The notes under the pieces were generated by a model. It was not told the origin of the DNA. It was given only the letters and a program-made list of their open reading frames with translations, and made no database searches. 64,000 bases of DNA, from positions 14,420,876 to 14,484,875 of the forward strand of contig CP099854.1 of NCBI GenBank assembly GCA_030062745.1, read 5' to 3'. Of this stretch, positions 1 through 64,000 are shown in pieces. Positions within the stretch are counted from its first letter, which is position 1, and each line of letters starts with the position of its first letter. The position numbers and the translations under genes were made by a program. This DNA is from Capitulum mitella (Eukaryota; Arthropoda; Thecostraca; Pollicipedomorpha; Pollicipedidae).

Positions 1-129
1 TCGGTGAATGAAATGAATTTATATCCAGTAATGTCACTGAGGAAACGGTCCGAAATCCCTCGCAGCACCGAACAGAAGTCATACACATGGAATCCCCATA
101 TGTTCTAGTGTTACCTGGCACCGTCATTC

Positions 130-470
130 TAGTCACGGGGCCTCGCCTCCCGTAGTGTTCAAGGGGCCCCCCTCATTGCTGGACCCCCTCATTCTCTGGG
201 ACTCCACGGGAAAAAATCCAGGCTACGCCAGTGGTCCTTCGAGTCAGGTGCATCCCTCCATGGTTTGGGGTGCCATTTTATTCTTTGCGGCGTTCTTCTG
301 GACCACAGGACATATTTCCAGACCACAAGAGTGCCCCTTGAGCCCTCAGGGGCGGCCCTTCAAGACTTGGGTAGCCCTTTTATTTTTTAGAGCGTACTTC
401 TAGAACTGGGTGATGTTTTAGACGTCTGCAGCTTTGAGCCTTTGGGGCGCCCCTCCAAGGCTTGAGGCGG
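130..470. repeat. Degenerate GC-run repeat
   Basis: Runs of GGGGCCCC-like sequence alternate with stretches such as GGCTACGCCAGTGG and GGGGCGGCCC. The same style of sequence, including a close match to GGTACGCCACTG, returns at 45.6-46.1 kb in the receptor intron. This suggests a dispersed degenerate family rather than a coding exon; the overlapping open frames have no recognisable protein. The relationship is judged by eye only. Confidence 0.3.
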
Positions 471-1589
471 CCTGAAGGCACCTCTGCTGTGTACACCTCA
501 GAGGGGTACACAACGGAAATATACAAATTGTGGAACAGTATCGCCATGAAGCACTCCAGTCGGGTCTCCTTCACGGTGTTTCTGTCCAAAAAGCCCAATG
601 AGGCCCCTAAGTAGCTAGGCATCTTTCAGACTAACTTTGGCTTAGGGTAAGCACCTACATTCACCCTGTCAGCTAAAAACAAAGATCTATATGTACAATG
701 GAGCCGAAAACAATTGCCTGTCAGCTTCCTGCCAAATTTCAATAAAACTGGAGGCAAACCAGCGCGTTACACGGTTAGTTTGGGGCCAAAATGGAAGTTT
801 TGTATCGAAAGAAGACTTATACACCCGCGTGATACCTTTATCTTAATGCAGGAAATGAAATTACTGAAGTAGGAGTGACAAACTTCCCTCAAATGGAGGA
901 TCCTAAGTCCTACAAGCTGCACGCTGGCATGGATGGCATCTTGGTACTGATGCCCATATCATGCTTGTTCTGGGTGTGGTTTCAATTTGCAACCGACCGC
1001 AAAATGTGGCGTCTCCAGTATCAACGGTTCCCAAGCCAAAGGCATGAATGACAAAAATGATGTGGCAAAATGACAAAAATGGCAAAAAAGCACTTGCGTC
1101 CCGCACACACCATGCTGAAACTATTGACGTGCGAGCAGCCATATCTATCGACTGTCACGTATCACGTGCTTCTGCCTGCCAGTTTTCAGCATTCCAGCGT
1201 TTGCTGCAGTGAAGGAGGGGTGTTAATTGCATAGGTACCTCGCGCTTGACGTGCAAGCTCCACCTCCTTTTTGGCCTGCATCCATCGAAATTGATCGTCT
1301 AGCTGCCTGTTCGCCTTTCCGAGCCATCATCGCACCAAACTGTGCCGTTTGAGTCCTGGCAATTGGCCCATAAGTAACACGGGTGGGAAAGAGGCGCACG
1401 CACGCTGCGCGTGATCATTCAGACCATGCCCATCATATGGGATATCGTTGGATAGCTCTAGTTTAGTTTTTTATACAAAGTATCTACAGTGCTTCCTTTG
1501 TAGAGCAAAATAACAGATGAACCCGTCAAGATATTGGTATGGAATTTCATACCGATAACTTTGGCACAGAAAGCTCCATACCAAAGGTT

Positions 1590-1905
1590 TACGAAGCTTC
1601 GCCCATCTGGGCTCCGTCTCTGGGAGAACGTTTGGGATACGCTCTACAAGCGGGCGGCCCCATGGGCCACTGTGTAGTTTTGAGCACGGGTTTACACAAT
1701 TGCCACTGGAAGCGCCACTTTCGGTCACGCGTGACCCTGCGAAAGCTGGCGCGTTTGCGAAGCGTACGTAAAGATGCCGTCTGCCGCCGCACACGCGACG
1801 TCGAGCGGGAGCGTCCGCGTCGTGCGCGTTATGCGGCCGGCAGGAGGCGTGGAGCCACGGCAGCACGCTGTTAGCCAACTGTCGGCCATCTTGTGCTCTT
1901 GTGTG
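1590..1905. promoter_or_regulatory. GC/CpG-rich island with YY1-like site
   Basis: A compact CpG-rich block sits in AT-richer surroundings and ends in CGGCCATCTTGTG, a good match to the YY1 consensus GCCATCTTG. Open frames on both strands are a by-product of the GC content and show no domain. It could be a promoter or a GC-rich exon; nothing downstream decides between them. Confidence 0.22.
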
Positions 1906-2633
1906 TTCAGAAAACGCGTCCATCTGAGAGTGACAGCTGTCCAAAATCTGGTGTTTGTTTAGGTTCATTGTGCTGCATGAGATAAGACTGAGATGCAGGA
2001 CATGGGAATTTTGGTAACAGGTACATGTGTCTTAAGATGCCCTGACAAAGATAACTGTAAGGATAGTTCCAAATTTGTTTCAGAAACCATACGTTACCAT
2101 TGGTTTCTAAAAACGCCAATGCACTTAGCCTGGATTTCCCGGGGGGAGGGGGTGCAATTGCCAAATTTTGTCGTATGCCACTGACGTGATGAAAGCTCTA
2201 GGAAAGTAGCAGTAAATGACCCCATATGTAACCCACAGGAATGCATCTAATGTTTGCTTTTGCAACATATATGTGATCACTATTCTGCTTTCTGTGAAAT
2301 TGCTATACATCTAGTGCAGACCACCTGGCTCGGGGGAGGCGGCATGGTCCCCATGGCCCTGTCCTTGGGTACATCCCTGGGAATGCTAGATGCCTTTGTG
2401 GCCTAATATTGTTGCTTCTTCAATTTTGTTTTACATTTTGAGCCAGAACAGGACATGCTGCTCAGGCTCTAGGAGTATACCATGTCCAGTTAGTTCCAGT
2501 AAATTTGAAACCTTTGCAGTAGCAGTTATGAATTCCACTACCTTTTTTATAACAATGAGTGAAATGTTGCATTACAGTTACTTTACTTTGTGCTTTTGAA
2601 TGAAATCAATGTCACCGATGTGACGTCCCTTAA

Positions 2634-3837
2634 CCCTATTCCCGGAGGGCTAGACGGTATGGTCGATTCCCGGCAGGGGGGCCGGATTCGGCCCCTCCCT
2701 GAGATCTCGAGAACTACTCGTCCGATTTCATCGCAACAAACGGCAATCGATTTGCCGTGACGTGAACTACATTTTTATAAAACGTAATTTTCAAAATTTT
2801 GAAATTTGTGGATACAGGGGGGCAAAAATGTCAAAATGGTGGTACTTTTGGACTTCTTATAACTCCGTTGTTTATCGACCGATTTCGATGAAACTGGCAT
2901 GAATCGAGAGATTATGGATAGGGCTTTCACCATGGGCCCACAAATCTGAAATTTTGAGAAAATTCATGGGCGTTCACAGGGTTTCAAAAATAGGAGGATT
3001 AGTTTTTTAACAACTGGATGAACAAGAGGCAAACACCCTTTTTTGGCTTCTGCTAGTCATGTTATACTAAAGAAATACAAATCGCATTGCAATGTTTGTA
3101 TAATGTTAGCATAGGCGGTGTCAGGGACATGGAAAAGGGGGAACTGTCATGGTCACACGTTTCTCAGATCAACTTGTGACCTTTGACCTTAAATGACGTC
3201 CATTGACCTTGGGGTCACTTGGAATGATCTCCTATGCATTTAATATTATCTTTAAACGTTTTCAATCGTTTGAATTCACTCTATTTCAAAAATTCCATTT
3301 TATGACTATTGCGATATAGGGTACGCGCACGGACATTTTAGGTCATAGCTCCGTGACCCGACCTGATATCAAGCTGAAACTTGGTACACAAGTAGAAGGC
3401 ACCCTTCTACGTCATATATGTTCCGGGTTTGGCATTTGAAAAAACGGCGCCGAAATTATTGCGAAAAAAACAAATTTTGACTTTTGACGTTGACCTGACC
3501 TTACAAAATGACCTCAGGTGAAAAAATTTATCTGCACATGGCCCAACTATTTAGCTATACATCCATATAAAGTTTTAAGTTGTATCTTAAAACCTCTGTT
3601 TTTGGCAGACATTTTCCTTTTACCCTTAACATGGCCAAAAATGGCATGAGGTGCCTCCCAAAAACGTTGCCTGACTCCGCCCCTGAGCAAAGTAGAATTT
3701 TGAAATTTTGTCACGGCACGTAGAAAGAATAGCTAGGAAAAGTCACCAAGTTTCGTGAAGCTGCGTTAAAAAGCCTCGAATTGGCAAGCAAAAAACCCGA
3801 GGGGGGGCTGATTCCGCCCCCCCTGCCGGGAATAGGG
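2634..3837 (+). mobile_element. piggyBac-type MITE, family A, copy 1
   Basis: The element is flanked on both sides by TTAA (2630-2633 and 3838-3841), begins CCCTATTCCCGG and ends CCGGGAATAGGG, giving a 12-bp perfect terminal inverted repeat. TTAA target duplication with CCC...GGG ends is diagnostic of the piggyBac superfamily. At 1.2 kb with no transposase it is non-autonomous. The interior carries several TGACCT half-sites, including a direct repeat with one-base spacing near 3178. Further copies lie at 59769-60973 (same orientation), 44630-45441 (inverted, truncated) and, more diverged, 55040-55360. The sub-terminal GGGGGGG/CCCCCC blocks are shared by all copies. Confidence 0.85.
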
Positions 3838-3841
3838 TTAA

Positions 3842-6335
3842 AACCGTATGATTACATGGATTCTGACAGGAAGGCAGAATTCAAGATTTCGGTTAGACGT
3901 GATAACTCATTCTCAATTACCAATAGTGGTACAGTAGCCCATGAGTTTGCCATGGGCACCTGGAATGGTAATGCTACATTCTGATTTAAGGTTGTTAAAT
4001 AGTTTTTATGTAGTATGACCAGTTCAGATCACCTGCGTAAGTGACAGTGTATGTGGTCAACAATTTGCATTTCATTTAACATTTTATCAGCTGAATGATG
4101 TTTCTAAATGTGGTGCCCTTGATGCATACTAGAATTGTGTGACTTGTCCAGCATCTGTTCCTTCCATCAGGCCCATAAATATGTATCTGTTGGTTGTTTT
4201 AGTTCCTTTTCTTTCCCGTTGAAACATTTATAAATGTTGAAATGCTAAAATACTGCAGTCTACTTTTTTTTTGCTTCCTCGTACCACATGTCAACCAGCC
4301 ATCTATGACTAAATCACAAGGTAAAGGAATCATGAGTATGATATTGACTTCCATGGCCATGAATATGGCACCTGTTCACCTGCAGAACATGGCACCTGTT
4401 CTTTCTACTTGCAGGTAAGATAATGTTGCTGCTTACTGAGACATCTCAGAATGAGAAGAATGTCAATGCAGCGGAGCAATTAGACCTACAGTGAGGATAA
4501 AGGTGAGCACGCAGTTCACTGAATTCAGTTCCCACTGCTGCGACAGTTTCTGACTACGGTGTTGAGCAGGCATGGGCCTCCATGTCCTGGGCCTTGTGAT
4601 GGCACAGCAGAATCGTCGCTTCCATCCTCACAGAGTCATGACGTGGATGCTGAATGTTGCTGTAACGTTGCGACAGGGCCCCAGGCGCAGCGTGATAGCG
4701 GAACAGCACGGGCTGGTGTCCAGGAGTGACGTTGCATAACGGCGGTGGTCGACGTCCGCTCAGGACCTTGACAAGAGGCACCTGTTCCGCGCCGCTCTGG
4801 CACCACTGGCGTCTGTGACGCTTGACCGGCTCACTCCGTGAAAGGGTAATTTCTCTTGATGCGTGTAAGGGCGAGGCAGCCCTCCCCAGCGTGCGTGGGA
4901 TTCTTGTATCGTCCGGGCCAGTCCGTTGCCGCGTGATTCTCGGGAATGCCGCCTGTTGCGGCGTCAGTTGCTCGCCGCACAAACTCCCGTCAAGCAAGGC
5001 AAGGATTTCGTAGCCTTTCATGGTAAAGGACAACCTCCAGCTGCGACGATCGCCGGATGTCCACACTCGTCCGCGTCATCGCCAAACGCATCAACACTTC
5101 CGTGCATAAACAGACTGGTTCCAATTGCTGCATTAAACACGTCATCAGTGCAGCGAGATGCGATGTACGCACGTTTCCTCTGTCGGTCCACGCTCGCGAA
5201 ATATCGGAGATAATCAGAGGCGTTCCGTTGCCTCGTTTGGTGCTATGCTGGCCCTGTGGAGAAAAACTACACTCTGTTGTAATAGGCTGTCGGTGCTTCA
5301 GCTCCCCCTCCCAGCCTGGTTATGCTCTGTGTCCTGTGTAGGTGGATATTGCTCTGTGTCCTGTGTAGGTGGATATTGCTGGATCGAGTCGGGAAGGCTG
5401 GGTTTCCGCTGGATTCCCAACTACGCTGGCTGACGACGTTACGTTACGTTACGAGCTTACCGACGTGGCTGAAAGCGTTTCGCCCAGGCGGCCTGCACAC
5501 ATCGGCTCCCACTTCCGCCAGCAGATGGACACTCATCTCTGGACATTTGTGCATCAAAAGTGGGCGCGTAGCAGGGACGCCGTGACTCCTCGCAAAATGA
5601 GGACGGTAAAGCGTCCTCTTTCACTGCACTGCATGAGATTAGCAACAGACAGAAAACAAGCTTTACATATGACTAAGCGGGCAAAGGCAGCTGTCGTAGC
5701 ACGTAGACACATAGGACCCGTCTCAGTCGGAATCTCCACCTTTGTCAACGGACCGCTAAACAGTGTTGTACGTATTTGTGACATACTACTTCTAAGATAA
5801 TCGGTCGTTACCACATTAGGCGTTGTTGGCCAGAAGTGATCACTGTCACAGACACGGTGCAAATTGCATTTTTGTCCGAAATAATCTACTTTCCATTATG
5901 GGAAAGCGAGGAGTGCTCCCCACCCTCAGTTCCCACAACTCAGGAAGAATGTACGTTGACCATGCGCGGATCCAGGGGACGGCCATTAGGTTGGACGGGT
6001 CTTTTTACGGTACTGTTTTTGCGGATTTCCAGTGCACATTTCTGTTCGCGCATAATTGTGGGTTCAGGACGCCCTCCCCGTTTGCACAGTGTCTCTTTCC
6101 CAAGGGCCGGAATCTGTGCGCGTTACTAGTGTTGGGCGATACGCAGTATTTTAAGGTTGCGACATTCCTTGCTGTGCACGTGAAAAGTAACTTTCAGTTA
6201 GCGTTTAAGGTGGCCTGAGTGTGCTGTGAACGTCTCACATCACAGAAATAAAGTTAACCGCAGAGATCGAAATGCACACATAATGCCACGACTGTAATGC
6301 ACATGACGCACACGAAATGCATCGCCACGCCTTGT
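3842..6335. other. Intergenic stretch, no gene recognised
   Basis: This stretch holds no ORF with a recognisable domain. A GC-richer block at 4.55-5.2 kb is open on the minus strand for about 170 codons without any family resemblance I can name; it may be a decayed transposase. A perfect 27-bp tandem duplication lies inside (separate entry). Confidence 0.4.
5323..5376 (+). repeat. 27-bp perfect tandem duplication
   Basis: The unit beginning TGCTCTGTGTCCTGTGTAGG occurs twice head to tail without mismatch (5323-5349 and 5350-5376). This is a recent slippage duplication with no evident function. Confidence 0.9.
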
Positions 6336-6339
6336 GAGC

Positions 6340-6760
6340 AGATGCGTTTGAATCAGCCATCAGGCAACGGAAGGCAGGGTCCAAGGCAGCGAAATGCATT
6401 GGTCGGCCGCATCCGAAATGGTCATCTCAGCTGGTTGAAGGCCGCAGTGCAACACAAACACATAGTTCCTGTCTGTGAAGTTATCCGTTGTTTTTTTTGT
6501 GAAGTTAGTTGGGTTTCTGACAGAATCCTGCAGGATTTCTGCCACAGTCCTATTGGATTTATGTGGCAAAATGTCACACAGAATTCTGCAGGAGAGCCTT
6601 TGGAATGTACAGTTGTGCAGGACAGTCTTGTACGATTTTTTTGCTGGAACCGTGATCAGATGTGAATGAATCAACCACCAGGGAACGGAAGGAAGGCGGT
6701 CCGAAGCAGCGAGACGCATGGGTCGGCCACAGCCTAAATACTCATTCCAGCTGATTGACG
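6340..6760 (+). repeat. Diverged direct duplication (~105 bp units)
   Basis: Two similar segments, about 6340-6445 and 6656-6760, share blocks such as GAATCA.CCA.CAGG, AACGGAAGG, GCAGCGA and GGTCGGCC, offset by about 315 bases. They bracket the first part of a CCTACAGGAATCC-rich array, so the duplication unit probably includes array sequence. Confidence 0.65.
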
Positions 6761-7105
6761 GCTATAATATGTCAGAGACGCATCCCAAGTGAAAAAGTCC
6801 CGTAGTATTCCTGTAGGACTGTCCCACACAATTCATGAAGGAACAATGCTGTGGGACTGGTGTACGAAATTGTTACAAGGATTCTTGGATGAATTTTTCA
6901 CATAATCCTACAGGATTCCACACCAAACATCCCATAGGAATCCTCCACGAAGTCCCACAGGAATCCTCGACAAAGTCCTACAGACATCCTTGTAAAACCT
7001 AAACGAACAGCTCTCAGGATTCCTCCAAATCCCACGGGAATCCTTCACGGAATCACAGCAGTCCTTCACGGAATACACAAGGAATCCTTTAATAGACTGC
7101 ACAAG
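6530..7105. repeat. Degenerate CCTACAGGAATCC array
   Basis: About fifteen to twenty loosely spaced variants of a short quasi-palindromic word (AATCCTACAGGATT, CCCATAGGAATCC, CCCACAGGAATCC, AATCCTGCAGGATT) occur on both strands. Spacing is irregular, often 10-30 bases. No reading frame is preserved. This is not a CRISPR array because repeats are short and variable and spacers are unequal. Confidence 0.6.
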
Positions 7106-7119
7106 AATCCAGGCGAAAT

Positions 7120-9005
7120 GCTGCACTCTCGCATTTATTTAGCTCAACCGGGTTTTGTTGCCCACACAGCATTACAGTGTCATACCTTCGAACTCGCCGT
7201 CATGCCACCAGGGACGGTGCAGGGCGCTGGGGGGGGGGGGGGTCGGGATCGGAGACGGAAACGGAGCGGGCTGCTAACATCTGTCCGCCCTCAAAGTTCC
7301 GTAAGCAAAGTTTCGCCTCGTCGTTAGTTTTGATTTCTTGTCCATGAAGTCTGTGAACAAAACAGCGGCACAAATGTATCCACTTGCCTTACATGTGCAC
7401 AGGCTGGAAGTGCAAAACAACCATGCCACCATACAAGGTAGCGCACAAAACGAGAACCACCATTCTGAACGAAACAAATACGTCATAACAGTGTTAGTAG
7501 CAATGATAGTAGCAAAATAGCAATGATTCTGCGAGGATATTTCGACTTGAGCATGAGCATTTGGTTCAGCGTCAGCCCATTGACCTAATGAACGCAGTAA
7601 CGCATAAGGTAGTCAGGAATTGAAGTCTTCTAATATTTAAAAAAACAAGAGCACGCAGACTCGTTGTTCAGGTCGCTGAGCATAACTGGGTCCAGCGCCG
7701 GTGTTGGTGCCTGCCCGGTGTCGTTGGCGTTGCTGCGTCCTGCATTGGGCATCGAGGACGCCGATATCTCCCGCGTGGACACCGCGACCAGAAGATCTTT
7801 GGTTGCTTTTCTGTTTTGCTCCAATCGATTGCCGGGTGTTTGTTGACCGAGATGGCCGTACACCTGTGACGTGAACCGTAAAATCGATGGTTATTTAACA
7901 ATATTTCACATTACTTTCGCACAACACATAGATCGTTCCCAGGGCTGTAACTGATGAACAGTATGGCCTGATCCAGCAAAATTGGGGTAATGGGTGTAGA
8001 GCTTATGCTTGTAGATTCCCCATTTCCATCTCTATTATTATGATCATCCCGTCGACGCTGGGCGTGGTTATGTCCGATTTCGAATGTTTTTGAAAGTGGA
8101 CGACAAAACGACACCTGAACAATTATTCACATCCTGACGTGTATTTTTGCACATCCGGGCAACAGATGTTCAATGTTTTTCCGTTTTTTTTTAATACAGT
8201 AATAACCAACGTGCGGCCCAAAATTTATTGATTTGAAAGACCTGTTACACCTCATACACCTGTTTTTATTTCACAGATACAAATGAAAAACGCGAAATCC
8301 ATGCAGGATGTCCACGATTCACTTCCTGTTATCTCAGCTGCACATGTAATGAGAAACGACATGTTGAACTCCAGGTAGCATTGCTCATTGCGGTATCTGA
8401 ACGCACCAGCCATGACAAGTAAGCTGGGCCAGCCAGGGAATGCGTGATTGGGGTCAGAGGGCAATGTCTTAGAGCAGTGAAGCACTGGCTAGGATTCAGA
8501 AGCGGTGGGATGGGATTCATCCGGGTGCCTGTTCAGCAGGAGCGAATAAATAAAACTGATTTGACCTGCTGTCCATGGAAATGCCTGCAGGCCAAGTGAT
8601 AAACAGTGCAACGCAAAATGGCAAAACATGCGAGGTTTTTTGGAATATTGGATGCAGACTGGCATGTTAACTCGGCGGTCACTGGGTTATTTTTTGCAAC
8701 ACCACCCACTGGGATGACGAGGGGGAGAGGGCGATGTATTGCCCCTCGTGTCTTCGAAATCACCGGATCGCGCCGATTCAGACGGCATTGTATAGCCGAG
8801 GGAATTTCATCTGTAGAAAACAATTTCCGCCGATGACGCGACTGCCCGGTTTTAGTGAGAACATTTGGTCAGTTATAGACATGTTAATTTTTAGCGTCAA
8901 ACGGACAGCTCAAATTCGAATCATCGCGTATGGGTGCAGGCATGCGGTCGATACCGAATCCTGGTTTGTTTTAGGATTTACAATGTTCAAGTCAGCCGGG
9001 TTCAT
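7120..9005. other. Intergenic stretch, no gene recognised
   Basis: AT-rich sequence with short open frames on both strands and no domain. It holds a G12 homopolymer near 7230 and short A or T runs. I see nothing functional. Confidence 0.4.
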
Positions 9006-9009
9006 GTGA

Positions 9010-9541
9010 GATCAGCGGCGTGCTGGCCGGCGCTGGGGCGGTTTCAGTGGCGGCGGCGGCGGCGGCGGCGGCGATGCCAGAGGTGCCGGCCTCCTCGCCG
9101 ACCGATACCCGCGCCGGCGGCAGGTCGGCGACCCTGGCCCGCCATTCGGGCAGCAGGTCCGTCACGGACGGCGGCACCAGCGAGCCGCCGTCGAGGTTAT
9201 CATCCTACTCGGTGTCGGTGGTGCATGGGCTGGTGCCGTCGCCGTTCTTGTCCCCCGTCGCCGAGCTGGCCGCGGCCCCAGAGCCAGCTGAAAAAAGAGC
9301 CGACGGCTGTACACATGCGTGACGTACTCGGCGCAGCTGCACGCAAAAACAAGTCAAGCCGTGCAGTGGCAGCACGTACAATGCACATCGCTGCATACCT
9401 CCGGGTACACGGCTCCCACGTGCCGAGTTAGGTTTAAATAGATCCGCCCTTCGCAGGGCGGCAGGCGGCAGGCGTGGCGCCGGCGCTGCGCCGTGCTCGA
9501 GCCGCCGCGCCACCGGCCCCGCCACCTGGCACCACTGCAAC
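9010..9541 (-). pseudogene. Deleted relative of the Crypton-like recombinase gene
   Basis: Two parts of the recombinase gene at 20.6-24.3 kb recur here on the same strand. One is the zinc-finger exon, 9534-9399, with Cys-x4-Cys and the LNLTRHV helix, bounded by a TTGCAG acceptor and a GTATGC donor. The other is the last-exon tail, about 9310-9010, which includes the words PPARVSVGEEAGTSG and PPSVT..LPEWRA.V. The six exons carrying the recombinase core are missing. About 30 bases after the tail, sequence matches the recombinase intron near 23.89 kb, so an internal deletion joined the last exon to the first intron. A GGC run (about 9049-9073) replaces the proline/alanine tail. In the second finger the terminal His is Tyr (VGAVYPE versus VRTVHPE). 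This is most likely a non-functional derivative, or a non-autonomous element mobilised in trans. Confidence 0.65.
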
Positions 9542-9677
9542 ACACACACAACAGGATGATTCGTTCGATGCACAGGCAGCCCAGGTACGCTCGCCGACTT
9601 GCGAGTTTCCACAGCAGTACTTCAGTGCACGCAGTCTACGGTTACACGCGGTAAACTGTTGCATTGCGATCACTTAC

Positions 9678-9849
9678 CTGGTCCCCTGTGCCGGCAGCGG
9701 CCGAGACGGCGGCTGCCGGCCCCCGCTCGCGGCCCGCCGCCTCCGGCTGGGAGGACGCCGCCGAAGATGCGATGCCGGAGACGGCGGCTCCCAGCCCGGG
9801 GCGACTTCTGGACGCCGCTGCGGCACTGCTGCCGCCGCCTGGGGCTCTT
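9678..9849 (-). CDS. Candidate Ala/Gly/Pro-rich exon
   Basis: A GC-rich open stretch is bounded on the minus strand by a good acceptor (CCCTGCAG at 9850) and a consensus donor (CAG|GTAAGT at 9678/9677). All three frames are open for most of its length, so the frame is undecided; one reads as alanine/serine-rich low complexity. It lies immediately upstream, in transcription order, of the zinc-finger exon of the deleted recombinase relative and may be its N-terminal exon. No family is recognised. Confidence 0.35.
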
Positions 9850-10122
9850 CTGCAGGGCAGAAAGACGGGCTGGCGAGACACAAAAATAAACGGAAAAACA
9901 CCGAGCACGCCCGGAACGTAAATCAGTGCCAGTGACTACAGCTGCAGATTAGAAACACATGACATGAATGTTGCCTTGTAAGCAGCTTATTCCAGGGTAA
10001 TTTATATGCATTTCGCTTCCGAGCCTGTTTATCCTTCAACGCTCGTGAGAGACTGCAAGTGACATAGATAGGATAAGGTGCACTATGCACATCAACACGC
10101 ACACACACACACACACGGTTAC

Positions 10123-10244
10123 TCCATCGGCGAATGGTCGTTATCGAACTCATCGGGCGGCGGCGGCGACCTCTCCGGCTCGGAGAAGCCGAGGGGCGCC
10201 GTCACCTCCTCCCTATCGTCCGGAAAGGCCGGTGACGGCGTCCT
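10123..10244 (-). CDS. Candidate exon, acidic/Pro-rich
   Basis: On the minus strand an acceptor (GTCTTAG at 10245) opens a frame rich in Pro, Glu and Asp. It includes SEPERSPPPPDEFDND and ends at ATGGA|GTAACC (donor) or, unspliced, at a TAA two codons on. The final DEFDND..SPM resembles MSDYEYDDGDGAP, the putative start exon of the recombinase gene at 24.25-24.29 kb, which also stops at a GTAACC donor. It may therefore be an N-terminal exon of the deleted recombinase relative. A CA-repeat follows directly (10100-10116). Confidence 0.35.
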
Positions 10245-10954
10245 CTAAGACACAGCCACTTCTGTATGGCAAACAGACTGGCTCGGTAAACACAGTCGTC
10301 AACGAAAAACGGCGAGAACGCCCATGGCGTGATTAAATGGCAATGTGTACAACAGATTGGAAACGCGTGACTTCAAATGTTGGTTTAAAAATGCCTTATG
10401 TCATTTCAAGGGCAGTTAATACGCATTTCTTTTCAGAGTGCATGCATAAAAAGACGGTTCATTGTGGTTTACAAGATGGTTTACAATTAATTTGTTAATA
10501 GTTAATGGTTTACAGGGGCACGTCAAAACGGGGAACAGTTTAGGACGAAATGTTTCACGTGTTCGCTCAGGTTTCCACACTGACACTTTGGGAAAGGGCA
10601 TTTTGAATTCGTAATAGATGAGCATTGAGTTCCGTGGAATGAAATCAGAGGCGGGTGTGGAAAATGTTTGCAGTACGTGATCGGATGGTATTAGATTTCG
10701 GAGGGTTCACTGTCACCACTGGCATTGGAAGGGATACAAACGCTCACAGGAGCGGGGACGGTGTCATTAGGTGTGTGCAGACGCATTTTGCAGTCTGACT
10801 GTACGAGATCTAAAGCAGCTTCACGGCATCTGGTGCAAAACCATTAGGCGAAAATAAATGAAAGATGAAGCAGCGCCGCTGATAACTGACGATGTCTCGA
10901 AACGTACGCAACGGACTCCGGGCGTTTCTTTTTCCTGGTCTTTCTGGTCTTCTT

Positions 10955-11113
10955 TCAAGGCGTCGGCTCGTCTTCCGTAGGCGGCGGCGAATCGAACAGC
11001 GTACCAGGGTCTGGTCGTTCCGTCTTGTCCTTTTTCTTTTGCTTTCCGCTCTTCGTGCACACCGCTAACCGCAAATACGCGGCCAGGACTGCTGGATTGG
11101 TCCAACTTACCTT
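10955..11113 (-). CDS. Candidate Lys-rich C-terminal exon
   Basis: A minus-strand frame ends in a basic KQKKKDK patch followed by ERPDPGTLFDSPPP and a stop at 10955. A strong donor (AAAG|GTAAGT) on the same strand near 11113 and a CTTCAG acceptor just upstream suggest a very short exon before it. The PxPGTLxDSPxP phrase recurs at 11.7-11.9 kb. The protein is unrecognised. Confidence 0.25.
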   Translation of the reverse strand, partial: KVSWTNPAVLAAYLRLAVCTKSGKQKKKDKTERPDPGTLFDSPPPTEDEPTP

Positions 11114-11655
11114 TGATGTTCTAACTGAAGAAATAAGCTGGAGGAGAACGTATATGTTACAAAGGAAAGGGAACAAATAGACCGGGATAAGCCCCGAAAA
11201 CCGTCAGTCAGTCAAATGTCAGGGCTGATACATAAGATTACGGAATGAGGAAAGATAGAAAAGGCTAAAGAAAGGTCACGTCCAACCGCACTGGCCATTC
11301 CTCCTGTGATCAGTTCAGCCCACTTCACAAAAGAACCCGAAGTTGGAAACGCCCGCCACGAGATCACAAGGCCAAGGGACATTGGTCTGGAATGCCCAGT
11401 TAGAGGAAAACTCAGTTCAAAGTCGGGTCAAGGTCAGACGTCCGCAGATCAAAAACACACTTTCCATTTCTAAAAGAAGCATTGGAAAACCAAATCAGAC
11501 TTAAATCAGTTGTTTTAACAATTATCTTATTCAGTGTTACGTCTTGAAAAATGGAAATGCAACATTCATTTTACTATTGTGTTCCTCTAAATAAAAATAC
11601 AATAGATAGACGTAAAATACAAATGCGACGCACCTCCCCAAACCAGTACTAAGTT

Positions 11656-12000
11656 TCAGCTATTGATAATCCGACTGCCTGGGGCGCCTGATGGCTCTGC
11701 CACTTCTTGTCTGCGTTTTTTTTCCACAGTCGCCTCGCGCCCCTCCGGCCGCGGCGAGTCAAGGGCCAGCGCACAATCGGGCAGAGTGCCCGGCTCCGGC
11801 TCTGACGTTCCGCGCTTCTTCTTTTCCTTTTCCCTTTCTTGTCTTTCCTCGTCTGCGCCGCCGTCTCGCCTCCCGCCGGCCGCGGCGAGGCCAGCACATG
11901 GGCTGGCGGCCCCCCGACCGCGGGCTCCGGCTGGTGGTTGGCAGCCTCTTTGCTGGCGGCCAGGCTCCACTGACCCTGGTGCGGAGGCGGAACGCCTTTT
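11656..12000 (-). CDS. Candidate exon with repeated Pro/Glu-Lys module
   Basis: GC-rich block with a tandem, diverged ~95-bp unit at DNA level. Both units contain AGCCGGAGCC and CTCGCCGCGGCCGG and end in GCAGAC.A.GAA. Translated on the minus strand they give PEPAVGG..LASPRP plus a Lys/Arg patch, then SEPEPGTLPD..LDSPRP plus another basic patch, in different frames. This implies a frameshift or two exons. A related phrase occurs at 10.95-11.05 kb. No domain is recognised; it might be a disordered tail. Confidence 0.28.
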   Translation of the reverse strand, partial: KRRSASAPGSVEPGRQQRGCQPPAGARGRGAASPCAGLAAAGGRRDGGADEERQEREKEKKKRGTSEPEPGTLPDCALALDSPRPEGREATVEKKRRQEVAEPSGAPGSRIINS

Positions 12001-12599
12001 TCTTCTCCAGAAGAAGTAGAAGTCCACAAGGCACTAAAATATCCCGCCATCACCGATCACTAACCACTTCTTTCCACTCGTCTCAGCAGCCCGAGGCGAC
12101 TTGTAACTATGGTTAGCACCGACCGGCGACATCACCTAGGCTACCGAAAAATGTGCACAACGTTCGGCAAAAAACGCAGGGTCTAATAAAAAGAAACGCA
12201 CTCAACATGAAGCCAAGTGCACGGGAAGAATGCGCAGATTTTCCCACGATTTCAGTTTCTGGGTGTTTCCTGGCATCACAGATCGTAAATAGGCTGATTT
12301 AGTGCAGCCTGCGTTTTGTTATGCTGGAAAGAAACTTTGACACCTTTCAGACGTTTTCTGTCTCTGCATTCTGCTTCTCTGTTGTTGAAGAAGCGCGCGC
12401 AGCCTGACGCAAAGAGCGCGGGAAGATTAGTAAGAACACATGGACACGATGTTTTCACCATTTCAATTTATCCGTGCTTATTGGCCTTTGAAATAAATCG
12501 TAATTGTCGCAATGAATTTGGCGGCCGTCTCATTTTCGAGGATTATAACAACTACCCTTTAGGGCTTCTGCAATCTTATGCCGCTCCGTTCCTAATCGG

Positions 12600-13199
12600 T
12601 TCGTCACGTGACCAGCGTGCAGCACAGGGAGGCAGCCAGGATTTTATTTGGAGTCCCGGGAACGAACGATGTGTATGAAGTGAAAAAGGTTGTTTTCGGT
12701 CCCTGTGTTTGTTTTCGTTATGAACTATCGTTTTCTCTATCACGTCATTTCTCTTCCCTCCGTCTCGGTTGGTCGCTTGCATGCGCCTCTGCCGCATGTG
12801 TCGCGGTCACCGCAAGATGTCACCACACTCGGCAACTTGCCAGTTTGACGCGGTGCTGCCTGAACCGTGTCATGCAGTGCGACAGCCGGCAGGTGGAGCG
12901 CTGGAATGTTTTTTTCGTTGGCCAGCGGCTTGCGTTTTCCCTGCCTCCGCAAGCGATCAACTTGTCACGTGACCCGACCCCACTCGGATCAGGTCGGCAG
13001 CGCCAATCAGCAGAGGGCCTTGTTGCTTGCTGCCTCTTATTCAGCCCCTCATTGGTCGGTTTGGTCCACGTCATTCGCGGTCTGATCCGATGAGGTCTGG
13101 TGGACGCGCGGCTGCCATTTTGGCTTTGGACTCGCGGTGCCGTGGACGGCTGTCTTTCGGAAGCATTTTGAGAGACTGTTTGTAGGGACATTCACAGGC
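12600..13199 (+). promoter_or_regulatory. Candidate promoter with two GTCACGTGAC boxes
   Basis: CpG-rich region with two perfect palindromic E-boxes GTCACGTGAC (12603-12612 and 12964-12973), the form bound by MITF/TFE and USF-type bHLH-ZIP factors, and a YY1-like GCTGCCATTTTGG near 13111. No TATA box is evident. It leads into an ATG at 13200 with a donor 60 bases later, as expected of a promoter and first exon, but no downstream exons could be linked. Confidence 0.35.
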
Positions 13200-13260
13200 A
13201 TGTGCGTGAGTGGTGGTGCCTTTTTCCGATGCTGTTTGCCTGCGGCGAATGACTGCTCTG
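13200..13260 (+). CDS. Possible first coding exon
   Basis: ATG at 13200 opens a short frame of 20 complete codons rich in Cys and Gly, ending at a consensus donor TCTG|GTGAGT (phase 1). It follows the CpG-rich candidate promoter. No following exon in a matching phase is recognisable; the open frame at 13352-13795 has no clear domain. Confidence 0.25.
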
Positions 13261-13377
13261 GTGAGTACTGCTCCAAGTCATTCGTGAAATCACTGATAAA
13301 GCCGCTTCCTTCTTTTGCCGCGGTAGTGGAAAATAACATCAGGTTTCAGACATGATTGCGGAGGCCGCCGCGTTTTA

Positions 13378-13417
13378 CCTTGCACGACGTGGCGAAATGC
13401 GGCCACGTCGTGCAAGG
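13378..13417. repeat. 16-bp perfect inverted repeat
   Basis: Arms CCTTGCACGACGTGGC and GCCACGTCGTGCAAGG are perfectly complementary around an 8-base loop. A GC-rich hairpin this exact is unlikely by chance; the arms also contain GACGTGG/CCACGTC, a bZIP-like half-site on each strand. Confidence 0.8.
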
Positions 13418-13959
13418 CATTTGTTACAGTCGCTTTTCAAATCGCCGTGGCTCTTTTGTTACGTATGCGATGACCATCTGACGCCGCGCTTTGATAGGCA
13501 GCGTTGCAGCCGAGTTTTTTCAACGGCGTCCCAAAAGGGAAGTTTATTCGCGGAATTTTGGAAAAGTCTTATTTCGTTCCTTTGTTTTTTCGTCACCAGC
13601 TGTTTTTTCCCCACTCTCGGAGACTGGATTTCTCACCACTGCACAGCATTTCTCTTGGGCACGTCTTTGCAGATGTCGTTGTCACTCGGCGCCAGATGCC
13701 GCCACGCTCTGTACACTGTCGTGTTGCCGTCCATGCGCCATACGATAAACTGTGACATTGGCAATTTCTGTACAGATTTAAAGCATGTGGCATGAAATTT
13801 CCACTGGTTGTTCTTATATTGTTATACTCAGGAGGCTATTTGACGTATACAAAAAGCCTTCGCACCGTGTCTATGGTATTCTATATTTCATGCCGTGATA
13901 CTCAATTTCTGCATTTGTCTGTGATGGAAATATTGAGGAGAATGGAGTGCTCTAGGGCG

Positions 13960-15740
13960 ATGTTTTAAGTGTAGCCCTATTCGCTACCATGATAAATGAT
14001 ATCGGTGATGGACTTCTGCAGTCAGTCGGTCGAGCACTCTGTTGATGACTTAGCAGTCTGGGTTTGCACATCCAGTACACCATCCATGACACAACAGCTG
14101 CAGTTGGCCGTTACTCGTTTGGAGGAATGGAGTCACGTGAACGGACTCCGTTTCTGTATGACAGACTGTCGCCGCTGATTTCTGTCGCCGTCGACGTCCC
14201 TGCCCAGATAGTCAGCTGTCTGTATGGCAAGCCGATTGCAGTGCAACTAGTGGTCCGTTTTCTTGGGTTGCAACTGGATAACCATTTGACTTGACCATGA
14301 AACACTGCGTGGAAAGTGTTTTAACACTCTAAACATTTTACAAGGTGTTTCCAGAACATCTTATGGAGCGTATAGGCAAACGCTGCTGCTTTTCTATCGT
14401 TGCTTGATTAGATCCAAGATTGACTATGGTTGTATTGTTTATAACAGCTCATGCGCCACAAACGCTCCCTGGACACAGTTTACCACACCGCACTGCGGAC
14501 AGTCACTGGTGCATCTCGAACATCGCCAACTGTGTGCATTCTGGCCGAGATCCATGGGCCGCCACCGGCGTTAAGGCTTGAAATGTTGAGCCTTCGCTAC
14601 TCCTCTGCGAGTTGCGACAGTTTCCTGGTTGCCCGACGAACCAAACAGTGTTCTCTCGCCGTGCACTGGCGGTGTTTGGCGACGGTCCGGTGTCGCGTTC
14701 AGCTCCGCTCTGCGTCAGGATGCGAACATTTTTTGGGAGTCTTACAACGTCTGCCGTCACCCGCCTAGACCATTTCTCAAGCCCTCCCTGGGAGCTGGCC
14801 TCACCAACACTGGACCTGCCACTCATAACGACCAAGAAAGGAGCAGTCACGCCTGATGAGTTTCAGTTGCAAGTACTGGAACGAACTGGATCCTATCACA
14901 GATATACCACCACGTACGCACACTGTTCGAAAGCCGAATCGGGGGTGAGATGCGAGTTTGTGAGTGGCCTCGAAACACGCTCGTTTGTCTTGTCGTCCCA
15001 CGCCACAGTTTATACTGCGGAACTTGGGGCGATCCTCAAAGCGTTGTGCTTTGAGGTCAGCGATGACCTTTTACATGTGATTTTTACCGACTCCCTTAGT
15101 AGCCTAATGGCACTGAGAGAGTTTTACCCCTGCCCTCCCATTTGGCAGGATATCTTTTCGTTTTCGTCTTACACCGCTTGATCGGACCGGGAGGACAGTC
15201 GTCTTTTGCTGGATCTCGAGCCCCGTGGGCGTGGTTGGTGATGAGCTGGCTGACACGGCTGCAAAACTAGTCAGGCGGATTCCTCACGCACGACCATTTC
15301 CGCTTCCAGTCAGTGATTTTTATGGCGTCTTCTCGGCTTTTGTGCGCAGTAAATGGCAGCGTAGTTGGGAGGCAGCTGGTGCAAACAAGCTGAAGGCACA
15401 AAAGCTCCGCCATGAGTTGTGGGCGTCGTGTTCGCGGAAATGGAGGAGAGAGGAGGTGACTCTGAGTCGTTTACGTCTTTGGTACACTTACGCTACCCAT
15501 CATTACCTGCTCTGTGGGGAGGAGAAACTCCGCTGCCTTCGATGCAGTAGCCCTCTGACTGTGCGTCACGGGCTTGTCTCCTGTCGTGAATTCGACGTGG
15601 TACGAAAGTGTCGCTTGGGCCGCCATCAGTCTCTGCTTGCTCGACTTGCTTGGCGATGATTTGATGTACATCACAAAAATATCCCAATTTCTTGCGGACC
15701 TTTTGTTCTCGGTTATCTGTTCGTCCATCTAGCTGTGGCA
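13960..15740 (+). mobile_element. Non-LTR retrotransposon remnant (RT-RNase H)
   Basis: Three consecutive open pieces read as the C-terminal half of a LINE ORF2. The first is the end of the RT palm, with VDDLAVWV (the catalytic Y/F-x-D-D site, first residue disrupted by a frameshift) and the following LEEWSHVNGLRF helix (about 14000-14180). The second is a thumb region with LDTVYHTALRTVTGASRTSP (about 14460-14600). The third is an RNase H domain with ELGAILKAL...FTDSLSSLMAL and then GVVGDELADTAAKLV (about 15000-15290), ending in an RLR...THHYLL...C..C.....H....C tail near 15480-15600. This order is usual for I/Jockey-type elements that keep RNase H. The 5' end is missing and frames are shifted, so it is a dead copy. 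Confidence 0.85.
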
Positions 15741-16267
15741 GATAGTCTGTGTTCATTAGCTTTCTGTAACCAGTCTGTTTTCCTTTTTCTTCCCTGCATG
15801 TTCTGTTGTCATGAACGCAAAAGCTAAAGTTGTTAGTTTCTCGACTCTGCTCAGTAAAACATTGGTTATTGGCTCGATATGACCGTTCAGTCGAAGCGCC
15901 CTGAAATCCAAATCATCACCACCAGGTGGGAATATTGGTGCGTTTACAATTATCCCAGTATATGCCTGCAAAGTGCGTGCAAATATTCACTCACAATACA
16001 GGTACACCGTCATTGCCCTTTAAGTTTCTCAAGCCCTCGTGAGAAACTGCTAAGAATCAGCCACATCAGACACGCGTGCCGTTTACTTATGATAGGTAAA
16101 TATAAAAGAAGGCTATGGTGGCGTACAATGAACAAAAACCGCTCCATGCCTATAGAGTAATGTATTCCATATCACTAGAATTAGTTGTTTCGTAGACCTT
16201 TCATTTCGTTATTGGTGCTTCTGCAAATAATTCTAACAAAACAGTTTATACGGGCAAACTGCGTCAA

Positions 16268-17652
16268 CAATGAACGAAAAACATTTCCAGAAAGCCGTAA
16301 AAATTTCTAGACGACTTTTGGAATGTAATGTTTAAGAAAACAAACTGAGGGCAAAATTTCGAAAAAAGGTTTCGGTCAAAATTTTTGGTAACAAAATTGC
16401 AAATTTCTTATATTCCTCCTCTAATTCGTCTTTCAACGCTCATTGTCAACAACTCTGCAATTAGTAACATTTGTGACAACCTATTTCTTAAGGTAACAAA
16501 AAAACCTAACTCAATACATGTTTGTACTAACTCACATGTTCCACTGAGTTAGTGAGATTCGGTGTCATGCATTGCTTCCGCACAAGGTCGTATGAATTGG
16601 TTATTGCTTGCTGAAAACCGCTTGTCAGTAACTTGAATAGGTTTGGAGCAAATAATAAATATTTACACCCAGTTTTCGCCGTTGCTTTAACATAAGCCAA
16701 CGTTAAAAATCCAGCCAGCACTGTGCGGGATTGCTCCACTTTGACGAGAAATATTTGTACTTTCCCGTCAACGTAGGACGCAAATAAAATAACCGTTAGA
16801 AAGCCCAGACAATTTTGCATGTCAGTTTTTAGGTAAATTTTTGAGGGAAGAAATTTTAAGTAGTCAAGATTTTGACAGAATTTTGAGCAAAAATTTTTGG
16901 TCTAAAAATTCAGCTTTTGGAAATTTCCTTTTGCAGTCGTCTTGCAGCATGTATTTCCAACAACTAGGTAATTGGCAACATGTGGGACAACTTATTTCTT
17001 ACTGTACCAAAACAGACCTACTGACTGCATGCTTGTACTAACTCACAACACTCGGTGAGTTAGTGAGTTGCGAAGTAACACGCCACCATTTTAGAAGGCT
17101 CTATGCATTAGCTATCGTTTGCTGCAAACCGCTTGTGAATACCTTTCGTAGTTGAGAAAATAGCAGTTGTTTAGACCGTGTTTTCCCCATTACTTTAACA
17201 TTGAGCAATGCTTAACTAGTCATTGTGCAGCCGTCGCGCTGGAACTACCACTACAGGGTAGCGATACCGCCAAAAACGTCATGCGCGTCACGTCAAAGCC
17301 ACGTGTAAGCAAAATCAAGCAATGTTCGACGCGATTGTCGAAACAATCGCCCGTATCAGAGTTAAGTGATTTCAATAAAACCGTAATTCAGTGATTTCTG
17401 TTGAAAAATAGTGTCCAAGTGCACGTTGATGCATTGGGAAGCCATCCGATTCACATTGTTTGTTGTAATTACATCACTACGGCCATGAGGTACGATTTTA
17501 TAACGTCTATAACGCATTTATAACACTCAGTCTTTTCTCCTTACTTGTGCTACTGAAAACGTTTTATCGTCACAACGATCTGACTTACGGAGAAATAAGA
17601 CCAAGAAAAAGCATCAGACTTGCATTGGAATGCTTAAAAAGTCATAAACTTA
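16268..17652 (+). repeat. Repeat family D, copy 1
   Basis: Almost the whole segment recurs at 28338-29712. Shared landmarks include ACATTTCCAGAAAGCC at the start, CATGTTTGTACTAACTCACA, GCAGCCGTCGCGCT and CTTACGGAGAAATAAGACCA near the end. There is no coding potential, no terminal inverted repeat and no obvious target duplication. It is AT-rich, probably a non-autonomous element or a segmental duplication. In both copies the 3' flank is followed by TTAAGCATC/GTAGCC motifs. Confidence 0.85.
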
Positions 17653-20560
17653 GCCATTTGTGGGATGCTTAAGCTTCAAACCTGTACCGTTTTACCTGAA
17701 AAAAAGTGATTAAGCCCATTTTTTGATGCTCAAAGCTGCGCACACTCTTAAATTGTCGTGTGTCACCCCCTAGGCGCTTTTCGATCAATTTTAAGTCCGC
17801 CAGGTCACTTAAGGCAAATGTTCATTTTCCGGTCAGATTTCCCAGTCCGGTAAAAATGAAAAAATTGAAAGTAGTATTTTTGCGACTTTTTCACATTTTT
17901 CGAATCAGGAGAGCATGCAGATAGCATACCTGGTAAATCTTACCGCGCACTCACCGACACCAAACGTATCGTTAGATATTGAAACTTTTTACGTCATTGC
18001 AATGGCATTGGCATCCGTAACGTACCGTGATTTTGAGCAGAATGTAATGACTGTTTTTTTTTAGAGACGCTTACCACTTTTTTTGACCCACCGGCTCCCT
18101 TATGCATCGTGGTAGCCAAATTTCGATTTCCTGTGTTTCAAGGGCAAACTAGATTTGAATGCCAGGAATGGATGCGCCTTGATGCGCTGATTCCAACATT
18201 GTCACTTTTTAAGCTGTAAACCCATTTTAAGTGCACTTAAGTGTATTTGAATTTTGCTGACCGGCCATTCCCGGAGATAGCAATTCATGCTGCTTAAGGA
18301 ATTTCAGATGCTGATATTTTTCGAACCAAGCGACTGGCAACGGTTTGGCGGCTTGCGCGCACGTCAGCACAATTATGCGCGTCCGATCCGCCTAAGAAAA
18401 CTTCTTAAAAAGCTCTGATTTTTTTTTAATTTGAAGTTTTTCGACCTGCGTGAAAAAAACGCAACGTGCTGGAGAGTGCTGGTTACCCGGAAACGTTGCG
18501 TTTTACCGCCTTTTTTACTGTTTTGCCCGAAACTGCATTCTGGTGCGACGTTTTGCACTTATTGTTGGTTTTTACTCCTCCCGTTCTTAAGCAGCATGGT
18601 AGCCAAATACGTACCACTTCCGGTATAACATGCTAGAACCCCATTAAACTGTACGAAAAACAGTGCAAACGATAGCGCTCGACCTGATGCACCGCCCCGT
18701 GGTGATTGCAACAGCCTGACACGCGTAAAACACGGCCAAACAAGCAGTTATCATCCTCAAGCATCGAAGTAGCCACATGCCGTATGTGTCCGTATGTTAC
18801 CGTTTCTCGCGCGGCAACGCTTGCGCGAGCGCCAACCACGGCGTAGTTGGGTCTCGTGACCTCAGATCGTTGTGTTGCCATGCCACGCATACTGTCAACG
18901 TTTCAGCCAGTTTGCTGCACAAATGCGGTCACCATGAGCAATTGACCCAAGTGGGGGGGGGGGGGTCTTAAACATCATAGTAGCCACCATTGCAAAACTT
19001 GCGGCATGGCATCCAAAAATGTGTCCAGTGCAGTTCTTCGTTGATTTTAAAGACTCGCGTTGACAAGATACACTACGTCACCTGCCTCCACATGCTCATG
19101 TGCGTAAAAGGCCTTCGCAAACACTGTTAAGTCCGTTAAGAGTCACGGTAATTTTTACCCTGTCACCCCACCGACAGCTGCCTGCCCGCTTGCGTCAAAC
19201 CCGGCCTGTGCAATTCTTAGCTCAGAGAGAGTTGTAATGAGCAAAAACGTAGCCGGTGCAGTTCTCCATCTTTTGGTGCATATTTCACTAAAATTCGTCC
19301 AGTTGTTCGGAGGGGCTTTCTGTTTGAAACAGTGCATGTTTGGTTGCCGCATTTCGTCCGTCAAAACCTCCATCTTTGTCGCCGTATTACTCAAAAAGTA
19401 AGAAACGTACAGAAAAACTAAAAACAGCATCAAATACATCGTTTATTGGTGTATACGAAAGTACCACGAAAACTGCGATCAAAAAGAAAATTTGGCCCCT
19501 CTAAATAAAAACTCAAGATTTTTGGCATAATTTTTCGGTTTTTGGTTTTTCGTGACAGATGTATATTGCAAGGTTGTTCGCCATGCCATTTTACATCTAA
19601 AACCGCGGTCACGTCAAAATGGTCAAAATCGGCCTAAATTACCCCTTTCCGTTTTTTTGCGGCCCAAGATATTTTTTTTCCAAAATGACAATTTTGAGGA
19701 TTGTTATGGGGTCAACTTACCATTCTGAGTAACTTTCTCATGCCATGTTGGGCCATAAAACCAACCAAAAACGGTCAAAAGCGGGATCAAAAGCAAAAAT
19801 TGTTGTCCCCTGGTGCGTCAAAGACTAACCGTCAATAAAATCACCAAAGACACTCTGTCCGATGTATCGGACAGTGCTGTATACGTAAAATGGGCCTTAC
19901 AGTCCGAATATGTGGTCAGTTTTGTGATTCTGTGCATTAAGAAATTATGGCTTCCGGGACCTTAAAAAAGCAGTTTTCCATTGAAACCAATTATTTTGCC
20001 ATCAGTCTATGGTTAAAACAAAGACATACCTGGTAAGCCCGGAAAATCTTCTACCCCACGGTGGGAGAAACACTGCGTTCATCGCCAGATATTTCTGCCT
20101 TGCAGTGCAGTATCTCCTCTTCATAATGAAAATGAAAAGAAAAACAGTTTGTCTCCTGTGCATCGTGATGGCCTGTCACGTCGTTCGTTGTTGCCGACAT
20201 TTAGTCACCCAGTGTTACTTGGAGGCTGTCACAGTCCATTGATAAAGATGAAGTACAGGAACGTTTAACTATATTGACATGTTTGTTCTATGTACACAAG
20301 GACACAGACATATGTACACAATAAAACACAGAAACAAAAAGATCAAAAAGCATCGAAAAGATAGATATTGTCAAAAGAGAAATTACATGATCAGGTTTCC
20401 GCGGAGGTACGATTTTCTGAGATATTTGGCTTTCTCGTAAATTTGGGATTTTGAAAAACGGGAAAGGGCGGTCGTAACTCCGGGTGTTGTAAGGATATCA
20501 TAAGCGTCGTATGTCGCGACCCGGCCGACAATAAAATCTGCAGCCGCGGCCTGCAGCACT
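17653..20560. other. AT-rich intergenic stretch with motif cluster
   Basis: No gene is supportable. The stretch holds five spaced variants of a TTAAGCATC...GTAGCC motif (separate entry), a G11 run near 18955 and long AT-rich sequence between 19.0 and 20.5 kb. Open frames are short and featureless. Confidence 0.4.
17655..18990 (+). repeat. Dispersed TTAAGCATC-N-GTAGCC motif (5' cluster)
   Basis: Variants occur at about 18099 (TTATGCATCGTGGTAGCCA), 18587 (TTAAGCAGCATGGTAGCCA), 18756 (TCAAGCATCGAAGTAGCCA) and 18968 (TTAAACATCATAGTAGCCA), with a half-motif at 17661. Spacing is hundreds of bases, all in the same orientation. A denser cluster of the same word lies at 29730-30120. Confidence 0.6.
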
Positions 20561-20569
20561 GCTGTTTCT

Positions 20570-23429
20570 TCAGCGTGCCACACGAGCCGTCGGGCACCGG
20601 CGGCTCGTGTGGCACGCTCGGCGGCAGGCTCGCGGCTGTTTGGGGCCGGCTGTCCGGCGCTGGCGGCGGGCTGGCTGGCGCTGGCGGCGGGCAGGCTGGC
20701 GCTGGCGGCGGGCTGGCTGGCGCTGGAGGCGCGCTGGCGGCGGGCAGGCTGGCGCTGGCGGCGGGCTGGCTGGCGCTGGAGGCGCGCTGGCGGCGGGCTG
20801 GCCGGCGCTGGCGGCGGCGGTGGCGGCAGAGGCCACGCCAGATGTGCCGGCCTCCTCGCCGACCGACACCCGTGCCGGCGGCAGGCCTGCGACCTTGGCC
20901 CGCCATTCGGGCGGCAGGGCCGTCACGGACGGCGGCACCAGCGAGCCGCAGTCCACGTCGTCGTCGGACTCGGCGTCCGTAATGCTCGGGGTGGTGCCGC
21001 CGCCGTTGTTGTCGCCGGCCGCCGAGCCGGCCTCCGCGCTGGAGCGCCGCCGGTGCCGCTCCAGGGAGACGATGCCGGCCAGGCGGGACGACGTTCCGGC
21101 GACGTCAAAGACGTCGTACGTCCGCCTGGCCGTCTCCTCCGAATACGCCATGGCAGCGGCGACGGCTCTGCAACGGGCACGTGAACTGATTAACAACGTC
21201 GAAATTAACCACAGTCGAACGGCGACACGAACAGGGTGCATTGGCTGGCGACAAAGCACAGCAGCATCGAGCTAAATGGCAAAAGCTCGCACGCAGAACA
21301 CAGCGAGAACTGTGCCAAGACACGACTCGGCAGAGCGCCGTTAGCTGAGCGTAAACCACGCGGCTGGCAACGCGGTGTGCCGGCTTACCCTTGCATGTCC
21401 GGCTCGGCCGACGCCGTGCCGATCACGGCACCGTATCGGATGCCGCTAGCGGTGAGATCGGGCACGACGTCGTCCGGAAGAGCCCGCCGCCAGACCAGCT
21501 TGCAGATCTTCCCAGCGTTCGAACTGTCGACCGGCTGGCCGCGCGTACCAATGAATAGCTGTGAAATAAAGCACAAGCAGTCACACGAAGGCGTCAGCTG
21601 ACACGCACCGGTGGAAAACGCAGTGCCAACGCTCGACAGCACCCTGATGCCACGGCGGCGGACAACACTCGTCCGGTGCCTGGCCGCCGGCCGGCGTTTG
21701 TACATACCCGGCCGCTGTCTCTGCGGCCGGCAGGCAGCAGCGACGGCCTCTCCTCCGCCACGTGGTGGAGGAGGCGCCGCCACAGGTCTTCGGTGACAGT
21801 CACCTCCAAGTTCGACGTGGCGGAGGTCTTGAACTCAAAATTTCTGATGAACCGTCGCTGCTGCCCGTCGATTTCGGCGATCTGCGGGCACACATGAAGC
21901 CGAGTTCAAACAATCAAATCGCTGAAGGTCGACACAACAGCATGCAGTATAGGAGGCCGCAGTGCGAGCGACGCAGGGCACAGTGGTCGGGGCGCGCGCA
22001 CGGCATCAGATCGTGGACAGTCGACGCTGTGTAAACAGCAGCCCGGCGGAAATGCACCACGAGTAACGCGCAGCACAGTGATCGGTCCGGCTCCTGCTGG
22101 TGCTGCTGCTGCTCACTCTGGCGTCGTTCACGGCGTCGACCGTTATGCCGGTCACGTGGCTCGGGCGTCCGGCGCACAGGACCATCATGATGGTCATCAG
22201 GCCGTTGCGGGACGCCCGAGCCACGTCCGGCAGGGTGGCGACGCCGGTAGGTGCCGGGCACGCCGTCATGCGGGCGATGTAGGAGGTCTGTCGGCAAAAG
22301 GGCATCCGATTAAGTACAAGACGGCCACGAGAATCGTCCAGCCACGCCGCCCGCACCGCGCAGAAGTCGCGCAAAACAATGACGACAGCAGCGGGGACGC
22401 GACGAATGGCGCCGAGACGGATCTCATGAGAGCAACGCACGCGAAACCGTGTAACTACAGGCGACCGACAACACAGCGCCGCCGCCAGTCAGTTACGCAC
22501 GGCGAGGAAACGTTGCTGGAGATCGATGTTGACGACGCGGGCTGACTGGGCCTCGTAGTGGCGCTGCCGCTCCCAGTGCGCCTCCTGGAGGGCTTTCGCC
22601 CATCCAGAGAGGCGCTCCTGGATTGCCTGTGAATGGCGAGAATGTCGTTAGCCGGCGGCGGCGAAGGTGGGGCGCGGCGCCACAGGACGCGACAATCGGT
22701 ACAAGATGTTTGTGAACACGGTCAGCAGCCGTTGTGAACACTCACGGGCACGCGCGGCAGCCACGGCTGGAGGCCCAGGCAGTCCGCGTCGATGGCCAGG
22801 TATGAAATCAGCTTTTTCAGGCAGCGGATATCCACTTTGATCGTGCCGGAGGTGCGCTGGCGCGCCCGCTGCTGGTGCGCCAGCCAGCCGTCCGGCCGCT
22901 CGACGGCCAGCTCCGGGCCGCTGAGCGCGGCCAGAAGGTGCTGCGGCCGGAGCCGGTCGGCCGGGCTGCCGGACACCACTTCCGGCACGAAGAGGCGCAG
23001 CTGCAACAAAGGGAGTCCGCATGACGACGCATGCCGCGCAAGAGGACATCGGCGACAACACGAGCACGGCCACCAGCCGCGAGATGACGAATGCACGGCG
23101 ACGGACGCACCGTGACGACACACATCGGCGCGACATGACATGACATGACACGACAGAAGCGTCGCAGGTGGCGCTTACCGCCCGCATGTGGCGCTGAACC
23201 TTCGTAGGGGGGCAGCAGCCGCCGCGGACGCCCCGCAGAAACGCCGAGAAGGCCTCGAGCATCTCCTCGAGGCCGACGATTTCTACGGGAACGTTCGCGG
23301 CAGCCGACGGCGGCCCGGCGTCGACGCGCCGCGCCCGGGCGTACGCCTGTCGGTACTGTGGACAAGCGGCCACTGATGTCACGCACAACCGGCGGTCGCA
23401 GGGGACGGCAGGGCGCGCACACACACACA

Positions 23430-23465
<36 letters not shown>

Positions 23466-23585
23466 CACATACATACATACATACATACATACATACATAC
23501 ATACATACATACATACATACATACATACATACATACATACATACATACATACATACATACATACATACATACATACATACATACA

Positions 23586-23625
<40 letters not shown>

Positions 23626-24290
23626 TACATACACAGCCAGCAAAACAGCGAAATGCACGGAAGTGCGTCAACACATCCACATAGCTGCACATTGCACGTA
23701 CCTCAATGGTGCCCACCGGCAAGTGGGTTTGAAGGTGCCGGCTGATATTGACGACGACGGCCCGGCACTGGGTGGCCGGGTCGTCGTCGCCAAATGGGCA
23801 CTCCCAGCGCGCCCGCACCCGCTTTGGGGGTGGGGCGAGCGCGGCAGCCTCCGTCTGCCGCTGCCGCCGAGCTTCCTCGGCGGCACGGTGAGCCAGCTGA
23901 AACACACAGCCGACAGCTATACGCATGCGGGACGTACTCGGCGCAGCTGCACGCAAAAACACGTCAAGCCGTGCAATGGCAGCACGCACAATGCACGCCG
24001 ATGCCTACCTCCGGGTGGACCGTGCGGACGTGCCGCGTCAGATTCAAATAGCTGCGCCCTTCGCAGGGCGGCAGGCGGCAGGCGTGGCGCTGGCGCTGCG
24101 CCGTGGTCGCGCCTCCGCGCCACGGGCCCCTCCGCGGCTGGCACGCTGCAACGCACGCACATCACGATGATTCGTTCGATGCACAGGTACACTCGCTCGT
24201 CGACGCGCGGATTTCGGCACCAGGACCTCAGTGCACGCAGTCTGCGGTTACAGGTGCGCCATCTCCGTCATCGTATTCATAATCCGACAT
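20570..24290 (-). CDS. Crypton-like tyrosine recombinase, spliced
   Basis: Proposed exons: 24290-24252, 24137-24009, 23896-23702, 23355-23179, 23000-22746, 22626-22501, 22287-22117, 21881-21708, 21558-21389 and 21167-20570 (about 677 codons). Introns have GT..AG ends and all are phase 0 except the last (phase 2); no exon contains a stop. Exons 2 and 3 each encode a C2H2-like finger (C-x4-C...LNLTRHVRTVH and ECPFGD...QC...ISRHLQTH). Exons 5-6 look like a SAM-like core-binding domain. Exons 7-10 follow the Crypton-type catalytic order: Arg in CAGRPSHV, Lys in FEFKTSA, Arg in GIRYG, and nucleophile Tyr in EETARRTYDVF. The usual His before the final helix is Tyr (MAYSEETA). The tail is low-complexity Pro/Ala. 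The first exon is the least certain. It could be an active transposon or a domesticated gene; the role is inferred from motifs only. Confidence 0.78.
20640..20830. repeat. GC-rich minisatellite in recombinase tail
   Basis: Imperfect tandem repeats of a GCTGGCGGCGGGCTGG-type unit form the end of the last recombinase exon and encode Pro/Ala/Ser-rich sequence in any minus-strand frame. Length changes here would shift the C-terminal frame, so the exact stop (20570 versus 20391 in another frame) is uncertain. Confidence 0.8.
23413..23635. repeat. Compound (ACGC)n(ACAT)n(ACGC)n microsatellite
   Basis: About 30 uninterrupted ACAT units are flanked on both sides by ACGC units, giving a symmetric tract of about 220 bases in the third intron of the recombinase gene. 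Long open frames across it (Tyr/Val/Cys or His/Thr repeats) are artefacts. Confidence 0.95.
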
Positions 24291-24515
24291 CGTTCTTCTT
24301 CGCGGCGGATCGACACGACCACGTCGTCTATCAGAACCGTTTATTCTGGCTCCCCCTCCACGCTGCTGGGGAGGGCCACGCTGCGGGTCGATAACCCCTC
24401 GATGCCGCGAACGCCCAGAAGCACCACCACCGTTCCCGTTGCGATTCAAGAATCGTCCTTTTAACAAATCACCACAGTAAGGTTCGTATTTTCTTCGTAT
24501 AAAGAAAGTGTTCAA
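24228..24515 (-). CDS. Gly/Arg-rich ORF linking NS1-like A and recombinase
   Basis: A frame overlaps the end of NS1-like copy A and runs on with an RGG/GG-rich, strongly basic stretch (GGGASGRSRHRG, QQRGGGARI, RRRGR) to MSDYEYDDGDGAP. There it meets a GTAACC splice donor; otherwise it stops at 24228. It could be the remnant C-terminal tail of the NS1-like protein after loss of its helicase, or a 5' extension of the recombinase gene. Nothing in the sequence decides which. Confidence 0.35.
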   Translation of the reverse strand: MNTFFIRRKYEPYCGDLLKGRFLNRNGNGGGASGRSRHRGVIDPQRGPPQQRGGGARINGSDRRRGRVDPPRRRTMSDYEYDDGDGAPVTADCVH

Positions 24516-26067
24516 GCCAGATGACAGTTTCTGATGGGCCCTGCGTCAGATCTACCATGCCATGGTACTCATGGAAGGTTTTCCAGAACGGCTTTGTCCG
24601 TAACTTCTTTATGCGCTGTGCGTTCTCGAAGTTGATTATTGTCCGAACTCTATCTTTGAACTGGGGCGTCAGGCCGTACAACATCGTGAATTCTTCTTCG
24701 TCTATGCTGCTCATAAACTGGCCCGTGGTGCGACACTGGTACTTTCGTACTAGGTTCGTTATCACACTCACCTCGTTGGCAGCATTTTGGCGCTTACTTG
24801 CGATCGCCGCTTGGTTCTCTGCTCGTCTCTTTACTCTCGATGCTTGGGCTCCGCTCACCGCCGTGTCGACTTCGTCATGAGGGCTGCAGCTGGCTCCTGA
24901 GAACAGTGCTTGAGGTACAGCACTATCAGTTTGGTCGCAGATGAGGGGGGCAAGGATGCGTTGGAGATGATCTAGCACAGCCTTCATCCACTTTACAGAT
25001 GAGTGGCGGAGACTAGAAAACATGGACGTTTGGAATCCGAAACGACAAAGATAAACCAGCCATCGCGTCGCAGATCTAATACTTTGGAAACTGATGGTTG
25101 CTGCGGCTCGCTGCTCATCTGTAAAGTGGAGGGCTGTGCAGATGGAGTCAATGAATCGTTTCCTGTTGGCATGGGGCTCCGGGAAAGTGAAGTGTGTATG
25201 TCCCTGGTTTCGGCTTCCAACTCGGCTGCTATCCTGTTGATCGCGTCCAGGTCCTCCCTCGTCAGTGGCCCCTGGGCCAACGCTAGGTCCAGGGTGCCAG
25301 GTGACGAGGGAGTTGAACTTGTTAGTGCAGGTCCGTGCCGCCTCTCTGCAGTCCCCTGGGACAACGAATGTGGCGATGGCTGGTTGAGGTCCGTCTGGGT
25401 GCCGGTCGTTGTAGTGGAGGATGAGGTCCTCCGCCGTTTGGATGTTTCCGGGCGGTCGGGTTCCTCCATGGGATGGCGGTCGCTGTCCACAGGGGACTGA
25501 AGAGGCGTCGTCGGTGGTGTCGAGCTCCCGTCTTGAAGCGGCAGTCGAAGTTCCAGCTGAATGAGAGGTGCTTCGTTGAACAGGTCTCGTATGGCGTATG
25601 ATGGGGGGGGCTTGGTGGAGACGGCGGCGTGCAGCAAAGTTCCCTAATAATAGGGTCTTGATATCCTCCTTCCTCTGAGGGATGTATCTCTCGATGCTGA
25701 GTGACCCCGAGTACCACTCCACTTCCATCCCTTTGATGATCGTATCGGGCATCGTCGTCAGTACTCTGGCTAACTCCTTGCGCCACGCAAAGTTTGTCAC
25801 ATTGTTCACGCTGAAGGCGTATGAGGTGCTTCTCGATCTCGGGAATTTGTGCATCTGTAGAGAGGGAATCTTCCTCGTCAGAAGCTCGGGAGTACCGTGT
25901 ATCAAAGTACTGCGAGCAAAGGATCGGAGCTCCCGAAGGAGGCTGGGGTGACCATGTTGAATCACTTCGAACCGATAGGTTCTCTGGTGCAGAATGTGAC
26001 CCCCGCTGGGGTGATACACTAGGTCGTCCCGATGTACTGGGTATGATGTGAGCTGAGTCCGAATCAT
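24469..26067 (-). pseudogene. Parvovirus NS1-like protein, copy A (no helicase)
   Basis: A 532-codon frame starts at ATG 26067. It contains an HUH-type endonuclease signature, GHTHFTF at about residues 289-295, and a candidate nucleophile Tyr in RWLVYLC at about residue 339. The region after about 430 (NLVRKY, EEEFTMLYGLTP, FENAQRIKKLR, PFWKTFHEYHGM) is shared with copy B. Copy B continues into a superfamily-3 helicase, but copy A diverges right after IWLEH and stops. HUH nuclease plus SF3 helicase is the domain pair of parvovirus NS1/Rep. No stop interrupts the frame. Just upstream lies an intron (donor CAA|GTAAGT at 26161/26160, acceptor TTACAG at 26069) and a hairpin. It is likely an endogenous parvovirus-like copy that has lost its ATPase. 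Confidence 0.78.
24993..25637 (-). CDS. Overlapping accessory frame 2, copy A
   Basis: This third frame overlaps NS1-like A for 214 codons. It has a detectable counterpart in copy B (27616-28263), with shared blocks such as LRLPL, SKRR.TSS, LDLALA/VDLALA, EDHQAI/EDLDAI, SRSP and a common ending FLVSAT.L. Conservation of an overlapping frame between two diverged copies argues that it encodes protein. It is Ser/Thr/Pro-rich with a basic KRRRTSS patch that could be a nuclear signal. No known family. Confidence 0.5.
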   Translation of the reverse strand: MLHAAVSTKPPPSYAIRDLFNEAPLIQLELRLPLQDGSSTPPTTPLQSPVDSDRHPMEEPDRPETSKRRRTSSSTTTTGTQTDLNQPSPHSLSQGTAERRHGPALTSSTPSSPGTLDLALAQGPLTREDLDAINRIAAELEAETRDIHTSLSRSPMPTGNDSLTPSAQPSTLQMSSEPQQPSVSKVLDLRRDGWFIFVVSDSKRPCFLVSATHL

Positions 26068-26068
26068 C
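25322..26068 (-). CDS. Overlapping accessory frame 1, copy A
   Basis: If the short exon ATGCAA (26166-26161) is spliced at TTACAG, translation enters this frame (QDDSDSAHIIPS...), overlapping the NS1-like frame by about 750 bases. It is Ser/Pro/His-rich with no known domain. Densoviruses commonly overlap an NS2-type frame with NS1; the arrangement is similar, but function is unknown. Confidence 0.4.
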   Translation of the reverse strand, partial: DDSDSAHIIPSTSGRPSVSPQRGSHSAPENLSVRSDSTWSPQPPSGAPILCSQYFDTRYSRASDEEDSLSTDAQIPEIEKHLIRLQREQCDKLCVAQGVSQSTDDDARYDHQRDGSGVVLGVTQHREIHPSEEGGYQDPIIRELCCTPPSPPSPPHHTPYETCSTKHLSFSWNFDCRFKTGARHHRRRLFSPLWTATAIPWRNPTARKHPNGGGPHPPLQRPAPRRTSTSHRHIRCPRGLQRGGTDLH

Positions 26069-26166
26069 CTGTAAGTAATACAAATAAGTATTAGAAATTA
26101 ATATTACTTATTTAAATAAACAATAATATTATGTTTCTATTAGATACTTGTATTACTTACTTGCAT

Positions 26167-26390
26167 GACGTCTGCAGGTGCTGAGTTGTCTACACTGCGA
26201 AGAACAGAACACAACTGAAGTAGTCGACGATGACCACTACCCTTATTGGTTCATAGCACTGTGTGTCGACCAATCAGGAGTCATGAGGAATGAAGAGCAA
26301 TGAAGGATTCGCGGTCATCACTTCATAGAAAAGTCCTGGCGTTTTCAGCACTCATCATCACTTCATAACAAAGTAAATCACGGTAATCCG
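26167..26390 (-). promoter_or_regulatory. Promoter region of NS1-like copy A
   Basis: Between the hairpin and ATG 26166, the minus strand shows CCAAT-type boxes in both orientations (ACCAATAAG and TGATTGGTC). It has an arthropod initiator TCAGT at 26218-26214, about 50 bases before the ATG. A direct repeat TCATCACTTCATA (+ strand, near 26317 and 26353) lies next to the hairpin. No TATA box is seen. A TCAGT-type start close to a terminal hairpin is typical of densovirus promoters. Confidence 0.5.
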
Positions 26391-26633
26391 CCATCAACAC
26401 TCATCATAGCTCAAAAGTGCCAGCTCATCATCATGAGTGGCCCCCTTATGCCCCGAGGCGGTGGGGGGGGCGGGGCAAGCACCGGCCAGCTTTTGGGTGA
26501 GTCGTACGACAGTCCATGTACATGGCACCCAAAAGCTGGCCGGTGCTTGCCCCGCCCCCCCACCGCCTCGGGGCATAAGGGGGCCACTCATGATGATGAG
26601 CTGGCACTTTTGAGCTATGATGAGTGTTGATGG
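26391..26633. repeat. T-shaped terminal hairpin (parvovirus-like ITR)
   Basis: Arms 26391-26499 and 26526-26633 are inverted complements over about 108 bases, with a one-base length difference in a G/C run as the main mismatch. The 26-base centre holds two further perfect palindromes, GTCGTACGAC (26501-26510) and CCATGTACATGG (26514-26525). The whole can fold into a long stem topped by two short arms, the shape of the AAV-type terminal repeat. The stem is GC-rich in the middle. Its outer part carries ATGATGAG/CTCATCAT words that recur next to the promoter and might be initiator-protein sites. It lies just upstream of NS1-like A, where a viral left terminus would be. Confidence 0.88.
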
Positions 26634-26634
26634 C

Positions 26635-26670
26635 TAAAAGTAAAAGTAAAAGTAAAAGTAAAAGTAAAAG
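26635..26670. repeat. (TAAAAG)6 microsatellite at copy B/hairpin junction
   Basis: Six perfect TAAAAG units separate the hairpin from the truncated 3' end of NS1-like copy B. Translated in the helicase frame they give a TFTF run, so the real protein ends or was cut just before it. The tract may mark the recombination junction. Confidence 0.95.
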
Positions 26671-28190
26671 TTCTCGTCCTGCTCTGGAGAGCATTTCGGT
26701 CCGCTTCCTGTAAAAAGTTGCCAAGCGTAGTATTGGTTGTGCCGAAGATCGGCACTCGTTCAAGGAGCTCTCCTGCACTTTCATATTTAACGGCAACATG
26801 CATCGGCTCTCCGCCTAAAAGTTTCTTGAAGTCGTCCTTATTCACATCACTCACCGTCAGCTCTTCGAGAAGAGCCAACGGTGAGTGAAGGAGTTGGGAC
26901 ATATAAAACGGTGAATTATTATTCACAGCGGACATTCTTGTGACATCATGCAGGTCTAAAATACTTGAGGTAACCAAAGTCTTTCCAGTGGTAGTCGGTC
27001 CAAATAAAAGCAGGGTATTGGTCTTCACCAACTTCTTGTCAGCTATTACTTCCGCCCACGCTAAAAACTCCGCTATGTCCACTCTGTTTTCATTAAAAAG
27101 GTGTTCAAGCCAAATGGCGTTTTCTGTCTTGCCCTGTGTCAGATCAGCCATCCCGTAAAATTCATGGTAGGTTTCCCAAAATGGCTTCTTCCTCAGGCGT
27201 TTCAGTCTCTGACTATTTTCAAAATGTATGATGGTCCGGACGCGGTCTTTAAAATTGGGCGTGAGTGTATACAGTTGTGTAAATTCCTCTTCCGTTATCG
27301 ATGACATAAAACTTCCAGTACTTCTACAATCATACTTTCTCACAAGAGACGTGATAAAACTGACCTCTCCATGAGCCTGTTGCTTCTTACTGGTATGCGA
27401 AGCCTGCTGCTCCGCACGCCTCTTGTTTCTTGTAGTTTCAGCGGTGCTGAGACTGCCGTCGACCTGGTCATTCGGGATGCATGAACCACCTGTGAATAAA
27501 ACTCTCTGCCCGTGTTGGTTGTCATCGTCTAAAAACCTGTCCACTTCGTCTATGTCACGATCGAGTATGGGTCCAAGGATTTCCTGTAACTTCTCCAAGT
27601 ATGCCTTGACCCATTTTATAGTCGCGTGGCGGACACAAGGAAAAGTTGACTGTCCGAACCCGAAACGGCATAGGTAAACCAGCCACCGTCCCGCAGCCCT
27701 AACACTCTGCCAGGTGAGGGCTGCTGTCGCTCGTTCCTGCTCGGTGAGACCGAGCGCGTTACTGATGGCGTCGATGAGTCGACGTCTGTTTGAGTGGGGC
27801 TCCGGGACGGTGAAATGTGTGTGTCCGCTTCTTGTTCCAGGTCCGCTAAAATCCGGTCTATCGCCTGGTGGTCCTCCTTGGTCAGTACCGCCGGCGCCAA
27901 AGCAAGGTCCACTATGGTAGGTGAGCAGAGCGTTGAATTTCTGTCTTCCGTCTGCTGCTCTTTGTCTAAAGTCGCCGGGTAAGACGAATGTCGCGATCGG
28001 GGGTCCGTTGACATCGTTTGGGTTTCTTTCGTCATAGATCCTGATGATGTCTTCCGCCGTTTGGACGACGTTGTGCTGTCTTGGGTGATGCTGCTCCGGT
28101 GTCCGCTGTCCGCATGGGACGCTGCTGGTGTCGGAGGCTGAGGCGACTGCGGCTGGTCGAGCGGGAGACGGATTACGATCTCTGGTGGAG
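26671..28190 (-). pseudogene. Parvovirus NS1-like protein, copy B (with SF3 helicase)
   Basis: One minus-strand frame is open from about 28190 to the microsatellite, but the first in-frame start-like codon is a TTG at 27598, so the 5' start is lost. The upstream part keeps the HUH motif (GHTHFTV) and RWLVYLC. Downstream, counted from 27598, is a complete superfamily-3 helicase core: Walker A GPTTTGKT (residues 200-207), Walker B LALLEEL (241-247), B' GGEPMHVAVKY (262-272) and motif C PIFGTTN (283-289). It resembles the parvoviral NS1 ATPase. Compared with copy A it lacks roughly 400 bases of N-terminal coding sequence and the promoter. The C-terminus is cut by the TAAAAG repeat. An unbroken frame over about 500 codons suggests recent insertion or selection. 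Confidence 0.8.
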
Positions 28191-28263
28191 TAGGTGACCT
28201 CCGATGGGATGATGGACCGGTGAAGTCGGTCTGACTGGATACGTGGTGTGGTTGTTCATCATT
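27616..28263 (-). CDS. Overlapping accessory frame, copy B
   Basis: This frame opens at an acceptor (TCACTTACAG|AATGAT, exon from 28263) homologous to that of copy A, and overlaps the NS1-like frame for about 215 codons. It is Ser/Thr/Pro-rich with SKRRKTSS. It matches the third frame of copy A along most of its length and shares its C-terminal FLVSAT.L ending. No known domain. Confidence 0.5.
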   Translation of the reverse strand, partial: NDEQPHHVSSQTDFTGPSSHRRSPTPPEIVIRLPLDQPQSPQPPTPAASHADSGHRSSITQDSTTSSKRRKTSSGSMTKETQTMSTDPRSRHSSYPATLDKEQQTEDRNSTLCSPTIVDLALAPAVLTKEDHQAIDRILADLEQEADTHISPSRSPTQTDVDSSTPSVTRSVSPSRNERQQPSPGRVLGLRDGGWFTYAVSGSDSQLFLVSATRL

Positions 28264-28337
28264 CTGTAAGTGATAGAAACGTGTATTAGAAAGTGACATT
28301 AGTTACTTGAATAAGTAATAAAAACACGGCGGCAGAG

Positions 28338-29712
28338 CTAGAACAAAACCAAAAACATTTCCAGAAAGCCTGTAAAAATTTATAAAGGAATTTTGGAATC
28401 AAATGTTTAAGAAAAATAACTGAGGGAAAAATTTCGAAAAACAATCATTGGTCAAAATTTTGGGCTAGAAATTGCGGGTTTCTTATATTCGTTTTCTAAT
28501 TCGTCTTTCAACGTTCACTGTCAACAACTTTGCAATTGGTGACATTTGTGACAACCTATTTCTTAATAGACCTAACTCAATACATGTTTGTACTAACTCA
28601 CATTTTTCATTGAAGTAGTGAGATACGATGCCACGCATTACTTCTGCACAATGTCCTATAAATTGGTCATTGCTTGCTGAAAACCGCTTGTCAGTAACTT
28701 GAATAGGTTTGGAGCAGATAACGAATATTTGGACCCAGTTTTTGCCGTTACTTTAACATAAGGCAACGTTAAAAAAATCCAACCAGCACTGCGAGGGATT
28801 GCTCCTGTTTGACGAGAAATATTTGTACTTTCCCGTCAACGTAGGACGTAAACAAAATAACCGTTATAAAACCCAGACAGTTTCGCATGTGAATTTCTAG
28901 GTAAATTTTTGAGGAAGGAAATTTTAAGTAATCAAAATTTTTGGCGAAATTTTTGTGAAAAATGTTCAATATAAAAATTATTTTTTTGGAATTTTCGATT
29001 CCAGCCGTCTTCCAGCCTGTATTTGCGACCACTTAGTAATTGGCAACATGTGTGACAACTTATTTCTTACTATACCAAAACAGACCTAACTGACTGCATG
29101 CTTGTACTAACTCACAACACTTGGTGAGTTAGTGAGTTGCGACGTAACACGTCACCATTTTAGAAGGCCCTATGCTTTAGCTGTGATCTGCTGAAAGTCG
29201 TTTGTCATTACCTTTCGTAGTTGAGGAGAAAATAGCAATTGTTTAGTCCGTGTTTTCCCCATAACTTTAACATTGGGCAATGCTTAACTAGTCAGTGTGC
29301 AGCCGTCGCGCTTGCACTGCCACTACAGGGTAGCGATACCGCCAAGAACGTCATGGGCGTCACGTCAAAGCCACGTGTAAGCAAAATCAAGCAATGTTCG
29401 AGGCGTTTGTCGAATTAACAACCGCCCGTATCAAAGTAATTTCAATAAAACCGTAATTTACAGTGGTTTCTGTTGAAAATATTGTCCAAGTGCACGTTGA
29501 TGCATTAGGAAGCCATCCAATTCACATTGTTGTAATTACATCACCGGCCATGAGATACGGTTTTATAACCTCTATAACGCAGTTATAACACTCATTCTCC
29601 TTACTTGTGCTACTTGAGACGTTTTACCGGCACAACGATCTGACTTACGGAGAAATAAGACCACGAAAAGCCATCAGACTCGTATTGAAGTGCTTAAAAA
29701 GTTACAAATTTA
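28338..29712 (+). repeat. Repeat family D, copy 2
   Basis: Second copy of the segment at 16268-17652, in the same orientation, with many substitutions and small indels. Its left edge abuts the point where NS1-like copy B loses homology to copy A (about 28325), so insertion of this repeat probably removed the first exon and promoter of copy B. Confidence 0.85.
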
Positions 29713-29729
29713 ACATAGATGACCCCCTA

Positions 29730-30120
29730 TCCTTAAGCATCACCCGATCGGCACGCCCAACTAAGCACGGTCAAAACGGGAATCTTAGGTATCACGTATC
29801 CAGCTAAGCATCATTAAGTAGCCACCGGTAAAATTCACTAAGCATCATTGCGTGGCTACCCGTAGCCAAAACATCGCGCGTAACCCTAAGCATCATTGCC
29901 AGGCTACCCCGGTACGTTTTCCCGGTGCCATTTTCTTAAGCATCGGTGTAGCCAAAGCACCATGTAGCAAAGCATCACAGGTTGCGTGGTAGCCCTGAAG
30001 TAGCCAATGGCAAATGATGCTTAAGCGTAAGCATCACCTTATGCTTAAGCATCACCGGTAGCCGTCGGCTTAAGCATCATTTTTTGGCACGCCGCCGTGT
30101 CACTAATCATAGTAGCCAGA
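29730..30120 (+). repeat. Dense TTAAGCATC...GTAGCC motif array
   Basis: About ten copies of (T)TAAGCATCA occur in 390 bases, most followed within 5-25 bases by GTAGCC or GGCTACC. Clear examples begin near 29733, 29805, 29840, 29887, 29936, 30022, 30038 and 30070, and a final AATCATAGTAGCC sits near 30110. Spacing is irregular and intervening sequence differs, so it is not an ordinary satellite or CRISPR. The word also occurs at 17.66-18.99 kb after the other family D copy. Confidence 0.7.
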
Positions 30121-30675
30121 AACGGGATAATGTACCTGTGAGGTTAAAACAGGACCAACTCATACCTCACCAGTAAGCTCTACCTGCACTTGTGGTAGAC
30201 CGTGTATTGTTCTGGCCGTGTTCGTCGCCAACTTTCAGGTCTTCTTTGAAAATCATTCTTGAGCTTTTCTTGTGTTAATAAAAGTATTTAACCTTAAAAT
30301 CGGGACAAAAAAAGCAAGGATTCGTCTTGACACCGCTCAACAATGGCTTCAGCGCAAACCGCCACAGCTACATTGGCACCACAAACACAACCACTCGGTC
30401 CAGCTCCCTGGGTCAAGCTAACACGCGTCTCACCTTGCGACCCCGACATGACCTCGTTTTCTAGAACGATCCACCGATCAGACCCATTGAAATCCGTCCG
30501 TGGCCATGCGTCACATCCGCCCACAGCTGATCGCATGCATGAGGAGAGCCTCGACAGAGCTACAGCCTGAGGTGAACCAGACAGCTGATATATAGTAGCC
30601 TCCTAGGATAATCGTCACTTTAGACACGGCATTAGAGACGGCGAACCACTGGAATCAGATACCCTCGTCACGTTT
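30121..30675. other. Short intergenic stretch
   Basis: An open plus-strand frame at 30343-30570 begins with ATG after an AT-rich leader and runs 75 codons (Ala/Thr/Pro-rich, no domain). It is probably fortuitous. TTAA at about 30285 could be the boundary of the piggyBac relic to the right, but no terminal repeat was confirmed. Confidence 0.3.
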
Positions 30676-30679
30676 CGCG

Positions 30680-32518
30680 CATCGCTTCGTGGACCTTAGC
30701 TTGCATCTCTCCAGATGACAGAGGCGCGGCGGCGACCGTCCAGCGGTGTGATCATATGTCCCACGCTGTCGTAGCCCAGTCTGCCCGGGATACGCACCGG
30801 AAGCGGCCAAGCACGTGCCCTCTGACTGGCTGGTGCATTTAGATAGGCGGCGGCGATCGCTCGACGCACGTTGAGAAGCATCAGCTGTTTCTGCGGGTGA
30901 CGGCTGCTTTGTGCAGGATATAGCTGTTCACTACAGCCATATCTAGTGCCCCGGTGATTAGGCACCAGTACCATTTTTGCCGTGCATGGAGACCTCGCGC
31001 ACTCCCAGAAGCTGGTCGCGAAGATCGACTCTACCCATGCCAGAGTTGTAGATCTTCAGATCGCCGAGTCTTGGATGAAGGCGGGCCAGCCGCGTCGTAG
31101 TCTGTCATGACTTTGACGACCTTGTTGTGCCACCTGACCAGCAGCACCTCGGAGGTGTTGTGGAAGCGCTGCCCATGCGTGCCGCGCTTTGTTTTGGTCA
31201 TGTCTTTTGCTGAGGCCACCAGACAGTTCTGGCCACAGGCAGGCCACCATCCAGGCAGTTCTGTCTCAGCGTTCCGCTGGCACGGATGCGACGCCGCTTG
31301 AGCTCCGGGAGCAGGGCTCGGGAGACGAAAAAGCTGTTTAGCAAGCCGTGCCCTTTGGGACCAGATACAGCACGCGCCATATCTACCACCTCTCCAGACA
31401 CAAATGGCTGGTCCCGAAGCTCAGGGCACCGCTCCTTTCCACAGTAGAGATCGAATACGTGGCAGTAGCCGTCACTGTGACGAACCGTCGCCAGTTTACT
31501 TCCGAGGCGGATGTGCTTGCCATGGATGAACGGCTTCAGGTTGTTGTGCCCGTAGTATCGGGCGATCATCTCGTCCACTGACAGCCTGTGTTGGAAGATG
31601 CCGTACTTTTCGAATGACTGGCTGATGATATCCAGTAGCGGACGGACCGTGAACCCCCGATCGTTGTTGTCTGCTTCGTGTTGTCCTGTGCGTGCAGACT
31701 CGACTTTCTTCTCGTGCACTGGGAACTGGCCGTTGCGTTGTGGACGATGCAGTGCTTCGAGTCGTCGTCCTCAGACCAGTGTATCCTCGGCAGAGGGTTG
31801 CAACTTGAATAGAGGAGAATTCCAAGGAACGCTTTTAGCTCGAGGTCGGCAGAGAAAAGAGGAGGTCGTTTTGATGTCCTCGGTGTGCCAAAGCGCTCCC
31901 ACCTGTATTAGGTGGAATATTTCCGGAGTTCTCGGAAGTCTCACAGCCGTGTTGGCCCGCAGCTCAGCGGCGACCATGTTGCGGTTTTCTTGTGGCGTTT
32001 TGGACATCTGCTATGTATCTACATCTGCTACTTTGGATGTTCTGCTCCTGCGTGTCACGCCACGCAGGCACGCTTCTCTCTGTGCGGCGTTTTTTTTTTT
32101 GCGTAGTCTCTGTCGTGTTCCCTCTCGGAGCTTCACGTTCGGTAGCCTCTGGGGTCAGACTCTTTATAACGTTGGCGGTCCAGCCCTCGCAGATTAAGCT
32201 GCCATTTTGGACGGGAATATGGCTTCTCAGGAAGCAGTAACAGTAACTAAGTGCAACAGTAACAGTAACTAAGTGTAACAGTAACTAACATAACTAAGTG
32301 CCTTCATCGTAACCGGGAGCGTCGTTGACTTCAACAGTGCCAGTGACCTCGTGGTTTCCTTCGTATGCGTCGCTGCCGTCCGGGGGAATGTCCACCAGCT
32401 GAGCGGCACCGTCGCCTGCGTCCACGTCGTTCATCGCCATTGTCACAGCTTCCTGCACGGTCAGGCATCGCACCCTCGGCATGATATCAGCTGTACGCAA
32501 TTTTACAACTCTCCACAC
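30680..32518 (-). pseudogene. piggyBac transposase relic
   Basis: The order of pieces on the minus strand matches a piggyBac (DDE_Tnp_1_7) transposase. An acidic N-terminus with PRVRCLTVQEAVTMA (32518-32294) is followed by disrupted sequence. The catalytic core (31719-31198) contains RPLLDIISQSF, LSVDEMIARYYG (first Asp, about residue 49 of this piece), HGKHIRLGSKL and SDGYCHVFDLYCGK. Where the second Asp is expected (DNFFTS in the family) it has LNSFFVS. A later piece includes GQRF...VRWHNKVVKVMT and GRVDLRDQ (third Asp). Frames shift several times and an AACAGTAACTAAGTG repeat interrupts it at 32236-32300. It is inactive. It belongs to the superfamily whose TTAA-flanked MITEs are scattered through the window. 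Confidence 0.82.
32236..32300 (+). repeat. AACAGTAACTAAGTG short tandem repeat
   Basis: Three to four imperfect copies of a unit containing CAGTAACTAAGTG lie inside the piggyBac relic, separating its acidic N-terminal piece from the rest. Confidence 0.75.
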
Positions 32519-34267
32519 ACCGGGCCGCCCACGCGACGGTCCCCCCGCTTATGCTCAGGTGCGAGCAGACGCCCGGTGAATCAGAATTGGCCGTTCAAAA
32601 TTTCGCACCTGGTGGATGTCGTTTGTGAAAAGTGAAGTGAAATCTCACTATATGTCAGTACAACATATGTATTTGTCTTGCATCTGTTGACTTGCGTGAG
32701 ACCATAACAATACTGCGTGGTCATAATATATGGCTCTTTATGAAGAAATACCATTGTATGAAGCAATGCTTTGGTGTTCCAAAACCGCTAAATTTGCAGC
32801 CTCACCGGATGCACATGCGGTGGCCGACGTTGGCCGTGCCCACATCTTTATTTTGAGACAACTTTTCCTGTGGCCCAGACGAAAAACGTCACATTCCGTT
32901 CACCACCTTCAGTGTGAGCGCTTTACAAACGTACCGTCGATTTTTGGCTCAGGGGACGGTAATGGGTTAATCAGTTCCATATAGGTCCCAACGCAATCAC
33001 ACTGTCGTGAAATGCAGGACACTGACACGAAAACAGTACACACTGGAAGTCGGTACCATGCAGTTGAAACAGGTCCAACAAGTATCAATACTTATACCAG
33101 CTTTGTTACGTGGATTGCGTGTGCATATCAGTATGACCTGAAACGACCACTCTGAATTTCATTGCAACCCGAAAAATGGATTTAATCGATTCTGACTAGT
33201 TGCACATACAAACATTACACTATCACGAAATCCAGGACACTCACGAAAAGAGTACACGAACCATGACACAAGTACCAGTGTAAAGCAGACATGTAAAGAT
33301 AGTGAGAAACCACCTTGAGAAAAGATCACTGCAAATTTGGCTTTTCCGTCACACTGTTTTCTTGCGATGTTTTTCCCAAATGCCACAAGGTACAATTCAT
33401 AGCGCCATAACACAACTCACCGGGTCCCGTGTTGCGGCGTGCCATTGCTGGCTGAGCCAAGGGGTCCCTGTTGCGGCTGAGAAACTGACATCCCAGTGTG
33501 TGGACTCAGCGAAGCCAAGATGTTCCATTACAGCGCCCTTGGACAATGTGCGTCGTCATATTTACGTTTTATCGCCTGACGCCTCCTGGCAACGCGCGTC
33601 TTTTCTTCCTTTCTTTCCGTCTTCCGTGGTTGTCTTCTTTCGGACCTCTGTTGCGGTGGCGATGTTAATGTCCACACAGTCTATACCTACACATCACGTA
33701 CACGTGCACCCGGTATGTATTGCGTGTTCCTCCCAATCACGAACGTACCATTCACTTCCACTGCGCGTTGTCTGCAGGGCCCGAACGACCAGCGTCATCT
33801 CCCTTAGAAAGGCCAACTCATAGTTTCCAAACTGACTGGTGTGTTTCCATGGAAGCATAGCCGCTGGAACTCTTGTGTCAGGTTCTGAGCCACCTTTGAT
33901 TGGACGCCAGTTTGTGGGCCAGTACTCTTTGCTCTTTTTTCTGGCACAGGGTAAGGTAATTATCATGTACAAGAATCTTCATCGTAGCTAGATAGCAGAG
34001 AATAGCGCCGAATGCATATTTATAATGACATTTAAGAGCTGCAAGGTATGACCAATCCAATGGAGCCAGTTGAACGTAGGAACTCCTGCAAACGCCTTAT
34101 CCTTGACCCATTTGTGCAGCGAGAGTGCGGAGTACGTTGTCATTCTTTTCATTCGTTGTCAATCCATTGAAGTTCCCGGGCCTCGGGCGTGAACCAAGAC
34201 GGCCTTGATCACGACACATTTAAAGCAACACTTTTCACGATATCTGGGCTGAATGTTAACAACCGGG

Positions 34268-34299
34268 GAAGATAGAAGGTTTAACTACCTTCTATCTTC
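34268..34299. repeat. 13-bp perfect inverted repeat
   Basis: GAAGATAGAAGGT and ACCTTCTATCTTC flank a 6-base loop. No adjacent gene explains it. Confidence 0.8.
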
Positions 34300-35272
34300 T
34301 AACCATGGACAGACTGTACGAATGGAACGTTCAAGCAAAACTCCAGCCACCAGACGGCTCTGCGCTCAATTCAGCTTCCATATCGACATTCAGTTTTTAA
34401 TTCCAAACCGAAATATTCGATTTTTTATACATCCATGGGAAACACTCTGTTATTATACGTCCATTTCAGACAAATGCAAGGCAAATGATGGGCAAGGGTA
34501 ACCATCGGCCGGGACAAGTCACTTCCAGGTTCTTCTAAAATTATCACGATCAGAAGATTATCGAGAACAATTAATTTAAACAGGTAAGTAGCAACGGATA
34601 AGCTTCAGTTTTTAAGAATGCCCAGTTTGATGCATTTCTGGACCTAAATTTTGTCCAGCTCGTGGTGTTAGTGTCAGCAAGGCACCTGAACTATAGAAAT
34701 ATTACCTGCACCACGCACTTAAAAATCCGGGACAAGAAAGACAAAAATCGGATATTTGCTCCAGATATGTCATAGTATAGCCATGAATGCATATGTAATC
34801 CATGTCGCGCGTATGTTTGCTTATGTGTTTGGTTCGCCTCATCTGAAACTTCTGCGTCATAGAAATTTGACTCAGACGCTTAGCGCTGACAGCATTATTT
34901 CCCCATTGGCTGTGGCCACACCACATAGTCGAGACAGATCACTGGGCAGGACGTCTCAACACGTTGCGAACAAATGGACCAGTTAACGACATTTCATGGG
35001 CAGTTAAGGATCTTCACACCTTCTTTCGATTTGTTATGACCGAGAAACTGGGCCGATTCCTCCCGGAACTTGCACGTACGACTTTTACATTTCAGGCATG
35101 CTTGCTTCATCTTGTCGAGGACGTGCTTGAGGTGTTCACGTGCGTCTGCATATCTTCTCGATCAAGGACGTCGTCGCCCATGCTTATGTAATGTGATGTT
35201 TACGTCCATGTACATTCGAAGGTGTCAGTTGCTGTGAAAACTGCTAAACACCAAACTCGGATTCCGCGTGGC

Positions 35273-35294
35273 AATAATAATAATAATAATAATA

Positions 35295-35325
<31 letters not shown>

Positions 35326-35335
35326 GTAATAATAA
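35273..35335. repeat. (TAA)n microsatellite
   Basis: About twenty AAT/TAA units with one phase slip and a single G interruption. Confidence 0.95.
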
Positions 35336-38300
35336 CTTTATTTTAGGCTTCAACTTTGGTCCAATACCGAACCACTCCCCCTTTTTTCATGCAACGATTG
35401 AACGCGCGTTAGGCCTTTGCGTCATGTCTTCAACAGAAAGTTAGTCTCATAACTTCGAATGCTGCCACAGCATCGATCCCTGACCTGTCGATGAGTATGT
35501 GGCCGGTCGCACAGCCCCCGACAATTCCTTATTGCCGGCCGTGTGCCAACGTCAACAATCCGTACAACTTTGGCGCCGAATGACTCACTTGTTGACAGGC
35601 CCTAAAACTGCGGACACACGCGCGTACTGCAAACATCGGGGCAGTGGCGCATTGCTCGCGGTCGGTCGGCGGAACGCTGGCTATTCACGGCTGGACGCCT
35701 CCGCCCCAAATGGTCAGTGCCGCCGGGGCCACGGCGGAAGCGTGCCCAGGGCCGTCTGGACGGAGGACGTGTGTTTTTTTTTGGGGGGGGGGGTTGTTAC
35801 ACGGTATCGAGACGCAGTTAACTCAGAAGGGCAGGGACGTCACGAGCTCGGGCCGAAATCCGGCGCAGGTGGCAGGCGCAACGTCTGTCCCTTCTGCCGC
35901 CTCTGCCATTTTCCATCCTTTCTTTGCCCCGCCCGCACCACCCACAGTCTTCTCCTCAGGTGCGCGCAGTCGGACAGCATGTTCCGGAGAAATGGTGAGC
36001 GTAGCCTGACCTGATCTGACCTTTCCTAACGTCACCTGGTGTTCCTCGGCACGGCTGAGACTTATCTGGCCCATCTAACAGTACATAACTTTTTTCTCAC
36101 GCAACCGGGCCCCTTTGCGTGGGACCTTCTGTGGCCGAACTTTGTGACCTTACTTTTTTATCTGGCCTGCAGTGACCATAACTGACGTCTTAACCTGAGT
36201 GCAAAGGTGCATCTTGATTTGATATTTTGATTACAAATAATCGAATTTTCATCGCAAAAAAGAGAATTATCAATTTCATCAAATATGAAATGGGATCGTC
36301 CGTAAATGACGTAAAGCAGCGAAGGGGTGGGAAACGTTTGGCAAATGCGTGACGGAGCGTTACTGGGAGGAGGGCGTGGATTTCGCACAGTGTTCCGTAA
36401 CACTGTAACATCAATGAAAAAGGGCAGAAAAGGGGCTGATAGCCTGAAAAAAAATTGCAAATGGTCATCCTTCACAAATCTTGTAACTCTAGATTCTGTT
36501 TATCGACGCTAGTGCACTAAAATAAGCGATAGGCCATTGAAATTGCCAGGGCACACTAGCAATGTAGAGAGTGGTTTGTTGGCCGAACGTTACGTTATTT
36601 TTTTATTTTTTCCTTGGGGGTGAGGTGGGCTGACCGTTAGCAAACGTTCAGTGGGGCAGAGTAAAAAAAAAAAACGCGCCACGTATTTTATGGGTGGCCT
36701 CTAGGCATTAGGCACGCCAGCATCGTTTGGTACGCGATTGTGAGGCGGTATGACCGAAAACGAAAATCTCCGAAAAAAGGCACTGCATAAAAATGCGCTA
36801 GGTGTGGGGTACTACCTGGGATGGGTAAATCATGGAGGGGCGTAAGAAGCAGTATCAGGTCATCAAACCAATTTATATAGTGACTTTTCATGGCATTCGT
36901 CATAAATTTGGGGGAAATAATGGTGAGACGTTTTTGTCTAGGTGAGACAAAAACATGCCACTTTGAAAGAAAGGGAGACAGCGCCGAAGTCAGTCACTGA
37001 ACCAATGTGGATTGTCAGCGATAAAAAAACACCACTGTACCCCGTCAATTGTTTCCTTAAATCGGCACCAAAAACATCACAATCTCTTGTTTCATGGCGC
37101 TGAAAATACATTCATTGAACGGTGATGGGCGCTGACATTTGCAGCACCTGAGCTTAATGATGCCTTTTTAACTCTGTTCGCCAATTTCAGTAGGAAGCAA
37201 ATATTTCAACAACATACGAATGATTTTTTTGTGAAAAACTAGCGGAAAATACCAGCATTTGGCCAGTTTATTCCCACTAGGCCTTCCTCACTTCGCTCAT
37301 TCGGCGCAGCCTGTCCTGGACTATTTTTTTATTTATTTCCGGCACGAACCACTTGCCAAGCAGCTTATAAAACTGGTACCATTTCAAAGCATGTCCTGCT
37401 CCAGTTTTTGTTGACGTACGTCTGTGTCGCTCTTTATCTCGAGCGACAGTCCAGTCGCTCGAGTCTGTGTCGAATTACTGCTACTTATCTGCTTGACTTT
37501 GGCTCGGGATAATTTGGGCATTACACATCGCACATCTGTGGACCGGAAACTTGCCAAAGGTTGTGCCGAGAGCGCGTTTAAAGCGGCATGAAGCATGCCT
37601 TCCAAAAAAAAAAAAAATGAAAAAGAACTGCAGGTACTGAAACAGTAGCAGAGTTCTGTAGCAGCGGCGGCCAGTTACACAGAATTTCTTAAATGCATCC
37701 ATGGTACAACGCCTGTCAGTACTCCTTCCTCATCGCCTACGGTGGCATTGGACGATCTGCTTAAATTTGCGATGTTAAGGGCAATAAAATACCAGAGGCA
37801 TCGTACTATTGATGTCAATTTATGGGGCATCGCGACCAAAACTACGCCTTGAAGTCGCAACGCCTGCTTCCAGTTCCCGGTTGGCGTGTATGTCAAAGTT
37901 GATACCGAGCGTTTCCATTGGGTGCGACCGGAGGCTGAGTGGCGATAGCCACCTCCTGTCAGGTGATGCAAAACTGGGCATCATGCAGACATGCCAGATT
38001 TCATCGTGACTGTATGCCGGCAGACACATTTACCGTGCTGGGCCTCATACTGACCACCATTTCACCATATCACCTTGGTCATATAAGCTTCCGATTATTC
38101 TTTGTCATGATAGCATCTTGCTGCAGTGTATTTTACTTACATTTATCAGATATCGATGGTTTCATCATTTGTTTTTAAATCGGAAGTTCTTGAGAGTTGG
38201 AGCTTAACTGCCTGTGTCGGTTTCTGTTTTCGGTGTCCCCTTGGTTTGTTCAATGAATAAGTTTAGGAGAGAGCCACTGACAAGGCAGTTTGGGTCCCAT

Positions 38301-38734
38301 GGACGAAGTCATGTCAGGTTGTGTCGAAATATCTGGGCTTTTAATAATATCACACGGAGCTTACTCCCGTGTATTCAGAAAACAAGTTCAATCAACAGCT
38401 GAACAGAACTGCCGCTAAACTGCACTGCCGTGGAACGCATGTAGTCACTGTGTTACGTTTCACCAATGCTTTGAGCATTTGTTTTTCCCTTTTCTGATTC
38501 GTAGTTGCGTGCATTGAAAGCTATACATCTCTGGGGGGAGGGGGTAATTCTCTGCTGTGAAACTTGTGGGGCTTGCTGATAAGCAAGTATTGCATGTGTT
38601 GTGTCAAAAGTCGGTAAAGGTCCATGTACGGATTTTTCTACCTACTCATGGAGATTTTGGGGCCGCTGCGGTGTCCGCTCCCGAGATTAACGCAAACATT
38701 CCCGGCGCCGAAAAGTCGATTCCCAAGTATATAT

Positions 38735-38778
38735 GTATGGTATATATATATATATGATACATGGTATATATATATATG

Positions 38779-38824
<46 letters not shown>

Positions 38825-38833
38825 GTATATATA
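38735..38833. repeat. (TA)n microsatellite
   Basis: AT dinucleotide repeats interrupted by GATACATGG and TGTA. Open frames of alternating Tyr/Ile across it are artefacts. Confidence 0.95.
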
Positions 38834-39625
38834 ACCAGCAGCGGACGGTCGCGTAGAGAGAGCGCAGGGTGTGTGTCAATGCGACTAGTTCGCATACGCT
38901 ATCAGTTACAACAGAAGCAAGGTAGAATGACATTGGTCACAAGGATAACGCTCAAAGGCACATCTTTGAACCATGATTTGGTGTAGGGGCGATGAGGAAT
39001 CAGCGAGATAAAGAAGAGCGAAAGGCGAACAGTGAAGGAAAAGACGCGATTAGGCATTGCCATCTGTCGGGAGAGACGTCATTTCATCGCCAACGGCGCG
39101 ACGTAGTCCTAGCGGCAAACAGAGGAGGTTAAGCTTGGCGAAAAAAGCGAGCGCGGTGGTGACCACTGCGACCGTGCGTGCCATTACGGGGCATATGCCT
39201 TCATGACACGGATAAACAGGACAGCGAATGATTAAAAGTATCCGTAACACTGCAGGCATCAGGTTTGTCAGCTCGGTTCGGAAGACGTATTAAATGTAGA
39301 AGTCATCTTTAAGCTCGTGTAGCCTTTAACGATGGTGAGCTGCTGCGCTAATGAGGTTTCAAGCCGTTCAAAAACGTCCTTCATTTCAAAAATGACATTC
39401 TGCAAGGTGATATAACTTAAAGGGCGACTTAAATCCGAGGAAGTATTCGAAGCTGGGGACGGGTATGATCCGGCATTGTTACTTGCAACTCTGTGATGGC
39501 ACCGGCTTCTGCTGCCGTTTTGTCTGTCCGTCTGTCTGTCTGTCTGCCATAGGGGGCGGGCTCCGTCTGGACCGGAGTGCTGAACCGGCTCGCTTTGTCT
39601 GTCTCTGTCTGTCTGTCTGCCACAG

Positions 39626-42600
39626 GAGGTGGACGGCTCCGTCCGACATACGCGGCGCTGAGCAGGCTCAGTCTGGCCGCCTGCGGCTGGCTGACGCTGA
39701 CCTGGCTGCACCGCTGGGCGCCGGGCAGGCGCTGGCGGCTGCTGGCCGCCCTGCCGTTGGCCAGCTACGCGCTGGTCCTTATTGGCTGTGTCCGAGATTT
39801 CCTGCAGCTTGGCACCAGTACTACTGAGCTGATGTTGAACGCAGCGAGTTACTGCGTGATACTCCAGGTGGTCTTCGTGCTGATTACCTTCGTTACCCAG
39901 CACCAAAGGTACTGATGTCGCGCCACGTCACACCTGCTGATGTGTCACTCACCTGGGAGAGAGGCGTGCACGTGCCAGATGGTGTACCTGGTGCCGGTTT
40001 ACTCTGGTGTACATTTATGTTCCCTCTTGCAGAGCTTTCTTGCGAACATGAAATCGTGAATGAAAACGTGAAATGAAATGATGAAATGAATGAATGAATG
40101 AATGCAATGATGAAATGAATGAATGAGTGAATGAAATGATGAAATGAATGAATGAAATGAATTAAATGAATGATGATGAATGATGAATGAATGAATGATG
40201 ATGAATGATGAATGAATGAATGAAATGAAATAAATGAAATGAAAAAATGAAATCGTGAAAACATGAAAACGTGCCAGTAACCCATGTCTGACGCGTACTG
40301 CACAAAAGGACTACAGGGCCACAGAGCCCCTAACGCTTGGCTGATATGTCTGCAGTCTGAGACGGCGGATGTCTGTCTCTGCTGTCTCAGACGGCTGACG
40401 TCTCTCTCTGCGATCTCAGACAGCTGACGTCTGTCTCCTCAGTCTCAGGCGCCTGACGGCGCAGCTGGAATTGCTGGAGAAGAGGTGGACTGACGGCAGT
40501 TCGACCCCCGGCTGGCCGGTGCTGCTGCAGTTCCTGCTGTTCTGGCTACAGGCCCTGTCGCTGTTCGTCAACTGGACCAGGTCCTGTATGACCGCGCTGC
40601 TGAAGGGTGCGCGGATCATTCTGTTCCCCATGTGGGTGCCTGGCCTGCTGCTGAGGCCGCCCGGCTTGTGGCCGCTGCTGGTATTCCAGGTGAGAACCCA
40701 GCTCAGCCCGCCTCGGAGACCTCAGGCGGCCCAGGCTGTACAGGAGGCTTATTGCTGTTTATACCACCTCGGTGGTCACAGTGTAATTTTCGATTGGGTG
40801 CGTGATGAAAAAATATTGCCAAGTGACGAGAAACTTGGAAAATCGGGGTAATGTAGTGCAGTTTCCTGCTTTTCACTAACGTTCATAAGCATTACATTGA
40901 ATAACCTATCGTAGTAAAAAGAAAATCCACGTAAACGAAATGTGTGCGTGTCATGATATTTTTAAGAGCTTATAACTAGACCAGTTGTTAATGAGGCATC
41001 AGAGTCCTGGGCTGTTAATTACTGCTTGAATGGCTTAAATCCGGCCTTTGGTTCTCGAGATAGACAAGGGGGGACCAAAGACACCCCTCTCCCTATTAGC
41101 TGGAAAGTGACTGATTGTGAACTCGTAACCAATGCCTAAGTTTTGCACAGTGTCAGGAATTCCGCATTCGCCTTTTCCAGCATCCTCAAATTCCACCCCA
41201 TTCGTATTAACTAAATTGTATTAGAAAAATGCCAACGGAACTCCGTAGGCTCGTTAAGTGCCGAAAACGGTGAACTTTCATCCACAACCTCGTCATGAGA
41301 AGTATTTACGTAAGGTATTAGCCGTATGTGACCCGCGCATAATTTTTCCTGCCTCGATCTGGTATTGTGAATAAAAATCAGGTTACCGATTTGGCTTTGG
41401 CACAGAGGAGAGGCATACTGACTAGCAAAATACCGAGAAAAAGGAATCGGCTGTGATCGCAAACAGCAGACATTTGTGTGCTTCTTGAGTCTTCTTGAGT
41501 CTATTTGTTGAGAATACTTTGAATAATCACAAAATTGGTGACGACCACGAAACATCACCCGTGTCAGTAAGTTTTTGCCGAACATTTCGGTGTCATTGGG
41601 ATCCATAGTCTCAGGTGACGAGTTTTTTGTATTCTATAATGAAATAATCCTTGTTGAAATATGGGATTACGGAAAAATAACAAAATATTCAAACATATGG
41701 GTATGAAATATTCCATGACCATACGAGTTATTTCGTCATTCTCCGTTTTCTTGAAAATAGCATTGGTACATTCATTGTTTCTGCGCCAGACCATGGTATC
41801 CAAGGAAGGCGCGTGGTATTGGGAACGCGAAAATAGAAATAAATGAAGGTTTTTGGAAATCACAGACTTGTGGTATTTTCTTCGAAATTGATGTCTTTAC
41901 ATTTTGAGATATCATTCTCTTCTCGAAAGTTTGAATAAACGGAATTTCGAGTCGATCAGAGTGGCTTTTACGATCCAAGGTCGTTCTGGCGACGATGGAG
42001 TGATGAGAAACTGAGAAAGTGATGAGCTGCATTCCGACGTGGTTTGGCGAGTGTACCGATAGATCTTATGGTCGATTTTACATGATAAGGAATACAAAAA
42101 CGGCGCAAGGGAAACATTTATAGCGCAGCAGTGTATGTGTACTGTTCAGAATTATCTTCTCTGTGGCCAATGGTAAGCAGGAACGGATAAACTCGGCATT
42201 GACTGGGATATTTCGCCACCCTCCAATGACGGGGCGGAGCGTTAAACGCCTCCCCCCCGTCCGTCTCGAGAACCAATTGCCCGATTCGGCTGACTGCAAC
42301 GGCAATTGATAGTATCAAACCGTGCAGTCCTGCGACATATACATTTTTTATGACATATGCCTGTGACATACACATATACATTTCATCCTGTGACATACAT
42401 TTTTACTTTTGGGTCACTGATGACGTCACAGGTCGGGTCAGACACCCACCTTTTTCTCTAGAGCTGCCTTATCGCACTGAAAAGCAGACCGAGACTTAAG
42501 TTTGTATGGCGACATGTCTCTGGCAGTATGATCTCATATTCCGAAAGACAGCTGAAGTAAGGTCATCAGAGGTCAGGGTGACAAGCTGAGTTACGTTTTA

Positions 42601-45600
42601 CGTCCCCGATAACGGGTCGTGCAATGCATACTTGCTGGTCCATTTGACACGAAGATTCTGAAAAAGACACTAAGAAGGAGCTTTGGGCACAAGGAAAGCT
42701 TTGAAAGAGGCCCAATTACCATGCACGTGTAATATTGCAACATGATGTAGCTTGAAACCCGGAGTAGTAAGAGCACGGTAATGACCTACATCTGGCACCT
42801 CTGGATGGCTACGAATCAGCTTGTCCTATGTGGCGCATTTTCACGAAATGTTGCCCAACATTGCAAAGGCTGACATCTCCATGCCGGTATTGGTGGCGCA
42901 TCGCAACTCCGGATGGGGGAGCAACGCCAGAAGGGGCCCATCCCTTAAACGGCGTTGGCCCCTTGGGACATCCATGTGATATCGAGCAAAGGGTAACGCA
43001 CCCCGGTCTCAAGTTGTGATGAAACTTTGTCTGGTAGGTAATCTGTGGCGGAGATGTCAGATTTCCACTTCTCAGCTCAGCCCAACGGTGGTTTTTGCCC
43101 CAGAGAAATTTGAAATTTTGAAATTTGACGATTTTTGGCCAAACCCTTAATGAGATAATTTGTATTCTTTCAGCAACCAATCGTCACATTTTCAAAATCT
43201 TGGTACCATTATCATGAAGATGAAATGCTGTTATGTTCAGTTGTTAGTACTTTTTTAAATTTCTTTCGGTTTTTATCTGATCTTGAAACCTATTTGTATG
43301 GTCAAATTTTGGGAGCATGTCCAATGGCTCTGATTAAAACCAGGAACAGGCAAATTGTTCTTCGAAAGGTTTTGATTCGTTTGTAATCGAGCCATGTTTG
43401 GCATTTTCGTATTTAACACTATGCTTACACGTATAATTCACGACGTATTGGCTACAACTATCCTCGTTGAAATTTCCTCATCCGTTTCCGGCGGAAAATG
43501 ACATAAAAATAACAGGCATATGTGGTCTTTGTTATGCATGTCAGCTTATGACGTGATGATGTTATGAACAAATAATTAATAGAAGTACAGGTACAAGAAA
43601 CATTCGGTGTCATTCGCGATGGATTCGACCGCAGACTTAAAAAATCCAAGTTTTCAGTCGCTGCGGTCGCAGGCTGGACAGTGGGCAGGCAGTGCGGAGA
43701 GTCGAATCGGCTTGGTTGCCGAAATGGACAGGGAAGTATGGAAATAATAGTAGTTATTACGCTTGTCACCATATCATCATTGAAATATTCTTCACAGACA
43801 GATTTGACGATTGTGTTTGGCACCGTAAATTGAGACCAGCGGCCATTTGGTTCGAAAATATTGTGGACGTCACAGATTGAGTCGTGCGCAACTTCTAACT
43901 CAAGATGGTATCAGTGTTTTCCAAGGCATGCGAAAATAGCTGATGTGTCCTTCTGGGTAGTCTTAGCTCCCTTGCTAGGCAGGCGAATTTTTCATCTTCT
44001 CCCCGGCTGTCGAGGACGGTGTCTTTGATACTGCTGTGTTGGGACACACCCCCTCAGTTTTTCTCGGGATAGCGAGAAAACGGCGGCGCTTGGAGACGCT
44101 AAATTTTCCGTAACTTTCACATACACTGCGCGTATTTTGGATAAACATTGGTCTTGAGTGGGATCAAATCACAGACCTACATCAGGCTAAAGGGACTCAT
44201 GTCAAAAAATGGTTTGGTCTGCCAGACATTAACAAAGAAAAATAATCAAACTGAGTTGTGGTACTTGACCTCACTTTGCCAATGGCCTCAAAAGGTTCAA
44301 CCTGGAATTTCTCGAAAAGCTTATGTCAGTAATCTGAGGTCAAGGAAGGTTTTAGGAAAGTTCGACAGGTTTTATTTTCTGTATTTTCTTCCTCTTAAAA
44401 AATTAATTCCGGGAATACAGAGTTATAGCACAGCATCACGATCATAAGCGAAAAAATGGTTGACCTCAACAAATGCTCTGGAGGTCAGGCCGAGGAGAAT
44501 TATTATCTGCTTTTTTCATCTCGCTTCTGAGTAAATTGTATCGATTTTGGGACAGCCGTTATAGTTTTTTGACATGAAATATCTATTTCATCCCAGATGG
44601 CCGCAGTGAGTACCACTTATGGCACTTAACTCTATTCCCGGCAGGGGGGGGGGCCGAATCCGCCCCCCTCGGATTTTTTGCCTGCCAATTCCAGGCTTTT
44701 TAGCGCAGCTTCACGAAACTTGGTCACTTTTCCTAGCTTTTCTTTCTACGTGCTATGACAAAATTTCAAAATTCTGTTTTGCTCATGGGCGAAGCCAGGC
44801 AACGTTTTTGGGGGCACCTCATGCCATTTTTGGCCATGTTGAGGGTAAAAGAAAAATGTCTGCCAAAAACAGAGTGTTGAAGCTAGAACTTAAAACTTTA
44901 TATGGATGTATAGCTGAATAGTTGGGCAATGTGCAGATGTAATTTTGTTTATCTGAGGTCATTTTACAAGATCAGGTCAAGGTCAAAAGTCAAAGTTCGT
45001 TTTTTGCAATAATTTCGGCGCCGTTTTTTCAAATGCCAAACCCGGAATACATATGACGTAAAAGGGTGCCCTCTACTTGTGTACCAAGTTTCAGCTTGAT
45101 ATCAGGTCGGGTCACGGAGCTATGACCTAAAATGTCAGTGCGCGTACACTATATCGCAATAGCCATAACATGAATTTTTTGAAATAGAGTGAATTCAAAT
45201 GATTGAAAACGTTTACAGATAATATTAAATGCACACAACATCATTCCAAGTGACGCCAAGGTCACTGGAGGCCATTTAAGGTCAAAGGTCACGAGTTGAT
45301 CGGAGAAACTTGTGACCATGACAGTTCCCCCGTTTTCATGTCCCTGGCACCGCCTATGCTAACATTATACAAACACTGTAATGCGATTTGTACTTCTTTA
45401 GTATACATGACTAGCAAAAGCCAAAAAAGGGTGTTTGCCTGCCCGTGGTCAGGTCCCCAGGCTGGATACGTGCAGGATTTTTTTTCTGAGGACGGTTGTC
45501 GTAAGTCGTGGCTCCTGACGTTCAGTCGGCTCCTAAATACACCAATGGCTCCTGGCCCTCTCCAGAGGCCTATCTACGTAAGCGTAGGGACTCTGAAACA

Positions 45601-48600
45601 GAGGCTTAGCAGCATATTAAAGCGGGGCGGGGCTGGGACCACGCCCCCTGGAGGTGGTGGGGCCTCTAGCCGAAGGCCCCACTACTTTTTGGCAGTTTAA
45701 GGCGCCCGAAGGGGCGCCCAAAATCAAATAAAATGGGCCTCCGAAACATCAAAACAGGACCTCAAGCCTAAAAAGGGGCCCGAAATCTAAAAATAGGGTC
45801 CCCTAAGCCGCGAAGAGGGCTCATCTGAGCTAGAATGGCCCCTTGGTTTGGTCTGGCCCCTTCTTGGACGAAATTCTGGGTACGCCACTGTCCCGAGGCA
45901 CCAAAATAGGACCTGAGGCCTAAAAAGGGCCCCTGCATAGAAAGAGGACCCTTAGCCACGAAGAGGGCCGCCTTGGCTGGAGGGGCCTCCTTGACCTCAT
46001 TTGGCCCCTTCCTAGACGAGACCCTGGGTACGCCAGTGCAGGGTCCCCAGTGTATCTGGGGGTCCATTGGATGTCAGCGACCTCTGTGGCTGGTGTTAAA
46101 TGTTCATGGGAGCCCCAGGCTTTGTATACATCCCCTGGATACACCAAGGTCCCCTGGCCGTTTCCCGAATACCCTATGCGTGTTGAGGACCTTTGGCATT
46201 GACCAAGAGCACTGGGTGTATCTGGGGTATTTGAAAGCGGTTAGAGCCCCTGACCAGGCCTAGAGATCCCATGTATTTGGAATTTTTGAATTTCTGAATT
46301 TCAGGAGCCCTGAACTGAATTTCAGGAGTCCCAGTGGCTCCTGAAATTCACTTTTGCTCCTTATTTGGAGCTCATTGCGGTCACTGACTTTCAGAGGATG
46401 GGCATACCAAGGGCCCCCAGTCCTGATCAGGTCCAAAGACTCCAGGTATGTACAGGGTGTTCTGGAGAGCGCCAAGGGTTGTGTGTTTGGCTGCCTATTG
46501 GAAAGACGGTAGTTCCTACGGCTGCGTAAGGTCCATTGAGGTCCCTGACTTTCGAATAGTCAGCAAGTGCACCAAGGGCCCATGGCCTTCTCCAATGGAA
46601 TCTGGATCTAGAACCTGGAAATTTGGAACACCTGGAAATCTTCAAACTTGATCAGGGGCCCCCTGTGTATTTGGTGCCCACTGGAAGTCAGGCGCTTATG
46701 TGGCTGTTAGATGCCCATTGGGGCAACTGAATTTCAAAGGGCCCCCAGACAGACCCGAGGGTCCCTGACCCTCTTCGGAATGCCCCCTGCATATCTAGAT
46801 GGTCTTTGGTCTTGAACAGGGGCCCTCAGTGTGTTTGGGGTCCTGTGAAAGTCGGAGCTTCCGGCTGGCCCCCTGTGGCTGCTATGAAGCCGCGTTGGGT
46901 TAGGTTAGGTTGGTCAGGTTGATTAGATCATGTTAGGTTAGGTTAGGTTAGGTTACGTTAGGTTAGGTTTGGTTAGGTAAGGTTGTAGTTAGATTCCGTA
47001 ACTTTCAAGGGACTCTGATCACATTAAGCCCCTGATCACTGTTCAGGTCCCCAAAGATTATGTATGTATGTACATGATTTTTGTTTGGGGGAAGGGGCCT
47101 TTTGGTCGCAATGCTAAAGTCTGTATTTATTTAATACGTACGAAAACACATTTGGTGTTCGATTTTGGGGGCCCCTCCGCAAGCTTGGAGCCCCACGCAG
47201 TATTTGGCGACAAAATCATATGTTTGCCCCTTTTCGGAGGGGGCAGCTGCCCCTCCTGCCCCCTTCCCCTATCTGCCGCCTTTGCACACCGGTCATCCAG
47301 AATGCCAAACGGACTGCTGCATAAAACCACCAAAGATCACACTATAAAAAAATGTTGCTCATTTGCACGAAACTGCTGTGTAAGCTGCACGTGCACTATG
47401 TTGCAAGAAAATACAGTATACTATGTTGATAACATTAGGACGTGACCTAAGATAATATAGTTTCCAATTTTTGTTACTTCTTGCACAGCTGACGTAAGAA
47501 AAGGTACTGGAGAGGTTTCATGACGCCATGTTTATTTGGTTTGTAGCAATGTAAGAAATGCACGGGGGTTAAGAAGCGCCGTTATTGCAGTGAGATGCTT
47601 CGCCAGTTACAGCGATTAAGTGAAGCTGACGATTTAAAATGGCATTTGTTTAGAGGCATCATGAAAATAAGTTGATGAAAATTTTCGTGAATGTGATGGA
47701 AATATTTTCTTCGTTACTCGCCATGTAGCACCTAAAAGTACGAATTTTGGAGCTCTGAATCATCTCCCCCATTTAAATCTGCTGTTCATTTTCCTTTTTT
47801 TCGTGATAACTGCTCAGTAGCTAAAGGGAATTATGCCATTCGTGGTGATACACCCTCACAGGAAGCATATAAGGTCGGTTTTAGTCTCTAACGCGTTGTT
47901 ATGCACGGATCAGACCTGGCTGCTGGTCAACTTCTGCTGCGTGCTGGGAACTTTCGACTCGTGCTACCTGCTGTGGCTGCGGGCGGCCGGCTCCCACCTG
48001 GAGTCAGTCCGCCGCCTGCTGGATCCCGAACGAGTCCTGCCGCAGCGGCGGCGGCAGGACCCGGCTGCCGGTCCTGCCGGCCCTGCCGGCTGGCGGCGAC
48101 AGGCGACCCGCAGCGGCTCGGTCCCGGCCGTGTCTACCGCCGACAGAGCTGACCGACCGCCAGCCGCCGCGCCAGAAACGCCGCAGACGGTGGTGGAATT
48201 CCCTATGACTGCGGCAGAATCGCCCTTCGCCTGGCCGCCATTGCCAGAGGACGCGGGAGGGACGCGGCAGAAAACGGCAGAGTTGTCTCAGGAGAAGACA
48301 GTGCCTCCACAGACAAAAGCAACGTTGATTTCCTGCGCGCCAGAGTTGTTCCAGGGCACGTCAGGATCGTCTCAGGGCGCCATCGGACCGGCCTCCGCAT
48401 TGGCCACTGTGGAGAGCTACTATGGTGACGTCACACGGTGCGTGGCGTCATTTCGTCATAGTCGTATCTGGCAACACCATGTCGTGTTGTGGCGTAGAGC
48501 ACTAAGCGCCATGCTTGAGAACGGTGCCTGGAGATGTCCATGGCATCTGTGTGTTGTAATGTGGAGACTGAAATAGAGAATATTATGTAATGTACAACAC

Positions 48601-49863
48601 GAGTAACTCAACAATTAACTTTTATTTCCATTTATCCCGCGATTCTGAATTGCGCCGTCGCTAGTAAGGCGGTTGGTCTTCTTGGTGCGGCAAATGTGCG
48701 CCTAGTCTGCCGCCGACTGTCTGTCTGCCTGCCTGCCTGTCTGCCGCCGACTGTCTGTCTACCTGCCTGTCTGCCGCCGACTGTCTGTCTACCTGCCTGT
48801 CTGCCGCTGACTGTCTGTCTACCTGCCTGTCTGCCGCTGACTGTCTGCGGTCGGCCAGGTTCGTGGACGCCATTAACGAGGCGACCGGCGCCGCGTCGTT
48901 CATGACGCACGCCCTCACCGTCGTGTCTCTCCTGGTCGATGCCTACATTCTGCTGGTGGTGAGTGCAGACGGCGCTGGTGGATGCAGACTCGTGCTGGTG
49001 GTAAGTGCAGACTGTTGGCTGTGGTGGGGGTATGTGCAGAGTGGTAGTAGTGGTGGGTGGAATGATTAGGAATGCTCTCTTATGTTATTCCCAGCTGTGC
49101 ATGGTGTTCGATGTGACCTAAAACCGAAATGACAACGCTCATTTCGGTTTTAATCAAACGAAACGTTTGATTTGAGTCTACTTTTCTTTTGGTTTCTACG
49201 CGATTTCTCCATTTTCAGAGACTGCTGCATCCTTTCGGTGACGGACATTACGTGATGGTAGCGTCCCTCCTGATGGAGCTGGTCATGTTCGTGTCACGTC
49301 TGGTCATCTTCGCTCTTGGTGGAGACGAAGTCATTCGACAGGTGAGCTGGGGGAGCTCTGACTGCGGAATCGTACTCATTGCGTCAGACCTGTGAGACTG
49401 CTGCTCACCTGGGGCGCCCAGTGTGCCTATGTCACTTGAAGCTCAGCTCCAGCGCCCGTGGCCCAGTTTAAACACACATTGTTCAGTTGTCCGCTGTTTA
49501 AGTGCAGTTCAGGCACAGCTGTCCTGGTCTGTGCCGTCAGGACTCTGCCATCACACAGAGTCTGGCTTATATGAGCTGACTGTGATAGTTCGGGCACAGC
49601 TGTGACCTCCCTGCTCTGTACCGTCAGAACTCTGCCATCACACGTAGTCTGATCAACATGAACTGCCGTCACCTGACTCCTGAGGAGAACCGGCTGCGGG
49701 ACCAGCTGCTGCTGAAGAGCCAGCAATCCCTCTGCGTGGAGCCTCTCGGGTTCTTCACCGTCAGGAAGAGCAGCCTGCTGTCGGTACGCTGTATCAGCCC
49801 AACTCGCTGCATCTGTCTGTCTCCCTGTGCCTCTGTGTTCCCATCTTTCTGTGTCCCTGCCTG

Positions 49864-49909
<46 letters not shown>

Positions 49910-50407
49910 GCTCTCGCTCTCTCTCGCGCTCTCGCTCTCTCTCGCCCAAACGTTGTTGTCTTTGTCAAATGAATGAAGAGTGGAACTGAAGCTTACTGAA
50001 TTTAGAAAGCTGAATTTATTGTCTTTGACATTGCCAAAATGCGTTTTCTCCCTTTTCATGGATTATCAATGATCACTGGTTTCCGGTTGTCACCTTCTTC
50101 TAGTGTGGAACATTTGATAGACTGAATCGGCAACTTAGCGTCCTTGCGATTTGTGTTTACGTGAAGTAGAAAGTGTCCTTCGAGTCAGGTGAAGATTGGG
50201 TTGCCAAGAACAGATCAGAAGTGGATCTGTTTATGTAGGAATGCGGCATTATTCCTGCGGCATATTGATATTTGCTTGTCTGAGTGGCCGAGATCGATAA
50301 CATTACCCAGTTCATGTTTGAATATTTCACAGATTCTTGGACTGTTCCTGACGTACTTCGTCATCATCATCCAGATGGCGGGCAGCAAAGACGACGGCCA
50401 ACTGTGA
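39626..50407 (+). CDS. Gustatory receptor (7tm_7) gene, 7 exons, 5' partial
   Basis: Proposed exons: 39626-39908, 40449-40689, 47914-48437, 48859-48958, 49219-49341, 49628-49783 and 50333-50407 (stop TGA). Junctions are GT..AG and phases join consistently: phase 2 after exon 1, 0 after exon 2, 2 after exon 3, then three phase-0 introns. A run of phase-0 introns at the 3' end is typical of arthropod gustatory receptors. Exons 1-3 encode hydrophobic helices and a long Pro-rich loop. Exon 4 has FVDAINEATG followed by a helix ending DAYILLV, exon 5 another helix, exon 6 SQQSLCVEPLGFFTVRKSSLL, and exon 7 the signature helix TYFVIIIQM (family TYxxxxxQF). These are ligand-gated cation channels for tastants. 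The initiator exon, expected to end in phase 1, was not found. The third donor is the least certain boundary. AATAAA lies at 50764. Confidence 0.8.
40024..40262. repeat. (ATGA)n-type microsatellite
   Basis: Imperfect AATG/AAATG/ATGATG repeats over about 240 bases in the first receptor intron. His/Ser/Phe-rich minus-strand frames here are artefacts. Confidence 0.95.
42188..42870 (+). mobile_element. MITE family B, copy 1 (in receptor intron)
   Basis: Homologous to 51804-52425. Shared blocks include CATTGACTGGG.TATTTCGCC, a GACGGG...GGGGCGTT stretch, GGGTCACTGATG.CGTCACA and a right part with ACCTCTGGATG and ATGTTGC.CAA..TTGCAAAG. The TTAA flank of this copy is eroded. It is non-coding. Confidence 0.7.
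44630..45441 (-). mobile_element. piggyBac-type MITE, family A, truncated
   Basis: TTAA at 44626-44629 is followed by CTCTATTCCCGGCAGGG, then sequence that is the reverse complement of the 3' two-thirds of the copy at 2634-3837. Similarity ends near 45441 in AAAAAAGGGTGTTTGCC. The opposite terminus is missing. Confidence 0.82.
45600..46893. repeat. Degenerate GC-run/CCCAGTGTATCTGG repeat
   Basis: Loosely repeated phrases such as CTGGGTACGCCA.TG (two copies, near 45879 and 46024), CCCAGTGTATCTGGGG, CCCTGTGTATTTGG and CTCAGTGTGTTTGGGG recur every 60-600 bases with GGGCCCC runs. No coding frame. Probably an old tandem family, with possible relatives at 130-470. Confidence 0.5.
46894..46985 (+). 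repeat. Interstitial TTAGG telomere-like tract
   Basis: About a dozen GGTTA units, including one uninterrupted run of five, mixed with point variants. (TTAGG)n is the ancestral arthropod telomere repeat, so this is either an interstitial telomeric sequence or expansion of the same word. Confidence 0.85.
48711..48850 (+). repeat. 30-bp minisatellite abutting receptor exon 4
   Basis: Four to five copies of a unit containing GCCGACTGTCTGTCTACC end 8 bases before the exon 4 acceptor (CGGCCAG|G at 48858). The pyrimidine-rich units supply the polypyrimidine tract of this 3' splice site. Confidence 0.9.
49119..49172. repeat. Two adjacent perfect hairpins
   Basis: First: TAAAACCGAAATGA and TCATTTCGGTTTTA (14-bp arms, 6-base loop, 49119-49152). 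Second, directly abutting: AATCAAACG and CGTTTGATT around AAA (from about 49152 to 49172). Both lie in the receptor intron, about 50 bases before exon 5. Confidence 0.85.
49866..49945. repeat. (CT)n microsatellite
   Basis: CT repeats with CG interruptions in the last receptor intron. Ser/Leu or Arg/Glu open frames over it are artefacts. Confidence 0.95.
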
Positions 50408-50763
50408 ACTTCGCGACCTTGAATGGCCAGCGAATTAGAGCCCGTGGCTGAATTTTAACCTTGAACGATCGGCAAATCAGTTTCTGCGACAGCCAATTCA
50501 CGGACACCATTGGCGGGATGCATCTTCTCGCGCACATACAGATCGTCGATTTTGATGTGTAATTTCTTGCCCCATAGAGTGATGAAAATGGATAAGTTAA
50601 TATGTCTTGTTCTAGCCTGCCGTGGTATCGATGTTGTAACTTGTTTTAACTCCTTAAGCTAACGTGGACTGTAATTCGTTTAAACCTCCATGGAATAAGT
50701 TATCGCATGTGATATTACATTGTGTACAGCCAAGTTAAAAACGATCATTTTTACAAACTTGTG

Positions 50764-50769
50764 CAATAA
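50764..50769 (+). terminator. Polyadenylation signal AATAAA
   Basis: Canonical hexamer about 360 bases after the receptor stop codon and the first on this strand in that interval; a plausible 3' end for the gene. Confidence 0.45.
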
Positions 50770-50799
50770 ATTGAAATCAGATCAAAACTTCGCCACTTG

Positions 50800-51799
50800 T
50801 TTGTGAACAAGACCTTGAAGTTTTGGCCAAAATAATGACATTTTTTTCCTTTTGTAGTCAGTCGGCCAGGTTGTCAGTTGATGCGGAACTTGTTTGCACC
50901 CCTGGCATTGTTTCATCCGGTGCACTCCTAGAAATCTCTTCTCGGCAATTTAGTTGTGATTTCTGCGGTGTCACGCGATTCCAGTCCATTCCGACAAGTC
51001 CATGATTTCTCTTTGCTGCAATGTTATTCATTATACTGAAATGTTTATGCGTGTTGCAATTTGTGTTCAAATCTCGTCGTATATCTGGGAGTTCGGCACT
51101 GTAATACATATAAATGTTTGGATGATTTATGTATGTGATTTCCAGTCGCGCTGCTGATTCTTGCATGTGTGCATTTTTGTGGTGATCGTTTTTGTGCGAG
51201 TTAACACAACTTCCGGATAACGTCCAATGTCATTATCTGATCTTTGCGGAGACTCCTAAGCATGGAACATCGGGTATATTTGTCATGCAGTTCAGGTATA
51301 CTTCTGTTCAGTTCAGCTCAATTTATGAAGGAATCCTTCCAACGCGTGGATTAATGTTTGATTCGAGTTGTTCCAGTATGCAAGAAACATCGATGTAAAC
51401 AAGCAGTGCAGCATATACCCAATAAACATGGAGGTAAAACCAGACAAGTTAGGTCAAGTCAAGTCAGGGTCAGGGTCAAGGTCAAACTGCCGAGTGAAGC
51501 TATTCGCCGTAAGCTCAGGCCATGCCAGTTTGCTCACCCGAGATACTGGTGCGGTTTTGACAATCGCGGGCAGAGGCGCATTACTTTGATAAGGGTAGTC
51601 CCTCCAGACGAGGGCTATTATTGGCTCTAGCGAGACGAGGCTGCACTGAGCGGATCACGCGGTTAGACGTTTTCCGTGGAGCTGTTAGCGGACCTTTGAT
51701 GTATGTCTCAGTGACGGTATTTTCCAGATGCGTGATTTCCCCGTGGAGATAAGCGTTTTTCCTTCCGTTGTAATGCATTGATGCGTAATATCCCGGGTT
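50800..51799. other. Intergenic, no gene recognised
   Basis: AT-rich, short open frames only. A TCAAGTCAAGTCAGGGTCAGGG short tandem lies near 51450. Confidence 0.4.
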
Positions 51800-51803
51800 T
51801 TAA

Positions 51804-52425
51804 CCCGCCATTGACTGGGGTATTTCGCCGCCCTCCACTGACGGGAGGAGGGGGCGTTCAACACCCCTCCCTTCAGTTTACTTTACATCGAAGACCAATG
51901 GCCCGATCTGGCTGATTCAAACGCAATCGACAGTGCCGAACCGCGCGGTCCTGTGGCATACATATCTCTGTATTTTTGGGTCACTGATGGCGTCACACGT
52001 CAAGTGGAACAACCAGAAGTAACCCATTTGTCCAGAGTTGCATAATCGCAATGGAAACCAGACCGTGACTGAGGCCTTCATTGCAGTGTGCCTCTGGCGA
52101 CTTGATTACATATTCTGTGCGACATCCGATACAAAGTCATCAAAGGTCAGGGTCACAGTCTGAATGAAATTTGGCATCATCAATAAGGGACCATGCGATG
52201 CATGTCCCCGTCTCTTTTGACACACTAAAAATGTTAAAAAAGAACAGCCTTAAAATGGTCCCAATCACCACTCGAAAGCATATTGGAATTTTTTGTAGCT
52301 TCAAATTCGAAGTGTAACGAGTACGCTGTTGACCTACATATTACACCTCTGGATGACCCTTCAAGTCATTTTGGCCAGTGTGGCATAATTCCACGGAATG
52401 TTGCACAATGTTGCAAAGCACACTT
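51804..52425 (+). mobile_element. MITE family B, copy 2
   Basis: Preceded by TTAA (51800-51803) and beginning CCCGCCATTGACTGGGG, with the piggyBac-type CCC start. It aligns with 42188-42870 over its length. The right end was not defined. Confidence 0.7.
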
Positions 52426-52429
52426 TATA

Positions 52430-55039
52430 TCAGATAAAAAACAATTGGTATCAGCAGTCTTACGCCTATCTCTGTTTCATCGCGAGGCTACTGAGGAACG
52501 GCCGAAGTAAGACAGACGGGATTGTTGTGCGTCGTGACGACAGCAAAAAAGAACGAACGTTCTTTTACGAAATACAACGGAGGATCGTAACTGATTAGTT
52601 GGTACACCGAAACACACGTGGTGGATGCTGTGCGACGGATTTTTCTTAACGCCTGATCATGGACAGTCCTGTAAAATTCCGGCATGCATCTTGAGTATAT
52701 ATTTGCAAACATTATATCAGTATATTTTTCACCACGAGTGCCTTTTCGTTTCTAGTGGCGATACTTGGTCGCTAATTTTTTGGGACGTCCTTAATCCACC
52801 CTAGCAAAAGTCCTAGCAACAGAGTTTCCATCAGTTCTGGTGCTCGATATCTGGCCAGCAATAATGCAGGAGCGCGCGCTCGGACTATTGCACTAGCATG
52901 ACCTTCCTGTTGGCCTAGATTTATTATATCATTACTCTGAAGTTTCGCGAACGGATTTGGGGCCCAGAGTTCTCGCAAGAAGTTCTTCGCCGCATGGGTT
53001 CTGATCACAAATATCACACTATTAAAACATTGGGATAACATTTACGGGAAACAAAAAGTAACTGATGCTATTGTGTTATTCTGTTCTAGTGAGGGATTTA
53101 GGGTTCTGCTAGCGATGCCAAATAATAGGAGAAAATATCTCAGGTTTTGCCGCGTATTATTTTCCCTGCGATGAGTGAACTGTCCGTACGGCAAATAAAT
53201 AGAAGAAAAGGTGAATAATATTTCTCTGTGACGTACAATGATTGCACTATGCGAAACCCGCCTCGCGCATACAGTCGCATGGTGTCATGTCACGCCCTGT
53301 AATGCCCGTTAACCCGATCTTTATCCTCAGAAACCCTTCATTCCAGCATCACACTAGTGCCCCTACAACCTGGCTCCTTAATCCCATGACTTCGAAATGA
53401 TTAGCACAGGTCGAAGGAGATTTATCCACCGCCACCTTACTTGCAAACAAATGATGCATGCTTTCTCTACAAGGTAGATTAGCGTCACTCTGGATAAAGT
53501 GCAGGCATATACAAAATCACATTGTTTGAGTTGACGCGAACATTTCCTACCAGTCACTGTTGTTTGATGCAGATGGGATGCGATTTATTTCGCCTCTTGC
53601 ACAATGTCAGAATGAGAAATCTATTTTGCCATTTCAAAAGCGATAATATGTAGCACATGTTGAAAATGCATGCAGTTGGCTAAAGGTAAGTTTCTGCCCG
53701 ACGAAATCGCGAACAATCCTTCGTGTAATTGCCACCAATGTAAAGAATGTATCACCCTGTTTCTAACCATACTTTCCACTACTTGATTGTCTAAAAAATA
53801 ACGACAAAATCGTAACGATAACGTACTACTCAGTAATACCGCGCTGCAATCGACTGGCGGAGAACAACATTATTCCGCGGCGGAAAATGTAGTGCCGCCA
53901 AGGTTAAGGTTATTGACATCAAGGATGTGTAGACCCTGCATGCATCTTCAGGCGATTAAGGACGTCATATATATGAAAATTCTATTTTGTTGCCACAAAC
54001 TGAATTTGGAGAAATTGCTGAATTATTACGCCGTTATATTATTGTATTAGATAATTGTTGGGATATCTGATATCAGTATTATTACATTACGACATTTAAT
54101 ATTCGTTAGATTACTTTAGGTTGCTAGGTTGGGTTGTGCTGGGCTAGGTAAGATAAGATTAGGTTAGGTTAGGCTAGGTTAGGCTAGGTTACTATGTTAG
54201 GTTAGGGTAAATTTTTATTTATTGCTTTATTTCACTGCCTAATATTTTTCAGTTTTGTTCCATGATCCTTTTCAGATATTTTATTTCACTGCTTTTTATT
54301 TTTATGTTGTATTTTTTAAATTGCAACTTCACTTTCCACCCTTGTAATATTTTTACTTTTTATTATTATTGTTGTTTGTTATCATTATTACTACTATTTT
54401 ATTATTATGGTTATGATGATGATGATTATTATTATTATACAACGACTAACTTTTTTATTTTAAAAATAATTTATATCGCATTAGATATTTCTCCAACCTT
54501 TTTTATTACTCTTGATTGGACCTTGAGTCCGACCGACGACCAATCAGCGTCGAGATCTCACGTAAATAAACTATTTAACGCAGAATCGTCAAAAATCCCT
54601 ACGCGAGCGTCTGGCGGTTAGCATACTAGTGACGACGCAATCTGTTTCCGGGGAAGTAATGTGTGTTTCAGGTTTTTCCGGCTGAAATCGTAAGTAGTAC
54701 TTATCAGTATTGCGTTTGAAGCGCCATGCAACCACTACTACGATTATTTTCCCTCGAAGTAAGCGCTCGGTCAAAATCTTACTGTTGACCGTGGCGAAAC
54801 TTAAAAACGAGAGAGGCAAATACAGTTGCTTATTCCAGGCGATAAAGTATAGTGGAGACTATGTGTCGTAGTGAACTATGGGGCTGGGTCCTAGCAGCAA
54901 CCAAATCTATAAGTCAATGTAAAAAACATCTGATCCAAACGTCCCAGCAGCGTTACAAACGCGTCGCGAAGTACATTTATTGCACATAGAAATAAAAGGT
55001 ATTTAGCCTAAATTTGCACGAATCGGGGCAACTGCCTTT
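52430..55039. other. AT-rich intergenic interval
   Basis: No gene is supportable. A TTAGG-like tract lies at 54105-54212 and a low-complexity ATT/ATG stretch at about 54355-54440. Short ORFs have no domain. Confidence 0.4.
54105..54212 (+). repeat. Interstitial TTAGG telomere-like tract, second
   Basis: GGTTA/GGCTA units in the same orientation as the tract at 46.9 kb, more degenerate, in AT-rich surroundings. Confidence 0.8.
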
Positions 55040-55360
55040 GTTAAAAAGTATTCTTTGGGTAGTGTTTGGTTCAGATGCACCTCGGGTGTCTTTTATTGAC
55101 ACGTAGCAGAAAAATGACTGCCAAGATAGTTTTTAATATAAAACTTGAAACTCTTCAAATGCTTATATAAATAAACGAGCAAACACACAAGCATATTATG
55201 GTAAGCTTGAGGTTACTTCCCGAGGTCAACAATCATCAGTTGACGTGATAAAAGCACCACCATGACAGCTTCCCTTTCCATGTCCCTGGCACCGCCTATG
55301 ACAGCATTTTACAAGCATTGTAATGCACTTTGTACTTTTGAAGCAAAAAATGATTAGTAT
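55040..55360 (-). mobile_element. Diverged fragment of family A MITE
   Basis: The block TCCCTGGCACCGCCTATG and the following ACA.CATTGTAATGC..TTTGTACTT match family A copies (for example 45335-45400). The preceding part matches weakly. It lies in the same orientation as the 44.6-kb copy, and both ends are lost. Confidence 0.6.
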
Positions 55361-55768
55361 ATCAAAAATAAATCTTTAGCTTTCATGCGAATTCAGTTTT
55401 CGAAACTAAATATTTGCTATTTTCATGCCCTAGAGCCCTAAATGTCTATGAATTTGAAAAAAGTTCTTCCGTGTGTGACGGTGTGCCAAAGGGAAACGTC
55501 CAACTGATTAACTCTCGAATCATGCCAGTGGCATGCAAACAGGACCTTAAATATCGAAGACAAGTCGAAAACCGTCCCTTGTCGGACTTTCTTGCACCCC
55601 TGCAGCCGCCTTTATAACATCCTTAATACGTCTTGTTCCGAAAACGCAGTTTACATTATGGCGAATCGATTGCCGTTCATTTTATCGATCTAATTCGACC
55701 GGTAGCTCTCGAAATCTTGGGGAAAATAAGCCTTTCCGTCTATGTGTTATGGACACGGATAGGATTAA

Positions 55769-56980
55769 CCCGTCCCCGACTGGGGGGTTGACTGCCCCCC
55801 TGAGGTTTTTCTGGGATTGCAAGAGAACCAACAAACACAGAGTCACGAAACTTTGTGTACCTTTTGCTCCATCAATTTTACGTCTCGTGTCAAAATTTTG
55901 ACCTCAGGTCAGGTCAGGTGCTTGACCTAGGCCACGTCAAACAGACCTATGTCAAAAAAAATTAGCGCCCTCTAACTTTTTTGCGAAAGCAAGATATCTC
56001 AATAATACTTTCAGGGATTAGTGACCGTGATAGATGCAACAAATCTGCTATCTCGGATTTTTCGGAATTTTCCCGGTAATTGACCTAAGGTCAAGCCCAT
56101 TTTTAAGACATATCGCCGTTTTTTCTGAAATTGACGGAATATTCCATAGCATTTTTAGTGTGGAGTGAAGCAGACATCTAGTTACCGTCATTGGGCAAAG
56201 TATCAGTGACTTCCAGCCATTGACCTGATGTCAGGTCACGAGTAACTGTAGTGGGCCAAAATGTACCACCGTCAAAATCGACGATGAATTACTCAGAATG
56301 GGTAGAAAATGGCAGAACTAGCTTGCACAGACGTAATTAATACCAGGAACCTCAAAAAGTTTGAAAAAGTAGCATATTTTGCAAATAAACAGGCTCTCGA
56401 GAATAAAGCCCCGCCAACTTTGTAGATTGGCAACTAATCAATTTTTCAAAAATTTATGCATGAGAAACTATCACAAGAACCACAAAGATCAATAAAATTT
56501 ACACAGATCGTCTTTTTTCGCGAAAATAAAGGAACGCTAAAATTAGTTCCCGTCAATTTGGTTCCGCATACGGCAGCGGCGCACAGTGACGGCTGATGGG
56601 AGAATTACGGTGTCTTTAACTCAACGTTTCGGCGTATATATTGAACAAATCTGGGGAAATTAGACGTGTATTGGCATCCGCGGACATTACTTGTGCACTG
56701 GTGCTTTTACCTATGCGTTATTAGCCATACCCCTTGAGATTCAGGCCATTTCTCGGTCTCATGCAGTCGGCTATGAGAAAACATATATCGGGCGTAAATT
56801 GGCTTACATATTATCTAAAACTAAAAATGAGACTAGTTTCGAGCTCTACTCGTGACAGGCTTTCCAACAATATGCTTATTTTTATCGTGCGACCAACCGT
56901 TCGTGAGTTAGAGGGGGGGCAGTCAACTGCCTCCCCCCCCAGTCGCCGGTGTTCGGGACGGACCGACGGTCGTGCGCGGG
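55769..56980 (+). mobile_element. piggyBac-type MITE, family C, copy 1
   Basis: Flanked by TTAA (55765-55768 and 56981-56984), starting CCCGTCCCCGACTGGGG and ending in GTGCGCGGG. Sub-terminal inverted blocks pair TTGACTGCCCCCC near the left end with GGGGGGGCAGTCAA near the right. It carries many TGACCT/AGGTCA half-sites, including three in tandem near 55900. No transposase frame. Confidence 0.85.
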
Positions 56981-57210
56981 TTAAAGGGGCGTTATTTTAT
57001 ATCGTAGGTTTCTGATTTGTCATAAACAATGATGTTTGCTGTTTCTCACGTGTAGAATAGACATTTGCACGATATAATCAACAACCCACACAGTGCAAAG
57101 CTTTTCAGTTTTAGTGAGAGAAAATTGGTTATGCCGAACCACTACCGGAGATCTGTGCCTCTTTAAGGGGCTGCAGCCCCCAGTCTTTAAAATATGGCGT
57201 CAGTGCTTAA

Positions 57211-58395
57211 CCCGTCCCCGACTGGGACTGGGTTTTTCTGGGACTGCGAGAGAACGAACAAACACAGAGTCACGAAGCTTCGTGTACCTTTTGCTTCATC
57301 AATTTTACATCTCGTGTCAAAATGTTGGCCTCAGGCCAGGTCAGGTGCCTGACCTAGGTCAGGTCAAACAGACCTATGTCAAAAAAAGTTTAGCGCCCTC
57401 TAACTTTTTCGCAAAACAAGATATCTCAATAATACTTTCAGGGATTAGTGATCGTGATAGATGCAACAAATCTGCTATCTCAGATTTTTCGGAATTTTCC
57501 CGGTCATTGACCTAAGGTCAAACCCATTTTTAAGACATATCATCGTTTTTTGGGAAATTGACGGAATATTTCGTAACATTTTTAGTGTGGAGTGCAGCAG
57601 ATATCTAGTTGCCGTCATTGGGTAAAGTATCAATGACTTCCAGCCATTGACCTGATGTCAGGTCACGAATAACTGCAATGAGCCAAAATGTACCACCGTC
57701 AAAATCGACGATGAATCACTCAGAACGGGTAGAAAATGGCAGAACTAGCTTGCACAGACGTAAGTAATACCAGGAACCTCGAAAAGTTTGAAAAAGAAGC
57801 ATAATTTGGAAATAAACAGGCTCTCGCGAATAAAGCTCTGCCAGTTGTGTAGATTGGTAACTCATTAACTTTTCTAAAATTTACGCATGAAAAACCATCA
57901 CAACAATCACCAAGACCAATAAAATTTACATAGAACGTTTTTTTCGGGAAAATAGAGGAACGCTAAAATTAGTTCCCGTCAATTTGTTACCTCATACGGC
58001 AGCGGCGCACACCGACAGCTGGCGGGAGAATTGCCGTGTCTTTAACTCAACGTTTCGGCGTATATATTGAACAAATCTGGGGAAATAAGACGTGTATCAG
58101 CATCCGCGGACCTTTACTTGTGCGCTGGTGCCTTTACCTATGCGTTATCAGTCTCTTGAGATTCAGGCCATTTCTCGGTATCATGCAATCGGCTATGAGG
58201 AAACATATATAGGGCGTAAATTGCTTACATATTATCTAAAACTAAAAATGAGACCAGAGACTACTCGTCACAAGCTTTCCAACGGTGTGCTTATTTTTAT
58301 CGTGCGACCAACCATTCGTGAGTTAGAGGGGGGCGGCCAACTGCCCCCCCCCCCCAGTCGCCCATGTTCGAAACGGACCGACGGTCGTGCGCGGG
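57211..58395 (+). mobile_element. piggyBac-type MITE, family C, copy 2
   Basis: Same orientation as copy 1 and about 230 bases downstream, with TTAA at 57207-57210 and 58396-58399 and closely similar sequence throughout. Each copy has its own TTAA flanks, so either two independent insertions or a duplication of the locus occurred. Confidence 0.85.
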
Positions 58396-58399
58396 TTAA

Positions 58400-59764
58400 C
58401 ATAACTCCCTAATGTACCTTCATGTAATTCATAAACCAAACCATATTTCTCTCTGATTACAGAAACCACAAAATCATATATGTTGAGGAACGGAAAGTAT
58501 CACCAACATACACTATACACCTTGCAGGGCATCATACACTCCCATGTATTTATCCCACTGTATTAAAAATGCATGATATATCTTCCCATCTGTTACATTA
58601 CGCATGCATGATATTACATCTGCAGCACCCTTTTACAGTAAGAATGACATTGAAACCATTTTATATTTCACATTACACATACAGACACTGGAGAAATGGA
58701 AAACCACAGAAAAGGCTGGCGTAGTCACATGGTGGAACAGCACTTGGCAGGGTCTGCAATGCTGGTGCCTCCGCCCATGGATGTTAATCCATAGCAATGT
58801 TTACTGCATTCCATTGCAACAACATAAATACCTAATGCTATTGCCATCTCACCCAGAGTGCTGGATGTAGACCCACGCAACATGACAAGAACATAGTTTT
58901 GCTACAACCATATTCATAGCCATGGTTTCTAAGTTGGTAGGACCAGATCATTTTTGAAGACAATGATGCAGAAGATTACAGGGGTAATGTTAAATTTCTC
59001 TTGGCAGGATCACTGGCCACTGCTTTACCTATCCCATAACATACTATACCCACCTCTATACCTATTATTATGGCATGGCAGTCATCAGCATATCAGGATG
59101 ATGCCGCTTGCCTGCCAATGAAAATAGGTAGAATTATGGCAATTTTTTTGAATCCACTGTCAAGAAAGTCTTTAGGAATAAAAAGAATTCAGCGCTTCAG
59201 GGATAATGGAGGTTTTCGGTGTCGGGACTGGCGCGGTCGGGCGTCTGCCTGCGAGCTCCCGTTTCATTGTACTTACATTACCCATAAACATGATTTCCAG
59301 CACGAGCCTTCTCGTTTAAAGCCACGATCTTAGATAATATCAGACACGGTCTGGCACACAGAAACTCCTTAACTTACATATTCCCTTCGTAATCAACCAG
59401 TGGTGAGAATTCAGTAAAGTAGCGAGCGGATCATTTCGCGTTTTTACTAGGGCCGTCCGAGGCGTCACTGTCGCGGGCGACGGGTGATTAGGGTGAGTTG
59501 ACGCCTGCCCAACCGTTCGGTGTTGTAGTTACCTTACACGTCAGTTCATTTGGTCACAGAATTGCCCAGCGCGGCGACGGTACGCACGCATGCAAGACAA
59601 TAAACTTAAGTACACCACTCTAAATTACTACATGCTGACTGCTGTAGGTTGAACAGCTCCCTAATCCGATCGGAACTAAATCAGTTGCAATCGATTCCTA
59701 TTTGATGATAGTTCTGTTCGGGACCGAAATTATGTCACTACAGATTGAGTGTTTTGATCCGAGG
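58400..59764. other. Intergenic, no gene recognised
   Basis: AT-rich up to about 59.2 kb. Open frames at 58604-58870 and 59070-59333 have no domain. A short CpG-richer patch lies at 59.2-59.6 kb. Confidence 0.4.
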
Positions 59765-59768
59765 TTAA

Positions 59769-60973
59769 CCCTATTCCCAGAGGGTTAGGCGGTATGGCTG
59801 ATTCCCGGCAGGGAGCGGATTCGCCCCCCCCCCCCGAGATCTCGAGAACTACACATCTGATTTCATTGCAACAAACGGCAATCGGTTTGTCATGACGTAA
59901 ACTACATTTTTTTGAAAAGAAGTTCCCAAATTTAAAAAAAGGTGGATGTAGGAGGGCAAAAGCGTCAAAATTAGGGATATTTTCGGACATCTTATAACTC
60001 CGTTGTTTATGGACCGATTTCGATGAAACTGGAATGAATCGAGAGATTATGAATGGGGCTTTTACCATTGGCCCATACATTTGAAATGTTGGGAAAATTC
60101 ATAGACGTTCACAAGATTTCAGAAATAGGATTAGTTTTTCAACAGCTGAATGAACAAAAAAATTAAAAGCACTTCTTTGGCTTCTGCTAGTCATGTTGTG
60201 CTAGAGAAGTACAAATCGTATCACAATATTTGTATAATGTTGGCTCAGGCAGTGCCAGTGACATGAAAAAGAAGGAACTGTCATGATCACATGCTCTTCC
60301 GATCAATTCGTGACCTTTGACCTTAAATGCCCCCCAGTGATCTTGAAGTTACTAGGAATGATCTCGTGTGCATTTAATATTATCTGTAAACGTTTCCAAT
60401 CATTCGAATTTACTCTATTTCAAAAAATTCTTTTTACGACTGTTGTGGTATAGGGTACGCGCACTGAGATTTTAGGTCATAGCTCCGTGACCCAACCTGA
60501 TATCAAGCTGAAACTTGATACACAAGTAGAGAGCACCTCCTACGTCATGTATATTCCGGGTTTGGCATTTCAAAAAGTAGCGCCGAAATTATTACTATGA
60601 AACCAAATTTAGTTTTGACCTTGACCTGGCCATGTGAAGTGGCCTTAGATGAACAAAACTGTATTTGCATATTACCCAACTATTTAGCTATACATCCATG
60701 TAAAGTTTTAAGGTCTATTTTAAAAACGCTAGTTTTGGCAGCCATTTTCCTTTTACCCTCAACAAGGCAAAAAATGGCCTGAGGTGCCTCCTAAAAACAT
60801 TGCCTGGCTCCGCCCCTGAGCAAAACAGAATTTCAGAATTTTGCCACGGTACGTAGAAGGGATAGTTAGGGAAAGTAACCAAGTTTCGTAAAGCTGCATC
60901 AAAAACCATGGAACTGGCAAGCAAAAAACCCGAAGGGTAGCGGATTCAGCCCCTCCCCCCGCCGGGAATGCGG
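59769..60973 (+). mobile_element. piggyBac-type MITE, family A, copy 3
   Basis: Full-length relative of 2634-3837 in the same orientation, with TTAA at 59765-59768; the right flank has decayed to TCAA. The right terminus, GCCGGGAATGCGG, carries mutations. Confidence 0.83.
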
Positions 60974-61383
60974 TCAAGTACTTGAGAACACCTTATCTTA
61001 CCTTATCTTGGCATGGAATTCGTAAGCCATTTCATACCCAATGCCAGGGGCGATACTTTGTATCTCTCTGCGGGAGTCACAGCCCCATCAGGGGCTAAAC
61101 CTTAAATGTCCTTGGTATGGAACTTTCTATACCAAATAGAACTATTGAAATGGAATTCCATCCCAGTATTTTCACTCATTCATATGTTTTCTCGCTTTTT
61201 TTTCCTTGATAGAATTTTCTAAATACATTATCGATGCGAGACTTTAGGGTTCGATGAATTTATTTCTCCATACCAAAAGTTTTTCCAATTCTATATTATC
61301 CAAGCCCCCCTGTTAATTTGCCCCCTCCCATGTTGGCTGCCTGTAATAACAAAAGAAATAGACAATAGTTATAAAAATGGCAT

Positions 61384-61385
<2 letters not shown>

Positions 61386-61415
<30 letters not shown>

Positions 61416-61425
61416 CGTATATATA
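61386..61425. repeat. (TA)n microsatellite
   Basis: Near-perfect AT dinucleotide run with one ACG interruption. Confidence 0.95.
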
Positions 61426-61627
61426 AATAAGTTCATATATCTAAGTTCATATATCTATTCATACATGCAAGCTTCGTTAAATACGACAGCGTATTCGGTG
61501 TTGATTACCTTTTTTTGGATGCGTTCAAGTCTTCGAATTACATCCTCCGCTTCAGTGGTGTGCTTGTTTAGAACGGTGTCTAGGGTCATTATAATTAAGA
61601 AACGCGTAATTACGTCACCCATTCTAT

Positions 61628-62369
61628 ATCTTTATTCATATTACTATCCACGTTTCGTCTTATCCTGAGACATTCTCAAAAGACAAGTAACTGTGTCCAA
61701 GTCCTAACAATATTCAGCTTCGTTCTCGCGCTATATACACAATACATTTTCCACTATTTGGACGCTTTTCTGTGTACCGTATTCTGTAAAGGCAGACGCA
61801 TGTATAGATACAACACACACACTCCGCACCAGTCACCCGTGGTTCCGGATATCACCACCCGTTTATGCTTTGGCCCAGCGGCGGACCATCATACAGGGAC
61901 AGCGTTCCGCGTGCGTTGATTTGCCTGTTGATTGCGGGGTCATACTCCCTGATGTAGATCGCTTCTATGGCGTTGAGGAGTCGCTTGTTTTGTGTTTTGC
62001 CCAGGATCTGTGTTATCTACTAGTGTTTTTGTCTGGTAGGTGGTGTGTCGTGGTGCTTCTCAGTGTGTGTGAGTGGGCCGCCGTTCTGTAGGTGCATAGT
62101 GTGGCGTCGGCTGAGAGTTGTGGCTGTGAGGCCGATGTTCGCACTATTGGGTAGGAGCGCACAGTCTCCTATGGGGCATTTATAGTGGTTTATGGCGTTG
62201 GTCTGTTTCAGTGTTCCTGGGTCGTGAGCAGTGATCAGTGATGACGTGGTGGGACTTTGTTTAGTTTCAAGCGGCTTGATAGTTGTGTTGTCTGGCAGTA
62301 ACGTTTGACGATGTTTTGCAGAGCTTGTTCATCTCTTTGTATCCTTGATGTTATGGTGTTTTTGTAGTA
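61628..62369 (-). mobile_element. Penelope-like element 3' fragment (inverted arm 1)
   Basis: Near-identical inverted copy of 63231 to the window end. On the minus strand it encodes the end of a Penelope-like ORF with a GIY-YIG endonuclease, interrupted by stops and shifts. It includes a CALLPNS..YIGLT region and an N-A-I-E-A-I-Y-I-R-E helix. It is 5'-truncated, as is usual for this class. Confidence 0.72.
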
Positions 62370-63230
62370 CTAAGAGCCTGAATGCTGACTTCAGGACAGA
62401 AGTGCCTGAATGGAGCAAGTGAGTGCCCAGATCGTTATAAAATCAGTGTTCCCAGAGCATATTGTTACGCTCCACCGTCGCCGTCCACCCCAGGACCTCA
62501 TCAGGAAGCAAACTGGAAACACCTGGATCCCGGAAACGAGCCTTCTGTTAATTGTCCTCAATCGACAAGACCAACAGAAATACAGCTAACGACGGAGCAA
62601 CCCGCCTTGCCACAAACAGATCTGTGGCTTACATATCCCCACCAGCAAGGAGAGAAAATGAGAGAGGAGTGTGCAAGGAGATGTCAGGGAAGGAAAAGGA
62701 ATGCGCCTCAGAGAGTATCCCTGTGCCCGCGCGCACGGGAAGAATGGGGAGGACAAGGAGTGCGCCTCAGAGTGTAGCCCTGAGCCAGCGCGCACGAGAG
62801 CGAGTCGGAAGGCCCACAGCCCATCGCTTGCCGACCCGTTACTGAGGTCAGGTTAGGATCACGTGGTAAGGGGTCAGCCGGCCAATGAGGGAGAGGGACA
62901 AGCACGGGAAGAAAAAGTGCATGCGAGCAAAGGAAATACCACATCTGTAGCCGGGAATCGAACCAGTCTCATTTGAATGACACGCAAGCACCTTACCAGT
63001 CCGCTATCGTATCATACGAGTCACGAGTCTGCGATAGGACATAGCAATATGCACATCGGGCTTTAAAACACTGTAGCACGTGGTCCATCGTCCATCAGGA
63101 ACTGCGTGGGATAAAGCAAACACGAACAACAACTACACCCTAGCATCGATTGACAAGCACATACAAAAGTCATCACCGAACACCTGAAGCCTGCCAAACA
63201 ACCAGAACGAGATATAACTATCTTTCACCT
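62370..63230. other. Spacer between the two Penelope-like arms
   Basis: Contains a diverged direct duplication of a GCGCCTCAGAG...GCGCGCACG phrase (about 62700-62750 and 62758-62808) and the tRNA-like sequence at 62946-63012. No gene recognised; the open frame from 62382 has no domain. Confidence 0.45.
62946..63012 (-). tRNA. tRNA-like sequence (pseudo-tRNA or SINE head)
   Basis: On the minus strand a good B box GGTTCGATTCC (within 62964-62953) follows an A-box-like TAGCGGACTGG (63006-62996) at tRNA spacing. The end CCCGGCTACA looks like a T stem and acceptor strand, but the 5' acceptor strand does not pair well and no clean anticodon stem forms. It is more likely a tRNA-derived SINE promoter or decayed tRNA than a working tRNA. 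Confidence 0.42.
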
Positions 63231-64000
63231 GTACTACAAAAACATGTCATCAGGATACAAAGCAGATGAACAAGCACTGCGAAGCATCATCAGACGTAAC
63301 TGCCAGACAAGACAGCTATCAAGCCGCTTGAAACTTAACATCTACTACCAAAGTCCCACCACATCATCACTGATCACCATGAGCAACACTGCTCACGACC
63401 CAGGAACACTGAAACAGACCAACGCCATAAACCACTATAAATGCCCCATAGGAGACTGTGCGCTCCTACCCAATAGTGCGTACATCGGCCTCACAGCCAC
63501 AACTCTCAGCCGACGCCACACTATGCACCTACAGAACGGCGGCCCACTCACACACTGAGAAGCATCACTACACACCACCTACCAGAAAAAACACTAGTAG
63601 ATAACACAGATCCTGGGCAAAACACAAAACAAGCGACTCCTCAACGCCATAGAAGCGATCTACATCAGGGAGTATGACCCCGCAATCAACAGGCAAATCA
63701 ACGCACGCGGAACGCTGTCCCTGTATGATGGTCCGCCGCTGGGCCAAAGCATAAACAGGTGATGATAACCGGAACCACAGGTGACTGGTGCAGAGTGTGT
63801 CTATTGTATCTTTACATGCGTCTGCCTTTACAGAATACGGTACGCAGAAAAACGTCCAAATAGTGGAAAATGTACTGTATATATAGCGTGAGAGCAAAGC
63901 TGAATAATGTTAGGACTTGGACACAATTACTTATCTCTTGAAAATCTCTTAGGATAAGACGAAACGTCGACATTAATATAAATAGCGACAAAGAATTAGT
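63231..64000 (+). mobile_element. Penelope-like element 3' fragment (inverted arm 2)
   Basis: The plus strand encodes ALRSIIRRNC, then HYKCPIGDCALLPNSAYIGL, TLSRRHTMHL and, after a stop and frameshift near 63556-63600, RLLNAIEAIYIREYDPAINRQ. This is the pattern of the GIY-YIG endonuclease at the C-terminus of Penelope-like retroelements (Cys pair, YIG, catalytic Arg, catalytic Glu helix). The non-coding end contains AAGACGAAACGTCG. It continues to the window edge and is broken. Confidence 0.75.

What the first reader, a model, noticed from the sequence alone, without database searches (positions are those of the whole stretch)
26391..26633. T-shaped, parvovirus-like terminal hairpin in a genome
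Seen: ~108-bp near-perfect inverted arms around a centre made of two separate small palindromes (GTCGTACGAC and CCATGTACATGG). Known: adeno-associated and related parvoviruses end in exactly this A-B-B'-C-C'-A' fold, but endogenous copies usually lose their termini. Here it sits at the 5' side of an NS1-like promoter. Its preservation implies a recent insertion or continued use as a replication origin or mobility end.
Basis: partly seen in the sequence, partly recalled or inferred. Interest (0 to 1): 0.9.

Follow-up and report, generated by a model that had tools for sequence, protein, structure and literature searches.

The report
Parvovirus-like hairpin telomere in animal genome
This is the intact T-shaped end of a parvovirus-like DNA virus built into an animal chromosome, one of many related copies that still show how such viruses copy their ends.

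Summary
Window 26390-26634 is a 245-nt palindrome (109 arm pairs, no substitution, one one-base slip in a G run) with two small palindromes at its tip. It lies at the 5' end of an NS1-like fragment and its outer end meets a diverged second NS1 fragment. The host assembly (477 Mb, 16 contigs, probably a barnacle) gave 11 places similar to it, all 11 within 300 nt of an NS1 or capsid (VP) match. Four kinds of evidence point to a replication telomere: (i) lineages with different arms keep self-complementary arms and covarying tips; (ii) the tip occurs in both orientations, 6 and 5 of 11 scored copies; (iii) a tail-to-tail dimer joint is preserved; (iv) a conserved D/arm border, with four outer ends stopping at that same base. 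NS1 and VP evolved under purifying selection. Best explanation: repeated integration of a capsid-bearing, rolling-hairpin parvovirus lineage. T-shaped parvovirus ends are known; new here are the lineage, the number of preserved ends, and hairpin ends lying beside resident NS1 copies.

The parts
26390..26634 (.). T-shaped terminal hairpin (A-B-B'-C-C'-A'), 245 nt; outer viral terminus at 26634, inner border at 26390
26501..26510 (.). tip palindrome B, GTCGTACGAC (GTTGTACAAC at loci L020 and L021)
26514..26525 (.). tip palindrome C, CCATGTACATGG (CCACGTACGTGG at locus L020)
26286..26389 (.). D-like segment, 104 nt, found beside hairpins at both NS and VP ends; with the hairpin a terminal repeat of about 349 nt
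   Evidence: (97% identical at C13:13.09-13.10 Mb, 92% at 13.14 Mb, 87-88% at 21.67 Mb)
26382..26397 (+). D/arm border GGTAATCC|GCCATCAA, inferred terminal-resolution (nick) site
   Evidence: border motif; nicking not tested
26286..26634 (.). TCRTCA repeats, candidate NS1-binding sites: 9 on both strands over the whole repeat (each arm counted), 3 in one arm plus tip (shuffle mean 0.12, 0 of 500 as high), 3 in D (8 of 500 as high)
   Evidence: in five other arms 2-4 repeats, 1-20 of 500 shuffles as high; binding inferred
26069..26160 (-). inferred 92-nt mini-intron with complementary ends (GTAAGTAATA...TATTACTTACAG), upstream of the NS frames
   Evidence: sequence; palindrome; conserved in other copies; splicing not tested
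24472..26097 (-). copy A open frame, 542 aa; NS1-like part 24487-25509, broken off before the helicase core; its first 165 aa lie in another frame than the rest in ten other copies, in the same frame in L018
25322..26107 (-). overlapping open frame of 261 aa in another phase, possible small NS protein
   Evidence: function inferred
26618..28255 (-). copy B NS1-like open frame, 546 aa, SF3 helicase (Parvo_NS1 E=1.5e-12); homology ends about residues 525-533; no terminal repeat of its own seen
26635..26671 (.). (TAAAAG)6 filler between the hairpin's outer end and copy B

Best explanation
The palindrome is the 5' (NS-end) telomere of an endogenous parvovirus-like genome, copy A, joined end-first beside a fragment, copy B, of a related virus. 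Before integration the virus copied its ends by rolling-hairpin replication: the folded T primes synthesis, the NS1 nickase is inferred to cut at the conserved GGTAATCC|GCCATC border, and refolding copies one arm from the other and inverts the tip. The sequences show arms changing together, both tip orientations, a dimer joint and outer ends stopping at one base. The nick, the NS1-binding repeats, the order of the two insertions and end joining into the chromosome are inferred.
For: Fold and uniqueness. NS1: Parvo_NS1 E=1.5e-12 in copy B; Rep40/68 and E1 helicases in the PDB. 11 of 11 genome places similar to the hairpin lie within 300 nt of NS1 or VP matches. Same D segment at NS and VP ends. 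Tip alignment of 9 copies (two of them from locus L020): 97.2% of cells paired, 6 of 12 pairs with changes on both sides (shuffled mean 2.8), covariation 0.407 against 0.162 shuffled, 0 of 500 as high. Own arms 93.7-100% identical over aligned positions in 12 copies, while arms of different lineages match far less. Against the window copy, five same-lineage copies show 14 concerted cells at 7 pair positions and 7 discordant cells. Orientation 6 B-first, 5 C-first of 11 scored. Joint at L007:1458-1705 with D on both sides, flanks 100% alike over 176 nt and 99.5% over 647 nt. VP dN/dS 0.019-0.150 in 43 of 45 pairs, 2 undefined; NS 0.038-0.297 in 16 of 21, 5 undefined.
Against: The HUH nuclease half of NS1 is seen only as HxH and YLxR motifs invariant in four proteins (motif meaning recalled); no structure could be predicted. 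VP-to-capsid similarity is weak (E=3.4e-4, below Pfam's cut-off, in 1 of 3 VPs; E=0.062). No relative was found in the viral contig collection. Copy A is incomplete, so its other end cannot be examined. In one search one of five measures, further pair types, is not above the shuffles (6 against 6.7; 412 of 500 as high), 3 of 108 cells are unpaired, and the structure was derived from these sequences. 7 discordant arm cells exist; with gaps counted, own-arm identity falls to 87% in L022 and 89% in L009:6792. Many dS values exceed 1 and are rough. Part of the arm identity could reflect recent age or gene conversion rather than viral copying.
Confidence: 0.93

Rival explanations
1. The family is now a mobile element of the host: NS1 and VP copies still move within the germ line, using the hairpins as transposition ends, rather than being remains of repeated infections.
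For: 81 NS1 and 44 VP matches, the NS1 ones in 24 clusters on 12 of 16 contigs; 63 of 81 and 32 of 44 without internal stops, though many are short pieces; near-identical arms.
Against: VP is under strong purifying selection, which asks for capsid function; quite different NS1 lineages sit side by side, one (L005/L013) 67-77% identical to database proteins P0003 and P0004 but 43% to copy B (the organisms of P0003 and P0004 are not shown); many fetched copies are truncated or rearranged.
Confidence: 0.08
2. A foldback or MITE-type DNA transposon that happens to lie beside NS1 relics.
For: A long inverted repeat by itself would fit.
Against: No target-site duplication seen by eye at the window copy; 11 of 11 places lie within 300 nt of NS/VP; the D segment is shared between NS and VP ends; tip covariation and both orientations.
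Confidence: 0.01
3. Assembly artefact (false palindrome or chimeric join).
For: Long palindromes are prone to misassembly (recalled); no reads were available.
Against: Related hairpins with different arms and different flanks on C8, C13, C14 and C16; arms carry locus-specific concerted changes.
Confidence: 0.01

Closest known systems
Penaeus monodon metallodensovirus (Metalloincertoparvovirus)
   Same: Crustacean parvovirus; 416-nt ITR of which 161 nt fold as a T-shaped hairpin; SF3 helicase in NS1 (PMC11357303, passages read).
   Different: Here about 349-nt repeats with a 245-nt hairpin. Its NS sequence could not be compared; its capsid entry (6WH3, named in PMC10267136 passages) was not among the PDB hits of P0006 or of the VP profile.
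Penstylhamaparvovirus (IHHNV/PstDV; equivalence of the two names recalled)
   Same: Only capsid family matched by the VP, weakly (PF16530 E=3.4e-4; 3n7x E=0.062); short VP; endogenous copies known in shrimp.
   Different: The review reports direct terminal repeats instead of hairpins, and endogenous copies lacking hairpins (PMC11357303, passages).
Acheta domesticus segmented densovirus
   Same: T-shaped termini of 208 and 220 nt (PMC10267136, passages).
   Different: Bipartite, and its termini do not form ITRs; here NS1 and VP lie in line and the ends share a repeat. One NS-less unit (C13:13097436-13099705) looks like a deletion: 543 nt upstream of its VP are 100% identical to the neighbour's NS-VP spacer.
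Bemisia tabaci ambidensovirus and its endogenous copy
   Same: Endogenous NS fragment keeping a near-complete 41-nt flip-flop palindrome (PMC12297876, passages).
   Different: I-shaped hairpins from 107-nt terminal regions, ambisense genome; here whole T hairpins in several copies and both orientations.
AAV (Dependoparvovirus)
   Same: A-B-B'-C-C'-A'-D layout, flip-flop, SF3-type helicase in Rep (AAV details recalled; helicase match).
   Different: The match to Rep is confined to the helicase; the terminal repeats were not aligned with AAV's.

Membership tests
Parvoviridae | Terminal palindromic hairpins serving as replication ends | tested here: met
   (structure and copying signature; function in a cell not tested)
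Parvoviridae | NS1 with SF3 helicase | tested here: met
   PF01057 E=1.5e-12, 47.5 bits against cut-off 20; Rep40, Rep68 and NS1 structures
Parvoviridae | NS1 with HUH nuclease domain | tested here: inconclusive
   HxH and YLxR invariant in 4 of 4 aligned proteins; no Pfam nuclease match, no structure
Parvoviridae | Jelly-roll capsid protein | tested here: inconclusive
   1 of 3 VP proteins matches PF16530 at 20.3 bits, cut-off 25; PDB 3n7x E=0.062
Parvoviridae | Linear ssDNA genome of about 4-6 kb in a virion | not testable with these tools
   only chromosomal copies seen; a relative's NS1 and VP-like stretch lie in one frame on a 5.8-kb contig
Hamaparvovirinae (Penstylhamaparvovirus) | IHHNV-type capsid without PLA2 domain | tested here: inconclusive
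   weak capsid match only; no phospholipase family hit in 3 VP stretches scanned, whose N-termini may be incomplete
Penstylhamaparvovirus | Direct terminal repeats instead of hairpins (as stated in PMC11357303) | tested here: not met
   hairpin ends here
Dependoparvovirus (AAV) | NS1/Rep groups with AAV Rep | not tested
   no tree built; similarity to Rep limited to the helicase

The most novel reading that the evidence does not exclude
Resident viral telomeres and NS1 relics act as landing pads: the nickase of an incoming virus cuts at or near an old copy, and the new genome joins there by its hairpin end in the prevailing direction, so that clusters grow by serial self-targeted integration. 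The one-strand clusters (13 of 13 NS1 matches on + at C14:22.6 Mb, 6 of 6 on + at C8:16.26 Mb; of 12 clusters with three or more matches, 7 one-strand and 5 mixed) might then serve as antiviral small-RNA sources.
Probability: 0.25. Interest if true: 0.88.

Novelty: new variant of a known kind. Interest (0 to 1): 0.7.

Why it matters
Here whole telomeres, both tip orientations and a dimer joint sit in one genome, together with NS1 and capsid-like genes of a lineage with few database relatives. That makes rolling-hairpin replication readable from chromosomal sequence, offers arm-pair clocks for dating integrations, and poses a testable question: why do viral ends lie next to other viral genes?

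Tried and rejected
Considered and dropped. (1) A separate VP segment as in AdSDV: the NS-less unit's upstream 543 nt equal the neighbour's NS-VP spacer, so a deletion is simpler. (2) A transposon inside the right arm of the L007 joint: the 809-nt insert with a 12-nt duplication is 99.9% identical over 800 nt to the same virus's VP-spacer region, inverted, so a viral rearrangement. (3) Relatives in IMG/VR: none. (4) Rfam: no match at gathering thresholds. (5) Orientation rows left out before counting, 5 of 16: one duplicate (L014:233 is L005:1750), two rows of the L007 joint, L022 (D-like sequence on both sides by my reading), L019:8883 (tip only 37 nt from the border). (6) In one search the inner arm of the L014 row is misaligned, so its 8 discordant cells are not evidence about its own arms (87 of 87 aligned positions matched, 1 gap column). 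(7) High entries between lineages (up to 100%) come from free end gaps and short overlaps; I ignored them, which is a judgement. (8) Not every fetched NS/VP stretch has a whole hairpin: one search scanned L005-L016 and the window, one search scanned L017-L024; L008, L011 and L012 hold only pieces, and L013, L018 and L019 showed no whole one. (9) A script stopped with an error after its useful output; its palindrome scan was redone.

Full report
THE OBJECT. Window 26390-26634 is a 245-nt palindrome. 109 scored arm pairs have no substitution and one single-base slip in a G/C run. At the tip lie two separate perfect palindromes, GTCGTACGAC and CCATGTACATGG, three bases apart. As DNA, window 26381-26643 folds at -161.5 kcal/mol, z = -30 against 200 shuffles. 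The minimum-energy fold is a long stem with two small hairpins, that is, a T; the centroid leaves the tip open. No other inverted repeat with a loop under 60 nt in the window comes near it.

THE SURROUNDINGS. Two NS1-like fragments lie on the minus strand. Copy A (open frame 24472-26097) starts about 290 nt inside the hairpin and breaks off before the helicase core. Copy B (26618-28255) carries the SF3 helicase (PF01057, E=1.5e-12; Rep40/68 and papillomavirus E1 in the PDB). Copies A and B share 55% amino-acid identity over 352 residues, so I take them for different viruses. The hairpin's outer end, 26634, meets 37 nt of (TAAAAG)6 and then copy B, whose homology ends about residues 525-533. 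Copy A's first 165 residues lie in another frame than the rest in ten other copies (L005, L007, L012, L014, L019 twice, L021, L022 twice, L024) but in the same frame in L018; whether copy A's long frame is a fusion or natural is open. A transposase fragment at 31201-31770 (PF13843; piggyBac type recalled) fits a chromosomal setting.

THE HOST. Not named by the tools. The only named NS1 relative among the hits is from the barnacle Amphibalanus amphitrite, and the assembly has 16 contigs and 477 Mb. Capitulum mitella has 16 chromosomes, assembled at 463 Mb (PMC8416341, passages) or 512 Mb (PMC11331182, passages; its legend shows 16 chromosomes also for a second barnacle). A barnacle is likely; the species is not shown. 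The A. amphitrite protein has no close copy here (best long match 58%).

GENOME-WIDE COPIES. The hairpin as DNA query finds 11 places on C13, C14 and C16. All 11 lie within 300 nt of an NS1 match or VP match. NS1: 81 matches, 63 without internal stops, in 24 clusters on 12 contigs. VP: 44 matches, 32 without. Many matches are short pieces, one broken copy can give several, and the searches score best candidates only. Further hairpins with other arm sequences were then seen in fetched NS/VP loci: L014:5213-5412, L017:2223-2395 (damaged), L020:5302-5584 (two in tandem), L021:6564-6722, L022:2170-2424, L023:1567-1751, L024:6324-6493. The fetched stretches were my choice; most of the 24 clusters were not read.

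WHY IT IS A COPIED TELOMERE. First, covariation: in 9 aligned tips, 6 of 12 pairs change on both sides, 13 cells, with 97.2% of cells paired; none of 500 shuffles reaches the covariation score, and sliding the pairing destroys it. The tip palindromes themselves covary (GTCGTACGAC/GTTGTACAAC, CCATGTACATGG/CCACGTACGTGG). Against this: 3 of 108 cells are unpaired, the number of further pair types is not above the shuffles (412 of 500 as high), two rows come from one locus, and the structure was derived from these sequences, so the slide control leans its way. Second, concerted arms: 12 hairpins have 93.7-100% own-arm identity over aligned positions although their arms differ between lineages (L022 and L009:6792 fall to 87% and 89% with gaps counted). 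Against the window copy, five same-lineage copies show 14 concerted cells at 7 pair positions and 7 discordant cells, four of these in L009:6792, mostly beside a deletion. Third, flip-flop: reading inward from the D segment, six copies meet GTCGTACGAC first (window, C14:22619233, C13:13097677, C13:13141575, L024:8334, L024:2489) and five meet CATGTACATG first (C13:13094637, C13:21670478, L017:2224, L020:5305, L024:6293); 5 of 16 rows were set aside for stated reasons. In C13:13094637 and L017 the scan recognised only the CATG palindrome. By my reading of the gene maps both orientations occur at NS ends and at VP ends. Fourth, L007:1458-1705 has D on both sides and VP pointing at it from both sides; the flanks are inverted copies, 100% over 176 nt and 99.5% over 647 nt, with an 809-nt inverted piece of the same virus inserted in one flank. 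This is the layout of a tail-to-tail replicative dimer. Fifth, four outer ends stop at the same base as the inner D/arm border (window 26634, L009:7017, L012:806, L005:1500), two are 3-4 nt short (L009:1333, L006:9436), and five copies are cut inside the hairpin (L006:6508, L011:6333, L012:680, L008:8341, L012:1679).

CAPSID AND SELECTION. At C13 VP lies downstream of NS1 in the same sense, its end about 42 nt from D. One of three VPs scanned matches the IHHNV capsid family at E=3.4e-4, under the curated cut-off; the VP profile's only PDB match is 3n7x, the PstDV capsid, E=0.062 (name). VP fragments of 10 loci give dN/dS 0.019-0.150 in 43 of 45 pairs (2 undefined); 7 NS fragments give 0.038-0.297 in 16 of 21 (5 undefined); many dS values exceed 1 and are rough. 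So the differences between copies arose largely while the proteins worked, which I read as before integration. A relative has NS1 and a VP-like stretch in one 970-aa frame on a 5.8-kb contig; one VP relative of 339 aa was found, unnamed.

AGE. No substitution in 109 arm pairs gives an upper 95% limit near 2.7% divergence; with a recalled, uncertain rate of 3e-9 per site and year this is under about 5 million years. Gene conversion between arms would make the true age greater.

INTEGRATION. Eleven hairpin ends lie within about 60 nt of an NS1 fragment: window (copy B), L006:9436, L009:1333, L009:6792, L011:6333, L012:680, L008:8341, L014:5412, L021:6722, L020:5584, L024:6493. Others do not: L006:6508, L012:1679, L005:1500 (about 120 nt from an NS1 end) and L023:1567 (about 90 nt). 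I read these off the tables by eye, in loci fetched because they hold NS, VP or hairpin, so no probability is given. The pattern may reflect concatemers integrated whole, as at C13:13.094-13.101 Mb, where pieces are 99.5-100% identical, or later viruses joining old copies, as in the window where A and B differ at 45% of residues. NS1-guided landing on resident origins is my boldest reading, not shown.

PRIOR WORK. T-shaped ends are known in PmMDV and AdSDV. [quoted passage not shown] Searches for barnacle endogenous parvoviruses, for crustacean endogenous elements with NS1 and hairpin, for T-shaped densovirus ends and for endogenous parvovirus with inverted terminal repeat and hairpin showed no listing that, by title and start of abstract, describes this one; I saw listings, and passages of seven papers. 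Subscription papers and preprints are not covered.

Noticed in passing
26069-26160: AT-rich imperfect palindrome just upstream of the NS frames that reads as a 92-nt intron with complementary splice ends; 77 nt of this region are 94-96% identical in L018, L022 and L024.
   Followed up: partly
26847-26888: Small palindrome inside the NS1 helicase coding region, also present at the same place in other copies; perhaps only codon choice.
   Followed up: no
C14:22.617-22.684 Mb, C8:16.258-16.279 Mb: NS1 matches in some clusters lie on one strand (13 of 13 and 6 of 6; of 12 clusters with three or more matches, 7 one-strand, 5 mixed), as in small-RNA clusters or directional insertion; matches in a cluster are not independent.
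   Followed up: partly
31201-31770: Transposase fragment (PF13843, E=6.6e-13), piggyBac type by recall.
   Followed up: no
P0005 (Amphibalanus amphitrite protein): Named NS-1 protein whose tail carries a Pif1 2B domain and a repeated stretch, perhaps a chimeric gene model or fusion; the tail matches other places in this genome.
   Followed up: no
L010:5969-6710 (C13:13155969-13156710): Another long imperfect palindrome of about 740 nt, 82% alike, near the C13 cluster; nature unknown.
   Followed up: no
46894-46984 and 54142-54206: Interstitial GTTAG/TTAGG-type repeats resembling arthropod telomere repeats (telomere identity recalled).
   Followed up: no
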